Under the pieces are notes generated by a model. It had not been told where the DNA came from and did no database searches. It worked only from the letters and a program-made list of their open reading frames with translations. 56,814 bases of DNA from assembly GCF_000739655.1 (NCBI RefSeq), contig NZ_BATR01000033.1, forward strand, positions 1 through 56,814, written 5' to 3'. The position numbers and the translations under genes are program-made. Positions 1 to 56,814 of the stretch are shown in pieces (positions within the stretch are counted from its first letter, which is position 1; every line of letters begins with the position of its first letter). The stretch comes from Verrucomicrobium sp. BvORR106 (GTDB lineage Bacteria > Verrucomicrobiota > Verrucomicrobiia > Verrucomicrobiales > Verrucomicrobiaceae).

Positions 1-1018
1 CAATGGTCGGACGATCTCCGCGCCATCACCGGTCAGGCCGGGGAGATCCCTCTCGTTTACCTATCAGACGCTGGGGGCCGCTGGGCAGGCCCAGTTGATG
101 GCCGCCGACCTGGATCCGCACCTGTACATGGTGGGGCCGCATTACATGGTGCCCAGTGCCATCAACAGCCGCTATGCGGGGCGTCATGGGGAGGGCATCC
201 ACCTCGCGGCAGACGGAGAGCGCTGGTACGGCGAGCAGGTGGCCAAGGTGGTGCGCCGTGTCTTGATTGAGAAGGAAGACTGGCAGCCGCTGCGCCCCTG
301 GCGGGCCGTACTGGAGGCGGGACGCTCCTCCGTGTTGGTGGACTTCATCGTGCCGCGTCCGCCTCTGGTGCTGGAGGAGGCGTTTCTGCCGCGCCAGCAA
401 TCGACTGCTGGAAAACCGGGCACGTATGGCTCACTGGCTGGCTTCCAGCTTCGCAACCAATCAGGGGCGGTCATCGCACTTGAGGCCGTGCAATTGTCAT
501 CCGCTGCGCAAGTCCGGCTCAAGTTGGCGGTTCCGTTGCCTCCGGGCGACCAGATCAAGATCAGCTACGGTGTCCCCTATCTTGGAGCGGTCGGCCGCAT
601 CACGGCCGTGCGGTTGATGCCGGTCGTGGAAGGGCAGCCTGCCATCGCGGAGCTGGTGGTGGCACGGGAGGGCTCATCGATCTCTTTGAAGTTGGACGAA
701 GGCACTTGTTACATCGCGAACCAGGCCCCGGCTGCTGCCGCCACCCGGGCACCCATCCGGGATCTGCGGGAGGAGGATGGGAAGATCGTGATCCGGATTG
801 AGAATCGCGAACTTCGCAACCAGGTGCCTTTTCAGGAAGGGCAGACGCTGGTGGCCTACCGCGCGTTTTCCTACGGCAACCTGCGGGATTCCGATCCCGA
901 GAAGGCGGTCTATGCCTTCGGGGATCGGGAGTATGGGACGCGTGCCGGACAACCGTATCCCCTGTGGAACTGGTGTGTGCTGTTCAACTCGTTCCCGGTG
1001 GATGAGTTGTCACCATGA
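1..1018 (+). CDS. SGNH/sialate O-acetylesterase-like protein, 5' truncated and frameshifted
   Basis: The 3' part of a gene that begins before the window. Bases 1-55 read in frame 1 as QWSDDLRAITGQAGEIPLV, and from about base 57 frame 2 continues as TYQTLGAAGQAQ, then PHLYMVGPHYMV and GIHLAADGERWYG. Removing one T from the TTT run near 55-57 joins the two readings into one continuous protein, so there is an apparent +1 frameshift or a sequencing error. The tGQ...IP and GIHL...G elements resemble the end of SGNH/DUF303 sialate O-acetylesterases, where the late His belongs to the catalytic triad (family knowledge). About 230 residues of beta-rich domain follow. Such enzymes are usually exported and deacetylate glycans. 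It converges on the M56 gene with only 19 bp between. The catalytic Ser is outside the window, so the family call is moderate. Confidence 0.55.
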   Translation, partial: NGRTISAPSPVRPGRSLSFTYQTLGAAGQAQLMAADLDPHLYMVGPHYMVPSAINSRYAGRHGEGIHLAADGERWYGEQVAKVVRRVLIEKEDWQPLRPWRAVLEAGRSSVLVDFIVPRPPLVLEEAFLPRQQSTAGKPGTYGSLAGFQLRNQSGAVIALEAVQLSSAAQVRLKLAVPLPPGDQIKISYGVPYLGAVGRITAVRLMPVVEGQPAIAELVVAREGSSISLKLDEGTCYIANQAPAAAATRAPIRDLREEDGKIVIRIENRELRNQVPFQEGQTLVAYRAFSYGNLRDSDPEKAVYAFGDREYGTRAGQPYPLWNWCVLFNSFPVDELSP

Positions 1019-1037
1019 ACCGCGGGCGAGAATGCCG

Positions 1038-2390
1038 TCAATCGCTGGCAGGTTCGTTCCCTTCAATCAGCACCTCGTTGTCCACGTAGCTGAATTTTAC
1101 CCCTGCCAGTTGGGCGATGTAGTTCAGTGCTTCATGCAGGGGGATTTGTATGAAATCGACCGACATCTTGGCTTGCCTGTCGTGCACGGACAGGTGCCTC
1201 ACCGTTATCTTGAGAGGCCTCTTCTCCGGTGATGCCTCAACGATCTTGAGGCGTATGGCGGCGACCGCTTCCTCCAGGGAGGCCATGCGGAGTTTCAGCT
1301 CGGGGAGCACCGTGCGTTCAGCCAGATCTTGTATTTCTGTGGGATTGCCTTTGCTGGAGTCTTCCGCGGGTGCCGCAAGTCCGCGAATCTGCACCATGGT
1401 CAGGAGCGTCAGGCACAGAACTCCCGCTGTGGAGATCTTGAACCAGGTGCCGCGGCTCACGGGCTGGTGGTTCACCCGGGGATTTAGGATGGCAGTGATG
1501 CGTTGCTCCAGAGTGGAAGGGAGTGCCATGGCCAGCGCCGTGCCCAGGCGCTGACGTGCCACGGCCAGACTGCGTGCGGCTTCCACCAGTTGGTGGGCAT
1601 AAGTGTCGGCCGGCGTGCCTTTGAGGAGGACGTGATCATCACAGGCCTGTTCCTGGGCGGTCCGCCAGGCCCTGGCGGCGATCCATACCAGAGGATTGGG
1701 CCAGTAGAGTGCTTGCACCGCTGTGGCGAGGAGACGGGAAGAGGCATCGCGGTTTCGGATGTGCCCCAGTTCGTGCAGCAGGGCGGCCTCAAGCTGAACC
1801 TCATCCCAGTCGGACGAGGCCGTCGGCAGCGCAATCACGGGTCTGCGAATGCCCCAGGTGACGGGCACGGCCAGGGTGGGACCCTGGCGCAGGCGGACAC
1901 GACGTGAGATGCCCAGTGAGGTGGCCAGGTGCTTGCACAAGCGTCCTTGCCGTGACTTCGGCGTGAGATGCATGGTTTGCCCCGCCAGCTTCCTCAACTG
2001 CCGGCCGGAGATGAAACGGCGCATCAGCAAGACCCCGGCACCGGCCATCCAGATGACGATCCACGTGACTCCCGGGCTGGTTTCTTCCAGGGACTCCATC
2101 ATGGAACGCCCGCCATAGATGCTGTTCGCCGGGTCCAGCTCCGCCGGTGCGTTGAAGATCGACCGCTCTCGAGACGGAGGCGGAGCCATTTCAGCCACGG
2201 TCAGACGCCACGGGGGTTCGAAGTAATAAGTCAGGGGCAGCAGGGACAGCAGCAGGAATCCCACGCGCCATGCGGCACTGCGAGCGCCTGCGGAGGCACG
2301 GCGAAAGACAGCGAGCAAAGCAAAGACGACAATCAGAATGGCACTGCTGCGCAGCCCAAGGTCAATCATGAGGAGGGTGATGGCATTCAT
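1038..2390 (-). CDS. M56 family membrane peptidase (BlaR1/MecR1-like) with STN-like C-terminus
   Basis: A 450-residue membrane metallopeptidase. The first ~100 residues carry hydrophobic segments (LLMIDLGLRSSAILIVVFAL and LLLSLLPLTYY). A zinc-protease motif HELGHIRNRD follows, then a conserved acidic region (AQEQACDDHVLL). BlaR1/MecR1 proteins sense a signal outside the cell and cleave the BlaI repressor. The penicillin-binding sensor of true BlaR1 is absent. Instead, after a late membrane segment (about 320-340), the C-terminus has a predicted coiled region and ends in a stretch like the short N-terminal domain of secretins and TonB receptors (IPLHEALNYIAQLAGVKF). The ATG at 2390 is preferred because the first hydrophobic helix follows at once; a TTG at 2438 overlapping the blaI stop is possible. 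It lies directly downstream of the blaI-like gene. The ligand is unknown. Confidence 0.87.
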   Translation of the reverse strand: MNAITLLMIDLGLRSSAILIVVFALLAVFRRASAGARSAAWRVGFLLLSLLPLTYYFEPPWRLTVAEMAPPPSRERSIFNAPAELDPANSIYGGRSMMESLEETSPGVTWIVIWMAGAGVLLMRRFISGRQLRKLAGQTMHLTPKSRQGRLCKHLATSLGISRRVRLRQGPTLAVPVTWGIRRPVIALPTASSDWDEVQLEAALLHELGHIRNRDASSRLLATAVQALYWPNPLVWIAARAWRTAQEQACDDHVLLKGTPADTYAHQLVEAARSLAVARQRLGTALAMALPSTLEQRITAILNPRVNHQPVSRGTWFKISTAGVLCLTLLTMVQIRGLAAPAEDSSKGNPTEIQDLAERTVLPELKLRMASLEEAVAAIRLKIVEASPEKRPLKITVRHLSVHDRQAKMSVDFIQIPLHEALNYIAQLAGVKFSYVDNEVLIEGNEPASD

Positions 2391-2434
2391 GGCGCTGTTT
2401 TGGAATGTGAGTCCGATGTGAAAGGATGTTGATC

Positions 2435-2836
2435 TCAAGACGCCCGGGGCTCAGAGCCCGGCTTCCCGGCTTTTTTGATGATGTCCTCCAGCCGTTTTAA
2501 CTCATCGCTGGAGAGGTCGCCGTCCTTGTCATCGACGAACGCGGCAACCGCATCGGCCAACGAGCCGCCGAAGAATGTCTTCACCACTTGTTGGAGGGCC
2601 GACCTACTTGCCGTCTGCGGGGCCTCGATCGGTTCGTACACATAACGCCCCCCTTCCTCCCGATGCTTGAGATGGCCCTTCTCCTCTAGAATGCGCAGCA
2701 GGGCGCGGATGGCGGAGTAGCTTGGTGCATCGGGAATCCCTGCCTCCACTTCGGCTGCAGAGGCGGAGCCTTTGACCAATATGAGTTCCATGATTTGCCG
2801 CTCGCGTCGGCTGAGTTCATGCAATTTCCGCTTCAT
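2435..2836 (-). CDS. BlaI/MecI/CopY family transcriptional repressor
   Basis: 133 residues with the family's winged-helix layout: an N-terminal LSRRERQIMELI helix, a recognition segment (PSYSAIRALLRILEEKGHL), the wing (HREEGGRYVYEP) and a C-terminal dimerisation region (VVKTFFGGSLADAVAAFV). The length matches the family. BlaI proteins bind palindromic operators as dimers and are inactivated when the partner M56 protease cleaves them; the M56 gene follows directly. The start codon at 2834-2836 sits on the edge of a 16 bp near-palindrome, which suggests autorepression. The same operator cluster lies upstream of the divergent FAD oxidoreductase gene, which may be a target. What induces it cannot be told from sequence. 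Confidence 0.92.
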   Translation of the reverse strand: MKRKLHELSRRERQIMELILVKGSASAAEVEAGIPDAPSYSAIRALLRILEEKGHLKHREEGGRYVYEPIEAPQTASRSALQQVVKTFFGGSLADAVAAFVDDKDGDLSSDELKRLEDIIKKAGKPGSEPRAS

Positions 2837-2896
2837 GCTAATTTTTTAGCACTCGTCAGGTGCAGCTGTCGAGTGCTAAATGCTAAAAATTTAGCA
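2836..2896. promoter_or_regulatory. Probable BlaI operator cluster in the divergent promoter region
   Basis: Two 16 bp near-palindromes, TGCTAATTTTTTAGCA at 2836-2851 and TGCTAAAAATTTAGCA at 2881-2896, are separated by an overlapping perfect 11 bp inverted repeat (TTTAGCACTCG at 2845-2855 and CGAGTGCTAAA at 2870-2880). Five TGCTAA-type half-sites fall within 61 bp, abutting the blaI start codon and lying 90 bp upstream of the preferred start of the oxidoreductase gene. BlaI-family operators are palindromes of this size next to their own gene (family knowledge). Binding by this BlaI is inferred. Confidence 0.72.
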
Positions 2897-2985
2897 GCGT
2901 GCTCGATCGCACCGATTTGTCCAACATGGCGGCATCGGGGACTCTAGAGAACAAACAAACGTTCGCCCTTCTCACTGCTTTTGCC

Positions 2986-4459
2986 ATGTCCGAATCCACC
3001 TCTTCCCCTCACCACCCTGAAAATGGCCGCCGCACCTTTCTGCGCTCCGCTCTGACCGGGGCGGCTACGCTGGCCTCGGCTCCCTGGCTCGGAGCGGCGT
3101 CCACCCCAGAGGTGGCGCAGCCGAAGGTGGGCGTCTTTGCGGAGCCTGCTCAGGATCTGCCACTGGGTGAGGATGTGGATGTCATCGTCTGCGGGGCTGG
3201 GCCTGCCGGGATCGCTGCTGCATTGGCCGCGGCGCGGGCGGGGGCGAAGACCCGCCTCATCGAGATTCACGGTTGCCTGGGCGGGGTGTGGACGGCGGGG
3301 CTGCTGACCTACATCTTCGACTTCAACAAACCCGGCATCGCCAAGGAGATCATCCGCCGTCTGGACGAGCGGGATGCGCGTCGCAGCAAGCTGCCGGACC
3401 AGTTTGTGTATGAGCCGGAAGAGATGAAGGTCCTGCTGGAAGAGATGTGCGTGGAGGCAGGCGTGAAGATCCACCTGCACACCCGCCTCGCCGCTGCTTA
3501 TCGCGATGGTCGCAAGCTCACCACGGTAATCACCGAGTCGAAGTCCGGCCGCCAGGCCTGGCGCGCCCCGGTCTTCATCGATGCCACGGGAGATGGCGAC
3601 CTCGGTGCCATGGCCCGCTGTGGCTGGGACATCGGCCAAGGCGGTGCGGAATGTCCCTGCCAGCCCATGACGCTGAACACCCTGGCCGTGGTGAAGGATG
3701 CGGAGGCGCTCAAGAACTATATTTCCTTCTACCAAGTCACGCCGGAGAACCGCAAGGGCATGTGGGACTGGCACCACCAGGCCACAGAGGGCTTCAAGAA
3801 TGAGATCATCCGGGCCGGGTTCAAACCCTCCTACGGCATGCCCACGTTGTTCCAGGTGCGGGACAACCTCGTGATGGTGATGATCAACCATGAATATGGC
3901 ATCAAGGCTTTTGACGCGCCTGCCATCACGGAGGCGACCATCCGGGCCCGCGCGGAAGTATTCAATGTGGTGCGGGGCCTGCGGAAGCTCGGTGGGCCCT
4001 GGGAGGGCATGCAGATCGTGGCCACGCCGGAGCAGATCGGCGTGCGCGATGGGCGCAGGATTCATGGACGTTATACCGTGAATCGAGATGACCTGGCCAC
4101 GGGTGTGCGGCATGAGGATGCCGTGACGCGGGCCACGTTCGGTGTGGACATCCACGCCCATGACAAGGAAGCCAATGACAAAAAGGCCATCATCCATGCA
4201 GACTTCAAGTTTCACCCCTACGACATCCCTTTGCGCGCCCTGATTGCGAAGGATGTGGACGGACTCCTCATGGCGGGACGCTGCATCAGCGGGGATTTCA
4301 CCGCCCACGCGAGCTATCGCGTCCACGGGGAACTCGGTGGCCATGGGCGAAGCCGCCGGTGCCACGGCGGCAGTGGCGGCCAGAACCAAGCGTCCTCCGC
4401 ACGAGGTGGCCTGGAGCGAAGTCAAGGCGGTGCTGGAGGGGTTGCAGAAGGAGGTGTAG
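2986..4459 (+). CDS. Tat-exported FAD-dependent oxidoreductase, apparent frameshift near 4324
   Basis: A member of the FAD_oxidored (PF12831-like) family. The ATG at 2986 places a twin-arginine signal at the N-terminus (RRTFLRSALTGAATLASAP), so export in folded form is expected. The FAD-binding fold begins with VDVIVCGAGPAGIAAALAAA and an acidic strand end (RLIEIHGCLGGVWTAG). Internal landmarks are FIDATGDGDL and LLMAGRCISGDFTAHASYRV. Right after that the frame breaks: GTC at 4321-4323 is followed by an extra C at 4324, and the next frame reads TGNSVAMGEAAGATAAVAA to a stop at 4457-4459, the normal family ending. Left unshifted, the protein would run to 4506 with an unrelated Gly/Arg-rich tail. 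So either the gene is a recent pseudogene or the base is an error. The substrate is unknown; related enzymes are common in Verrucomicrobiota and Planctomycetota. Confidence 0.85.
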
Positions 4460-4515
4460 TGCAGTCATGCTGCGACATCGCACGACTGGAGGATTGTGGG
4501 CTCTGATGGGGGGCT

Positions 4516-4864
4516 AAGGGTTATAGGATATCACAAGGGGTGCCAAAGCGGTGATTCTCACCGCAGTCCCAAAAGCGCTGCGCGCTCAGGGGTTGGACGT
4601 GATGAGAAGCTTGGGGAGCGCACGCATCTTGCGTGCTGTTCCTGGCATCCTGCCGGGAACGATGATGTGGCAAGCTGTATGGCACCTCTTTTGCCTGAAG
4701 ACCGTCAACACCTGATCCCGACTTGTCGGGATTTTGGGAGTGCGGCGAGAATCGCCGCTTTCGGGAGCCCTGTGTCGGACAAATGGAGTGTTGAGGAAAG
4801 CAGAGTGGCAAGGCGTCCTTGAAGCGGGATCCGCCAGTTGGCAAAGGGTTATAGGAAATCACAA
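4516..4864. repeat. Hairpin-array element between 21 bp direct repeats
   Basis: This occupies most of the gene-free stretch 4460-5067. Near-identical direct repeats (core AGGGTTATAGGA) lie at 4516-4536 and 4844-4864 with one mismatch. Between them are short-loop hairpins: 4548-4564 (GCGGTGA, loop TTC), 4620-4636 (GCACGCA, loop TCT), 4639-4659 (TTCCTGGCA, loop TCC), 4715-4732 (ATCCCGAC, loop TT) and 4742-4758 (GCGGCGA, loop GAA). The first and last are inverted copies of each other with flanking sequence conserved (CCCAAAA) and one compensatory stem pair (T-A versus C-G). Reading frames here are not convincing. The remainder, 4865-5067, shows nothing I can name. Confidence 0.7.
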
Positions 4865-5067
4865 TTGCGTTGGACGCGTTGATTTGAATGGGAAATCTTA
4901 GGGGCTTGCAGTGCTGGAGAAATCCAGCTCGGATACATCCACCCGTCCCACCGTATCCGATCCTCTGTGCCAGCGCGCCCCCTGCTTGCTTGGCTACAAG
5001 AGATAGGATCGTTTAGGCGGTTCTAAAGCCCTTGCCTATGGTGCGGGGGACGGGGTGGCCGTACCCC

Positions 5068-6450
5068 ATGAGCATGGAAATGGAAACACTTACCCCCAAG
5101 ACCCCGTCCGCCCGGCGCCGGAGGCTTCGCCCGAGGATCGCCATGGTTTCCACCCACGGTTATGTCGCTGCCAATCCGCCGCTGGGCGCACCCGATACTG
5201 GAGGTCAGGTGGTGTATGTGCTGGAGCTCTCCCGCAAGCTGGCCCAACTGGGTTTCAAGGTGGATATCTGGACGCGCAGGTTCGAGGAACAGCCTGAACG
5301 TGAGGTGGTAGATGAGAATGTGACCATTCTGCGGATGCCCTGCGGAGGGAAAGATTTCATTCCCAAAGAAACGCTGGTGAACAAGCTGCCAGAGTGGGTG
5401 GAGCATGCGCTGCGCTACATTGACCGGCATGATTACTCTTATCAGTTCATCAACAGCCACTACTGGGACGCCGGCGTGGCTTCACAAAGAATGGCAGAGG
5501 CGCTCGGCATTCCGCATGTGCACACGCCTCACTCACTGGGCGCGTGGAAGCGCAGCCAGATGAAGGCCGATGCTCCAGAGGAGGTGGCCGATCTCGACAA
5601 GAAATACAACTTCCCCGTGCGCATTCGCGAGGAGCAGGCGCTCTACCGGGCCTGTGATCTGGTCGTGGCCACCTCTCCGCAGCAGTTCGACCTCCTGCGC
5701 TCTGACTACAACCTGCCTGCGGACGTCATTCGCATGATCCCACCAGGGTACGACGACACCCGCTTCTTCCCGGTGAGCATCGCGAGCCGTCAGGCGCTAC
5801 GTGAGTCCTTCGGTTACCAGGGGAAGGTCATCTTCTCGCTGGGCCGCCTGGCGCGGAACAAGGGCTTTGATCTCCTTATCCCGGCCTTTGAAGTGGCGGC
5901 CGCCCGCAAGGACGATGTCTGGCTGCATCTCGCGGTTGGGCAAGTTTCCTCAGACCCCGGAAACAGTCCGCTGCTGGAGGAGATGCGCGGGCTTATTTCG
6001 CAGAGCCCCTACCGGGACCGCATTGTGCTTTCTGATTCCGTGTCCGATGAGGAGCTGGCCGACCGCTACCGTGCGGCGGACGTGTTTGCGCTCTCCAGCC
6101 GCTATGAACCGTTTGGCATGACGGCGGTGGAGGCCCTGGCCTGCGGCACACCCACCGTGGTCACCACCCATGGCGGGCTCTATCGCGCGTTGGACTTTGG
6201 CGTGCATGCCATCTATGCCGACACCCTGGACAAGGAGGAGTTCGGCATCGCCCTGCTTCAGGCCACGAAGTACGACCGCCTGCGGGAGCGTCTGGGCCGC
6301 CTGGGCAGCCAGCGGGCTCGCAGCCTCTTCACGTGGACGGGCATCGCCCAGCAGGTGCTGCGTGAGCTGGAGGACCGCCTTTCACCGGAATCCCTTCTGG
6401 ACCCCCACCCTTCCTTCGTGCCGGCGGGCACCACGCCTTCGTTTGTTTGA
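5068..6450 (+). CDS. GT4 glycosyltransferase, sucrose-phosphate-synthase-like
   Basis: About 460 residues of a GT-B retaining glycosyltransferase. The N-terminal domain opens with IAMVSTHGYVAANPPLGAPD followed by TGGQVVYVLELSRKL, the acceptor-site pattern of sucrose-phosphate synthase, sucrose synthase and mannosylfructose-phosphate synthase. The C-terminal domain has FSLGRLARNKGFDLL and the nucleotide-sugar motif YEPFGMTAVEALACGTP (E-x7-E). The start at ATG 5068 is chosen over 5038 because a purine-rich stretch (GGGGACGGGG) precedes it and the conserved region still begins about 25 residues later. The next gene starts 15 bp downstream and encodes a sucrose-phosphatase-like domain, so the pair probably makes a phosphorylated disaccharide or sugar glycoside and removes the phosphate. 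The donor and acceptor are not determined. Confidence 0.9.
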   Translation: MSMEMETLTPKTPSARRRRLRPRIAMVSTHGYVAANPPLGAPDTGGQVVYVLELSRKLAQLGFKVDIWTRRFEEQPEREVVDENVTILRMPCGGKDFIPKETLVNKLPEWVEHALRYIDRHDYSYQFINSHYWDAGVASQRMAEALGIPHVHTPHSLGAWKRSQMKADAPEEVADLDKKYNFPVRIREEQALYRACDLVVATSPQQFDLLRSDYNLPADVIRMIPPGYDDTRFFPVSIASRQALRESFGYQGKVIFSLGRLARNKGFDLLIPAFEVAAARKDDVWLHLAVGQVSSDPGNSPLLEEMRGLISQSPYRDRIVLSDSVSDEELADRYRAADVFALSSRYEPFGMTAVEALACGTPTVVTTHGGLYRALDFGVHAIYADTLDKEEFGIALLQATKYDRLRERLGRLGSQRARSLFTWTGIAQQVLRELEDRLSPESLLDPHPSFVPAGTTPSFV

Positions 6451-6465
6451 CCTTGAACCTTCTGC

Positions 6466-8574
6466 ATGCCTGACGCTACTGAAACCTCCCCTGCCAGTCC
6501 CGTCCTGCCCATCCGGCTCGCCTGTTTCGATCTCGACGGCACCCTGCTGGGCAAGCCCGACGCCACCCTGAATTTTCAGCGGGCCTGGCTGGCTCTGCCG
6601 GAAGACACCCGCCCCGTGCTGGTGTACAACACGGGGCGCATGCTGGCGGACAGTCTGCGCCAGCTCCGCCGCACGGACCTGCCGCCGCCCGACTACCTCA
6701 TCTGCGGGGTCGGCACCCTCATCTACCGCCGCGAGACGCAGGAGGTGGTGCAGGAGTTCTCGGAAATCATGAGCGGCGGGTGGAACCGGGCGAAGGCGGT
6801 GGAGGTGGTCACGCAGACCACCCATGCCGTGCCGCAGCCAGCGCACTTCCAGTCCCCTTTTAAATCAAGCTGGTACCTCCACCATGCCTCCGCCGAGGTC
6901 ATCGACGGCCTGCGTGCCGCGCTGGAGACGGCCGGGCTCCAGGCCACGGTGGTGTACTCCAGTGATCGGGACCTCGACGTGTTGCCCATGCTGGCGGACA
7001 AGGGCAACTCCCTGGACTGGTTGCTCAATCACCTGGGCATCTCCACGGCCGAGACCCTGGTGGCCGGGGATACAGGAAATGACGCCGCCATGTTCCACCT
7101 GGAAGACGTGCGCGGCATTGTGGTGGAAAACGCCCAGCCCGAGCTGCTGGAGGCCGTGCTGACCACCCGGCCGTACATGGCCCATGCCATTTGCGCAGAT
7201 GGCGTGCTGCTGGGCATGAAGCACTTCGGCCTCATCCAGGTCCTTCCGGCTCCCACCCCGGAGGATCCCAGCCACACGCGATTCACTCCAGAGATCCAGC
7301 AACTGCTCCAGCAGGCCCCCACCGATGAACTGAAGCCGGAGGAGGTGGAGTTCTTGAAGACGGCCTACCAGAAGGCCGTGGAGGCACTCAAGAAGAACAT
7401 CACCCCCATGGGCTTTTCCGCCTGCTCGCTGGCGGAGAATGAAGTGCGCGGCACGGATGCGAACTACCGCAGCGTCTGGGGCCGGGACGGGGCCATCACC
7501 GTGATCGGCTGCATGAGCCTGGAGGACGCCGAGGTGGCGGAGTGCCGGGTGCGCACTCTGGAGACCCTGCTCTCCAATGTCTCGCCCAATGGTCAGATCC
7601 CGGCCAACGTCAACATCGACACCGGACTGCCTGACTACTCTGGTGTGGGCGGCATCTGTGCCATCGACAGCGGCCTGTGGGTCGTCATCGCCGCGTATGA
7701 GCATGTCCGCACCAGCAAGGATCTCCCGTTTGCGCGCAAGTGGGTCGGCACCCTGCAGAAAGCCATGGACTGGCTGGCGGCGCATGACTCGAACAACGAC
7801 GGACTCCTGGAGATCCCGGAAGCAGGCGACTGGACGGATCTCTTCGGTCGCTCGTACAACGTGCTGCTGGACGAGGTGCTCTGGTACCGGGCGAACATCG
7901 CCTTTGGCCGCCTGCTGGAGATGCTGGGCGTCTCTGGTCGCGCTGGCGACTACGTGCGCCGTTCCCAGACGATCAAGGCCGTGATCATGCAGCGGTTCTG
8001 GCCCAGCACCGCCCCGGTGCCTGAGGCCTCGCCGCGCAGCTTCGCGGACATGCAGTACAGCCTGGGCGACACCAGCTACCTGCTGGCCCAGGTCACCCCG
8101 TTTGCCTTCAACTGGCGCTGTGACGTTTACGGCAACATCCTCGCGTTCCTCTTCAACGTCATGGATCTGGACCGGGCCCGCCACGCCTTTCGCTTCATGT
8201 GGGGGGTGGGGGTGAATGACCCCTTCCCTGTGGCCAATCTGTACCCGGTGGTCCAGCCGGGCGATCCCGACTGGCGACCGTACTACACGGTGAACCTGCT
8301 CAACCTCCCCGGGCATTATCACAACGGCGGCATCTGGCCGTACATCGGCGCGGCTTGGGTGCGCTTTGTGAACCGGCTCGGGTTGCGCGTCCTGGCGCGG
8401 CAGGAGCTGCTCAAACTCGCCCGGCTGAACCAGCGCGGCGTGCTGGGGGATTGGGAGTTCAACGAGTGGGCGCACGCCCGCACGGGCAACCCCATGGGCA
8501 AGATCAAGCAGGCCTGGTCGGCTAGCGAATTCCTGCTCGCCTGCGAGGAACTGGAAATTCAGTCACATTTTTGA
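6466..8574 (+). CDS. Fusion: HAD sugar phosphatase + (alpha/alpha)6 glycosidase-like domain
   Basis: 702 residues with two domains. Residues ~15-260 are a HAD-IIB phosphatase of the sucrose-phosphatase type: motif [10 protein letters not shown] (Asp22/Asp24), motif II VYNTGR, motif III Lys in [11 protein letters not shown] and motif [10 protein letters not shown]. Residues ~300-700 are a helical glycosidase-like domain with [52 protein letters not shown] and [14 protein letters not shown], resembling glycogen-debranching and related (alpha/alpha)6 enzymes. The phosphatase should release the free glycoside made by the upstream glycosyltransferase. A hydrolase for such a glycoside on the same chain is odd: it could recycle the product, act on another sugar, or be non-catalytic. 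The domains are clear; the joint function is inferred. It is in one operon with the upstream gene, and transketolase follows. Confidence 0.85.
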
Positions 8575-8692
8575 CCGATTGTTCACAAGTCCGCCGGAGC
8601 GGCCGTCCCGGCCCTGCATTCGCCCTTGCATCCCGCCCCGTGAAAGCTATGTAGCGCGCCTTTGCAGAATTTATTGCTCCGCAGAAAACACG

Positions 8693-10672
8693 ATGAACAA
8701 AGCCATCCTCTCGAAAGCCGCCAATGAAGCCCGTGGCCTTGCCATGGACGCCGTCCACAAGTGCAACTCCGGTCACCTGGGTCTGCCTCTTGGCGCCGCG
8801 GAAGTAGGAGCCGTGCTTTTCGGCGAGACCCTGCAGTGCGATCCTGCCAGCCCCAAGTGGCTCAACCGCGACCGCTTCATCCTCTCCGCCGGTCACGGCT
8901 CCATGTTCATCTATTCCTGGCTGGCCCTTTCCGGCTATGACCTTTCCGTTGAGGAGTTGAGCAAGTTCCGCGCGCTGCGCAGCCACACCCCGGGTCACCC
9001 AGAGTCCTTTGAGACCGTGGGCGTGGAGTGCACCACCGGCCCCCTCGGCCAGGGCGTGGGCAACGCCGTCGGTTTCGCGCTGAGCGGCAAGATGGCCGCC
9101 GCGAAGTACAACACCGCGGAGCACACCATTTTTGACAACCACATCATCGCTCTCGCCGGCGACGGCTGCCTTCAGGAAGGCGTGGCCCGTGAAGCGGTGG
9201 CCTTCGCCGCCCACAACGGCCTGGACAACCTGATCCTCATTTTCGACTCCAACGACGTCACGCTCGACGCCATGGCGAAGGTGACCCAGAGCGAAGACAC
9301 CCAGAAGCTTTTCGAAGCCCTCGGCTGGGACGCCGTGACCATCGACGGTCACGATCTCGACGCCATCAAGAGCGCCGTGGAGACGGCCAAGGCCACGAAC
9401 AACGGCAAGCCCAAGATCATCATTGCCAAGACCCTCATCGGCAAGGGCATCCCGGAAGTGGCCGGCACGGCCAAGGCCCACGGTGAAGGCGGCGCCAAGT
9501 TCATCGACGCCGCCCGTCTGGCTCTCGGCCTTCCTGCCGACCAGCACTTCTTCGTGAGCGACGAGGTGAAGGCTTACTTCGCCGACCTCAAGGCCCAGCG
9601 TGGTGCCGCACACGCCGAGTGGACCAAGACCTTTGACGCCTGGGCGGCCGCCAACCCGGCGCTTAAGGGCGAGCTGGACAACAGCGTGAACTACGAGCAT
9701 TCCGCTGAGGAGTTGCTGAAGCTCATCCCCGAGTATCCCGCTGAGAGCAAGGCCGCCACCCGCAACAGCGGTGGTGAGATCTTGAACCACATCGCCAAGG
9801 CCGTTCCGAATGTCATCACCGGCAGCGCCGACCTCTTCGGTTCCACCAAGAATTACATCAAGGACGGTGGCGATTACTCCGCCGCGAACCCGACCGGCCG
9901 GAACATCTGGTTCGGCATTCGTGAGCACGCCATGGGCGCCATCTGCAACGGCGTGGCTTATGACGGCCTCTTCCGCATCAGCGGTGCCACCTTCTTGGTG
10001 TTCGCCGACTACTGCCGCCCCAGCATCCGTCTGGCCTCCCTGTCCAAGCTCCCTGTGGCTTATATCTTCACACATGACTCCGTGGGAGTGGGTGAAGACG
10101 GCCCGACCCACCAGCCGGTGGAAACCGTCAGCGGTCTGCGCGTGATCCCGAACCTCGATGTCATCCGCCCGGGCGACAGCGAAGAGTGCGCCGCTGCTTT
10201 TGCCGCTGCCTACAGCCGCAACGATGGCCCGACGCTTCTGGCCCTCTCCCGTCAGGACCTGCCCAACCAGGGCGGCACCCCTGCCTCCGTCCGTCGCGAA
10301 GGCACCCTCAAGGGTGGCTATGTGCTCGTGAAGGAAACCGGCGCGCTCAAGACCATCCTCCTCGCCACCGGCTCCGAAGTGCAGCATGCCGTGGATGCCG
10401 CCAAGCAGCTTGGCGAAGGCGTCCGCGTCGTCAGCCTTCCCTGCTTCGAGCGCTTCGACCGCCAGACCCAGGCCTACCGCGATGAAGTGCTGCCTCCCGC
10501 AGTCACCAAGCGCGTCGCCATCGAGGCCGGTGTTTCCGCCCTCTGGTGGAAGTACGTCGGCACCGAAGGCAAGATCATCGCCATCGACCGCTTCGGCCTC
10601 AGCGCCCCTGGCAATGTCGTCATGAAGGAACTCGGCATCACCGCCGACAGCGTTGTGGCCGCTGCGCAGTAA
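8693..10672 (+). CDS. tkt: Transketolase
   Basis: 659 residues, the usual length. It transfers two-carbon units between sugar phosphates in the non-oxidative pentose phosphate pathway, using thiamine diphosphate and Mg2+ in the cytoplasm. The signature [19 protein letters not shown], the phosphate-site [26 protein letters not shown], the ThDP motif GDGCLQEG...FDSND, and the pyrimidine-domain [14 protein letters not shown] and [16 protein letters not shown] are all present. ATG 8693 is selected because homology starts at once; in-frame codons upstream to 8579 have no family match. It lies 118 bp after the phosphatase-glycosidase gene and ends in a strong terminator, so it probably closes that transcription unit or has its own promoter in the gap. 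Confidence 0.97.
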
Positions 10673-10698
10673 GCTGAGCAGACCGCAGATCATTTGAG

Positions 10699-10732
10699 AA
10701 CCGGGCAATCCGAAAGGGTTGCCCGGTTTTTT
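10699..10732 (+). terminator. Rho-independent terminator after tkt
   Basis: A perfect 10 bp stem AACCGGGCAA (10699-10708) and TTGCCCGGTT (10719-10728) with a 10-base loop runs into a T tract. It starts 27 bp after the transketolase stop. Confidence 0.9.
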
Positions 10733-10831
10733 GTTGGGGGAAGGTTGGATCCCGCTGCGACGCTTGATTTCATGGAGAAAAACTGATGAGATGAGCGCAA
10801 GCGCATCTCCATCTCCCGACCCCTCCGCCCT

Positions 10832-11818
10832 ATGAATGTGTCAGCTATCGTGAGGCATTGCCTTCAGCTCAGCGGATGGCTCTGTCTGGGGCTCGTGTTT
10901 TCGTGCCCGGCAAATGCGCAAGACATCAAGATCCCGGATTCGCTTCCCGCCGAGGTAGTGGCGGCTTTCGAGGCGGCGAAGACGGCGAAACTGTATTCCC
11001 TAGAACCTGCGGGAGAGATGCTGCCGCAGCATGAGCGTTTGCACAACGAACGGGTCCTGGGTGACACCACACTGACCTGGGAGCAAACCGCGACGGCGTT
11101 TCGATTGGTAAAAAAAGGGGTTGCCGAGGGTTTTGATCGTCTGGCCTTCTGCTTTTCGCCCAGACACGCCCTTCGCGTCACCACGAGGGAGCATCATTAT
11201 GATCTCGTGATCTGCTTCGAGTGTGTAAGGGTCGACGTCTATCGTGACCAGGAGCGGCTTTCCTCCGTTGGGCTGACGGCTTCACCCGAGTACTTCAACG
11301 CGCTGCTCAAAGCGGGCCGCGTGCCTCTTTCGGATAGTAGCTATGAAGTGTTGGCGAAGGAGGAGAAGTATTACTCAGACAGAGAAGCCCGGTGGCTGTC
11401 CGCCATGCCAGAGTCAATCCGGCCAGTTTGGACGGCCTGGCAAGCGGAAGGCGAGAAGAGAGATCTGAAGAAGCTGCAGGTACTTCTGGCAAAGCAGTTT
11501 CCCAAGGCAGAGGACCGTATTCTGGCTCTCTTTGCCTGGTATGCTCAGGACGACCGCTGGCCCTCGAACTCCAACTACGCGTCAGCCCCCAGGTTGATGC
11601 TGGAGGAGTACGGCGACGCGGATTTCGTGACCGTTGGACAGCGGGACGATTTCACAACAGCCCAGCTCGAAGGCGCGGCCAGATACCTGGTTGGCTGGCC
11701 GACCACAAGGCTGGCCGTGCTGCCCGCGAAGCTGAAACAGAAACTGCTGGCTCACGTCACCAATCAGAAGGATGCCCAAAAGATCGCATGGGCCAGGCAC
11801 GCTTTTGGGCAAAAGTAG
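10832..11818 (+). CDS. Secreted protein of unknown function
   Basis: 328 residues, not recognised. A signal peptide is visible (hydrophobic core LSGWLCLGLVFSC, likely cleavage after ANA). The mature part has a charged segment AEVVAAFEAAKTAKLYSLEP, a hydrophobic strand YDLVICFECVRVDVY about residues 125-139, and a C-terminal half of helical, basic sequence with VLLAKQFPKAEDRILALFAWYA. The YDLVICFECV strand is like small beta domains found in many verrucomicrobial lipoproteins, but no function follows from that. It is monocistronic: a terminator lies before it and it converges with uvrB. The ATG at 10832 is the first in frame and fits the signal peptide. Confidence 0.75.
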   Translation: MNVSAIVRHCLQLSGWLCLGLVFSCPANAQDIKIPDSLPAEVVAAFEAAKTAKLYSLEPAGEMLPQHERLHNERVLGDTTLTWEQTATAFRLVKKGVAEGFDRLAFCFSPRHALRVTTREHHYDLVICFECVRVDVYRDQERLSSVGLTASPEYFNALLKAGRVPLSDSSYEVLAKEEKYYSDREARWLSAMPESIRPVWTAWQAEGEKRDLKKLQVLLAKQFPKAEDRILALFAWYAQDDRWPSNSNYASAPRLMLEEYGDADFVTVGQRDDFTTAQLEGAARYLVGWPTTRLAVLPAKLKQKLLAHVTNQKDAQKIAWARHAFGQK

Positions 11819-11875
11819 ATCAGCGCAGGTTGTTTTATCAAAGCCGGATGAGAGCTGCCGCCGACTGAAGTTGGT

Positions 11876-11913
11876 ACTCCAACCCCGCCATCGGGAACGG
11901 AGAGGGTTGGAGT
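11876..11913. terminator. Possible bidirectional terminator hairpin between convergent genes
   Basis: A perfect 10 bp inverted repeat, ACTCCAACCC (11876-11885) and GGGTTGGAGT (11904-11913), lies 58 bp after the secreted-protein gene. No clear T tract follows on the plus strand, so a terminator role is tentative. The rest of 11819-12080 shows no gene. Confidence 0.35.
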
Positions 11914-12080
11914 TCCGCATTTATGCGGTCAGGGCCGCATTTCCCAAGCCTACCTGTAAGGCAATAAGCTTCCTCGAACCTGACGTCTCCGCCCCCCATC
12001 AAACATCCGCAGACCAATGTACGCCAGTCTACGCCTCTGCACCCCCAACACCTTGACGTACCGACGCACTGCCCACTGAC

Positions 12081-14312
12081 TTACCGGCTCCCCCTTTTCC
12101 CCTTCTCCCTTGACCCTCCCTTGCCCTTCTTCACCCCATACTTCACCTTCTTCTGCGCGGGCATCATGCCGGTGTCTTCAATGCCCGCCTGCTTCTTGAG
12201 CTCGCGGATCTGGTCACGCAGCAGGGCGGCGCGTTCGTACTCCATCTTCACCGCCGCCTCCGCCATCTCCGACTCCAGTTCACGAATCACCTCCGTCACG
12301 GCATAGCCGCCGGCTTCATCGCGCACCACGCTTTCTTCCACATCCCGGGCGGCCTGGTAGGTGTGCAGGCTTTCCTGCACGGCGCGTTGCACGGTCTGCG
12401 GGGTGATGCCGTGCTTCTCGTTGTGATCTTCCTGCCTTTCGCGGCGGTAGGCGCTGATGTTGATGAGGGCCTGGATGCTCTGCGTGATCTGGTCGGCAAA
12501 GAGCACCACCTCCCCGTTCACGTGGCGGGCGGCGCGACCGGCCGTCTGCAGCAGGGAGGTCTCGCTGCGCAGGAAGCCTTCCTTGTCCGCATCCAGGATG
12601 CACACGAGGCTCACCTCGGGAAGGTCCAGGCCCTCCCGCAGGAGGTTGATGCCCACCAGGATGTCGAACTCCCCGGCGCGCAGGGCGCGGAGGATCTCCA
12701 CGCGCTCGATGGCGTCGATCTCGCTGTGCAGGTATCGAACCTTCAGGTCCAGGTTGCGCAGGTAGTCGGTGAGGTCCTCGGCGGTACGCTTGGTCAGGGT
12801 GGTCACCAGGACGCGCTCCTTCTTCTCGATGCGCTGGCGGCAGAGCTCGATGGTCTCATCGATCTGACCCTTGAGCGGGCGCATGGTGACGATGGGATCC
12901 AGCAGTCCGGTGGGGCGGATGATCTGCTCCACGATGAGATGACGGCCCTTCGCGTTGACGTCGAATTTCTCCAGCGACTCAGCACTGCCGGAGATGCGGG
13001 CGATGGGTTTTGCCCTCGAACCCGGAACCATCGCAGGCACGCCCTCGTCCTCGCCGATGCGCTCGCGCTTGTGCGGGATGTATCCGGTGTTGCCCACGAT
13101 GCTGTTTTCGATCTCGAACGTGGCGGGCGTGGCGCTCACGTACACGATCTGTTGCATCTTCTTCATGAACTCCGGGAACTTCAGCGGCCGGTTGTCCATG
13201 GCACTGGGCAGGCGGAAGCCGTGCTCCACCAGCACCGTCTTGCGGGAGCGGTCGCCCTCGTACATGCCGCCGATCTGCGGCACGGTGACGTGGCTTTCAT
13301 CCAGGAAGAGCATGAAATCATTGCGGAAGAAGTCCAGCAGTGTGCCCGGGGTGCTGCCGGGTTCGCGGGAGGCCAGGTGGCGGCTGTAGTTCTCGATGCC
13401 CTGGCAGAAGCCCATCTCCTGCATCATCTCAATGTCGTACTCCGTGCGCATGCGCAGGCGCTGCGCCTCGAGCAGCTTGCCCTGCTGCTCGAACTCCGCG
13501 ATGCGCGCCTCCAGCTCCTCGCGGATGGCCTTGATGGCGCGCCGCAGCTTGTCCGCCGGGGTGACGAACTGCTTGGCCGGGTAAAAGGTATAACCCGGCA
13601 GCTGGCCCGTGGCGGTGCCGGTGAGCGGATTGAAGACGCTTATGCGGTCGATCTCATCCCCGAAGAACTCCACACGCATGGCCTCGTCTTCCAGGTAGGC
13701 GGGAAAGACTTCGATGACATCGCCACGTGCCCGAAACTTGCCGCGGCTGAAGGCGATGTCATTGCGCTCATAGAGCATGTCCACCAGACGGGTGAGGAAG
13801 GTCTCGCGAGTGATCACATCGCCCACCTTCACGGGCAGCATCATGCCTTCATAGTCCTCGGGCGAGCCCAAGCCGTAGATGCAGGACACGCTGGCCACGA
13901 CAATGACGTCCTTCCGCGTGAGCAGGGCCCCCATCGTGGAGAGGCGCATGCGCTCGATCTCCTCATTGATGCTGGAGTCCTTCTCAATGTAGGTGTCTGA
14001 GCGCGCGATGTAAGCCTCGGGCTGATAGTAGTCGAAGTAGCTGACGAAGTACTCGACGGCGTTGTTGGGGAAGAAGTTCTTGAACTCCGAGTACAGCTGC
14101 GCCGCCAGCGTCTTGTTGTGCGACATGATCAATGCCGGTTTGCCGATCTGCGCGATGATGTTCGCCATCGTGAAGGTCTTGCCCGATCCGGTCACGCCCA
14201 GCAGGGTCTGGTGCCGGTTGCCAGCGCGGACGGATTTCACCAGCTTGGCGATGGCCTGGCCCTGGTCACCTTCGGGCGAGTAGTGCGAGTTGAGTTGAAA
14301 CGGGCTGCTCAC
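12081..14312 (-). CDS. uvrB: UvrABC excinuclease subunit B
   Basis: About 743 residues. UvrB is the damage-verifying helicase-like subunit of nucleotide excision repair; it takes lesions from UvrA and recruits UvrC. Visible features are Walker A GVTGSGKTFTMANII, the beta-hairpin region YYQPEAYIARSDTYIEKDSS, the DEAD-like box FMLFLDESHVTVPQIGGMY, motif III-like VYVSATPATFE, the C-terminal helicase motifs GINLLREGLDLPEVSLV and QTAGRAARHVNGEV, and the UVR domain (ELESEMAEAAVKMEYERAA) that contacts UvrC. A short Lys/Arg/Gly-rich tail ends the protein. The start is uncertain: GTG 14312 puts the conserved region (SSPFQLNSHYSPEGDQGQAI) at the N-terminus, while extension to 14429 adds Arg/Ser-rich sequence without family match. 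It is divergent from the lipoprotein genes. Confidence 0.96.
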   Translation of the reverse strand: MSSPFQLNSHYSPEGDQGQAIAKLVKSVRAGNRHQTLLGVTGSGKTFTMANIIAQIGKPALIMSHNKTLAAQLYSEFKNFFPNNAVEYFVSYFDYYQPEAYIARSDTYIEKDSSINEEIERMRLSTMGALLTRKDVIVVASVSCIYGLGSPEDYEGMMLPVKVGDVITRETFLTRLVDMLYERNDIAFSRGKFRARGDVIEVFPAYLEDEAMRVEFFGDEIDRISVFNPLTGTATGQLPGYTFYPAKQFVTPADKLRRAIKAIREELEARIAEFEQQGKLLEAQRLRMRTEYDIEMMQEMGFCQGIENYSRHLASREPGSTPGTLLDFFRNDFMLFLDESHVTVPQIGGMYEGDRSRKTVLVEHGFRLPSAMDNRPLKFPEFMKKMQQIVYVSATPATFEIENSIVGNTGYIPHKRERIGEDEGVPAMVPGSRAKPIARISGSAESLEKFDVNAKGRHLIVEQIIRPTGLLDPIVTMRPLKGQIDETIELCRQRIEKKERVLVTTLTKRTAEDLTDYLRNLDLKVRYLHSEIDAIERVEILRALRAGEFDILVGINLLREGLDLPEVSLVCILDADKEGFLRSETSLLQTAGRAARHVNGEVVLFADQITQSIQALINISAYRRERQEDHNEKHGITPQTVQRAVQESLHTYQAARDVEESVVRDEAGGYAVTEVIRELESEMAEAAVKMEYERAALLRDQIRELKKQAGIEDTGMMPAQKKVKYGVKKGKGGSREKGKRGSR

Positions 14313-14569
14313 CTGAACACCTATCACAGCTGGAGGCAGGATGCAAATCCTGCGAAAAGTAACACTTCTCTGCCGCGAAAAAGACAACCGTGCCGCCCGG
14401 CAATCGCGAAGGGTTGATGTTGCCCCCATGGAAGCTGCGACCTCCTGTCCCCACAGCGATCTTGCTTTCTAGTTGGCAAAAGCAATAGTTCACGTTATAT
14501 CGCCGCGCGGTGCGTGGTGAAAGCTATCACCGCAAAAACAGTACCACCATCGACCCCAACAATATCATT

Positions 14570-14692
14570 ATGAAATCCACTCTCGTCGCCCTCGTGCTGG
14601 CTACCGCCGCTCTGACCCTGGCTTCCTGCGCTTCCAAGAAGCAAGCTCCTGCTCCCGCTCCTGTGGACACGGGCGTGCACAGCGGCAAGTAA
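14570..14692 (+). CDS. Small lipoprotein (40 aa)
   Basis: A 40-residue peptide: Lys2, a hydrophobic core (LVALVLATAALT), lipobox LASC at about residues 17-20, then a short basic, Ala/Pro-rich tail (KKQAPAPAPVDTGVH). Signal peptidase II processing would leave a ~20-residue lipidated peptide, as in entericidin-like small lipoproteins of other bacteria (comparison only). A terminator starts 25 bp after the stop, which supports a real short gene. No clear Shine-Dalgarno sequence is seen. Confidence 0.72.
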   Translation: MKSTLVALVLATAALTLASCASKKQAPAPAPVDTGVHSGK

Positions 14693-14716
14693 TCCAGCTT
14701 GTATTGCACTTTGATC

Positions 14717-14748
14717 AGGCGCGCAGGGGCAACCCAGCGCGCCTTTTT
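14717..14748 (+). terminator. Rho-independent terminator after small lipoprotein gene
   Basis: An 8 bp stem, AGGCGCGC (14717-14724) with GCGCGCCT (14737-14744), is followed by TTTT. It closes the 40-codon lipoprotein gene. Confidence 0.85.
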
Positions 14749-14758
14749 GTTTCAAGGT

Positions 14759-14779
14759 TCTGGACAAAATGTGTCCAGA
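14759..14779. promoter_or_regulatory. Palindrome upstream of Cys-rich lipoprotein gene
   Basis: TCTGGACA (14759-14766) and TGTCCAGA (14772-14779) form a perfect 8 bp inverted repeat with a 5-base centre, about 140 bp before the Cys-rich lipoprotein start and just after the previous terminator. The size fits an operator for a dimeric regulator; no T tract follows. Which protein would bind is unknown. Confidence 0.35.
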
Positions 14780-14916
14780 CGCTGGAATAAGGGCGGTACC
14801 TGAAACGTCTCATGAGAGGGATCTTAACAGCTTTGTTAAAAACCCCGCCTGAGACCCAGGACTAAATAAAAACGCCAACCCAACCAACCAACCGTTCATC
14901 CAACAACCACGTCATC

Positions 14917-15126
14917 ATGATCCGTATTCTTTCCCTTGCCGCCGCTGTCGCCACGCTGAGCCTCGCCTCCTGCGCCTCCCTGAAAAAAGATCACGGCGCC
15001 TGCTGTGATTCCAAGAAGTCTCCTGCTGCCCAGAAAGAGTGCTGCGACAGCAAGGACAAGGCCAAGGGCAAGAAGGCTGACGCCTGTTGCTCCGCCGAAG
15101 CGGCCAAGCCTGCCAAGAAGAAGTAA
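14917..15126 (+). CDS. Cysteine-pair-rich small lipoprotein (69 aa)
   Basis: 69 residues. The N-terminal signal (RILSLAAAVATLS) ends in lipobox LASC at residues 16-19. The mature part is Lys/Ala-rich and carries three Cys-Cys pairs in similar contexts: GACCDSKK, KECCDSKD and DACCSAEA. After lipidation of Cys19, six cysteines remain, evenly spaced at about 15 residues. This suggests metal or redox binding at the envelope, or disulfide crosslinks; that is inference. Its signal peptide closely resembles that of the neighbouring 40-residue lipoprotein, so the two may be related. A strong terminator follows. No family name is recognised. Confidence 0.78.
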   Translation: MIRILSLAAAVATLSLASCASLKKDHGACCDSKKSPAAQKECCDSKDKAKGKKADACCSAEAAKPAKKK

Positions 15127-15155
15127 TTCTTCCGACAACGCTTCACGTTGTCTCT

Positions 15156-15839
15156 TCATCCGCCGTTCCGGGTTCGTTTCCGGGACGGCGGTTTCTTTTT
15201 CCGGCCTGGGCTCGTCTTGCCGTGGGGCTGGCGCATGTCAGGCACCTTCACCCGCCCGTGCGGCACGCTGAGATGGGCATGCCCTGCCGCTACAAAGCGC
15301 CATTGGAAGTCCACCGCCTGGCTGATGCCGACCCGGATGTCCTCGGCCACCACCTGCCCTGGGGCCAGTGGCACAGCGGGACGGCGCAGGCCCACCCCCG
15401 CTGGCTGGTGCGGGCCGACCAAGGGCGTGCCATGGGCCTCTCCCGTGATGCCCATGGCCATGGCCAGCTTGCCTGGGCCTGAGCACAAGTCGCGCAAGTT
15501 CTCGCGGCCACGGCGCTGCTGCATCAGTGGGATGCCGGTGCGGGGCTCCAGGGCCCGGATCAGGATCATTCCGTTCTGCGGGCCCCCCTTCACCAGCAGA
15601 TTGAAGAGCCAGTACATGCCGTAGTTGAAGTACACGTAGGCTGTACCCGGCGACATCAGGCGGATGAACTCACGGGCACTGGGTCGGGTGGCGGTATGAC
15701 TGGCGGCATCACCGGCCTCCGCATACGCTTCCGTCTCCACAATGACGCCACTGCATCCATGCCACACGAGCTCCACGCCGATGAGGTCACGGGCGACCGT
15801 CAGCACATCCCTCTGGAAGAAGTCTTGCTTCAGCATCAT
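15156..15839 (-). CDS. 3-methyladenine DNA glycosylase, AAG/MPG family
   Basis: About 227 residues. Base excision repair of alkylated purines. Typical elements are DVLTVARDLIGVELV near the N-terminus, the catalytic-Glu strand IVETEAYAEAGDAASH, the substrate-pocket segment GTAYVYFNYGMYWLFN, LIRALEPRTGIPLM and SGPGKLAMAMGI. Length and motif order match the family. The start at ATG 15839 (a second ATG follows immediately) leaves the usual short N-terminus; upstream codons would enter the divergent cyclase gene. The last ~20 residues are strongly basic (GRKKKPPSRKRTRNGG) and come from DNA shared with the opposing terminator, so this tail is probably not a conserved part. Confidence 0.93.
   Translation of the reverse strand: MMLKQDFFQRDVLTVARDLIGVELVWHGCSGVIVETEAYAEAGDAASHTATRPSAREFIRLMSPGTAYVYFNYGMYWLFNLLVKGGPQNGMILIRALEPRTGIPLMQQRRGRENLRDLCSGPGKLAMAMGITGEAHGTPLVGPHQPAGVGLRRPAVPLAPGQVVAEDIRVGISQAVDFQWRFVAAGHAHLSVPHGRVKVPDMRQPHGKTSPGRKKKPPSRKRTRNGG
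15160..15200 (+). terminator. Rho-independent terminator after Cys-rich lipoprotein gene
   Basis: CCGCCGTTCCGG (15160-15171) pairs with CCGGGACGGCGG (15180-15191) through one T-G wobble, 8-base loop, followed by TTTCTTTTT. It overlaps the last codons of the convergent DNA glycosylase gene on the other strand. Confidence 0.88.
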
Positions 15840-15951
15840 GCTTTTGTTTGATGGAAGAATCGCCGGTAGCGACGATTCTGGGGTGTCATCGTCCACGGGG
15901 GCGGCCACTACGGAATGAAAACGATGGGAACCGGCACTGCAACACCCTACC

Positions 15952-17238
15952 ATGGCTGACGAACTGAGCACGATGCGAGCGGCTGAGCCCAGCAGCGCTG
16001 CCACCGATACCGGCGTAGGGCCGATTGAGGGAGGGGCATATCTGCGGGTGCTCCGCCAGGAGCAACTCAAGAACGCGCGCTCGTTTCACTGGTACCGCCT
16101 CGTGGCGGTGACGGGCTTCCTGGCGCTGGAGCTCTGGCTTCATGGCATCGAGTGGCTGGTGGAGGGGCGCGCCTCCACGTTCTCCATTCTGCTGGCCTAT
16201 TGGGCCATTGTCCTGGTGCTGCTGGTGGGCACCATCCTCTCGCCCCGCATTGGCAGGCTGGGCAGCCTGGCGGTGCCCTTCCTGGACATGCCCATGGTGT
16301 TCTTCTGCCAGTGGAACCTCATCGCCACCATGCCGGCGGATCCGCGTATCGCGGGGAATTTCACCATCGGCATCTTTGTCTCTCTCATCATGCTGGCGGC
16401 CAGCTCCTTGGAACGCTGGCAGATCTATCTGGCTGGCGTGCTGGCCACCGTCCTCCAGTTCGTCCTGCATCGTGCGGCGGGAGAGAGCCTTTTCGGAACC
16501 ATCGGAGGCGCGGTGGTCATTCTTGTTGCCGCCGCCATGTGTGACTTTGCCCGGCGCAACCGTCTGGCCGCCATCGAGGCGCTCTATCAGGAGCAGGTGC
16601 GGCGGGAGCGGCTGGGCCGCTACTTCTCTCCCCAAGTGGCCATCGAGATCGAAAAAGGCACTTCAGGCCTCAGCGACGGCCAGTGGTGTGAGGTCACCGT
16701 GCTTTTCAGTGATCTGCGGGACTTCACCACCTTGTCCGAGCGGCTGGATACCCAAGAGATCGTGAAGCTGCTCAATCAGTACTTCGAGCACATGGTGCAC
16801 CTTGTCTTTGAGCACGGGGGCACGCTCGACAAGTACATCGGCGATGGGATGATGGCCTACTTTGGGGCACCCCTGACCACCCCCAACCATGCCGAGCGGG
16901 CCGTGCGCTGCGCCCTGGCCATGAAAACTGCGCTGGTGGAGATCAACCTCCGCCGTGCCGCCAAAGGAGAACCGCAGCTGCGCATGGGTGTGGGCTTGCA
17001 CACCGGCATGGCCGTGATCGGCAGCATCGGGGCCCCGCACCGGCGGGAGTACACCGCCATCGGCGACACCGTGAACCTGGCTGCCCGCATTGAGCAGCTC
17101 ACCAAGAAGCATGACGAAGATATCCTGCTCTCCAGCGATACCCGGGATCGCGCCGGTACGGAGCTGAAGTTCAAGGAGATCACTGAGACGACCGTGAAGG
17201 GCCGCCATGCCAGCGTCCGGGTGTTTGCCCCGGTTTAG
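15952..17238 (+). CDS. Membrane-bound class III adenylate/guanylate cyclase
   Basis: 428 residues. Residues ~48-200 form about six hydrophobic segments (for example FSILLAYWAIVLVLLVGTIL and GTIGGAVVILVAAAM), a membrane sensor-like domain. A linker helix (RRNRLAAIEALYQEQVRRER) leads to a class III cyclase domain: metal Asp254 in FSDLRDFT, Asp298 in KYIGDGMMAYFG, and IGDTVNLAARIE near the transition-state region. Lys294 before YIGD is the residue usually associated with ATP specificity, so cAMP production is likely though not proven. Homodimerisation is expected. The gene is divergent from the DNA glycosylase gene and probably monocistronic. The signal sensed by the membrane domain is unknown. 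Confidence 0.9.
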   Translation: MADELSTMRAAEPSSAATDTGVGPIEGGAYLRVLRQEQLKNARSFHWYRLVAVTGFLALELWLHGIEWLVEGRASTFSILLAYWAIVLVLLVGTILSPRIGRLGSLAVPFLDMPMVFFCQWNLIATMPADPRIAGNFTIGIFVSLIMLAASSLERWQIYLAGVLATVLQFVLHRAAGESLFGTIGGAVVILVAAAMCDFARRNRLAAIEALYQEQVRRERLGRYFSPQVAIEIEKGTSGLSDGQWCEVTVLFSDLRDFTTLSERLDTQEIVKLLNQYFEHMVHLVFEHGGTLDKYIGDGMMAYFGAPLTTPNHAERAVRCALAMKTALVEINLRRAAKGEPQLRMGVGLHTGMAVIGSIGAPHRREYTAIGDTVNLAARIEQLTKKHDEDILLSSDTRDRAGTELKFKEITETTVKGRHASVRVFAPV

Positions 17239-17245
17239 GCACCAG

Positions 17246-17273
17246 TCCGCCTGTCACAACTTCGGCGGGTTTT
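17246..17273 (+). terminator. Weak terminator-like hairpin after cyclase gene
   Basis: CCGCC (17247-17251) and GGCGG (17264-17268), closed by a T-G pair and followed by TTTT. The stem is short. Just downstream, AAAGGGGG at 17280-17287 is a good ribosome-binding site 5-6 bases before the ATG at 17293. Confidence 0.35.
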
Positions 17274-17292
17274 GACATAAAGGGGGTAAACC

Positions 17293-19656
17293 ATGTTCTG
17301 TCCGCTTCCCACCTACAAGCCCGACCACGGGGTGCTCCACCCTGGCCCGGTGTTTCGTCCCGTCCTCAAGACCGTTCTGGCCCGGGCGTGCGCGTGTGCC
17401 GTGGGGGTGTTGGTGGTGGATGCCCTGCTGCATCCCCACTCAGCGGCAGCTCAGCCCGCCGCGGAAGCGACCGCCGCCTCCCCCAGCATCTCCATGCCTG
17501 CTCCCGTCCAGACCCGTGATCTCGCCGCGCGTTTCCAGCCGTTCCCTCCTGAGGCCCGGCAGGCCCTGCTCAAGACGTTCCCCGGGGGCCGCGGGGATGC
17601 ATCGCATCTGGCAGACAGCTTTGAGGGGGACTGGTACGTGCACGAGGGGGATCTCATCGTGGACAGTGGTTTCAGGAACAACCTCAACCTGGTGGTTCGG
17701 GGCAACCTGATAGTCCGGGGCGTGCTCAGTGATCTGGATGACTCCTCCAGCCTGGTGGTGACCGGAGACGTGCTGGCGCATCACATCCTCAGCCGCCAGT
17801 TGCTGGTGGTGCTGGGTTCACTGCGCTGCAGCGGCCTCGTGCATGCGGACTATAACGACTGGTCCTTCGAAGTTTGGGGACCCGTCTTTGAGAGCCGGGC
17901 CTACATCATCACGGACCGCTCCACCATGCACCCCGATGATCCGAAGGTGGAGTACCTTTACAACGCGGACTCCGCCACCGGCAAGGGAACGGCAGAGAAG
18001 GTCCTGCACGAATCCCTCGTGCGCTGGCAGGATGAAGAGGGCGACCAGTACCGCCGGGAGATGCAGAAAGGCAAGGTCCAGTGGCTCGACGAAGAGGGAA
18101 CTCCCCTGGAGACTGCCGCCGCCAAGAAGCTCAAGATCACTGGAAGCCTGCCCGCGGGAATCGAGGAAATAGCCGCGGTCTGTGACACCGGCAGGTCCCC
18201 TTTCATCACCCCGGTCCTGAAGCACCAGGACTGGCGGCTGGATCCCACGACGGATGCAGGCGTGGTGGCAGATCATGCCGCGGCCAAAGACGTAAGCGAA
18301 AGGACCGCTGCGGCGGGACATTCGCGCCTGCCGCAGGAGTGGGTGGTGCGTCTGGCCGCCGATCCCGCCCACGAGGTGCGTCGTGTGGTGGTTCATCATC
18401 CCGAACTGCCGGCAAAGGAGGCCGCCGCCCTGGCGGCCGATCAGGAGGCGAGCGTCCGCCAGCAGGTGGCGGCGAGCCGTCATGCCGCAGCCCTCCTGGA
18501 AGGGCTGGTGGCGGATCCTGAAACCAGTGTCCGCCGGGCCTGTGCCTCCCATCCCGCTCTGACGGATGATCAGCGCCGCCGCCTGTTGCACGACCCGGAG
18601 AAACGCGTGCGCCTCCGGGCCGTGCGTTACCTTCCGGTCACCGCCGCCTGGGTGAAGGAGCTTCGCAATGCGAAGGAGGAGGAGCTGGTCGCCTGGGCTG
18701 TGCAGCATGAAGGTGATGAGGTTGTTTCATCGGATCCAAGCGTCGCCATGAACGCGGGCGATTGGAAGAAAGACCTCGCAGATGAGCGTCCCGCCGTCCG
18801 CGTGGCCGCTCTGGGCAAGGCACCTCGTGGTGAACTGTTCCCGTACTTGCAGGAACAGCAGCCCCAGTTCGCAAAGGACCCTTCGGCAGATGTGCGGCGC
18901 GCCCTGGCCATGGCCTCCCGGGATGCTGCCACGCTGGAGCTCTTGAGCAAGGATGCGGACGAATATGTGCGGCGCTTTGCGCTGGATAACCTTTCTGTTG
19001 CTCCTGCCGTGTTGGTTCAGGAAGCCCGTCGACTGGCGGCGGCACCGGCGGATTCCTGGAACACCAGCTCCGAGAAGTATCTTGAGCATTCCAGCAACGT
19101 TCACGATCTCCTTGAGCATCCCCGCCTTCCGGAGGAGGCCGTGCGCATCATCGCCAAGGTCTATCCGCGTCTCTGGCGCATGGAGCCGCGCCGCAACATG
19201 CCTCTGGATGTCATCCTCGAACGTGCCGTGATCGACAGCGCCGACGTGGAACTCGCACCCGGTTTTGAGAAATGGAAACAAGCCGCCGCCAAACCTGGGA
19301 GTGACATAGGTCCCGTACTGGCTGCTTTTCTGGAAACCGAAAGTGATTACCTGAAATCCTGCGCCCGTATGCACGCTCAGACTCCGGTCAAGGCCTTGTT
19401 GAAACACGCCCGCTCGCTGGAGGGCGACAAGTACTCGCTGGAAGAAGTGGCCAAAAACCCCCGGCTCGCCTTAGACTCGCCTGAGGCGGAAGAACTGCGC
19501 CAATACCTTCTCAAGCTCCCAGAAGGAGCCGCAGACCGGGCCCTGTCGGGCAATCCCGACCTGCCCGCCCAAGTGCTGAAGGAGCTGGCCAAACGCGGTG
19601 CGGATGATGCCAATCTCACACTCTGGCAGGCACATGGTGTGGTGATCAAGGATTGA
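17293..19656 (+). CDS. Exported protein: beta-helix-like segment + leucine-rich-repeat-variant repeats
   Basis: 787 residues. A long N-terminal region with a hydrophobic stretch (CACAVGVLVVDALL) then AAAQPA suggests an exported or anchored protein. Residues ~115-205 repeat short valine/glycine strands (NLVVRGNLIVRGVL, SLVVTGDVLAHHIL, LLVVLGSLRCSGLV), a pattern of polymer-forming/bactofilin-like beta-helices. Residues ~340-560 are ~24-residue helical repeats with the leucine-rich-repeat-variant signature (VVRLAADPAHEVRRVVVHHP, LEGLVADPETSVRRACASHP), with more diverged repeats to the end. Such repeats usually bind protein. A strong ribosome-binding site fixes the start. The 23 bp between the putative cyclase terminator and this ATG leave little room for a promoter, so co-transcription with the cyclase is possible. 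Function unknown. Confidence 0.82.
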   Translation: MFCPLPTYKPDHGVLHPGPVFRPVLKTVLARACACAVGVLVVDALLHPHSAAAQPAAEATAASPSISMPAPVQTRDLAARFQPFPPEARQALLKTFPGGRGDASHLADSFEGDWYVHEGDLIVDSGFRNNLNLVVRGNLIVRGVLSDLDDSSSLVVTGDVLAHHILSRQLLVVLGSLRCSGLVHADYNDWSFEVWGPVFESRAYIITDRSTMHPDDPKVEYLYNADSATGKGTAEKVLHESLVRWQDEEGDQYRREMQKGKVQWLDEEGTPLETAAAKKLKITGSLPAGIEEIAAVCDTGRSPFITPVLKHQDWRLDPTTDAGVVADHAAAKDVSERTAAAGHSRLPQEWVVRLAADPAHEVRRVVVHHPELPAKEAAALAADQEASVRQQVAASRHAAALLEGLVADPETSVRRACASHPALTDDQRRRLLHDPEKRVRLRAVRYLPVTAAWVKELRNAKEEELVAWAVQHEGDEVVSSDPSVAMNAGDWKKDLADERPAVRVAALGKAPRGELFPYLQEQQPQFAKDPSADVRRALAMASRDAATLELLSKDADEYVRRFALDNLSVAPAVLVQEARRLAAAPADSWNTSSEKYLEHSSNVHDLLEHPRLPEEAVRIIAKVYPRLWRMEPRRNMPLDVILERAVIDSADVELAPGFEKWKQAAAKPGSDIGPVLAAFLETESDYLKSCARMHAQTPVKALLKHARSLEGDKYSLEEVAKNPRLALDSPEAEELRQYLLKLPEGAADRALSGNPDLPAQVLKELAKRGADDANLTLWQAHGVVIKD

Positions 19657-19757
19657 TGGGACGCGGGCTGCTCGGGCCAAGAAACTTCCATCCTCACACC
19701 AAGGCACAAAGAGCTTCGGGCAACGTGGGGCGTCCCACGGATGACAACCCGCCAATG

Positions 19758-20058
19758 GCTCCAGCGCTGCCAGCCTCGCGAAGCGTCTTCGTAGTGCGTG
19801 TGGCTCGACACCGCTTTGGCACCTCTTGTGATGACCTAGAGCCCGGACACTGGAGCAGCGAGGATAAAGGAGGCGGGGGTTCCAGCCCCGCGGGTGAGCG
19901 GAGGGGTGGATCTGCCCGAAACCCCACGGCTACTTGCCGCTCAACACGTGCGCCACCTCAGTCGCCGTCCGACTGAGCGGGGCCGGAGACCCCGCCTCCT
20001 TTGCCGGCTGGCGGAGGTATGAGGATGGAGAGGGGGTCTCGTCGGCAGGCAAAAGCGG
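19758..20058. repeat. 301 bp dispersed repeat, copy A
   Basis: It aligns along its whole length, with scattered mismatches, with 24129-24429 in the same orientation. It holds a perfect 13 bp inverted repeat, AAAGGAGGCGGGG (19866-19878) and CCCCGCCTCCTTT (19990-20002), and a conserved block GAAGCGTCTTCGTAGTGCG...TGGCTCGACACCG (19780-19813). No convincing reading frame or transposase is present. It fills the gene-free stretch 19657-20080, downstream of the secretin-like pair. Confidence 0.85.
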
Positions 20059-20080
20059 GAGACAGCCGTGCTTCAAAAGA

Positions 20081-22027
20081 TCACTCCTCAGATTCAGGAA
20101 TCCATATCGGATCTACGCGCAACACCGCGATCTGGAGCAGGTCCTTGCCCGCGCTTTCCGGAAGGTGCAGGGGCACCCATTCACCAACGATTTGAGGAAC
20201 GCCACTCTGCATGACCAGCGGCGTAGCAACTTTCGCACGATGATACTGCTCCTGATTCGCGGACGGCCCTTCAGGCACCAATGTTGGTGGAGCGTAGTCG
20301 TATTCCAGTGCGAGGTTGCATTCGATAATCCGCCCGTCGGCATTGGCGATGCTGTCTGCTTGAACCACCAGCCCTACATGGCAGTACTGAATCTCGAATG
20401 ATGGTGCAGGCTCCTGAATCTCTTTTACGGTATCCTCCTCAGCCTCCTTGTCGCTTGGTTTTCCAGGAGGGGCAATCAGCATGTGCTCGGTGGCGTTGAA
20501 GACAGAAATCCGCTTCTCCGATTGAGTTTCCGTGCGCACCAGCTCCAGCAGCTTCACCTGTTCGGGGTGTGCTGAGGCCAGCTTCAGGATCTCCTGCCAT
20601 TTGGAAGCCGGGTCCGCTGTGTTCGTCATTTCCTTTGACCACTGGCGCAGTGTAGGGCCATCGCCGTGGAGGATGTGCACGGTGTGCCGGAGCACGGGAC
20701 GGCCTCGGAATCTCGGCAAGTCCGCCAGAGCCTGGATGGCATCCAAATTCTCTGGAGTATTCACGACTTGAAGGGTGCGGGATGCACTGTGAAAGACACA
20801 CTCGGATCCCTCTGGTAAGGGGATTTCTGCTTTCTTGATCAGATCTTCGGGGTGCTCAGCCAGAAACGCGGCGGGTACCTTGATGGACCGGGATTCCATT
20901 CCTGGTGGCAGGGGATTGGCGGCGGACTTTTCGACAGAAACCGCCGCGGTTTTAACTGCCCGGCTCTTGAGCCGTTCCGCGTGCTGGGCAAGTATCTCTT
21001 TCAATCGAGGAGTTTCAGGTGCGAGCACAGGTAGAAGATTTGCCTCTACCATGAGGAGGTGAATTGAGTCCTGGTTCGCGGGCCGCCCTTCATACTGGGG
21101 AGTCCACGCTGCCACAATTCGAGGGGTGCCGGGGACCAGTTGGGTTGTGCATTCCAAATGACTGTTGTGCTGGTCCGCCAGTGGCACCTCGATCGTCTTG
21201 TCACCGGAGCCCGCCAGCTTTTCTCGACGCCGGGTGGGTAGTGTGTTGGCCTGCTTCAGAACAAAGGACACCTCCATCTGCTCCGGAATCGTGCCCTCGC
21301 TTGCCTCCAGCTCAAGATCGAATCCGGAGAGATATTCTTCTGTGATGTGTTGCTGTAATCTTGTGGCGTTCCACTGGCCCGAAAGCGTTTCCTGAGTCCC
21401 CGCTCCGCTCTTTGCCGTTACCCGTTGACCAGCCCGGGTCTCCAGTTGAAATTCATTCACGGCCCGAACTTTGCCTTCGGCCACCAACCCCTTCAGGCGG
21501 TTGGACACGGCCCTGTGGTCTGAAGAGGTGTAGGTTTCCTCAAGGATCGGCAGCAACGCATTCTGTCTTCCCTCCAGCACGGTGGCATGAACGGAGATAG
21601 TTTCAGGTGCACTCGTTAGAGAACGTCTGGCCAGCTTTCTGATCTGCGGCATGACGCTGCTTTGAGTATGGATAGCGAGCGATGAGGTGCTGGCGTCCCA
21701 AAGAAACAACGTGCCCGGAGGAAGTGTGACACCTAATTCCTCAAGGGCTGCAGCATTCCATTGGGTGCATTTCTTGATGGATTCCTCCCATTTTTCCGAG
21801 GAATCCGTCGTTACAGGCAGCCGCGGCGGAGAGGGAGGCGGGATATACTCCGGGGCAAATGGGTCTGCAGCTGGACCGGAAACTTGCTCGCCGGGTGGGC
21901 GAAACTGCCCTCGCACCGTTTCTGTTACCCAGGGGTCTTCAACCGGCGGCTTGGCACCTGATGCCTCCAAGGCGGAGATCAACAACAGGAAGCTGGCGCT
22001 AGACTTGATGAAGGCGGACAGTCTCAT
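20081..22027 (-). CDS. Secretin-N-domain-like exported protein, second gene of coupled pair
   Basis: 648 residues. The N-terminal signal (FIKSSASFLLLISALEASGA) indicates export. The body has two similar modules. Each has a strand pattern like LFLWDASTSSLAIHTQSS or CVFHSASRTLQVVNTPENLD, which matches the N0/N1-like ring domains of type II secretins, then a helical part, and in module 1 LETRAGQRVTAKSG. No secretin beta-barrel domain is present. A paralogue, also internally duplicated, lies directly upstream; its stop overlaps this start as ATGA (22024-22027), so translation is coupled. Both genes sit between two direct 301 bp repeats. The function is unknown; a periplasmic or outer-membrane scaffold role is inferred from the secretin-like modules. 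Confidence 0.75.
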   Translation of the reverse strand: MRLSAFIKSSASFLLLISALEASGAKPPVEDPWVTETVRGQFRPPGEQVSGPAADPFAPEYIPPPSPPRLPVTTDSSEKWEESIKKCTQWNAAALEELGVTLPPGTLFLWDASTSSLAIHTQSSVMPQIRKLARRSLTSAPETISVHATVLEGRQNALLPILEETYTSSDHRAVSNRLKGLVAEGKVRAVNEFQLETRAGQRVTAKSGAGTQETLSGQWNATRLQQHITEEYLSGFDLELEASEGTIPEQMEVSFVLKQANTLPTRRREKLAGSGDKTIEVPLADQHNSHLECTTQLVPGTPRIVAAWTPQYEGRPANQDSIHLLMVEANLLPVLAPETPRLKEILAQHAERLKSRAVKTAAVSVEKSAANPLPPGMESRSIKVPAAFLAEHPEDLIKKAEIPLPEGSECVFHSASRTLQVVNTPENLDAIQALADLPRFRGRPVLRHTVHILHGDGPTLRQWSKEMTNTADPASKWQEILKLASAHPEQVKLLELVRTETQSEKRISVFNATEHMLIAPPGKPSDKEAEEDTVKEIQEPAPSFEIQYCHVGLVVQADSIANADGRIIECNLALEYDYAPPTLVPEGPSANQEQYHRAKVATPLVMQSGVPQIVGEWVPLHLPESAGKDLLQIAVLRVDPIWIPESEE

Positions 22028-24033
22028 GGTGCTTCGGGGTAGGGCTCTAAACCCAGGAGGTTCAAGGTAAGAAATGCAGCTTGCAAAACGTCCCTTCCCT
22101 CATGTTCAGGGCTGCCCGTAGGTTTCCAGGTCGCCAGCCAGCGGGTGGTGCCATGCGCCATAAAAGTGGACAATTCGATCCTTGCCGCGTGATGTTGCAG
22201 GTGCGGCACCGGAAGGACTGGGACGGCAGCTTCCTGAACGGTTGTCGACGGGGCATAGTGATAGGTGAACGCGACGTTGACCTCCGAAGTGTCCCCGGCA
22301 GGGCCCATGACGGGATCGACCTTCCAACGCAGGCCGGTCGGGAGCGACGTGTACTCCAAGGTGCGTCCATCCTCACTTGCGGTAGAGGCGTCCTTCCCGG
22401 GCTTCTCCTGGGTGAGAGGTGCAGATGGACCTTGTTTCTCAGAGGGCTTTGAAGCGCCAGATTTGAGTGATGTCACGCTTTGCCTGATCATGCCTGCCTC
22501 GAAGCTCGCCCGCTGTCCGCTCCTCGTTTCCAGCCGGGCGGATTCGAGCCACTTCACCGAAGGTAGTGCGGCCATCTTCTTCCAGATGGTGGAATGATCC
22601 GCGCTCTGACCGGCTTCCCTGGCGAACTCTCTCATCACGGAGGCTTCGCCCTCGACAATCGTGAGGTCGAAATTGAGAGTTATGAAATAGCGGCAACTGT
22701 GCCCACTTACAAAGGCCTCGACCATATCCAGGTTGGGCTGGCGGTTGGCGACAATCAAGAACGAGGTGCTTGGGTGATAAAAGGCAAAGGAGCCAGGTGG
22801 GAATTGGATGCCTTGTGCCGTCAGAATGCGTTGTGCAGCAAAAGCGTCGGGATGCTGAGCGGCTTTCGCCTCAGCCGATCTGTTGCTGGAGCTGGCAAAG
22901 GGATCCACTCCTTGAGCGTCAAGTTGCAGGAAACTTTTCGGTACCCGGTGGATGGCCAGTTTGATGTCGTCCGGCATGCGATAAGATCCGGTGGGCGCGC
23001 CGGGTGGCGGCGGACTAGCGTGCTCGCTCAGCAGCTGGGACAGGGCGTCGTTGAGGCGGGAATGCCCCGGCATCTTCTCACTGTTTAAGAAAGCGCATTG
23101 ACATCTTCCTGGACGCTCTGGCGCGCCCTCCCAGACGCCTATCAATCTTGGATGCCCTGGAACGATCGAGATGGAAGTGTTAGTTGATGCAACTCGGGTG
23201 TCCATCATCGGTAAGCCGAAGCCGGGGGATGAGTCGGCGAAGGACACCCGTTCCATGCGTCGCTTAGGAGCGTTGATGTGCCATGAAAGGGCATAGTTGA
23301 CGTCCATAAAGCTTCCGTCTGGAGCAAGGACGGGTTCAACATCCATCTGCAGTCCGATTACTTCATCCTTGGGCACGATTCTCGCCTCGTTATTCGCATT
23401 CAGAATTGCTGATGACGGGACGGTGATCTCCGTCCCTGACGTGGCCGTGACGCGCTGCCCCGACCGTGTCGGCAAGCGCAACTGCCCGAGAATGTTTGCC
23501 TCCTTCTTCTCCACAAGGGTCTCCAGCTTCGCCCAAGCGGCGTCGTGAAAAGGGGTGGCTGCGGTCTCTCGCAAGATCTCGCGCACGAAGCTCACTTCTG
23601 CCTCCACCACATGCACATTGAAGACGGGTTGCCAGGGGTGCTGCTGCTTTAAGTGGCCTGCCAACGCGTTCAACATCTCCATTTTTTGAGAGGTGGTGCG
23701 GATGGCCAGAGTCTCGGAGGCCGGATCATAGAGCATGACCGTGCCCTCTGGGAACGGCCCGAGGTATTTCGTCAGCGATCGTGTGATGGTGGCAGTAGAT
23801 GCTCTGACTGAACGAGCCCAATCTTCTTTCGTTGCGCTGTCTTTTGGCAGCGCTGCGATAGGCAGGGGCGGAGCTTTTCCATCGGTTCCTTCTTCCACAA
23901 GATCCCTGCTCAGCCAGGTAAAAGATTTAGTGACCCATCCCGCAGGCTCTTCACCGTGAGCTGTTGAGAGGAGCCCCGCAGCAATGAGGCAGAGCAGGGC
24001 ACCGGGGAGTCTGGGGGAGGACGTCCTTTTCAT
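22024..24033 (-). CDS. Secretin-N-domain-like exported protein, first gene of coupled pair
   Basis: About 669 residues. The ATG at 24033 gives a clear signal peptide (RLPGALLCLIAAGLLSTAHG). Two modules are visible: around residues 90-330 (TVMLYDPASETLAIRTTSQK, then RLPTRSGQRVTATSG) and around 400-660 (SFAFYHPSTSFLIVANRQPN, then RLETRSGQRASFEAG). The repeated R-SGQR segment, strand pattern and spacing show an internal duplication shared with the gene downstream. In verrucomicrobial secretin-related proteins, as I remember them, a similar SGQRA segment follows an N-domain. The two genes overlap by ATGA. No cysteine lipobox is seen, so the protein is probably periplasmic. Function unknown. Confidence 0.77.
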   Translation of the reverse strand: MKRTSSPRLPGALLCLIAAGLLSTAHGEEPAGWVTKSFTWLSRDLVEEGTDGKAPPLPIAALPKDSATKEDWARSVRASTATITRSLTKYLGPFPEGTVMLYDPASETLAIRTTSQKMEMLNALAGHLKQQHPWQPVFNVHVVEAEVSFVREILRETAATPFHDAAWAKLETLVEKKEANILGQLRLPTRSGQRVTATSGTEITVPSSAILNANNEARIVPKDEVIGLQMDVEPVLAPDGSFMDVNYALSWHINAPKRRMERVSFADSSPGFGLPMMDTRVASTNTSISIVPGHPRLIGVWEGAPERPGRCQCAFLNSEKMPGHSRLNDALSQLLSEHASPPPPGAPTGSYRMPDDIKLAIHRVPKSFLQLDAQGVDPFASSSNRSAEAKAAQHPDAFAAQRILTAQGIQFPPGSFAFYHPSTSFLIVANRQPNLDMVEAFVSGHSCRYFITLNFDLTIVEGEASVMREFAREAGQSADHSTIWKKMAALPSVKWLESARLETRSGQRASFEAGMIRQSVTSLKSGASKPSEKQGPSAPLTQEKPGKDASTASEDGRTLEYTSLPTGLRWKVDPVMGPAGDTSEVNVAFTYHYAPSTTVQEAAVPVLPVPHLQHHAARIELSTFMAHGTTRWLATWKPTGSPEHEGRDVLQAAFLTLNLLGLEPYPEAP

Positions 24034-24128
24034 CGGGATCGTTGGGGGGAAATGAGAACCTCGATTTAGCGCAGAGGAACGTGGATTACGCAAGGTGGAA
24101 GAGTGACCCGCTACTGGTGACTGTATCT

Positions 24129-24429
24129 GCTCCAGCGCTGCCAGCATCGCGAAGCGTCTTCGGAGTGCGTGTGGCTCGACACCGCTTTGGCACCCCTTGT
24201 GTTGACCTAGAACCCGGACACTGGAGCAGCGTGGATAAAGGAGGCGGGGGGTCCAGCCCCGCGGGTGAGCGGAGGGATGGATCTGCCCAAAACCCAGCAG
24301 CTACTTGCCACTCAAAACGTGTGCCACCTCAGTCGCCGTTCGACTGAGCGGGGTCGGAGACCCCGCCTCCTTTACCGGCTGGCGAAGGAGTAGGGAGGGA
24401 GAGGTTGTCCTGTCGGCAGGCGAAAGCGG
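24129..24429. repeat. 301 bp dispersed repeat, copy B
   Basis: The second full copy, in direct orientation to 19758-20058 and 4371 bp from it. It has the same 13 bp inverted repeat (24237-24249 and 24361-24373) and the same GAAGCGTCTT...TGGCTCGACACCG block (24151-24184). It lies upstream of the secretin-like pair, so the pair is bracketed. It begins about 95 bp before the preferred start of the first gene of the pair, so it may contain that gene's promoter. Confidence 0.85.
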
Positions 24430-24430
24430 C

Positions 24431-24777
24431 GTCGAGTCGCCAGCACTCCAAGACGCTGCTGCGAGCTTTGAGAGGGCCGACTGAAATTGACTTCGGAATG
24501 TGGGCTTGGAGACTCGCTCCTGCTCTGCGCCCATCTGGGAACGTACAGCCTTCCACATCAGCCGAGCACCCTCACCACTCCCTCCGTCGCGAAGCGTCTT
24601 GGAGTACGGTGGCTCGACACCGTTTTCTAACCGTGGCAAAGCGCGAAGGACGACAACGCACGAGCGAAGCCCACGCCACGCGCACACCAAACAACCGAAC
24701 CAAGGTTCAAGGCGCAACCCACCCGCCACCAGCCGGCGAAAGCATCGTCGAGCCGCTGGCGCTCCAAGACACTGGCG
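24431..24777. repeat. Inverted and direct fragments of the same repeat family
   Basis: Three related pieces lie in the gene-free stretch after copy B: 24431-24465 (CGAGTCGCCAGCACTCCAAG), 24591-24622 (GAAGCGTCTTGGAGTACGG then TGGCTCGACACCG) and 24746-24777 (CGAGCCGCTGGCGCTCCAAG). The middle one is the reverse complement of the outer two, so each neighbouring pair could fold into a long hairpin. Its GAAGCGTCTT...GGCTCGACACCG core also occurs in copies A and B. No gene is supported between 24034 and 24862. Confidence 0.65.
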
Positions 24778-24862
24778 TGAGTCTGGGAGTGCCAAGTGGA
24801 AAGTGGATCAAAAAATGGATGATCTTCAAAGGCTCTGGTGGTTCCCGGTCATCATCCCATTC

Positions 24863-27800
24863 TCACTTCTTCAAACTCGCCACCCAGTCCTCATACACCC
24901 GCAACCGCTGACCGCAGCTGGCGCTGCGTGTGAAGACCGTGAATCGATCCCAGGCAAGAGGATCCGCTGCGATGGCCTGGGCCAGAGGGCGGCGTTTTTC
25001 TGGATCGTGCAACTTTTCAAAGCACTGCGCGAGAGCCAGCGCAGCATCGAGGTGCAGTTCCTTGTGGTTCTCATCCCCCAAGGCGGCGCAGAGCAGGCGC
25101 AGGGCCTCGGGATAGTCTCCAGCATCCACCGCCACCCCGGCTCTAAACAGACTCACGTCTGCCAGATAACGGCCCTCTGGATAGGCCTTGGTGTAGGCAT
25201 CGAGAGCGGCATTGGCTCGCCTCGCATCGAAGGGTTTCTCTCTCTGCACCACCAGCCGGACATAGGTGCCTACAAATGGGGCCTCAGGCCAGGTACGGTT
25301 GCTAACATGGGTCCAGCCCCGGTGCTGCCGCGTGATGGCGCGCGCCAGTTGGAATTGAGCCGCTTCGCGTTTCAGGGATTGGGGATAGGCATGCAGGTAG
25401 CTCTGCCACCGAGTCTCCTGTAAACTCCACTGATCTGGCATCCCCCGATCTTCCTCCATCGCGGCAGCGGCGGCACGATACGCGCTTAGGTCATCCAATC
25501 CGTCTGTGTCATGGGCGACGGCAGGTGACCCGGATGCAGGGGCGGGAGTTTGCTCCGATGCCCGTGCAACACTGGAATGAAGGAAATGACGTTTCACTGC
25601 CTCTGCTTCCGGTGCGGGCTGGTTCAATACCAAATCGGCGGCATCAAGGGCGTTGATCGACGTGGTCCAGTCCAGAGCATCGGCAAGAGGAATCAACGCC
25701 TGACGGATCGCCTTGGATTCGGTTCTCGCGGCCTCAAGCCCCTGGCTGTCGAACACGCTGCCGAGCTTCTGGAGGCGTCCACGCAAGACATCGAACTGGC
25801 GTCGGCGTTCGGACTCCCGTTGCCAGAGTTGCTGGTTCCATTCTCGCCGCGGCTTCGTCGTGGCATCGGGTACCAGGATTTCCCGGATCTCGTAGTCCTC
25901 GCCGGCGGGATAGCCGTTGCCCGGCATCCATCCGTGCAATTCTGGTGGGGCAGCAAAGTTCCACCAGGCGGCGAGCTGGCCAGCCTCAGGGGAGTCGGGG
26001 CATTCCTTGAGTAGGCGGTCATACAGTTGACGGGAAAGTCCTCCCCAGTCGCCTTCAAAAGCCCGTGCTTGCGCGTAGGGCGATACTTCCGCCATGCGAC
26101 GCAGACACTCCAGTGCCTTGTGCAAGGCCCGGGCGGCCAGGGCAGAGCCAGGGGCCAGATCGGCAGCTTTCAGGCAATGTTGAAAGGTATGGCGCAGCTC
26201 ATCGCGAGCTTCCAACGCTCGGTCCACTGTCTCCAACCGATAGCCGAGAGCGAGAGCGTTGGTCCGAAGGCGCAGTTCCATCTGGCGATGATCGCTTGCC
26301 ATATAATCGCCAGGACTTGAATAGACGGCTGACAGGGTGAGCTGCCCCCGGACGGCCTGCCAGACGGAGGCGATGCTCCAGTGCCACAGGGCTTTCTGAG
26401 CGGGTGTCAGAGCAGTCTTGCTAGGTTCATGTAATAACATTAACGCGCGCGCCAGTCCTGCATGCAGGTCTTTGCGGGCGTAAAAATGCATGAGCGAAGG
26501 CTGACCCCATTCCCAATAGCTCAGGGCGTCCTCCAGATGGTTTCGCTCCGCTTCCTCGTCAGGGTCTGGGCCTGCCGGAGGGGTGCCCAGCACCCGGCGC
26601 AGTGAGCGCCAGTCCTCCACTGCCAGCAGTCGGGCTACGACCAACTGATGCAACCGGGGACTCGTCGCCGCGGGCAATTGGAGTGACCGCAGCGCGACCT
26701 CCAACTGGGGCAAAGGACAGAACTGCTCCAGCACTCCTAGATACTGGCTTAACTCCTGATGGGAGTTCAGGGGCGAGGGACTTGCTGCGCCCACAGGGCG
26801 GGGCTCCCGCTGCACAATCTCAACGGCGGCGATGGCCGAGTTTAAGATAACTATCGCTTCTCCGTCCTTGCCGAGACGATGCAGGCTTTGGGCCTGTCGC
26901 AGAGCCAAACCGTCGGTCAGCCGGCTCTTGGGGAAGCGTTCCCTCATTGCCTGGAACGCTTCAGCGGCCCTCGCATCATCTCCGAGGCGCTGTAGGGTGA
27001 CTGCACGGCAGTATTGCAGATCGTCACTGCTGACCAGTGCTTCAGGCTGACGCTCACAGATCCGCAGGGCCTGGGCATGCTGGCCCCCCTCCGTGGCGGC
27101 CCATGCCATGAGGGCGACGAACCTGGGGTGCCATGATGCCGCCTTGAATGCGCCCTCGTGATCAAGGGCCGTGGCCGCCAGTCGTTGCAGCATCGCAGCG
27201 TGGCGCGACCGACCTAGCATGGTCTTAATCCGGTCCAGCTTTTCCTGGTTCAGGTAATCTTCATCCCAATATCTTGCTTCGTATCCAAAGTCAGCCGGGC
27301 CATCCAGGAAAAAGCCCATCACCCGAAGGGTTGCCTCTGGACGGACAGCGAGCAGATTCAAGACGTCCTGCATGTTGTTGGAGTTGTCCTTGGTCCGGTC
27401 GGTAGCGAGCAGCTCTTTGAGGCAGCGTTCGATCTCCCTTCCGGCGGAGCTTCTTACTTCCGGTTGATCTGCGTGATCAAGCTGCGTCACATAGGCACCC
27501 AGTGCTTCCCAATGCCGACCAGCGAGAGAGTGGATGGCCCCCCGCCACCCCGCTACCTCGGCGAGATAGCGGCCCGCAGCATATTCCTTGGAGTATTCAT
27601 CCAGAGCATGCTCTGCCGATTCGAGTGCCTGGAACAGGTCCTGACTCTCCTCAGGGCGATCCTTCTCCGCCTCGAGTTGTTTCCTGGAGATACGCCGGGC
27701 CTCCTCAATCTTGATACGGGCCACCATATAGAGCGCAGTCTCCCGGCGGGGATGTCCAGCGTGATTCTGCACTACCTTGTCGAACCATCCCGCCGCTTCC

Positions 27801-28453
27801 TCCAGAGCACCGCGACGGAAGGCGGCTCCTCCTCGCGCCACCATCCAGTGGGGAGCCAGCGCAGGCGATGCCTGGGCGATGGCGCGTTCCCCTTCTTCAA
27901 TCCCTGCTTTGATGGCGGCTTGTTCCTGCGCCAGCCTGGCTACTTCGTCTGCCTTTTCCTTGGGCGACATCCACCAGCCGTCCTCCACCTTGCGATGTTC
28001 TGCGGCGATGCTGGGTGGGAGACCGCGTTTTTCCTTTTCGTATTGATACACTCTCCAGTCCACGTAGGCCTTCGCTTCCGCGTTGAAGTCACCTTCCCAG
28101 GCAGATCGTAAATCCCGCAGGTCCCATAGCAGGTTGGCCATGCGGGACTCATAGACTCCCGTCATGCGATTGGCCGCGATGGCGCTATCTATAATCTGGA
28201 TTCGATCCTCACGCTTTGCAGAGAGCAAGCGTCCCACGAGCCACCCTACCGGCTCCTTCTCAGGTACCACGCTAGCCTTCTGTGAATCGGCAAAGAGATC
28301 CAGCATGGTTTTCACTGGATGTCGTTCAGGAAACGCCGAGAGCATCGGAGCGGCGGCATAATACATCGGCCCACAGGAGTTGACCTCACTCGGGGTGGTC
28401 AGACACGTGCCTGCGGCAAGCAGGGCTACAGAGAGGGAGCGGCGGGTTGCCAT
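24863..28453 (-). CDS. Large exported TPR-like repeat protein
   Basis: 1196 residues, one of the longest genes here. Residues 1-26 look like a signal peptide (SLSVALLAAGTCLTTPSEVNS) followed by CGPMYYAAAP at 27-36. The rest is almost entirely alpha-helical and Ala/Leu-rich with TPR-like pairs, such as ALEEAAGWFDKVVQNHAGHP, DDARAAEAFQAMRERFPKS and DYPEALRLLCAALGDENH. The start at 28453 lies 28 bp inside the 3' end of the DUF3142 gene, so the two are translated together. From memory, DUF3142 genes in other phyla also sit beside large proteins starting with a CGP motif; this needs checking. An envelope-associated scaffold is inferred. No enzyme motif is seen. Confidence 0.82.
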   Translation of the reverse strand: MATRRSLSVALLAAGTCLTTPSEVNSCGPMYYAAAPMLSAFPERHPVKTMLDLFADSQKASVVPEKEPVGWLVGRLLSAKREDRIQIIDSAIAANRMTGVYESRMANLLWDLRDLRSAWEGDFNAEAKAYVDWRVYQYEKEKRGLPPSIAAEHRKVEDGWWMSPKEKADEVARLAQEQAAIKAGIEEGERAIAQASPALAPHWMVARGGAAFRRGALEEAAGWFDKVVQNHAGHPRRETALYMVARIKIEEARRISRKQLEAEKDRPEESQDLFQALESAEHALDEYSKEYAAGRYLAEVAGWRGAIHSLAGRHWEALGAYVTQLDHADQPEVRSSAGREIERCLKELLATDRTKDNSNNMQDVLNLLAVRPEATLRVMGFFLDGPADFGYEARYWDEDYLNQEKLDRIKTMLGRSRHAAMLQRLAATALDHEGAFKAASWHPRFVALMAWAATEGGQHAQALRICERQPEALVSSDDLQYCRAVTLQRLGDDARAAEAFQAMRERFPKSRLTDGLALRQAQSLHRLGKDGEAIVILNSAIAAVEIVQREPRPVGAASPSPLNSHQELSQYLGVLEQFCPLPQLEVALRSLQLPAATSPRLHQLVVARLLAVEDWRSLRRVLGTPPAGPDPDEEAERNHLEDALSYWEWGQPSLMHFYARKDLHAGLARALMLLHEPSKTALTPAQKALWHWSIASVWQAVRGQLTLSAVYSSPGDYMASDHRQMELRLRTNALALGYRLETVDRALEARDELRHTFQHCLKAADLAPGSALAARALHKALECLRRMAEVSPYAQARAFEGDWGGLSRQLYDRLLKECPDSPEAGQLAAWWNFAAPPELHGWMPGNGYPAGEDYEIREILVPDATTKPRREWNQQLWQRESERRRQFDVLRGRLQKLGSVFDSQGLEAARTESKAIRQALIPLADALDWTTSINALDAADLVLNQPAPEAEAVKRHFLHSSVARASEQTPAPASGSPAVAHDTDGLDDLSAYRAAAAAMEEDRGMPDQWSLQETRWQSYLHAYPQSLKREAAQFQLARAITRQHRGWTHVSNRTWPEAPFVGTYVRLVVQREKPFDARRANAALDAYTKAYPEGRYLADVSLFRAGVAVDAGDYPEALRLLCAALGDENHKELHLDAALALAQCFEKLHDPEKRRPLAQAIAADPLAWDRFTVFTRSASCGQRLRVYEDWVASLKK

Positions 28454-29847
28454 ACAGAGGAGAGCTGAGGGATGCGCCAGCGCAAGACCGCCGACGGTTT
28501 GAGATACTGAAAATAACCAGAACTGAGGCTGCTGCCGCTGCGCAGGTGGGGAAGCCGGAGTGTCACTTGCCCTGTCTGCTTCTCATTGGCGGTGTCGCGC
28601 CCGGAAAATTCCCCGGCTGCCAATTCAACGAACGCTGCCGGTGCCAGATCCAACTCGAGTGTCCACCCGGCATCCGTACTGGAAGGTGAGGCGAAGCGGG
28701 GTGGTAGATCAATGCCTCCTTCATGAATCAGCACGAACCGGGAATCCTTTTGCAGCAGACGAAAGTCTTCGATCTTGGGAAGCAGGTCTTTCTCCTCCTC
28801 CTGATCGAGACTCAGCGCCCCCAGCACGGTGGGGACACTCCATCCGCTGGGGGAATCCGCCTGAGGCAGTTTGAAAAGGATCACACCCTCCGCACCTGCG
28901 GCGCACGCCGCCTGGCTGGCGGCTCGCAGCAACTCTGCATCCGGCCATCGCACCAGCAGTCCTCCTCCCTCGACAACTGGAGTTCTCCCCACGGTGGTGG
29001 CTGATCGGGCGCGCAGTTCCGTCATGCCTTGTGAGGTAGGCTGTCGCACTTCCCATGCGGGATCATAGATCAACGTCTCCCAGCGCCAGGTGTCCACATG
29101 GCCCAGGGCTTTGTCCTGCGCGTCCAGCACCGTCACCCGGGTGAAGTTGGGCAACCCGGCCCGCCAGGGTGTGGGGCAGCCCGCCCAGAGGGGGATCTGA
29201 TCCCGCACCGTGGCCTCTGAGAGCAGCGGTGCCCGCCGTTCTGCGTTCGCGTCAGACTCCAGATCGTAGAACATGGGCAGGACTTCATCGGCCTGGGCGC
29301 ACCATTCCTTGAACCCTGCCACCCGGGGCCAGCCTGCCAGGGCCGTGACGCTGAGCCGCACCGGGGCGATGTGCTGGCGTACTTTTTTCAAGGCCTCCGC
29401 GTAGCGAGGCAGCAGGCGGTCCGGGCAGTCATAGTCCAGCTGCAAGGTCTCACAGCGGAGACGCCCGCAGAGCCTGGCCAGCAGCTCGGCCAGCGCTTCA
29501 TCGGCCGTGGGTTCTGACATCGTGGTGGCGGCATGATGGAGTCGGACCACCGGCGTGATCGTCAGCCCTTCCACCGGCGACGGGAGGTACAGCTTGTCTG
29601 CCCCCGTCCATTGGGTGCCCTTGCGTGCCAGAGTGCCCAGGTTCCATTGCAGCTCCCGTACCCCGTGCTTCCGCAGCCCCGCAGCCTCTTCCGCGTTTAG
29701 CGGTATAGGGCGATTCCAGACCCACCAGGCAGGAGGCGGGGGCGTCTGCCCAGCATCCACCGGCCCGGCACCGGTGCACACGAGGGCACTAGCGAGGGTT
29801 AACCAGACGACAATCGTCCCGGAAAAAATGGACCGGATGCTCCCCAT
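28426..29847 (-). CDS. DUF3142 domain protein
   Basis: 473 residues with an N-terminal signal (SGTIVVWLTLASALVCTGAG). The DUF3142 pattern is clear: AWWVWNRPI near the start, LQLDYDCP at 135-142, LSVTALAGWPRVAG, and DEVLPMFYDL. The fold is probably a TIM-barrel related to glycoside hydrolases, judged from the strand order; the Asp-Tyr-Asp segment could be a binding or active site (inference). The second half (about 320-473) is a beta-rich domain. It overlaps and probably is co-transcribed with the large TPR-like gene. The 128 bp upstream contain a palindromic GGAAAAATATTTTCC at 29917-29931. Confidence 0.85.
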   Translation of the reverse strand: MGSIRSIFSGTIVVWLTLASALVCTGAGPVDAGQTPPPPAWWVWNRPIPLNAEEAAGLRKHGVRELQWNLGTLARKGTQWTGADKLYLPSPVEGLTITPVVRLHHAATTMSEPTADEALAELLARLCGRLRCETLQLDYDCPDRLLPRYAEALKKVRQHIAPVRLSVTALAGWPRVAGFKEWCAQADEVLPMFYDLESDANAERRAPLLSEATVRDQIPLWAGCPTPWRAGLPNFTRVTVLDAQDKALGHVDTWRWETLIYDPAWEVRQPTSQGMTELRARSATTVGRTPVVEGGGLLVRWPDAELLRAASQAACAAGAEGVILFKLPQADSPSGWSVPTVLGALSLDQEEEKDLLPKIEDFRLLQKDSRFVLIHEGGIDLPPRFASPSSTDAGWTLELDLAPAAFVELAAGEFSGRDTANEKQTGQVTLRLPHLRSGSSLSSGYFQYLKPSAVLRWRIPQLSSVWQPAAPSL

Positions 29848-29975
29848 GACGCGGGCAAGACCAATGAGTCAGTGGAGTTCATTGAACATCCGCCGCGAAG
29901 AATGTTGAATGGGTTTGGAAAAATATTTTCCACCGCGAAGGCGGCCGCCGTTCGGGGTGGTTCAAGGGCATCACT

Positions 29976-32573
29976 TCACTCGAAACTACGGCCGGGGTTG
30001 CCCTGCTCCAATTGCTTCCTGGCCTCGACCGCCCACTCCTCGCGGCTCAGTTTCTTTTTCTGGGTTTTTGCCGCAGCGCCGTCCTCATCGTCATCTTCCT
30101 CTTCATCATCGGCCTGACGTTGCAGCTCCAGGGCGCAGTGTCTGACGTAGAGGTAGCCCGCTGTGGGGCTCGCGTTTTCTTCGGCAAAGAAAGACCACGT
30201 CATCGACCCCACCATGCCATAGTTGGTCTCGATTTCCTTGGCCGCACCTTCTTCATCGCTCTCGGCGCGATGCGTGTATTTGATCAGCCACAGGGGCACC
30301 TTTTTCTTCAGGGGGGGCCAGAAGAGTTCTGCCTTGTCATGGATGTCCAGGCTGAGTGGTGGTGCCCCGAGTTCATTGGGGTGCTGCAGCCATTCGGACA
30401 TCGTGGCCTTTGCGGCGAAGTCAGGTTCCTTGGCGGCAGCCGGGACGTCGGCAGCATGATGAAGCTCTTCAAGATAGCGCCGGGCTGTGCTGGATCGGTT
30501 GACGTCCAGGCAGGCCTTCTTTAGCACTTCCAGTCCTGTGGCGCCCTCGTGCTTCAGATCCGACCAGGCAGCTTCCATGCGCACTTCCTCGCTCGGGTGA
30601 GCCAGCGCTACGGGCAGCAGCCGCGCGCGGAAAGGCGGCGAGAGAAAGGCCAGGCCGACGGCGGCGCTGTGGGCATAGCTGGAGGTTTCGGGGTCACGAC
30701 TTTCAAACCAGGCCTGGAGCCGGGCCACGCCTGCCTCGGAGTCATACGGGTGGCGGTCTTTCCACTTTTCCTTCAGCCGGGCCTGGTTCGCGGAGTCAAG
30801 CAGCGACACGCCAGCGAATCCTGGGGGCAGGGCCCCTTTGAGTTCCTTCACCAGCAGGGTCATCTGCTTTGGCTCCGTGGAGAATGTGCGGAACAGCGAA
30901 GCCCAGGCGTAGTCCTCCGGACCCACCCCCTGGCGGGCGGCCAGGACGAGGAGCGGCCGGGTGTCGTCAGTCTCGCCATTCTCCATCAGGTACTGCAGCA
31001 CTTGAAGGAACTGGGCGTCCTCACCCGGTTGATCGCTGGCAGCGACGGTGAAGGAGGCAGGTTCTGCGATCCTTTTTTTGGCCCATTTCTGCACGGCAGG
31101 CAGCACATCCTCGACGATCAAATCATAAGTTTCGGAGTCCGTCACGCTGTCACAGACCTCAGTGAGGGCCGTCATCTGCGCCGTGATGGCGGGACCCGGC
31201 GCTGCGTCGCGCAGTTTGTCCACGGTCCGCTTCAGCAGGTTGACATCGCTCGTGGTGCGAGGCTCCGCATCCTCCTCGTCCAGGCCTTCCAGCGCTTTGG
31301 TGAGGTCACCGCCATCGGTGAGCCAGGCCGTCAGCACCCTGCCCAGAGTGTGGGGGAATACTTCGTCGTACGTCTTGCGCAGCTCGGCATCGGTGAAGGT
31401 CAGGTTGCAGGTTTCGCCTGTGTCAGCCAGGATCTTCCTGGCGAGCAGACCCGTGACCGGTCGCAGAAGGTCAAAGTGGGTGCCAGGCAGGGTGTAGGCT
31501 TGAAACGGCACCTCCGTGGTGACGGCGCGGTCCGCCATTTTTTTGGCGCTTTCTATGAAGGTGGGGTTGTCTTCCCCCTCGAAGTAGAACGTGGGGCGCT
31601 TGATAAACCGGGTGTACCGGATGGGGCTGCGCAGCAGGCTTTCGCGTTCCTTCAGCGAGTTATAAGGTGTGTTGCCGAACCCTTCGCCAGCATACAGCAC
31701 CTCCCGTCCATCCGACATGCCACCAAATGAAAAGGCGGCGCGGAACTGGTCTGAGGCGGTGCTGGCCAGGAGCGTGAGCGTGCCGCCCGTGCTATGCCCG
31801 CCGATGTACACCCGGTTGGGGTCCACATAGGGCAGGGTCTTCACATGTTTCACTGCTGCCAGGAGGTCGTTCACCTCGCCGTAGAACAGCTCGAACCTTC
31901 CGGGATTATCGTTCTCACCCCGCCAGGACGGCGTCATGAGCACGATGCCCGCCTCGCGGAAGGCGCGGGCTGACTGGTCATCGTACTTGGAGGCCTCCTC
32001 CCAGAAGTAGCTGCCGATGCCGCCGAAGCCTCCATGCGCCCACACGATGGCCGGGTGCTTCTTCCCATCCTTGGGATCCGGGGTCACATACGCCACCAGT
32101 GAGCCCACCTCGGAAGGGTAGTGGACTTTCTCGAACACTCCCTTGGGCGGCTCTTCGGCGGGTCCGGATGCCTCATACGATGACTTCTTCCAGATCGTAC
32201 GATGTCCCGCCCGGTCCTCGAAGAGCGGTTTTTCCGCACGGTGGGAAGCGGTGACATTCTTGTTCACCCTCTGTAGCACCATGAAGCCCACTGTGAAGAG
32301 GAGACCAAATCCGCCGAGGATCCCGGCCCCCAGCAACCAGGGCCACAGCGGGCGCTGGCGCTTCAACGCAGGCTTGCTGGCTCCGTCTGGCAAGGCGCGA
32401 AAAGGCGCGGGTGCGGGCGAGGCCACCGGCTGGCGCAAAGGGATCTCCGCCGGACGAGGAAGGGGGTGGCTTCGGAGAAGGGGCCAAGCTGCTGTCCGTG
32501 CTTGTGGACGAGGTAGTTCATCTAGGGGGGCGGGTTTTGGCGCGGGTGAGGGGTGCCGGGCACCTCCATTCAT
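29976..32573 (-). CDS. Membrane-anchored alpha/beta hydrolase (prolyl oligopeptidase-like)
   Basis: About 865 residues from ATG 32573; a GTG at 32621 would add 16 (the numbering here uses that longer form). Residues 1-90 are Pro-rich, 93-115 a single membrane helix (WLLGAGILGGFGLLFTVGFM). The alpha/beta hydrolase domain spans ~165-400: oxyanion HGGFGG at 196, nucleophile Ser277 in GGHSTGG, an acidic EGEDNPTF and a His in GTHFDLL. The family includes dienelactone hydrolases and prolyl oligopeptidases; the substrate is unknown. Residues ~430-800 are helical, HEAT-like (VRMEAAWSDLKHEGATGLEV). Near the C-terminus is an acidic stretch (DDEEEDDDEDG) followed by KKKLSREEWAVEARKQLE. It is divergent from the haem-motif gene. 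Confidence 0.83.
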   Translation of the reverse strand: MNGGARHPSPAPKPAPLDELPRPQARTAAWPLLRSHPLPRPAEIPLRQPVASPAPAPFRALPDGASKPALKRQRPLWPWLLGAGILGGFGLLFTVGFMVLQRVNKNVTASHRAEKPLFEDRAGHRTIWKKSSYEASGPAEEPPKGVFEKVHYPSEVGSLVAYVTPDPKDGKKHPAIVWAHGGFGGIGSYFWEEASKYDDQSARAFREAGIVLMTPSWRGENDNPGRFELFYGEVNDLLAAVKHVKTLPYVDPNRVYIGGHSTGGTLTLLASTASDQFRAAFSFGGMSDGREVLYAGEGFGNTPYNSLKERESLLRSPIRYTRFIKRPTFYFEGEDNPTFIESAKKMADRAVTTEVPFQAYTLPGTHFDLLRPVTGLLARKILADTGETCNLTFTDAELRKTYDEVFPHTLGRVLTAWLTDGGDLTKALEGLDEEDAEPRTTSDVNLLKRTVDKLRDAAPGPAITAQMTALTEVCDSVTDSETYDLIVEDVLPAVQKWAKKRIAEPASFTVAASDQPGEDAQFLQVLQYLMENGETDDTRPLLVLAARQGVGPEDYAWASLFRTFSTEPKQMTLLVKELKGALPPGFAGVSLLDSANQARLKEKWKDRHPYDSEAGVARLQAWFESRDPETSSYAHSAAVGLAFLSPPFRARLLPVALAHPSEEVRMEAAWSDLKHEGATGLEVLKKACLDVNRSSTARRYLEELHHAADVPAAAKEPDFAAKATMSEWLQHPNELGAPPLSLDIHDKAELFWPPLKKKVPLWLIKYTHRAESDEEGAAKEIETNYGMVGSMTWSFFAEENASPTAGYLYVRHCALELQRQADDEEEDDDEDGAAAKTQKKKLSREEWAVEARKQLEQGNPGRSFE

Positions 32574-32766
32574 CCACACGGGAAAAAGGATTCTCTCAGG
32601 GGGTGAGTGAACACTGCTCACAAAGCAAAAATCCGGGAAACCTCAAGCTGCAATCTGTGGGCAAAACCGGGATACTCCCCTGAAGGCGGTGTCGGGATGC
32701 AATGACGGCTGAACTTGCAACGTATGTCCAGCTTTGCCGCTTTTTGCCTGGACTTGTCCTTGTCAT

Positions 32767-35160
32767 ATGGACTTCCCGCTGCCGTTCTCACCCCCTCTGC
32801 CCAGGTCGATCCTGCTGGCTGGGCTGGGCTTTCTTTCTCTCGTCTGTGGTCCTTCTGGCAGTCGCATCGCGGCGGCGGAGGTCGCACCACCGTTGATCAA
32901 GGAGGCATCGCAGGGCCAGCCTTGCGCCGTTGCGGCACGTCCGGTTGATCCCTTTGAAGAAGTCTGGCTGCAAGTGGGCGCGCGCTCCTGCCTCAAGTGT
33001 CACAAGCCGGGTGGCGATGCCGAGGACAGCAAGTTTGTCCTGCGCGATCCAGCCAAGGATTCCAGCCCGCACCAAGACGAGTCCCGGCAGCACAACCAGA
33101 CGGCCTTCCAGAAGATGGCGGGCGTGCGGGAGAAGGAAGGCTTTCTCATGCTGGTGAAGGCCGCGGGAGGCCTGGATCATGGAGGTGAGGATGTGCTCAA
33201 GCCTGGCTCACCGGGCTTCCGTACCCTGGAACAGTTTGTCCAGCAGGTGGCATCTGGAACTTTGCCAGCCACCACCCCGGGGCCTGCCATGGCCATCGAG
33301 CCACAGGGAGATTTCTTTGAAGGCGTGGCGATGATGGAGGATGGGAATCTCTTGCGGAGGCTCACCCTTTCTCTGGCCGGCCGGCTGCCCACGAGGGATG
33401 AGGAAAGCCAGATCGGTCAGGGCGGGCTCAAGGCTCTCGCTCCGGTGCTGGAGACTGTGATGAAGGAGGAGGCCTTCTACGACCGGTTGGCAGAGGCGTT
33501 CAACGACATCTTCCTCACCCGGGGTTATGGAGAAGGTGCAGAAAGCGCCCTCTCCTACGAGCACTTCAGCACCACCCGTCACTGGACGCAGAAGCACGAC
33601 CTCAGCAGCATCACCGACGAGAAGGCCCGCCAGAAAGCGCGGTACAAGCTGGCCGATGACTACCGGGAGGCGTTGCTCCGTGAACCGATGGAGCTCGTGA
33701 AGCACATCGTGCGGGAGAACCGGCCCTTCACGGAGCTCGTGACGGCGGACTACATCATGATCTCGCCCTACACTGCGCGGGGCTACGGACTCTTTGAGGA
33801 GCTGAAGGGCCGGTTTAAGAATACGGAGGATCCCTTTGAGTATGTGCCCGTTCGCCTGCCGTCCCTGAAGAACCGCACGGGGAGGGACCATCAGGAGTCT
33901 CCCACCGGCTTCTATCCGCATGCCGGGATGATGAGCCTCTTCCAGTACCTGCGGCGCTACCCCACCACGGAGACGAACCGCAACTGTCTGCGAGCCCGCA
34001 TGTACTACCAGCACTTCCTGGGGGTGGATGTGATGGAGCTGGCGGCACGGGTGAAAGACGCCGCTGCAGTCACGGCCAAGTTTGAGGTGCCCGTCATGCA
34101 GGCCTCGGAGTGCGTGGTGTGCCATCGCACCCTGGATCCGGTGGCGGGGGTGTTTCAGGATTACTACAGCCTCGAAGGCGTGTTTGGTCCGCGGAAGGAG
34201 GGCTGGTTCAAGGACGTTTTTGGTCCCGGGTTTGAAGGGGAGGACCTGCCCGCTGATCAACGCTGGCGGGCCCTCCAGTGGCTGGGGGAGCACACCGCCC
34301 GCGATCCGCGCTTTGCCAGCACCATGGTGGAGCATGGGTTCTATGTGTTGACAGGGCGCAAGACGCTGCTGCCACCCAAAGATCCCGCCGAGCCGCACTA
34401 CCGGGCGAAGCTGCACGCGCAGCAGGCCCAGCATCGTGAGGTGGCCCGCATTGCTGCGGCGTTTGTGCAGTCGGGCTACAACTTCAAGGCCATCCTCCAG
34501 GGCTGGGCGGTGTCCCCTTTCTACCGTGCCGACGGGCTGGCGGCCCAGGATCTGGCGACGAACCCGGAGCGGGCAGAGGAGCTTGGGGATGTGGGGCTGG
34601 TGCGTCTGCTGACTCCGGAGCAGCTGGAGCGCAAGGTCACCGCCATCTTCGGCCGCGGCTGGGGGCGCCTTCAGGATCCTCAATTCGCCCTTCTCTACGG
34701 CGGCATCGATTCCAAGGAGGTCACGGAGCGCGCTACGGATCCCAGCGGGGCCATGGGGGCCATCCAGCGGGCCATGGCGAATGATGTGGCCTGCCGGAAC
34801 GTGCCGAAGGACTTTTCCAGGCCGCCGGCGGAGCGGAGGTTGTTTCCTAAGATCGATCCAGATGTCGCACCCGGCTCCTCCCCGGAGGCCGACCTCCGGA
34901 TCCGGGAGGCCATTGCGCATCTGCACCACCTCATCCTCGGACGGAATGATGCTCCGGACTCCCCGGAGGTGGGCCGGATCTATGATCTCTTTGCCGGAGT
35001 CATCAGCGATGCCCAGGAGCGCCAGGGGTTTGAGCCGCTGGACATCTACGCCTGCCGCGTGGAGGGCGAGGGCCGCATCAAGGACCCCCGCTACATCATG
35101 CGCGCCTGGCGCGCCGTCGTCACCTGCCTGCTCCGGGAGCGGGACTTCCTCTACGAATAG
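32767..35160 (+). CDS. Exported haem-motif protein (DUF1549/DUF1592-like), partner of DUF1501
   Basis: About 797 residues from ATG 32767, which gives a signal peptide (RSILLAGLGFLSLVCG). Two CxxCH haem-attachment motifs are visible, SCLKCHKPG near residue 80 and ECVVCHRTLDP near 450, so it is probably a cytochrome-c-like protein outside the cytoplasm. Other landmarks resemble planctomycete/verrucomicrobial cytochrome families (DUF1549, DUF1588, DUF1592): LLRRLTLSLAGRLPTRDE and RRYPTTETNRNCLRARMYYQHFLGV. The exact DUF is not certain. It ends 12 bp before the DUF1501 gene. Such pairs are common in these phyla and are associated with breakdown of complex substrates, but their reaction is not established. 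Confidence 0.83.
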   Translation: MDFPLPFSPPLPRSILLAGLGFLSLVCGPSGSRIAAAEVAPPLIKEASQGQPCAVAARPVDPFEEVWLQVGARSCLKCHKPGGDAEDSKFVLRDPAKDSSPHQDESRQHNQTAFQKMAGVREKEGFLMLVKAAGGLDHGGEDVLKPGSPGFRTLEQFVQQVASGTLPATTPGPAMAIEPQGDFFEGVAMMEDGNLLRRLTLSLAGRLPTRDEESQIGQGGLKALAPVLETVMKEEAFYDRLAEAFNDIFLTRGYGEGAESALSYEHFSTTRHWTQKHDLSSITDEKARQKARYKLADDYREALLREPMELVKHIVRENRPFTELVTADYIMISPYTARGYGLFEELKGRFKNTEDPFEYVPVRLPSLKNRTGRDHQESPTGFYPHAGMMSLFQYLRRYPTTETNRNCLRARMYYQHFLGVDVMELAARVKDAAAVTAKFEVPVMQASECVVCHRTLDPVAGVFQDYYSLEGVFGPRKEGWFKDVFGPGFEGEDLPADQRWRALQWLGEHTARDPRFASTMVEHGFYVLTGRKTLLPPKDPAEPHYRAKLHAQQAQHREVARIAAAFVQSGYNFKAILQGWAVSPFYRADGLAAQDLATNPERAEELGDVGLVRLLTPEQLERKVTAIFGRGWGRLQDPQFALLYGGIDSKEVTERATDPSGAMGAIQRAMANDVACRNVPKDFSRPPAERRLFPKIDPDVAPGSSPEADLRIREAIAHLHHLILGRNDAPDSPEVGRIYDLFAGVISDAQERQGFEPLDIYACRVEGEGRIKDPRYIMRAWRAVVTCLLRERDFLYE

Positions 35161-35172
35161 CCACCCAGCATC

Positions 35173-36480
35173 ATGAGACGTGATTTCCTAAAACTGTGTG
35201 GTCTGGCCGGTTTGGGCGTGGCGGCACCCGTGGCGATTCCCGGGTTGGGATTCGCCGCAGAGGAAGCCCGCAGTGCCTCCGCCAACCCGGATGCCTTTGA
35301 AGGGCCGTACTACGTGGTCTTCAACGCCTCCGGCGGCTGGGACACGACCTATCTCATGGATCCCAAAGGCACCGACGGCATCAACCGTCTCTATGGGAAC
35401 GGCGACATCCAGACCCGCGGCCAGTTGAAGTTTGCTCCCAACGCCGCCCACATGGAGGCCGGGGCGGGCATGAGCAATGAGGACTTCTTTGCCGAGTTCG
35501 GCAGCGAGCTCCTGGTGGTGAACGGCCTGGACTATTCGGTGAACAACCACTCCCCTTGTGCCCGCTACATGGCCACCGGGCATCTCGACAGTCTGGCCTA
35601 CCCCACCTTCGCCGCGCTGGTCGCCGCCTGTCGGGGACCGCAGTGTCCCCTCGCCTACCTCACGTTTGGCAACTACTCCAACACCGGGAACCTCGTGCCC
35701 ATGTCGCGCATCCCCTACCTGCCCTCCCTCCAGCGGGTGGCGAATGCGGACAGCGTGGAGGGCCAGCAGCGGTCGCCCTATCACGATGACTTTGTGCTGG
35801 ACCGCATCGAGCGCACGCTCAAGGCGCAGACCGATGCCCGGCTCTCCCGTCAGGTGCTGCCGCGGGTGGAGCGGGCCGAGAGCATGCTCTACGCCGCCCA
35901 GATCAATTCCAAGGCCCTTCAGCGGGTGACTCCATACATCCCGGCGGAGATCCCCAAGGCCCGTCTCGCCCAGCAGGTGGAGATCGCCCTCGCCTCCTTC
36001 AAGGCGGGCGTGTGCGTTTCCGCGAACTTGACCATCGGCCAGTTCGACAGCCACGCAAACAACGACAAGGACCAGATGAAACTCATCCCGGAGTTCCTGG
36101 CCGGCATCGCCCACCTCATGCGCCGGGCGGAGGCGCTCAAGATCCGGGACCGGCTGGTGGTGGTGATCCAGAGTGAGATGGGGCGCACACCCCAGTACAA
36201 CAAGGGCAACGGCAAGGACCACTGGTCCATCGGCTCCGTCATGTTCATGGGCAAGGGCATCCAGGGGAACCGCGTGATCGGCGCCACGGACGAGAAGCAG
36301 TTTTGCGTGCCGGTGGATCCCGCCACCCTGGCCACGAATGCCGAAAAGGGCGTCCGCCTCCGCCCCGAGCACATCCATGGGGCACTGCGGGAACTGGCCG
36401 GCATCACCGACCACCGCCTGAGCGCGCAGTTTCCTTATACCGTGCCCGCCACAGAGCGGCTCCAGGGCCTCTGGGGGTGA
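35173..36480 (+). CDS. Tat-exported DUF1501 protein
   Basis: 435 residues. An N-terminal RRDFLKLCGLAGLGVAAP is a twin-arginine signal. The body shows DUF1501 features: YYVVFNASGGWDTTYLMDP, LLVVNGLDYSVNNHSPCARY, TIGQFDSHANNDKDQMK, and VVVIQSEMGRTPQYN followed by DHWSIGSVMFMG. DUF1501 proteins share the alkaline-phosphatase/sulfatase fold and keep metal-ligand-like Asp and His residues, though their activity is not established. It is cotranscribed with the haem-motif gene 12 bp upstream. It converges with the membrane-protein gene at 36504. Confidence 0.93.
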   Translation: MRRDFLKLCGLAGLGVAAPVAIPGLGFAAEEARSASANPDAFEGPYYVVFNASGGWDTTYLMDPKGTDGINRLYGNGDIQTRGQLKFAPNAAHMEAGAGMSNEDFFAEFGSELLVVNGLDYSVNNHSPCARYMATGHLDSLAYPTFAALVAACRGPQCPLAYLTFGNYSNTGNLVPMSRIPYLPSLQRVANADSVEGQQRSPYHDDFVLDRIERTLKAQTDARLSRQVLPRVERAESMLYAAQINSKALQRVTPYIPAEIPKARLAQQVEIALASFKAGVCVSANLTIGQFDSHANNDKDQMKLIPEFLAGIAHLMRRAEALKIRDRLVVVIQSEMGRTPQYNKGNGKDHWSIGSVMFMGKGIQGNRVIGATDEKQFCVPVDPATLATNAEKGVRLRPEHIHGALRELAGITDHRLSAQFPYTVPATERLQGLWG

Positions 36481-36503
36481 GGCTGGTCCGCTGCTGACTT
36501 GTA

Positions 36504-37295
36504 TCAGAGGCGCACGGGCGAGACGAAGGGATGGAGGTCGCTCCGCGGCACCAGGATCTTCCCTGGCACGGCCGGGCTGTGCAGACCCACGAGATGCTTG
36601 CGCTCCTCGTCCGCAAAGAGCGGCTCCTCCTTCATGGTGAAGACCGCCTTGCCTTCGTGGAGTTTACCATCGCTATCCGTGCCCCGGTAGTTGTAGATGA
36701 GTCCCACCTGTTTCCCATTCGCGACGTTGGGCGTCACATTCGTGATCTCCAGCGTCACTACTTCGGACCGCTCGCCGCAGCGCTTGGCCAGCGTCAGCTG
36801 GCGGAGCATGCCGATGCCACCCCAGGTCGAGAATCCTCCGATAACAATCCCCATCACACCCAGGAACCCGATGGCCAACCAGCGACCGGTGCTGGCCTCG
36901 ATCGCCCATGAAAGCGCCACCTTCTTGGGATCGCTCTCCAGATACCGCGCCTCCTGCCGCTGTTCCTGGTCCACGCTGGTCAGGAATGTGTCGAACTTCA
37001 CATCGGCACTATGGGGTTGCATCTCCTTGTCACCATACCGAACCACCAGGGAATATTCGTGGAACACAAAGTTCTTGGTCCGCTCGCTGCCATGCACTTC
37101 GGTGAAGGTGGCCGGAATGCCCGTCTTCCAGATCTTGTGATCCTCCAGAACATCCGTGATGGACTCTTTTTCGACAAAGACAAAGAGCACCAGGAATCCC
37201 AGCCCCAGCAAAATCAGACCGATGCCTCCCAGGATTTTCTTGGTGGCAAAGGAGCTCCGGACCCGGAGCGGACGATCAGGAAAAGGAGTGATCAT
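36504..37295 (-). CDS. DUF3592-like membrane protein
   Basis: About 263 residues. Two membrane helices flank a beta-rich extracytoplasmic domain: ILGGIGLILLGLGFLVLFVF near the N-terminus, and WLAIGFLGVMGIVIGGFSTW around 150-170. Between them is HEYSLVVRYGDKEMQ and VDQEQRQEARYLESDPKKVAL, the second of which resembles the DUF3592 pattern of a strand followed by a conserved D-P. A second beta domain follows helix two (NVANGKQVGLIYNYRG). ATG 37295 is used; an upstream in-frame extension would run through repeat DNA and is not believable. Function unknown. Confidence 0.68.
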   Translation of the reverse strand: MITPFPDRPLRVRSSFATKKILGGIGLILLGLGFLVLFVFVEKESITDVLEDHKIWKTGIPATFTEVHGSERTKNFVFHEYSLVVRYGDKEMQPHSADVKFDTFLTSVDQEQRQEARYLESDPKKVALSWAIEASTGRWLAIGFLGVMGIVIGGFSTWGGIGMLRQLTLAKRCGERSEVVTLEITNVTPNVANGKQVGLIYNYRGTDSDGKLHEGKAVFTMKEEPLFADEERKHLVGLHSPAVPGKILVPRSDLHPFVSPVRL

Positions 37296-37418
37296 GGCCG
37301 ATAAGATTCGGGGATCGTAGCTGGAGGTCGGGTCGGTGAGCAACACAACTTTTTGTTTCGAAGTGCGCCTGGCGAAGAGGACAGCGTAGAAGAACCGTTC
37401 CGGTGCCTGTGCCTGGGA

Positions 37419-37473
37419 AGCTCGGGGAGCGCACGCATCCCTGCGTGCTGTTCGCGGCATCTTGCCGCGAACG
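37419..37473 (+). repeat. 55 bp dispersed hairpin repeat, second copy
   Basis: It matches 4608-4661 (AGCTYGGGGAGCGCACGCAT and TGCGTGCTGTTC are shared). Two hairpins are conserved: GCACGCA/TGCGTGC at 37431-37448 and TTCGCGGCA/TGCCGCGAA at 37451-37471. In the second stem a C-G pair of copy one is G-C here, and a T-G wobble is C-G, so the structure is kept by compensatory changes. Confidence 0.75.
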
Positions 37474-37578
37474 TCAGGCGGCACATGAAATCGCATCCGC
37501 CTGAGGTGGAGGTGTTGATGGCGGTGGGGAGAAAGCGGATGCTGTCGGCCTTCCCACCTGATCGTCCTCTGCGGAGGT

Positions 37579-37935
37579 ACCCAACGTTGACTCGCTTAGG
37601 GCTCGTCCAACGTTGGGCTGTGTTAGAGATCCCATTCTGGGATCAACTTCGAACTGAGACGGGCACGTCCAAGTGGCCGCCAAGGAACCGACGCCTTCCA
37701 GGCACTCAGTCGAAGTTTTTCCTCGAAGAGGATAAGGCTACAAGCCCGATGTTGGCGAGCTTCAAGCGAGCCTACGTCGGGTACAAGATTTTGGAAATTC
37801 TACTCCGAAGGAGTTGTAGCGGTCTGACGGCCTTTCGCATCCCAGGTTCCATGGCAGGCCGCTTCATGCGCTCTCATCGCTGACTGCTGGATTGAGGGTG
37901 CTTTTCCTCCGGCGGTTGTGCAAGCACAAACCGCC
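37579..37935. repeat. Degenerate hairpin-rich intergenic region
   Basis: The gene-free stretch 37296-37967 contains, besides the copy at 37419, two CCAACGTTG palindromes (37581-37589 and 37607-37616), a perfect hairpin GATCCCA/TGGGATC with loop TTC (37628-37644), ACTCC/GGAGT with loop GAA (37802-37814) and GGCGGTTGTG/CACAAACCGCC (37911-37935). Short readable protein fragments here are not genes. I recall similar AACGTTGGGCT-type intergenic repeats in other Bacteroidota and PVC genomes; unverified. Confidence 0.55.
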
Positions 37936-37967
37936 GCTCCTTGGGAAGCCACTATGAACCGGGCCCC

Positions 37968-41147
<3,180 letters not shown>

Positions 41148-41167
41148 GTTTTTGCACCGTCTCATGA

Positions 41168-41214
41168 CGCCGCCTTCAGGCCCTATGGCCCGCCGGGCGG
41201 CGCCTTTTGTTTTT
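41168..41214 (+). terminator. Terminator-like hairpin between yajC and secDF
   Basis: CGCCGCC (41168-41174) and GGCGGCG (41197-41203), with an inner AGGCC/GGCCC fold, are followed by TTTTGTTTTT. It may end or attenuate the tgt-yajC transcript before secDF. Confidence 0.65.
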
Positions 41215-41240
41215 CATCCCGCATCCTCAAAGTCAGTGCC

Positions 41241-43577
41241 ATGAATACACCGCAAATCACCTTCATCTGGGGCGCCGTCCTGCTCTTCCTGCTGTTTTAC
41301 TATCTGGGCACGACCATTCACCGGACCAAAAAGATCATCGGTACGGTGCTGACCATCGGGGTCAGTGCCTTCTGCATCTGGGCGTTCGCGGGACTGGGAA
41401 TCAAAAAAGGCATCGACCTTGGCGGCGGCAGCTCCTTCACGGTGCAGCTCCAGCCGTCCATCGATGACAAAGGCCAGCCAGTCCCCCTGTCCCCGGCAGC
41501 TGTCCAGCAGGCCATCGGCATCTTGGAAAAGCGTCTCAACCCGGATGGCGGCAAGGATCTTCTGACCGCCCCCCAGGGCACGGACCGCATCCTCATTCAG
41601 ATGCCCGGCGTGCATCCTGATGAAGTGGACAACATTCGTGAGACCATCCAGAAGGTGGCTCACCTGGAGTTCCGCCTCGTCCATCCCCAAGGCGACTCCG
41701 CCCTGGCCCAGATGAAGGCCACCGGCCAGCCGGTCATCGGCTACACCGAGCTTCCCGGTAAAAAAGACAAGGAAGGTAAGCGTGAAGTCGCCAGCTACCT
41801 GGTGAAGAGCCGCGCTGACCTGGAAGGCGAGCACGTCGTGCAGGCTTGGCCCGCGCTTAACCCGGAAGGCTGGGTCATCCACCTCAAGCTGGACTCCGCT
41901 GGAAGCAAGATCTTTGCTGACCTGACCAGCGCCCACATCGGGGAGAACCTCGCCATCATCGTGGACGGTGAAGTGCTCTCCGCTCCCACACTTCGTTCGG
42001 CGATCACCGGCGGCAATGCGGAGATCTCCGGCAAGTTCACGCAGGAAGAAGCCCAGGAACTGGCCTCCGGTCTTGAGAACCCCCTCAAGAACCCCATGAC
42101 GATCATTGAGGAGAGCAACGTCTCCGCCGCCTTCGGTGAGCAGACCATCCAGCAAGGTATCCAGACCGGCTGGGTCTCCACCATCCTCGTCGCGCTGTTC
42201 ATGCTCATCTACTACCGCTTCGCGGGCCTCATCGCCCTGATCGGTTTGGTGGTCTGCATGCTCCTGGTGTTCGGCTCCATGGCCTTGTTCAACTTCACCC
42301 TCACCATGCCGGGTATTGCCGGTATCGTGCTCACCATCGGTATGGCGGTGGATGCGAACGTGCTGATCTACGAACGTCTGCGTGAAGAAATGGCGGCCGG
42401 GAAGACGCTCACTGCCGCCCTTGAGGCCGCGTTTGAAAAAGCCTTCTCCGCTATTTTCGACGCCAACATCACCACCTTGTTCTCCGCCGTCATTCTCTTC
42501 TACCTCGCCACCGGTTTGGTGAAGGGTTTCGCGGTCACGCTCACGGTCGGCATCGTCGGCACCATGCTGGGTGCCCTCATCGTCACCCGCGTGTGCTTCA
42601 ACTGGTTCATTGACGCAAACCTTCTGAAGAAGATCACCGTCACCCACATCATCCCGAACCGCACGTTCGACATGTTGAAGTGGTCCAAGCCGTTTGTGAT
42701 TGGTTCCTTCGGCCTCGCAGCCGTGTCCCTCCTGGTCTTCCCGATCAAGGGCAAGGACGCCATCGGCATCGACTTCCGTGGTGGTGCGATCACCCGCTTT
42801 GAAGTGACTGCTGGCAAAACAGTGGCAACCGAAGGCGTCGAGAAATTCCTCAAGGAATCCAGCATCCAGGGTGCCTTCGTCCAGGCCAGCTCCAACGCCA
42901 CGGCCAACCTCATCACGGTTCGCAGCGAGTATGACGACGGGACCAAGGTGAAAGAACTTTTGGAGTCCAAGTACAAGGGTGAGCTCTCCGGCGGGCAGAC
43001 GGATCGTGTGGGTTCCATCGTCGGCAAGGAACTGGCCATCCGTTCCTCCATCGCCTACGGCCTGGCCATGCTGGCCATCTTCATCTACCTGGTGGTCTTC
43101 TATGAGTTCGCCTTCGCTGTGGCGGCCATCGTGGCCCTCTTCCATGACTGCGTCATCGCCATCGGTCTCTCGGTGCTCTTTGGCCAGCAGCTCTCGGTCA
43201 TTCACATCGGTGCCATCCTCACGGTGGCGGGTTACTCGATCAACGACACCATCATCGTGTTCGACCGTATCCGGGAAATGCTCCGCACCCATCGTGGCAG
43301 CATCCGCGACATCATGAATGAGGCCATCTCCGCCACCTTGAGCCGTACCTTGCTCACCAGCTTGACGGTACTCATGTCCATGATCGTGTTGTACTTCTTC
43401 GGCGGCCCGTCCATGAAGGAGTTCGCTCTGCCGATCATCATCGGCGTCGTGGTGGGTACCTACTCCTCCATCTACATCGCCTCCTCCCTGGTGCTCTGGT
43501 ACGGCCGGGTCACCGGTCGTGGTCTGCAGCGCCATGCCTCGGATTCCTCCGTGAAGGCTCCTGGTGCCGCAGCGTAA
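41241..43577 (+). CDS. secDF: Fused protein translocase subunit SecDF
   Basis: 778 residues with SecD and SecF on one chain, as in several other phyla. It uses the proton gradient to help SecYEG pull proteins through the membrane. The SecD half begins with two membrane segments, then GIDLGGGSSFTVQL (SecD motif D1) and the periplasmic P1 domain, and GIAGIVLTIGMAVDANVLIY. The SecF half starts near residue 470 and contains IGIDFRGGAITRFEV and AGYSINDTIIVFDRIREM, with proton-conducting Asp residues in the VDANV and NDTI helices. About twelve membrane helices are expected. It follows yajC, with which it functions. Confidence 0.96.
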   Translation: MNTPQITFIWGAVLLFLLFYYLGTTIHRTKKIIGTVLTIGVSAFCIWAFAGLGIKKGIDLGGGSSFTVQLQPSIDDKGQPVPLSPAAVQQAIGILEKRLNPDGGKDLLTAPQGTDRILIQMPGVHPDEVDNIRETIQKVAHLEFRLVHPQGDSALAQMKATGQPVIGYTELPGKKDKEGKREVASYLVKSRADLEGEHVVQAWPALNPEGWVIHLKLDSAGSKIFADLTSAHIGENLAIIVDGEVLSAPTLRSAITGGNAEISGKFTQEEAQELASGLENPLKNPMTIIEESNVSAAFGEQTIQQGIQTGWVSTILVALFMLIYYRFAGLIALIGLVVCMLLVFGSMALFNFTLTMPGIAGIVLTIGMAVDANVLIYERLREEMAAGKTLTAALEAAFEKAFSAIFDANITTLFSAVILFYLATGLVKGFAVTLTVGIVGTMLGALIVTRVCFNWFIDANLLKKITVTHIIPNRTFDMLKWSKPFVIGSFGLAAVSLLVFPIKGKDAIGIDFRGGAITRFEVTAGKTVATEGVEKFLKESSIQGAFVQASSNATANLITVRSEYDDGTKVKELLESKYKGELSGGQTDRVGSIVGKELAIRSSIAYGLAMLAIFIYLVVFYEFAFAVAAIVALFHDCVIAIGLSVLFGQQLSVIHIGAILTVAGYSINDTIIVFDRIREMLRTHRGSIRDIMNEAISATLSRTLLTSLTVLMSMIVLYFFGGPSMKEFALPIIIGVVVGTYSSIYIASSLVLWYGRVTGRGLQRHASDSSVKAPGAAA

Positions 43578-43604
43578 CGCGAGGTTTTCGTAAGATACCG
43601 CTTC

Positions 43605-43640
43605 AAAACCGCATCTGCCTCCGGGTGGATGCGGTTTTTT
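43605..43640 (+). terminator. Rho-independent terminator after secDF
   Basis: A perfect 11 bp stem, AAAACCGCATC (43605-43615) with GATGCGGTTTT (43628-43638), loop of 12, running into TT. It lies 28 bp after the secDF stop. Confidence 0.9.
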
Positions 43641-43772
43641 CTTTGGCGGTATCATGAAACGCAGGCTAAAAACGACATCAGGAAAACTTGAAAGTGAGAA
43701 GCTCCCGCCCCTTGCGTCTCCCGTGAAGCGGGTTAGCGTCCGATTGGTCCATCAATCCCCTCCCAAGCCGGC

Positions 43773-44900
43773 ATGATGCCCGAATCCCTGGCTCAGAATG
43801 CCCTGCCCGAGCAGCCCACGACGGAAGCCTACGTCGTGCAGGAACGCGTGGCGATTGGCACCGCGGGGATTGTGTATCGCGCCATTGAGACGGCCACAGG
43901 GCAGCAGGTGCTTTTCAAGCTGCTGTCGGGAGAAACGTCGAACCCCATGGACCCAGCCTGGGTGCTGGAGCGCGCTCCGGTGTTGAAGCAGATCCGGCAT
44001 CCGCACATCGCCACCCTGCTGGATGCTTACGATGATCCTGAAGGCTGTGTGCTCGTGTACGCCTATCAGGCCGGTTGGGCGGGCAATGCCTTCCCGTCCC
44101 AGCGACTTTTAGCCGATGCCGATGAAGCTCGCGAGGTGGCCCGCCAGCTCTGTGACGCCATCATGGTCGGGGAAAAGTCGGGCATGCCCCATGGCGATTT
44201 GAAGCCCAGCAATCTGATCATCACTGACCAGGGTACGGCAGGGCTGAGTTTGTTGGTGCTGGACTGGGGCCTTTCCGAGTGCCGGGCGAATCCACCCGTG
44301 GAGACCCTGCAGTTCATGGCTCCCGAGCGGCTTATGGGCGGCCCAGCGACGGTTTCTGGTGATCTCTTCTCTCTAGGAGCGACGATCTGGTATCTCCTCA
44401 CGGGGAAACAACCGGTGGAGGGCAAGACGCGCGAGGCCCTGCTGGCCTCCTGGCAGCAGTTTGATGCGGCCTCCATCACCTCGTTCCGCGCCGATGTGGA
44501 TCCTGCCTTTGCCCAGTGGTTGGGTTGGCTCTTGAAACTCGACGCCCGGGATCGGCCCGGCTGGGTGTCTCAGGCTACCGAGGTGCTCAACCGACGTGCT
44601 CAGGCGTCGGCACCCCGCCCCGTGGCACCGCGGCTCGTGCCCCCGAAGCCGGCTGGCCCTGCGCCCGGCCCGCCTGTGGATGCGAATGCCCCCACGGCCC
44701 GGCTCATTGCCACGCCCACCACCCACCTCGCGACAGGTGGTTCCCCGCGGTTCTTCTCACCAGACCGACTGGCGGGTGTGTTCTTTTTCGTCTGTATCCT
44801 CGCCGGTGCCGCCGTCGCCTTTGTCTGGTGGGCTGAGAGCAAATGGGGCGCAGAATGGCCGACGGAACTCGCCAAGTTCTGGAAGGCGATGTGGCGGTAG
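43773..44900 (+). CDS. Membrane-anchored Ser/Thr protein kinase-like protein
   Basis: 375 residues. The kinase domain spans ~15-285: glycine loop VAIGTAGIVYRAI, Lys in QQVLFKLLSG, the catalytic loop MPHGDLKPSNLII, a metal-binding LVLDWGLSE in place of DFG, FMAPERL and DLFSLGATIWYLLTG. Catalytic Asp, Lys and Asn are kept, so activity is plausible; HRD reads HGD and DFG reads DWG. A Pro-rich linker (PRLVPPKPAGPAPGPP) leads to one membrane helix near residues 335-355 (VFFFVCILAGAAVAFVWW), placing the kinase in the cytoplasm and leaving only a very short external tail. No sensor domain is present. It stands alone between the secDF terminator and a repeat region. Confidence 0.87.
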   Translation: MMPESLAQNALPEQPTTEAYVVQERVAIGTAGIVYRAIETATGQQVLFKLLSGETSNPMDPAWVLERAPVLKQIRHPHIATLLDAYDDPEGCVLVYAYQAGWAGNAFPSQRLLADADEAREVARQLCDAIMVGEKSGMPHGDLKPSNLIITDQGTAGLSLLVLDWGLSECRANPPVETLQFMAPERLMGGPATVSGDLFSLGATIWYLLTGKQPVEGKTREALLASWQQFDAASITSFRADVDPAFAQWLGWLLKLDARDRPGWVSQATEVLNRRAQASAPRPVAPRLVPPKPAGPAPGPPVDANAPTARLIATPTTHLATGGSPRFFSPDRLAGVFFFVCILAGAAVAFVWWAESKWGAEWPTELAKFWKAMWR

Positions 44901-44905
44901 GGCGC

Positions 44906-45001
44906 GGGCCGCAAGCGGCCCGTTGAGACGCTACGCTGGTTGAGATGCCCGCAAGCGGGCTGTTGAGACACCGCTTCGCGGTTGGTTGAGACGCTGCGCT
45001 G
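44906..45001 (+). repeat. GTTGAGA-spaced hairpin repeat units
   Basis: Four GTTGAGA words occur at 44922, 44939, 44962 and 44985 with hairpins before or between them: GGGCCGC/GCGGCCC (44906-44921, loop AA), GCCCGC/GCGGGC (44947-44960, loop AA) and ACCGC/GCGGT (44970-44982, loop TTC). Unit lengths are 17, 23, 23 and 17. The stems differ while GTTGAGA is constant. It starts 6 bp after the kinase stop. Confidence 0.6.
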
Positions 45002-45222
45002 GTTGGGGAATACCGCAGGAAGGATTTGGATCGCCACCGTTGTCGCGCCATGTGCTGAACCTGATGTGTTACCCATGTTTTGAACCTGGAGGCTCCCCTC
45101 TGTAGCATCGGGCGACGGGATAGGATCTACAGGCAACACTTGATTCTGACTGTCACCGCCGGGGTTCGGATGCCGGAGGCAACCCAGCTATTAGCCGGAT
45201 GGTTGAAGGAGCGGAGCGACTG

Positions 45223-45345
45223 ATACCTCCGGTATTGTCAAAGAATTCCCCGACCCCGGAGGGGTCGCAGCAACGGCCGCTCCACCCATTGGCAGGCAGG
45301 TCATGTCACCAGAAGCGCGACTGAGCGGGGCTGGGAACCCCCGCT
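45223..45345. repeat. Short-loop hairpins and a partial copy of the 301 bp repeat
   Basis: ATACC/GGTAT (45223-45235, loop TCC) and CGACCCC/GGGGTCG (45251-45267, loop GGA) are perfect hairpins. Downstream, GCGACTGAGCGGGG and an A/CCCCCGC end (45317-45345) match the right part of the 301 bp repeats at 19965-19995 and 24340-24370. Between 45002 and 45420 there is no supported gene. Confidence 0.5.
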
Positions 45346-45420
45346 TTCTGTACCCGCCCGCGGCCCACCCCGCACCTCAGGTCTTAAGTCTTTGAATCTT
45401 GTGTCTCAAGAGCAGCACCC

Positions 45421-47157
45421 TCACCTCCCTCCCACCGCTCCGGGCACCCGCGGATCATGCACGGGCTCGAACTCGCCCTTTGCTTCATCCCATCGTACCC
45501 CTTGACTGACGCCGATGCCGACGCTGCCGGCTTCTTTGACGGTGTGGCCGCGTTGTTTCATGGCTTCCAGGATCTCGGGGCCGAAGGCGGGTTCCATGCG
45601 CAGCTCGTCGGGTGACCATTGGTGGTGAATCCGTGGAGCGGCGATGGCGTTTTGCAGGGTCAGCTTGAGATCCAGCACATTCACCAGATTCTGCAGAGTC
45701 TGGCTGATGATGGTGGGCCCGCCGGCGGCCCCCACGCTGAGGAAGGGCTTGCCGTCCTTCACCACGATGGTGGGGCTCATGCTGCTGAGCGGTCGTTTGC
45801 GGGGCGCTACGGCGTTGGCATCTGAACCCACGAGCTTGAAGGCATTGGGCGCACCGGGGGCTGCGGCGAAGTCGTCCATCTCGTTGTTCAAGATCACGCC
45901 CGTGCCCGGCACAATGACCTTGCTGCCAAAGGTGGTGTTCACTGTCTGCGTCAGCGCCACCCAGTTGCCCGCGGCGTCCGCGGTGGACAGGTGGGTGGTG
46001 TGCTTGAGCAGGTCGCCAAACACGTCCGTGTCAGCGCGGGGTGGTGTCCCATGTCCTGGCACCGCCACGGCTGGGCCACCGGGTTGGATGCGGTTGGCCA
46101 GAGTCTTGGCGTATGCTTTGTCCAACAGACCTCGCGGCACCGGAACAAAATCAGGATCTCCCAGCCAGTAGGCGCGGTCAGCAAACGCCGCCTTCATGGC
46201 CTCGGCCGTGGTGTGGACGCGGTCAGTTGGAGACAGGGCAGGGAGGTCGAAGGACTCGAGCACATTCAGAATCTGGGCCACATGCACGCCGCCGCTGCTG
46301 GGCGGTGGGAAGCCGATGATCTCATGGCCGCGATACGTGGTGCGGAGCGGTTCGCGGAGCTTGGGCGTGTAGGCGCAAAGATCGCCTTTCCGTAGGACGC
46401 CACCGTTGGCTGCCATCCAGTCCCCCACCCGGTTGGCGAAGTCGCCTTCATAGAAGGCCCGGCTCCCTCCGGCAGCGATGGCGCGCAGGGTGGCGGCCAG
46501 ATCGGGCTGCTTGAGGATGTCCCCTTCCTTCAGTACGCTGCCGTCGTCTTTGAAGAAGAGGGCTTTGGTCGCAGGAAACAAGGCCAGCTCCTTCTTCGTG
46601 GCGGCTAGCTTGCGGGCGTACACGGCATCGAGGGCAAATCCTTCTTCAGCGAGCTTGGCAGCGGGCAGCGCGATGTCGGCCAGTTTGAGCTTGCCAAACC
46701 GTTCCAGCGCCAGGGCATATCCCGCCAGGGCTCCCGGGGTGGCTACGGCCAGCGGCCCGGTCTTGCTGGCCTCTGCATCCACTTCACGGGGCTCAGTGGT
46801 GCCCGGCTTGAGGTACATGTCCCGGCTGGCCAGCGCGGGTGCTGTCTCGCGGGCATCGATGGCGGTCACGCTTCCGTCTGCGGCACGGATCAAGATGAAA
46901 CAACCTCCGCCCAGCCCGGAGTTGTGCCCATCCACCACGCCGAGTGTGAGGGCGGTGGCGATCGCCGCATCCACGGCGTTGCCGCCTTGTTCAAGGGCTT
47001 TCACGCCTGCCGCCGTGGCCAGAGGGTGCACCGATGCTACGGCTGCCTGCTTCCACTCGGCGGCGTGAGATGGTTCACAGAGGAAAACCGACGACAGCAG
47101 CGCGCCCGCTGCCGTGATGGAGCACAAGAAAGGACGACGCCGTTGCATGGCCCGCAT
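45421..47157 (-). CDS. ggt: Gamma-glutamyltransferase
   Basis: 578 residues, the usual length. It cleaves gamma-glutamyl bonds, for instance of glutathione, and matures by autocleavage into large and small subunits. A signal peptide (FLCSITAAGALLSSVFLCEP) sends it to the periplasm. Family landmarks are HPLATAAGVKALEQGGNAVD, LGVVDGHNSGLGGGCF, FPPPSSGGVHVAQIL, the autocatalytic Thr in KHTTHLSTADAAGN, NTTFGSK and LNNEMDDFA. It is the last gene before a repeat region and is separated by 47 bp from the cysteine desulfurase gene upstream, so co-transcription is possible. Confidence 0.95.
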   Translation of the reverse strand: MRAMQRRRPFLCSITAAGALLSSVFLCEPSHAAEWKQAAVASVHPLATAAGVKALEQGGNAVDAAIATALTLGVVDGHNSGLGGGCFILIRAADGSVTAIDARETAPALASRDMYLKPGTTEPREVDAEASKTGPLAVATPGALAGYALALERFGKLKLADIALPAAKLAEEGFALDAVYARKLAATKKELALFPATKALFFKDDGSVLKEGDILKQPDLAATLRAIAAGGSRAFYEGDFANRVGDWMAANGGVLRKGDLCAYTPKLREPLRTTYRGHEIIGFPPPSSGGVHVAQILNVLESFDLPALSPTDRVHTTAEAMKAAFADRAYWLGDPDFVPVPRGLLDKAYAKTLANRIQPGGPAVAVPGHGTPPRADTDVFGDLLKHTTHLSTADAAGNWVALTQTVNTTFGSKVIVPGTGVILNNEMDDFAAAPGAPNAFKLVGSDANAVAPRKRPLSSMSPTIVVKDGKPFLSVGAAGGPTIISQTLQNLVNVLDLKLTLQNAIAAPRIHHQWSPDELRMEPAFGPEILEAMKQRGHTVKEAGSVGIGVSQGVRWDEAKGEFEPVHDPRVPGAVGGR

Positions 47158-47204
47158 CGTACCAGTTTGAGCGGGTGCGGCGCATCTAGATTTTCCGTCT
47201 TAAC

Positions 47205-48329
47205 TCAGAGCCCGGCGCCTACCTTGCCGAGCGCCTCCGCCAGGGCCTGCCATTCCTCCGCGGTCGTCTCCCAGCCGCCGCTGATCCTCAGCACCCGACG
47301 CCACTCCTCTACTGGGGCGTGAATGGCCTGCATGACGGATGAGGCGCCCTTGTCCCCGGCGCTGCAGGCGGACCCAGTTGACACCGCGAACCCGGCCTGA
47401 CTCAGGCGGCCGAGCCATTTCCGGTGATCATGAGCGGGCAGAACAAACAGGCTGGTGTTCCAGAGGCGGGACACCTCCTGTCCCACAATCCGCGTCCCCG
47501 GAATCAGCGAGCACAGGGTTGTTTCAAAGGCATCGCGCCAGGCACTCTGCTGGGGCACGACGGAAGCCAGTGTCTCTTCCACCGCCTCCAGCGCGGTCAC
47601 CATGGCTTCGATGGCCGGATAGTTTTCCGTCCCGGCCCGGCGACCCTCCTCCTGGGGGCCGCCCCGGGCAAGATGGAGGAGTTCGTTTTCATCTCGAACC
47701 AGCAGGAAGCCGATTCCCTTGGGGCCACCGAACTTGTGGGCGCTACCGGTGAGGTAATCGCATTCGCCGAGGCCCGTCAGAGGCAACTTGCCGATCCACT
47801 GGCTGGCATCGCAGTGGTAGGGCACCTGTCTTGCCCGGCAGAGGGCGGTGAGATTCCGCCACGGATTCAAGGTGCCACTCTCATTGTTGGCCGCCATCAC
47901 GGTCACCAGGGCGGTGTTTTCCGGCTGGATCAGCCGGTCGGCTGCCTCCAGGTTCAGGGAGGTGTCGGCATGCGCCGGCACCTTGAGGAGGCGGCCGCGG
48001 AACTCATGCTCCAGCGGCTCGGCCAGGCTGGGGTGTTCCGTGCTCGATGAAACTACCTTCGCCTCCGGCCCTGACTTCTGGGCCAGCCACCGCACCAGGG
48101 CGTTGTTGGATTCCGTCGCGCCGGAAGTGAAAATGACGCGGCCCGGGTCGCAGCCCAGCAGATCCGCGAGCCGTTCCCGCGCCCCTTCCAGGTGGTGTTT
48201 CACCGCGGCCGCTTCGCGATAGAGGGACGAAGGGTTCTGCCAGCAGCGGTCAGTGGCCTCCAGCCAGGCCGCCCGCGCTGCAGGATGCAGGGGCGTGGTT
48301 GCATTGTGGTCAAAGTAGCCGCGCATCAT
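47205..48329 (-). CDS. Cysteine desulfurase, NifS/IscS-type
   Basis: 374 residues. A PLP enzyme taking sulfur from cysteine. DHNATTPLHPAARAA opens the sequence; FTSGATESNNALVR and STEHPSL follow; the PLP-Lys is in GSAHKFGGPKG, and the active-site Cys is in STGSACSAG, a short loop like that of group I enzymes. The fdhD gene ends 18 bp before this start. FdhD is a sulfur carrier that takes sulfur from a cysteine desulfurase (IscS in E. coli) for formate dehydrogenase, so this enzyme may be dedicated to FdhD. The ATG pair at 48329/48326 is at the normal position. Confidence 0.93.
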   Translation of the reverse strand: MMRGYFDHNATTPLHPAARAAWLEATDRCWQNPSSLYREAAAVKHHLEGARERLADLLGCDPGRVIFTSGATESNNALVRWLAQKSGPEAKVVSSSTEHPSLAEPLEHEFRGRLLKVPAHADTSLNLEAADRLIQPENTALVTVMAANNESGTLNPWRNLTALCRARQVPYHCDASQWIGKLPLTGLGECDYLTGSAHKFGGPKGIGFLLVRDENELLHLARGGPQEEGRRAGTENYPAIEAMVTALEAVEETLASVVPQQSAWRDAFETTLCSLIPGTRIVGQEVSRLWNTSLFVLPAHDHRKWLGRLSQAGFAVSTGSACSAGDKGASSVMQAIHAPVEEWRRVLRISGGWETTAEEWQALAEALGKVGAGL

Positions 48330-48347
48330 GAAATAATACTGATTTCC

Positions 48348-49163
48348 TCAATCCCCGCCCAGGCGTTCTGCCCCGGCATAGACATTCATCCGCCCACCAC
48401 GCAGGAAGCCGACCAGCGTCTGGCCGGACTCCCGGGCAAAGTCCACCGCCAGGCTGCTGGGGGCGGACACGGCGGCCACCATCCCGATGCCCCCGGCGAG
48501 TGCCTTCTGCATGAGCTCAAAGGAAACCCGGCCGCTAACTAGCAACACGTGGCGGTCCAGAGGCAGCCGGTCCTGCCGGAGGGCAAACCCGAGCGCTTTG
48601 TCCAGGGCGGAATGGCGACCCACGTCCTCCCGTGCCACCACGAGCTGACCCTCGAGGTCGAAGATGGCGCTGGCATGCAGCCCTCCCGTTTTTTCAAAGG
48701 TGAGCTGCGCGGCCCTCAGTTGATCGGGAAGGCTCCAGAGCAATTCGCGCGGCACCGTCCATTTCCACTCCCGGGGGGCGAAGGACTGAAACACGGACTC
48801 AATAGTGGCCTTGCCACAAACGCCGCAGCTGCTGCTCGCAAACACGTGCCGCGTGAGCTTGGACCAGTCCACCTCCCCCTTGGCCAGCAGGACATCCACC
48901 ACCCCGCCGTAGCCTTCCGAGCGGCTGGGGCAGACGGAGATCTCAAACAGGTCCTTCGGGCTGGTGATGACTCCCTCGGTGAGGAGGAATCCTGCTGCCA
49001 GCTCTTCATCGTGGCCCGGGGTCCGCATGACGACCGCGATGCTTTTCCCTTCCACCCTCAGTTCTAGCGGTTCTTCTGCGGCCACTTCGTCCTGCAACAG
49101 CTCATCCGGCTGCCCGCGAAAAAGGCGGGTCACGGGGACAGAGAGTGAGGCGGGCAGGTTCAT
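48348..49163 (-). CDS. fdhD: Formate dehydrogenase accessory sulfurtransferase FdhD
   Basis: About 271 residues. FdhD sulfurates the molybdenum or tungsten cofactor of formate dehydrogenase. Landmarks are MRTPGHDEELAAGFLLTEG, the Cys loop SSSCGVCGKATIE, VAREDVGRHSALDKALG and VSGRVSFELMQKALAGG. ATG 49163 is preferred because the conserved V-T-R-(x) start region follows in ~10 residues; 33 more codons are in frame upstream without support. Cysteine desulfurase follows immediately. No formate dehydrogenase or molybdenum cofactor gene is in the window, so the target is elsewhere in the genome. It is divergent from the dehydrogenase pair. Confidence 0.95.
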   Translation of the reverse strand: MNLPASLSVPVTRLFRGQPDELLQDEVAAEEPLELRVEGKSIAVVMRTPGHDEELAAGFLLTEGVITSPKDLFEISVCPSRSEGYGGVVDVLLAKGEVDWSKLTRHVFASSSCGVCGKATIESVFQSFAPREWKWTVPRELLWSLPDQLRAAQLTFEKTGGLHASAIFDLEGQLVVAREDVGRHSALDKALGFALRQDRLPLDRHVLLVSGRVSFELMQKALAGGIGMVAAVSAPSSLAVDFARESGQTLVGFLRGGRMNVYAGAERLGGD

Positions 49164-49311
49164 GGAGGGCTTCAAGGGTAACCACCAACCAAAACGGAAC
49201 GTCTTCAAATGCAACGGGGATTCCTTCCCCTCGGATTGCCTCCATACGAAAGTAAATCGCAATCTTGCAACCCTTCTTGCTTTCCGGGTTTCCCTTCCTC
49301 AATTTGCGATC

Positions 49312-50316
49312 ATGCCTGCGCCGAAGGGTCCTCATCTTCTCTGCCTGGCTCCTCTCCCGGGCAGGCTGTCGCATGCCCTGGCGGAGCGGTTTGTCTGCCA
49401 CACCAGTCTCAACGATGGCGAGGAAACCTCCATCCGTGGCCTGGTGGGGTCGGGTAATGCCCTGTACCGGGAAGGCCTTTTGGACATCCTGCCGAATCTG
49501 GAAATCATCTCCGTCTTTGGCACCGGCTACGAGGGCGTGCCGGTGGATTACTGCCGGGCCCGCGGGATCCGCGTCACGCACACACCGGATGTGCTGACAG
49601 AGGACATGGCCGATGTGGCCCTGGCGTTGGTGCTGATGACTTCCCGCCGCCTGCTGGAGGCCAATCGCTTTCTGCATGACGGCGGCTGGCCGGCCATGGC
49701 GTTTCCTCTGGGCTTCAAGCCAGGCGGCAAACGTGCCGGCATCTTTGGGCTGGGCCGGGTCGGTCAGGCTATCGCCCGTCGCCTGGAGGCGCTCGGCATG
49801 CGGGTGGGCTATGCGGGACGGCGGCCCAATCTTACGGTGAGCTACCCGTTCTTCAGGACGCTGCACGATCTGGCTTTCTGGAGCGACTTCCTTATCATCG
49901 CCTGCCCTGGCGGTTCCGCCACCCGGCATCTGGTGGATGGCTCCGTGCTGGAGATGTTGGGGCCGGACGGGACGCTCATCAACATCACACGGGGTTCGGT
50001 GGTAGAGGAGTCCGCCTTGGTCCATGCCCTGGAGACAGGCACCATCCGGGCCGCGGGCCTGGACGTGTATGAGCGGGAGCCGCTGGTCCCAGATGAACTG
50101 ACTCGCCTGCCCCAGGTGGTGTTGCTTCCCCATGTCGGCAGCCGGACGGAGGAGAATCGTGAGGAGATGGCGAGGATAGTCCACGACAATCTCATTGCCC
50201 ATTTCCAGGGGCAGCCGCTCCTGAACGTCATCCCCGATCTGCGGACCACCACGCAACGCCGGTTGGAATCCGTCACGCTTTTTTCCTCGCCTCCGCCCGC
50301 AGTCGCCGCAAAGTAG
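49312..50316 (+). CDS. D-2-hydroxyacid dehydrogenase (glyoxylate/hydroxypyruvate reductase-like)
   Basis: 334 residues. NAD(P)-dependent reduction of a 2-keto acid. Features are FGTGYEGVPVDYCRARGI with the substrate-side glycine, HTPDVLTEDMADVALALVL, nucleotide-binding GIFGLGRVGQAIARRLEALG, catalytic Arg in NITRGSVVEE, Glu in LDVYEREP and His in LLPHVGSRTEEN. The substrate may be glyoxylate, hydroxypyruvate or 2-ketogluconate; the sequence does not decide. Arg in GYAGRRPN after the Rossmann strand suggests NADPH. ATG 49312 is the first with homology. The stop is 4 bp from the alanine dehydrogenase start, so the two are one operon. Confidence 0.93.
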   Translation: MPAPKGPHLLCLAPLPGRLSHALAERFVCHTSLNDGEETSIRGLVGSGNALYREGLLDILPNLEIISVFGTGYEGVPVDYCRARGIRVTHTPDVLTEDMADVALALVLMTSRRLLEANRFLHDGGWPAMAFPLGFKPGGKRAGIFGLGRVGQAIARRLEALGMRVGYAGRRPNLTVSYPFFRTLHDLAFWSDFLIIACPGGSATRHLVDGSVLEMLGPDGTLINITRGSVVEESALVHALETGTIRAAGLDVYEREPLVPDELTRLPQVVLLPHVGSRTEENREEMARIVHDNLIAHFQGQPLLNVIPDLRTTTQRRLESVTLFSSPPPAVAAK

Positions 50317-50320
50317 CTGC

Positions 50321-51436
50321 ATGATCATCGGCGTTCCCAAAGAGATCAAGGCTCAGGAGAATCGTGTGGCGCTGCTGCCCTCCGCTGCCTACCAACTGGT
50401 CAAGCGGGGGCACCGGGTGGTGGTGGAGACCCAGGCAGGTGCGGGATCCGGCTTCCCGGATGAAGAATATGCCAACGCCGGGGCGGAGATCCTGAGCACC
50501 CACGAGGCCGTCTTTGCCCAGGCGGACATGATCGTGAAGGTGAAGGAGCCCCTGCCTCAGGAGTACCCTCTGCTGCGGCCCGGGCAGATCCTTTTCACCT
50601 ACCTGCATCTGGCCGCCAGCAAGCCGCTCACGGAGGCGCTCCTGGCCTCCCAATGCACTGGCATCGCGTATGAAACGGTGGAGGTGAACCGCCGCCTCCC
50701 CCTGCTGGAGCCCATGAGCGAGATCGCCGGGCGCATGAGCGTGGTGGTGGGTGCCTACTTTCTGGCCAAACATCACGGGGGCAAAGGCGTGCTGCTCGGC
50801 GGCGTCCCCGGCGTCCTTCCGGGCAAGGTGGTCGTCATTGGGGGGGGCACGGCCGGGGTCAATGCCGCCCGCATGGCCACGGGCCTGGGCGCAGATGTGA
50901 CCATCCTGGAGGTGGATGTGGAACGCATGCGCTTCCTCGACATCACCCTCCACACCGCCCACACCCTCTACTCCAACCACGCCCATATTCTGGAAATGCT
51001 GCCCAGCGTGGACTTGCTCATCGGAGCGGTGCTGGTGCCTGGAGCCAAGGCCCCCAAGCTCATCACCCGCCAGATGCTCCAGGTCATGAAGCCCGGCAGT
51101 GTGTTGGTGGACATCGCCATCGACCAGGGGGGCTGCTGCGAGACCTCCCGCGCCACCACGCATGACCAGCCCACCTATGTGGAGGAGGAGGTCACCCACT
51201 ATTGCGTGGCCAACATGCCTGCGGCCTATGCTCGCACGGCGACCCAGGCCCTGACCAACGTGACCTACCGCTACATTGAACTGCTGGCAGACCATGGGGT
51301 GCCCGGCGCATTCCAACGGGATGCCAATCTTCTTGATGGCCTTAACGTCTATAATGGACATGTCACCCATGCCGCTGTCGCCGACGCCCACGGGCTGCCG
51401 CATCTGGATGCGGACACGATCTTTGCGTCACGATAG
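50321..51436 (+). CDS. ald: Alanine dehydrogenase
   Basis: 371 residues. NAD-linked interconversion of L-alanine with pyruvate and ammonia. It begins [20 protein letters not shown] with the typical Lys/Arg residues; [10 protein letters not shown] carries the substrate Lys; FTYLHLAAS contains the catalytic His; the nucleotide site is [39 protein letters not shown] and [18 protein letters not shown] close the family pattern. It is directly downstream of the hydroxyacid dehydrogenase gene, suggesting joint use in two- and three-carbon acid metabolism. A Gfo/Idh/MocA gene starts 57 bp further on. Confidence 0.96.
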
Positions 51437-51493
51437 TCCACTCTTTCGACATTTAACTGTTTTATCTAGGTTCGTTCCCCTCCTCTCTTTCAC

Positions 51494-52951
51494 ATGCCTC
51501 CCTCGCCTTCCTCATCCCGCCGCCGGTTCCTGTCCCAAGCTACTTTTGCCGGCGGGGCCTTTTTCATCAGCAGCCGCCTCACCTCCTGCGGCGGCAAGGC
51601 CAATGACGCCATCAATGTGGCCGTGGTGGGTCTCAAGGGCCGTGGTGGAGATCATCTGGCGAGCTACAAGAAAATCCCGGGCGTGCGCCTCGCCGCGATC
51701 TGTGATGTGAATTCCAAGTACCTGGCCGATGAAGCCGAGCGCCTGAAAAAGGAAGGTCTGACGGTGAAGACCTATCAGGACTACCGGAAACTGCTGGCTG
51801 ACAAAGACATTGATGCCGTGAGCCTGGCCACGCCGAACCACTGGCATGCCCTGGGGGCGCAGTGGGCCATGGAGGCAGGCAAGGATGTCTTTGTGGAGAA
51901 GCCCGTGTCTCACAACGTGTGGGAAGGCCGCCAGATCGTGAATGCGGAGAAGAAGCTCAATCGCATTGTCCAGGGGGGCACCCAGAGCCGGAGCAGCTTT
52001 GCCATCCGTGAGGCTGTCGCCTGGGTGCAGGCGGGCAATCTGGGCAAGATCACCCTCGCCCGGGGTCTCTGCTACAAGAGCCGCCCCGCCATGAAGGTGC
52101 GCAAGACGCCTCTGCCCGTGCCGGCGGAGGTGGACCGTGACCTGTGGTTCGGGCCGGCCCCCATTGCAGACATCCGTCGTCCGCGCCTGGACTATGACTG
52201 GCACTGGCAGTGGCCCTATGGAAACGGCGATCTGGGCAATCAGGGCGTGCACCAGATGGACATTGCTCGCTGGTTCCTGGGTGAGACGGCCATTGCCCCC
52301 ACCGCTTGGAGTGTCGGGGGGCGTCTTGGCTATGAAGATGACGGCCAGACCCCCAACACGCAGATCGTGTACCAGGGTTATGAGAAGGCCCCGCTGATCT
52401 TTGAAGTACGGGGGCTGCCCACCGCCAAGGACGCGGGCGAAGGCATGGACAAGTTCATGGGGGCTGGCGTAGGCGTCATCATCCACTGCGAAAACGGCCA
52501 TGTGCTGGTGCCTGACTACTACAGCGCCATTGCCTATGACAAAGAGGGCAAGGAAGTGAAAAAGTGGGAAGGTGCGGACAACCACTACGAAAACTTCATC
52601 AAGGCCGTGCGCAGCCGGAAGCCCACAGAGTTGAACGCTCCACTGCTGGACGGTCATCTGAGCGCCGCGATCTGCCACACGGGCAACATCTCCTACCAGC
52701 TTGGTGAGAAGAAGGGTGTCGAGGAAATCAAGCAGACCCTTGCCCCGATCCCGGGCGCGACGGAGACGCTTGATCGCATGCTCCAGCACCTCCAGGCGAA
52801 CGCCGTGGATCTCAATGCCACCCCGCTCACGCTGGGGCCGGTGCTGAAGTTCGATCCCGCTGCCGAAACCGCGACGGGCAACGAAGCCGCCAGCAAGCTG
52901 CTCACGCGTGAGTACCGCGCACCCTACGTGGTGAAGGCTTATCCCGCGTAA
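51494..52951 (+). CDS. Exported Gfo/Idh/MocA family oxidoreductase
   Basis: 485 residues. SRRRFLSQATFAGGAFFISS is a twin-arginine signal; a Cys in TSCGG (residue 32) could be a lipobox, so it may be a Tat lipoprotein. The Rossmann fold begins with INVAVVGLKGRGGDHL, and the EKP motif is DVFVEKPVSHNVWEG. Then PNHWHALGAQWAMEAG and DYDWHWQWPYGNGDLGNQGV, the latter being the family's conserved region near the active site, with His in HQMDIARWFLG. Related proteins are numerous in these phyla and act on sugars outside the cytoplasm; the substrate is not known. It ends 32 bp before a terminator shared with the opposing gene. Confidence 0.92.
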   Translation: MPPSPSSSRRRFLSQATFAGGAFFISSRLTSCGGKANDAINVAVVGLKGRGGDHLASYKKIPGVRLAAICDVNSKYLADEAERLKKEGLTVKTYQDYRKLLADKDIDAVSLATPNHWHALGAQWAMEAGKDVFVEKPVSHNVWEGRQIVNAEKKLNRIVQGGTQSRSSFAIREAVAWVQAGNLGKITLARGLCYKSRPAMKVRKTPLPVPAEVDRDLWFGPAPIADIRRPRLDYDWHWQWPYGNGDLGNQGVHQMDIARWFLGETAIAPTAWSVGGRLGYEDDGQTPNTQIVYQGYEKAPLIFEVRGLPTAKDAGEGMDKFMGAGVGVIIHCENGHVLVPDYYSAIAYDKEGKEVKKWEGADNHYENFIKAVRSRKPTELNAPLLDGHLSAAICHTGNISYQLGEKKGVEEIKQTLAPIPGATETLDRMLQHLQANAVDLNATPLTLGPVLKFDPAAETATGNEAASKLLTREYRAPYVVKAYPA

Positions 52952-52982
52952 GGCAGTTGGAATAGTCGGAAGAAAAGACTTG

Positions 52983-53018
52983 GGCCTGCGCTTCCCCGGA
53001 ACTTGGGGAGCGCAGGCC
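52983..53018. terminator. Bidirectional terminator between convergent oxidoreductase genes
   Basis: GGCCTGCGCTTCCCC (52983-52997) pairs with GGGGAGCGCAGGCC (53005-53018) through one bulged T. The minus strand continues with a T-rich run (AAGTCTTTTCTT), so it can serve the minus gene, while TGCTCTTTG follows on plus. The right arm shares GGGGAGCGCA with the dispersed repeat at 4608 and 37419. Confidence 0.8.
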
Positions 53019-53038
53019 TGCTCTTTGATGGACGTCGT

Positions 53039-54280
53039 TTACGCTGGCCGGGTGAATTGCGGGATCTTCAGCGATTCCCCGCCCTTCAACGCCGATTGGT
53101 GGGCGATGATGCCGGGCACGGTGTAGGCGAGCGCTTCGTAGAGGTCCACGGTGGGCCGTCTTGTGTTCGCCAGCGCATCAATGAACTCGTGCGTCAGGAA
53201 GGTGTGGGAGCCGTGGTGTCCGCTGTTGTGGCGCAGCGGTTCTGGGAGCAGGTCGGTCTTCCACCAGTCTGGCTGCTCATAGGGAGTCAGCTTGGCAGCG
53301 ACCAGCGGGAAGCCGGCGTCATCGTGGCCCTGCTCCTTGCCTGGCTGCCAGATGGCATGGCCCTGCCCCGGATTGGCTGCGAAGCTCATCTTGCTGCCGT
53401 ACCAGTTGGCGCTCTCCCGGCCCCATACGGGTCCTTCCCACCAGATGCGCACCGGGAAGGGCGTGCCCCGGTCGCTGCGGAAGTGGGCGGTCTCGTTCCA
53501 GTACGGGTTGTTGCCGAAGGCGTTCTTCTTGCACACAGGGTGATCGTTCCCCCACCCTGAGCACGTCACCTCCACCAGCCGCTCCTTCGTGACGCTCACC
53601 AGGTGGGCGGTACAGTGGGTGGGGTAGAACATCGGCGGCACGCCATAGCGCCAGGTGGGCTTATCGGCGGAGCCATAGAGGACCCGCAGTCCTGGGTGCA
53701 GGTACTCGGACTCACAAGAAACCATGCTGCCCAGGGTGCCGTCCTCGTAGAACTTACGGGCACTGATGGTGAAGTCCTGGTAGTAGCTCGTTTCGGCCAT
53801 CATGTAGGTCAGGCCGCTCTTCCGGGCGGTTTCCTCCAGGCTGTGTGCCTGATCCAGAGCCTCGGCCACGGTGGCGGCCATCACGGCTGGCACGGCGGAG
53901 ATCACGTGCTTGCCGTGCTTCAGTGCGAGCACGGCATGCTCGTAGTGCTTGGGGCCGTCGGTGAAGACGGCGATGGCATCCAGATTGGGATCCTTCACCA
54001 TCTCCTCCAGGGAGGCGTAGCTCTTGTCGCAGCGGTAGGTTTTGACCAGATGGGCACGGCGCTCGGGAATCAGGTCCGTAACGGCGGCGACTTCGCATTG
54101 GGGATGTTCATGCCAGTGGAAGGTCGCGCCGAAACGCCCGCCTGCGATGCCAAGGCGGACCTTCTTACCGGGGGTGGCAGCGGCGTTGCCTATGGGGACG
54201 ATGCCCGCGGCAGCCCCTGCGGCGATGGTGGCGAGGAACTGGCGGCGACTGGGGCGGTCGGTGGAGGTGGAGGATTTCAT
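53039..54280 (-). CDS. Tat-exported Gfo/Idh/MocA family oxidoreductase
   Basis: 413 residues. A twin-arginine signal (SRRQFLATIAAGAAAGIVP) is followed by a Rossmann fold (KVRLGIAGGRFGATFHWHEH). The EKP segment is altered to HVISAVPAVMA, lacking the Lys that usually starts the catalytic region, so the standard NAD sugar-dehydrogenase chemistry is in doubt. Other conserved stretches: AIAVFTDGPKHYEHAVLALK, TYMMAETSYYQD, and HGSHTFLTHEFIDALANTR near the end. The substrate is not known. An AraC regulator gene is divergent, 102 bp away, and may control it. Confidence 0.87.
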   Translation of the reverse strand: MKSSTSTDRPSRRQFLATIAAGAAAGIVPIGNAAATPGKKVRLGIAGGRFGATFHWHEHPQCEVAAVTDLIPERRAHLVKTYRCDKSYASLEEMVKDPNLDAIAVFTDGPKHYEHAVLALKHGKHVISAVPAVMAATVAEALDQAHSLEETARKSGLTYMMAETSYYQDFTISARKFYEDGTLGSMVSCESEYLHPGLRVLYGSADKPTWRYGVPPMFYPTHCTAHLVSVTKERLVEVTCSGWGNDHPVCKKNAFGNNPYWNETAHFRSDRGTPFPVRIWWEGPVWGRESANWYGSKMSFAANPGQGHAIWQPGKEQGHDDAGFPLVAAKLTPYEQPDWWKTDLLPEPLRHNSGHHGSHTFLTHEFIDALANTRRPTVDLYEALAYTVPGIIAHQSALKGGESLKIPQFTRPA

Positions 54281-54382
54281 GCTTGGGATGGAATCAAGAG
54301 TGGTTTTGCTGCCGTTATGTGAGCGTGACGTCGCCCTTTTGGGAATGGACGGCCCCTGGTGATTTCCTGCATTTTTTCAACC

Positions 54383-55258
54383 ATGAACGTTCTGCCCTAT
54401 CACCACGACTGGCCTCTGCTGGCCGACGGGCACTTTGGACTGCAAATGCACTGGTTTGGCCGCTATGCCGGGTACCCCGAGTGGGCGGTGGAGCGCAGCC
54501 GCCTCGCCCCGCAGATGATGAGTTTTTTCTTTGTGGAGAGTTCCTCGTGCTGGGCAGAGATCAATGGGACGCGACTGGAACTGGCTACGGGTGACTTCGT
54601 CATCATCAAGGGGGGCGATGAGTTTGAGTTCGGCCACGATCCTCGGGCTCCGCATGTGAGCCTCAGCGCAAGTCTCGCCATCTCCCAGGGAGGTGAACCC
54701 AACGTCCTCCTGCAGCGGGCCTTCCCGCGGCGCTGCTCCTGGCATTCGCATACGGAGTTCGTCTCGGAGTTTGAAAAAGTGCTGGCGGTGCTGGGCGGCA
54801 CTACCGTGGGGCAGGGATTTGCCCTGCATGGCGCGGTACTCCAGTGGGTGGCGTATCTGATGCGCCATCTGCACGCCCCGCTTCAAAAGGGCGCGGTCAC
54901 TCCCGGAGGCCGGCGCGGGCTGGATGCCATCCTCCATGCGCAACGGTGGGCCACAGAGCATCTGGCAGAGGAAATTACTCTGGCCGACTGGGCGGCTGCT
55001 GCCGGCATGGGGGCCGTGTACTTTGGCCGTCTCTTCAAACGTGAGACCGGGCGCCGCCCCATGGAGTGGCTCAACGAACGCCGGCTGCAACTTGCCGTGC
55101 AGCAGCTCATGCACTCACCCCGTGCGGTGGCTGAGATCGCCCAGGATTGCGGCTTTGTGTGCCCGTTCTATTTCTCCCGTGTCTTCCGACGCCGCTACGG
55201 CTGTCCGCCGTCCGATGTGCGGCGGCAACCGCATCAGCGATTGCAGTCTGCGTTGTAG
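54383..55258 (+). CDS. AraC family transcriptional regulator
   Basis: About 291 residues. The N-terminal part (about 1-150) is a cupin-like sensor with LATGDFVIIKGGDEFEFGHD. The C-terminal ~100 residues carry two helix-turn-helix motifs: LAEEITLADWAAAAGMGAVY followed by FGRLFKRETGRRPMEWLNER, and AVAEIAQDCGFVCPFYFSRV followed by FRRRYGCPPSD. ATG 54383 is chosen; the region upstream to 54359 starts with GTG. It is divergent from the Tat oxidoreductase gene, so a sugar or derivative acting as inducer is likely. Confidence 0.92.
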   Translation: MNVLPYHHDWPLLADGHFGLQMHWFGRYAGYPEWAVERSRLAPQMMSFFFVESSSCWAEINGTRLELATGDFVIIKGGDEFEFGHDPRAPHVSLSASLAISQGGEPNVLLQRAFPRRCSWHSHTEFVSEFEKVLAVLGGTTVGQGFALHGAVLQWVAYLMRHLHAPLQKGAVTPGGRRGLDAILHAQRWATEHLAEEITLADWAAAAGMGAVYFGRLFKRETGRRPMEWLNERRLQLAVQQLMHSPRAVAEIAQDCGFVCPFYFSRVFRRRYGCPPSDVRRQPHQRLQSAL

Positions 55259-55259
55259 C

Positions 55260-56441
55260 TCATTGCTTCACCGTCCCCCGCTTCGCGATCTCTCGGGTGT
55301 CCAGCACCTCGCCCTTCAGATTCTTGAACTGCACCTTCATCTTGTCCGAGCCAGCGGTGAAAGTCAGCAGCAGGTAGTTGTCCTGGCTGGCGAAGAAGGC
55401 GGACTTGGCATCCTTGTACGGTGAGCCGTCGCCCTTGAGGCAGGTATTGAAATATGGCAGGCCCCCTTCCAGCTCGGCGCGTTCGGCGAAATAACCAAAA
55501 CCCGTGACCAGCGCGCTGCCTTTGCGGAACTGTTCATGCCACAGGCCCTTGGTCTTGCCTGCGAGCGAAGACTGGCGCTCGTTGTTGAGGGTGAAGACGA
55601 AGCCGTTGGTGGTCTCGGCCATGAGCTTCTTGTACCATTGGAACTGGTCAGAGCTTTCATCCCAGGCATGGCAGGTCTGCCAGGTGGTGCCGAAGTCGGA
55701 GATGTGGTTCAGGTCCAGGGCGACAAAGCGCACATCGAAGGCCGGGATGTCGAAATGCCAGCGCCATTCCTCCCCTGGCAGGGCGAAGAATTCGCGGTAG
55801 GCCGTGGCTTCCACGTCATAGACGGGCTCGGCGGGCGGCTTCGGACCGCGGGGTCGGACTTCACGATCATGGTTGCCCAGGATGGGAAGGAAGGGCGTGC
55901 TGCGGAACAGCTCAGGTTGCTGGTCAATGAGCGCGCTGAAGGCCTTCAGTCCGGGTGTGGCGGCCTCGTGCAGGCTCGGGACATTGTCCCCAGCGGTCAG
56001 TAGGAGGTGCACCTTGTCGTTCTTTAGTGCGGACAGATCCCGCCCCGGCGCATAGCCCCAGTCTCCCACGATGGCCACGCGGAGCTCACCCTGGTCCGGG
56101 AGGCTGTGGAACCATGCCTCGGGGCTGGTGTGGGTCCCCGTTCCCACGGTGTAGGAGTAGAGTGTGTTGGCGTTTGTAACGGGGATCTCCACGTGATGCA
56201 GTGTGCGTGTCCCTGGAAGACGCACTTCCTCCTGGGGAGCACCGTCTGCTGCCCGAAAGCGAACCACCGATTCCGCAGGTGACGCGGTCTCCCAGTTCAC
56301 GACCAGCGCATTTGGAGTGTGAGACTGGTGAGTCAGCCAGATCCTCTCCACCTGAGCGTGGGCGCTTCCCGTGAACACGGCGGCTAGAAGGGTGGCAAAG
56401 GGGAGGAACCCGGAAAGAATGCGAAACAAGCGGTGTACCAT
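55260..56441 (-). CDS. Purple-acid-phosphatase-like protein with missing metal-ligand histidines
   Basis: About 393 residues. A signal peptide (RILSGFLPFATLLAAVFTGS, cleavage after AHA) is followed by a fibronectin-like N-terminal domain (NALVVNWETASPAESVVRFR) and a metallophosphoesterase core. The motifs VGDWGYAPG, LTAGDNVPS and LGNHDRE are present, so three of the five blocks survive. The later blocks differ: where the family has HH-P, this protein reads FTLNNERQSS, and where it has GH-H-YER it reads GFGYFAERAE. Metal binding is therefore doubtful. It could be a conserved non-catalytic subfamily or use an altered site. ATG 56441 is preferred, as the signal follows at once; 49 extra codons upstream are Arg/Lys-rich. 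Confidence 0.85.
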   Translation of the reverse strand: MVHRLFRILSGFLPFATLLAAVFTGSAHAQVERIWLTHQSHTPNALVVNWETASPAESVVRFRAADGAPQEEVRLPGTRTLHHVEIPVTNANTLYSYTVGTGTHTSPEAWFHSLPDQGELRVAIVGDWGYAPGRDLSALKNDKVHLLLTAGDNVPSLHEAATPGLKAFSALIDQQPELFRSTPFLPILGNHDREVRPRGPKPPAEPVYDVEATAYREFFALPGEEWRWHFDIPAFDVRFVALDLNHISDFGTTWQTCHAWDESSDQFQWYKKLMAETTNGFVFTLNNERQSSLAGKTKGLWHEQFRKGSALVTGFGYFAERAELEGGLPYFNTCLKGDGSPYKDAKSAFFASQDNYLLLTFTAGSDKMKVQFKNLKGEVLDTREIAKRGTVKQ

Positions 56442-56724
56442 CCGACCGTTACGACTTTGAAGAGGGTGGTTTAGCCCGGATTCGAACTCATTTTTGGGGC
56501 GATGGTGAGTCTTGGTGGGTTTTTTGGGGAGCGGAGCGACGCGCCGGACATCGTTTTGCCACTTTCTGACCGCGTTTCGCCCTTTCAAATACCCCTGAAG
56601 GACTTCCTTTTGAGGCTGTTGCGCATCTCCCTAAGAGTTTTTTGGAGATTTGCGGCTCTTCTTTTTTGGCCTCTGAATTCGCTAATGCTTCATCAGCCTT
56701 AATAAAATCACCAGCCTCTTCCGC

Positions 56725-56814
56725 ATGGCACTAGGGCTGGTTGAGCGCGCCTCAATTCTTCGTCTCCATGCCATTGTTAAAGCAATGGGGATTCCGTGGC
56801 GAAACCAAAAAGAA
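56725..56814 (+). CDS. Possible start of an ORF running off the window
   Basis: From ATG 56725 an open frame reads on to the window end (first residues MALGLVERASILRLHAIVKA). Codon third positions are visibly less GC-rich than in the rest of the window, and no ribosome-binding site is seen. The 370 bp between 56442 and the window end contain no other supported feature. It could be a horizontally acquired gene or chance; only 30 residues are visible. Confidence 0.3.
   Translation, partial: MALGLVERASILRLHAIVKAMGIPWRNQKE

Follow-up and report, generated by a model that had tools for sequence, protein, structure and literature searches.

The window, by which is meant the whole stretch of 56,814 nucleotides analysed from contig NZ_BATR01000033.1 of Verrucomicrobium sp. 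BvORR106, contains a gene that encodes a phosphatase domain and a glycosidase-like domain in one chain. The gene starts 15 bases downstream of the stop codon of a glycosyltransferase gene and is followed by a transketolase gene. The features of the locus are:

5032-6450, + strand: GT4 glycosyltransferase, predicted to be a sucrose-6-phosphate synthase that has no HAD domain (best PDB match TeSPS, 6kih)
6466-8574, + strand: fusion protein of 702 amino acids from the ATG, consisting of a sucrose phosphatase (SPP) domain, a linker of about 30 residues and a GH100-like domain
6523-7233, + strand: sucrose-6-phosphate phosphatase domain (HAD-IIB, S6PP), residues 20-256 (PF05116)
7333-8571, + strand: GH100-like (alpha/alpha)6 glycosidase domain, residues 290-702 (profile and predicted fold)
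7837-7839, + strand: codon of Asp458, predicted catalytic acid (InvA Asp188, alignment to GH100)
8464-8466, + strand: codon of Glu667, predicted catalytic base (InvA Glu414, alignment to GH100)
8579-10672: transketolase, after the fusion gene (Pfam scan)

A promoter scan and a terminator scan of positions 4500-8800 gave one site each, which is at or below the result for shuffled sequences.

The fusion of phosphatase and glycosidase is genuine. The scan of genome contigs with the fusion protein returned 33 loci, 28 of which are labelled Verrucomicrobiota. The other five carry the labels Spirochaetales (L009), Blastochloris (L019), Nealsonbacteria (L024), 'bacterium' (L030) and Desulfuromonadales (L033); they are mostly metagenome-assembled genomes (MAGs) and these labels may be binning errors. 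The locus L002, from Verrucomicrobium sp. BvORR034, is 97% identical to the window. The loci of the contig scan and those of a sample of 288 genomes from the phylum of the window (Verrucomicrobiota) together gave 48 rows with more than 550 query residues matched, counting L017 although its first 36 residues are missing at a contig end. L002 is identical to L035 over the gene and L020 to L049, and the number of distinct sequences is 46 with the window included. The catalytic residues were counted in an alignment, A1, of 46 rows without L001 (the window), L002 and L035, and those of both halves are present in 45 or 46 of the rows. Between the window and L002 the dN/dS ratio is 0.058 for the HAD domain, 0.084 for the linker, 0.023 for the GH domain and 0.030 for the GT4 gene. 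Purifying selection thus acts on both halves of the fusion, and this together with the conservation argues against a chance read-through or a pseudogene.

The first half of the protein was read as a phosphatase in the preliminary description, and this is supported by profile, fold and catalytic residues. PF05116 matches residues 20-256 with an E value of 8.7e-61 (206.1 bits, cut-off 20.3), and the Synechocystis SPP structure 1s2o matches the HAD half with E 2.1e-30 and aligns to the predicted fold with a VIA Z of 29.3 and an rmsd of 2.9 over 239 residues. Asp22, Asp24 and Thr26 are found in 45 of the 46 A1 rows, the remaining row being gapped there, while Lys179, Asp202, Asn205 and Asp206 are found in all 46. 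They form the HAD catalytic motifs DxDxT, Lys and GDxxND. Fold and catalytic residues are common to the Synechocystis enzyme and the phosphatase half of the fusion, but the fusion has a glycosidase domain behind the phosphatase in the same chain, and its HAD half gives 162.8 bits with the SPP equivalog TIGR01485, about 21 bits short of the cut-off of 183.65.

The second half is, judged by sequence profiles and predicted fold, closest to the GH100 alkaline/neutral invertases and not to GH15, GH63 or the debranching enzymes. The Pfam matches alone cannot decide the family; the C-terminal part matches Glyco_hydro_100 (6.8e-11), MGH1-like (2e-7) and GDE_C (2.3e-7), all above their cut-offs. PF12899 gives 42 bits against a cut-off of 23.6, with the best stretch at positions 273-429 of the 435 in the profile. 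Among the PDB sequences, a profile built from 22 GH domains had eight matches with an E value no higher than 0.001. Invertases of GH100 occupy the top four places (1.9e-16 to 1.5e-13, with InvA present twice); a rhamnosidase (1.6e-6), two sequences of glucosylglycerate hydrolase (3.9e-4) and a phosphorylase (6.5e-4) come after them.

The model of the whole protein (pLDDT 78.3) has low confidence around the GH active site. Foldseek placed 1s2o and InvA on top with this model, and in VIA InvA (Z 29.7) was tied with an entry titled Glycosidase (Z 30.6) and with other (alpha/alpha)6 families. Because of the weak active site and the tie, the GH domain was modelled again with 44 wider sequences. This second model, of the GH domain alone, has a pLDDT of 88.6. 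With Foldseek its first 28 rows are all GH100, with InvB in complex with sucrose on top (2.9e-15), and the next family begins at 1.0e-10. VIA has GH100 structures in its top seven rows (Z 36.6-38.7, rmsd 2.8-3.1, 376-384 residues aligned), and the next row has a Z of 34.9. The (alpha/alpha)6 domain of the preliminary description is accordingly present, and in the comparison of the four enzyme groups that it named GH100 is the nearest. The same fold is found in the GH63-type mannosylglycerate/glucosylglycerate hydrolases, YgjK, a GH15 glucoamylase and an archaeal debranching enzyme, with VIA Z values of 34.1 (4wvb), 31.6 (5ca3), 31.1 (1lf6) and 32.4 (7vma). Compared with GH100 these have a lower Z in VIA, come later in Foldseek and are weaker or unlisted in the profile search, and an assignment of residues 290-702 to them was rejected. 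Phosphorylases with this fold, for example GH94, also appear in VIA. The (alpha/alpha)6 phosphorylases are not known to have a catalytic base Glu; the base Glu667 is invariant, and a phosphorylase was likewise rejected.

The catalytic pair of the GH100 enzymes is retained. Asp188 and Glu414 are named as the catalytic pair of InvA (PMC6995568), and Asp458 and Glu667 of the fusion align with them, the chain numbers used in the matching being one above the published InvA numbers. Both residues are found in 46 of 46 A1 rows and in 44 of 44 wider relatives. The domain shares with the GH100 invertases (InvA and InvB of Anabaena, CINV1 of Arabidopsis) the predicted fold across its whole length, the Asp/Glu pair and the motifs NY..RD, DS..W and YHNGGxWP. 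It differs from them in being joined behind a sucrose phosphatase, in an identity of 16-21% in structural alignments and in two active-site features. Arg430 of InvB, reported to help in deprotonating the catalytic base (PMC6995568), has no counterpart in the profile alignment, where the family has a gap of three residues at this position (counted by hand), and the GH100 run DRRMG after the catalytic acid is not retained. The domain is therefore called GH100-like, and is possibly a new family neighbouring GH100.

The missing Arg430 could also be taken as a sign that the GH domain has lost its enzymatic function and regulates the phosphatase as a scaffold or a sugar sensor, and an unregulated phosphatase-invertase would waste energy. 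Such a role is very improbable given that the catalytic acid and base are invariant in the fusion and in the wider relatives and that the dN/dS of the GH domain is as low as 0.023.

The GT4 protein upstream is sucrose-phosphate-synthase-like, as was noted in the preliminary description. Its best solved relative is the sucrose-phosphate synthase (SPS) of Thermosynechococcus elongatus (6kih, E 6.4e-46). Among the catalytic and phosphate-binding residues of this enzyme taken from PMC7264703, Gln51, His158, Arg178, Arg249, Glu331 and Glu339 are retained, several of them common to GT4 enzymes, and four are changed (Arg105 to Lys, Arg253 to Asn, Ala48 to Thr and Leu335 to Met). The protein is below the cut-off both of the SPS model TIGR02472 (174.8 bits, cut-off 576) and of TIGR03449, the model for the inositol-phosphate glycosyltransferase MshA (194.0 bits, cut-off 462.5). 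The GT4 tree, from which one short row (L086) was left out, gave the window-type sequences as a clade of their own (19 of 39 rows, support 99/99) apart from canonical SPS, with long branches meeting there and an unsure placement.

A window-type GT4 gene is located upstream of the fusion on the same strand in 40 of the 48 rows. In three rows (L053, L055 and L056) a canonical SPS, with 614.6, 598.8 and 608.7 bits against the TIGR02472 cut-off of 576, is found just downstream of the fusion in place of the GT4. The remaining five have no partner in the DNA fetched; one of them is L017, which has no upstream DNA, and the other four have a GT4 in the genome, which in two cases is on the same strand some 2 kb upstream. 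That either synthase can stand next to this fusion is the strongest evidence on the intermediate, and it points to sucrose-6-phosphate. The connection with sucrose first proposed from the window is borne out.

Mannosylfructose is made by enzymes of the same GT4 and S6PP families. With a GT4 below the SPS cut-off, the whole cassette might instead make and break another fructoside, for example mannosylfructose from GDP-mannose and fructose-6-phosphate. This is improbable, as the gene that replaces the GT4 in the three loci is a canonical SPS and the donor and phosphate contacts of TeSPS are mostly retained in the GT4 itself.

In the canonical SPS proteins of these three loci the HAD part lacks the second Asp of its DxD motif and the first one of GDxxxD (read by eye), so the fusion would supply the working phosphatase. 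The SPS proteins beside the fusion (L122, L123 and L124) retain this degenerate HAD domain, which resembles the phosphatase domain of Synechocystis SPS, described as non-functional (PMC4390843). In a MAG labelled Akkermansia muciniphila (L018:2372-8235) about 2.4 kb separates the GT4 from the fusion gene.

The GH domain follows the phosphatase throughout the phylum sample, in which at most three candidates per genome were scored for the fusion and at most six for the GH profile. The GH profile had matches at 1e-10 in 27 of the 288 genomes, 25 of them below 1e-200 and the other two near 1e-11 with part of the profile covered only. In 23 of the 25 the GH domain is fused to the HAD (SPP) domain, and in the remaining two, G251 and G178, separate genes for SPP, GT4 and GH lie next to each other on the same strand. 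The domain is in this way fused to or beside SPP in all 25. G277, grouped in the genus of G251 and G178, has SPP and SPS and gave no match to the GH profile; the GH half is therefore dispensable there. The fusion had been called unusual, but it is not peculiar to this genome, being found in 23 of the 288.

More distant relatives of the GH domain occur in the class to which the genome of L033 belongs, in 14 of 78 genomes. G337 has GH and S6PP as separate neighbouring genes and a canonical SPS elsewhere. The other 13 genomes, G337 excluded, have standalone GH100-like proteins (L097-L108 and L111-L114, open frames of 399-529 amino acids). The identity of the standalone relatives in this class is 31-34%. 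No SPS was found at E 1e-40 in the four genomes with a standalone GH that were checked (G317, G352, G329 and G345), and no HAD or GT4 match was seen around the GH gene in these, the gene of G317 being at a contig end. The wider GH clade therefore probably acts on other substrates. In the phylum of the genome of L009, 3 of 120 genomes matched and the only close match is in L009's own genome, which makes transfer or misbinning possible there.

These relatives in genomes with no SPS detected are one reason to consider that the substrate of the GH domain in the fusion is a different alpha-glucoside (a glucosylsucrose oligomer, glucosylglycerate or a short alpha-glucan, for instance), the domain then having only the wider sugar economy in common with the phosphatase. 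The GDE_C and MGH1-like models above their cut-offs and the missing Arg430 agree with this, as does the glucosylsucrose synthase gene that adjoins SPS in Thermosynechococcus (PMC9909042). However, GH100 is clear of GH63, GH15 and the debranching enzymes by both profile and fold, and in all 25 genomes of the phylum sample the domain is linked to SPP. Another alpha-glucoside is thus possible but rather unlikely, and the alpha-glucan that the preliminary description offered for the second domain is the weaker option because GH100 stands out.

The fusion-type GH domain is the sole place where GH100 was found in the genomes searched for it. Eight of the 25 genomes, each from a different genus, were searched with PF12899 at a threshold of 0.001 and gave 10 matches, all in frames of fusion-type GH domains; among 14 control genomes only Synechococcus elongatus had a match. 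GH32 was found at 1e-10 in two of the eight genomes and in 4 of the 14 controls, and was not found at this threshold in the other six, including the genome of the window. The search for sucrose synthase gave no match in the eight genomes and none in the control genomes, and is uninformative.

Sucrose hydrolysis by the second domain, with synthesis and breakdown tied one to one, is the reading of the cassette that we consider probable, although well short of secure. The GT4 would make sucrose-6-phosphate by glucosylating fructose-6-phosphate, with UDP-glucose as the probable donor. The HAD domain, as its family and catalytic residues suggest, would remove the phosphate and release sucrose. The GH100-like domain would then use Asp458 as the acid and Glu667 as the base to split this sucrose into glucose and fructose; sucrose as its substrate is suggested by the relationship to the invertases and a predicted fold. 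That one chain completes and may also break the same product, as first suggested for this gene, is still the reading best supported by sequence and models. Against the pathway are the GT4 below the SPS cut-off, the missed TIGR01485 cut-off, the missing Arg430, the standalone relatives in genomes with no SPS detected and the example of G277. The simultaneous making and breaking of sucrose also costs energy unless it is regulated.

With the opposite steps tied one to one, the sucrose pool would be set by regulation of the domains and not by separate expression of two genes. Salt that slows the invertase half, for example, would turn the fusion from a breaker into a maker of sucrose. Ions are described as activating SPS and lowering invertase activity in Synechococcus elongatus (PMC9971976, a review). 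If there were no such control, UDP-glucose would be wasted by the pair, or the pair would serve to yield free glucose and fructose. A doubtful extension of the sucrose pathway is that the fusion is a valve, in which the sucrose released by the phosphatase is passed to the invertase domain or withheld from it by ions or phosphate, with the GH half as a new family next to GH100. If this were true, the bacteria would either store sucrose or, with no pool of it, convert UDP-glucose and fructose-6-phosphate to free glucose and fructose. The pairing recurs in many relatives and may serve as a built-in control of the sucrose level, or in the channelling of a sugar, which the preliminary description also proposed.

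The novelty would lie in a new domain arrangement of known kinds of enzymes. The available text of PMC4390843 names the synthase alone and the synthase-phosphatase as arrangements, and in the parts of PMC4390843 and PMC9971976 at hand the breakdown of sucrose is carried out by separate proteins, and any fusion named is one of synthase with phosphatase. The bidomain SPS of plants, cyanobacteria and other bacteria is similar to the fusion in that a sucrose phosphatase is joined to another enzyme of sucrose metabolism (PMC4390843, PMC9971976). The partner there is the synthase, whereas the phosphatase in the window is joined to an invertase-like hydrolase and the synthase has a gene of its own. 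A phosphatase-invertase fusion appears in no title among the literature matches listed, which is weak evidence, with subscription papers mostly outside the search.

A fusion with both activities would show that opposite steps of sucrose metabolism can be locked one to one in a single chain. Sucrose turnover would become testable with one purified protein, and the making of sucrose would extend into this bacterial phylum, which is not known to be photosynthetic. The natural series of fused domains, separate neighbouring genes and genomes in which the GH half is absent makes it possible to ask why the fusion persists.

Some loci have a different arrangement of the same domains. In the Nealsonbacteria-labelled MAG (L024:434-3770) GT4 and SPP are on one strand and GH is a separate gene on the other, and the label may be a binning error. 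A frame in an Opitutaceae MAG (L031:2744-4153) consists of the first half of a GT4 (30-197) and the last part of a GH domain (436-698), and would be the product of a deletion across the cassette or of faulty assembly.

The neighbours of the fusion have no clear common theme in the Pfam scans of chosen neighbours and the clustering of neighbour open reading frames. The transketolase was rejected as a member of the system; it is beside the fusion only in the window and in L002 among 34 loci searched, some of them short. In G337 the genes for a transaldolase, GH and S6PP are found in a row (L115:5497-8951), and in the window the fusion is followed by the transketolase; this link to enzymes of the pentose-phosphate pathway may be due to chance. 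Upstream in the window, at positions 1038-2836 on the minus strand, is a putative M56/BlaR1-like membrane peptidase with an HELGH motif that adjoins a putative BlaI-like repressor, both identified by reading only.
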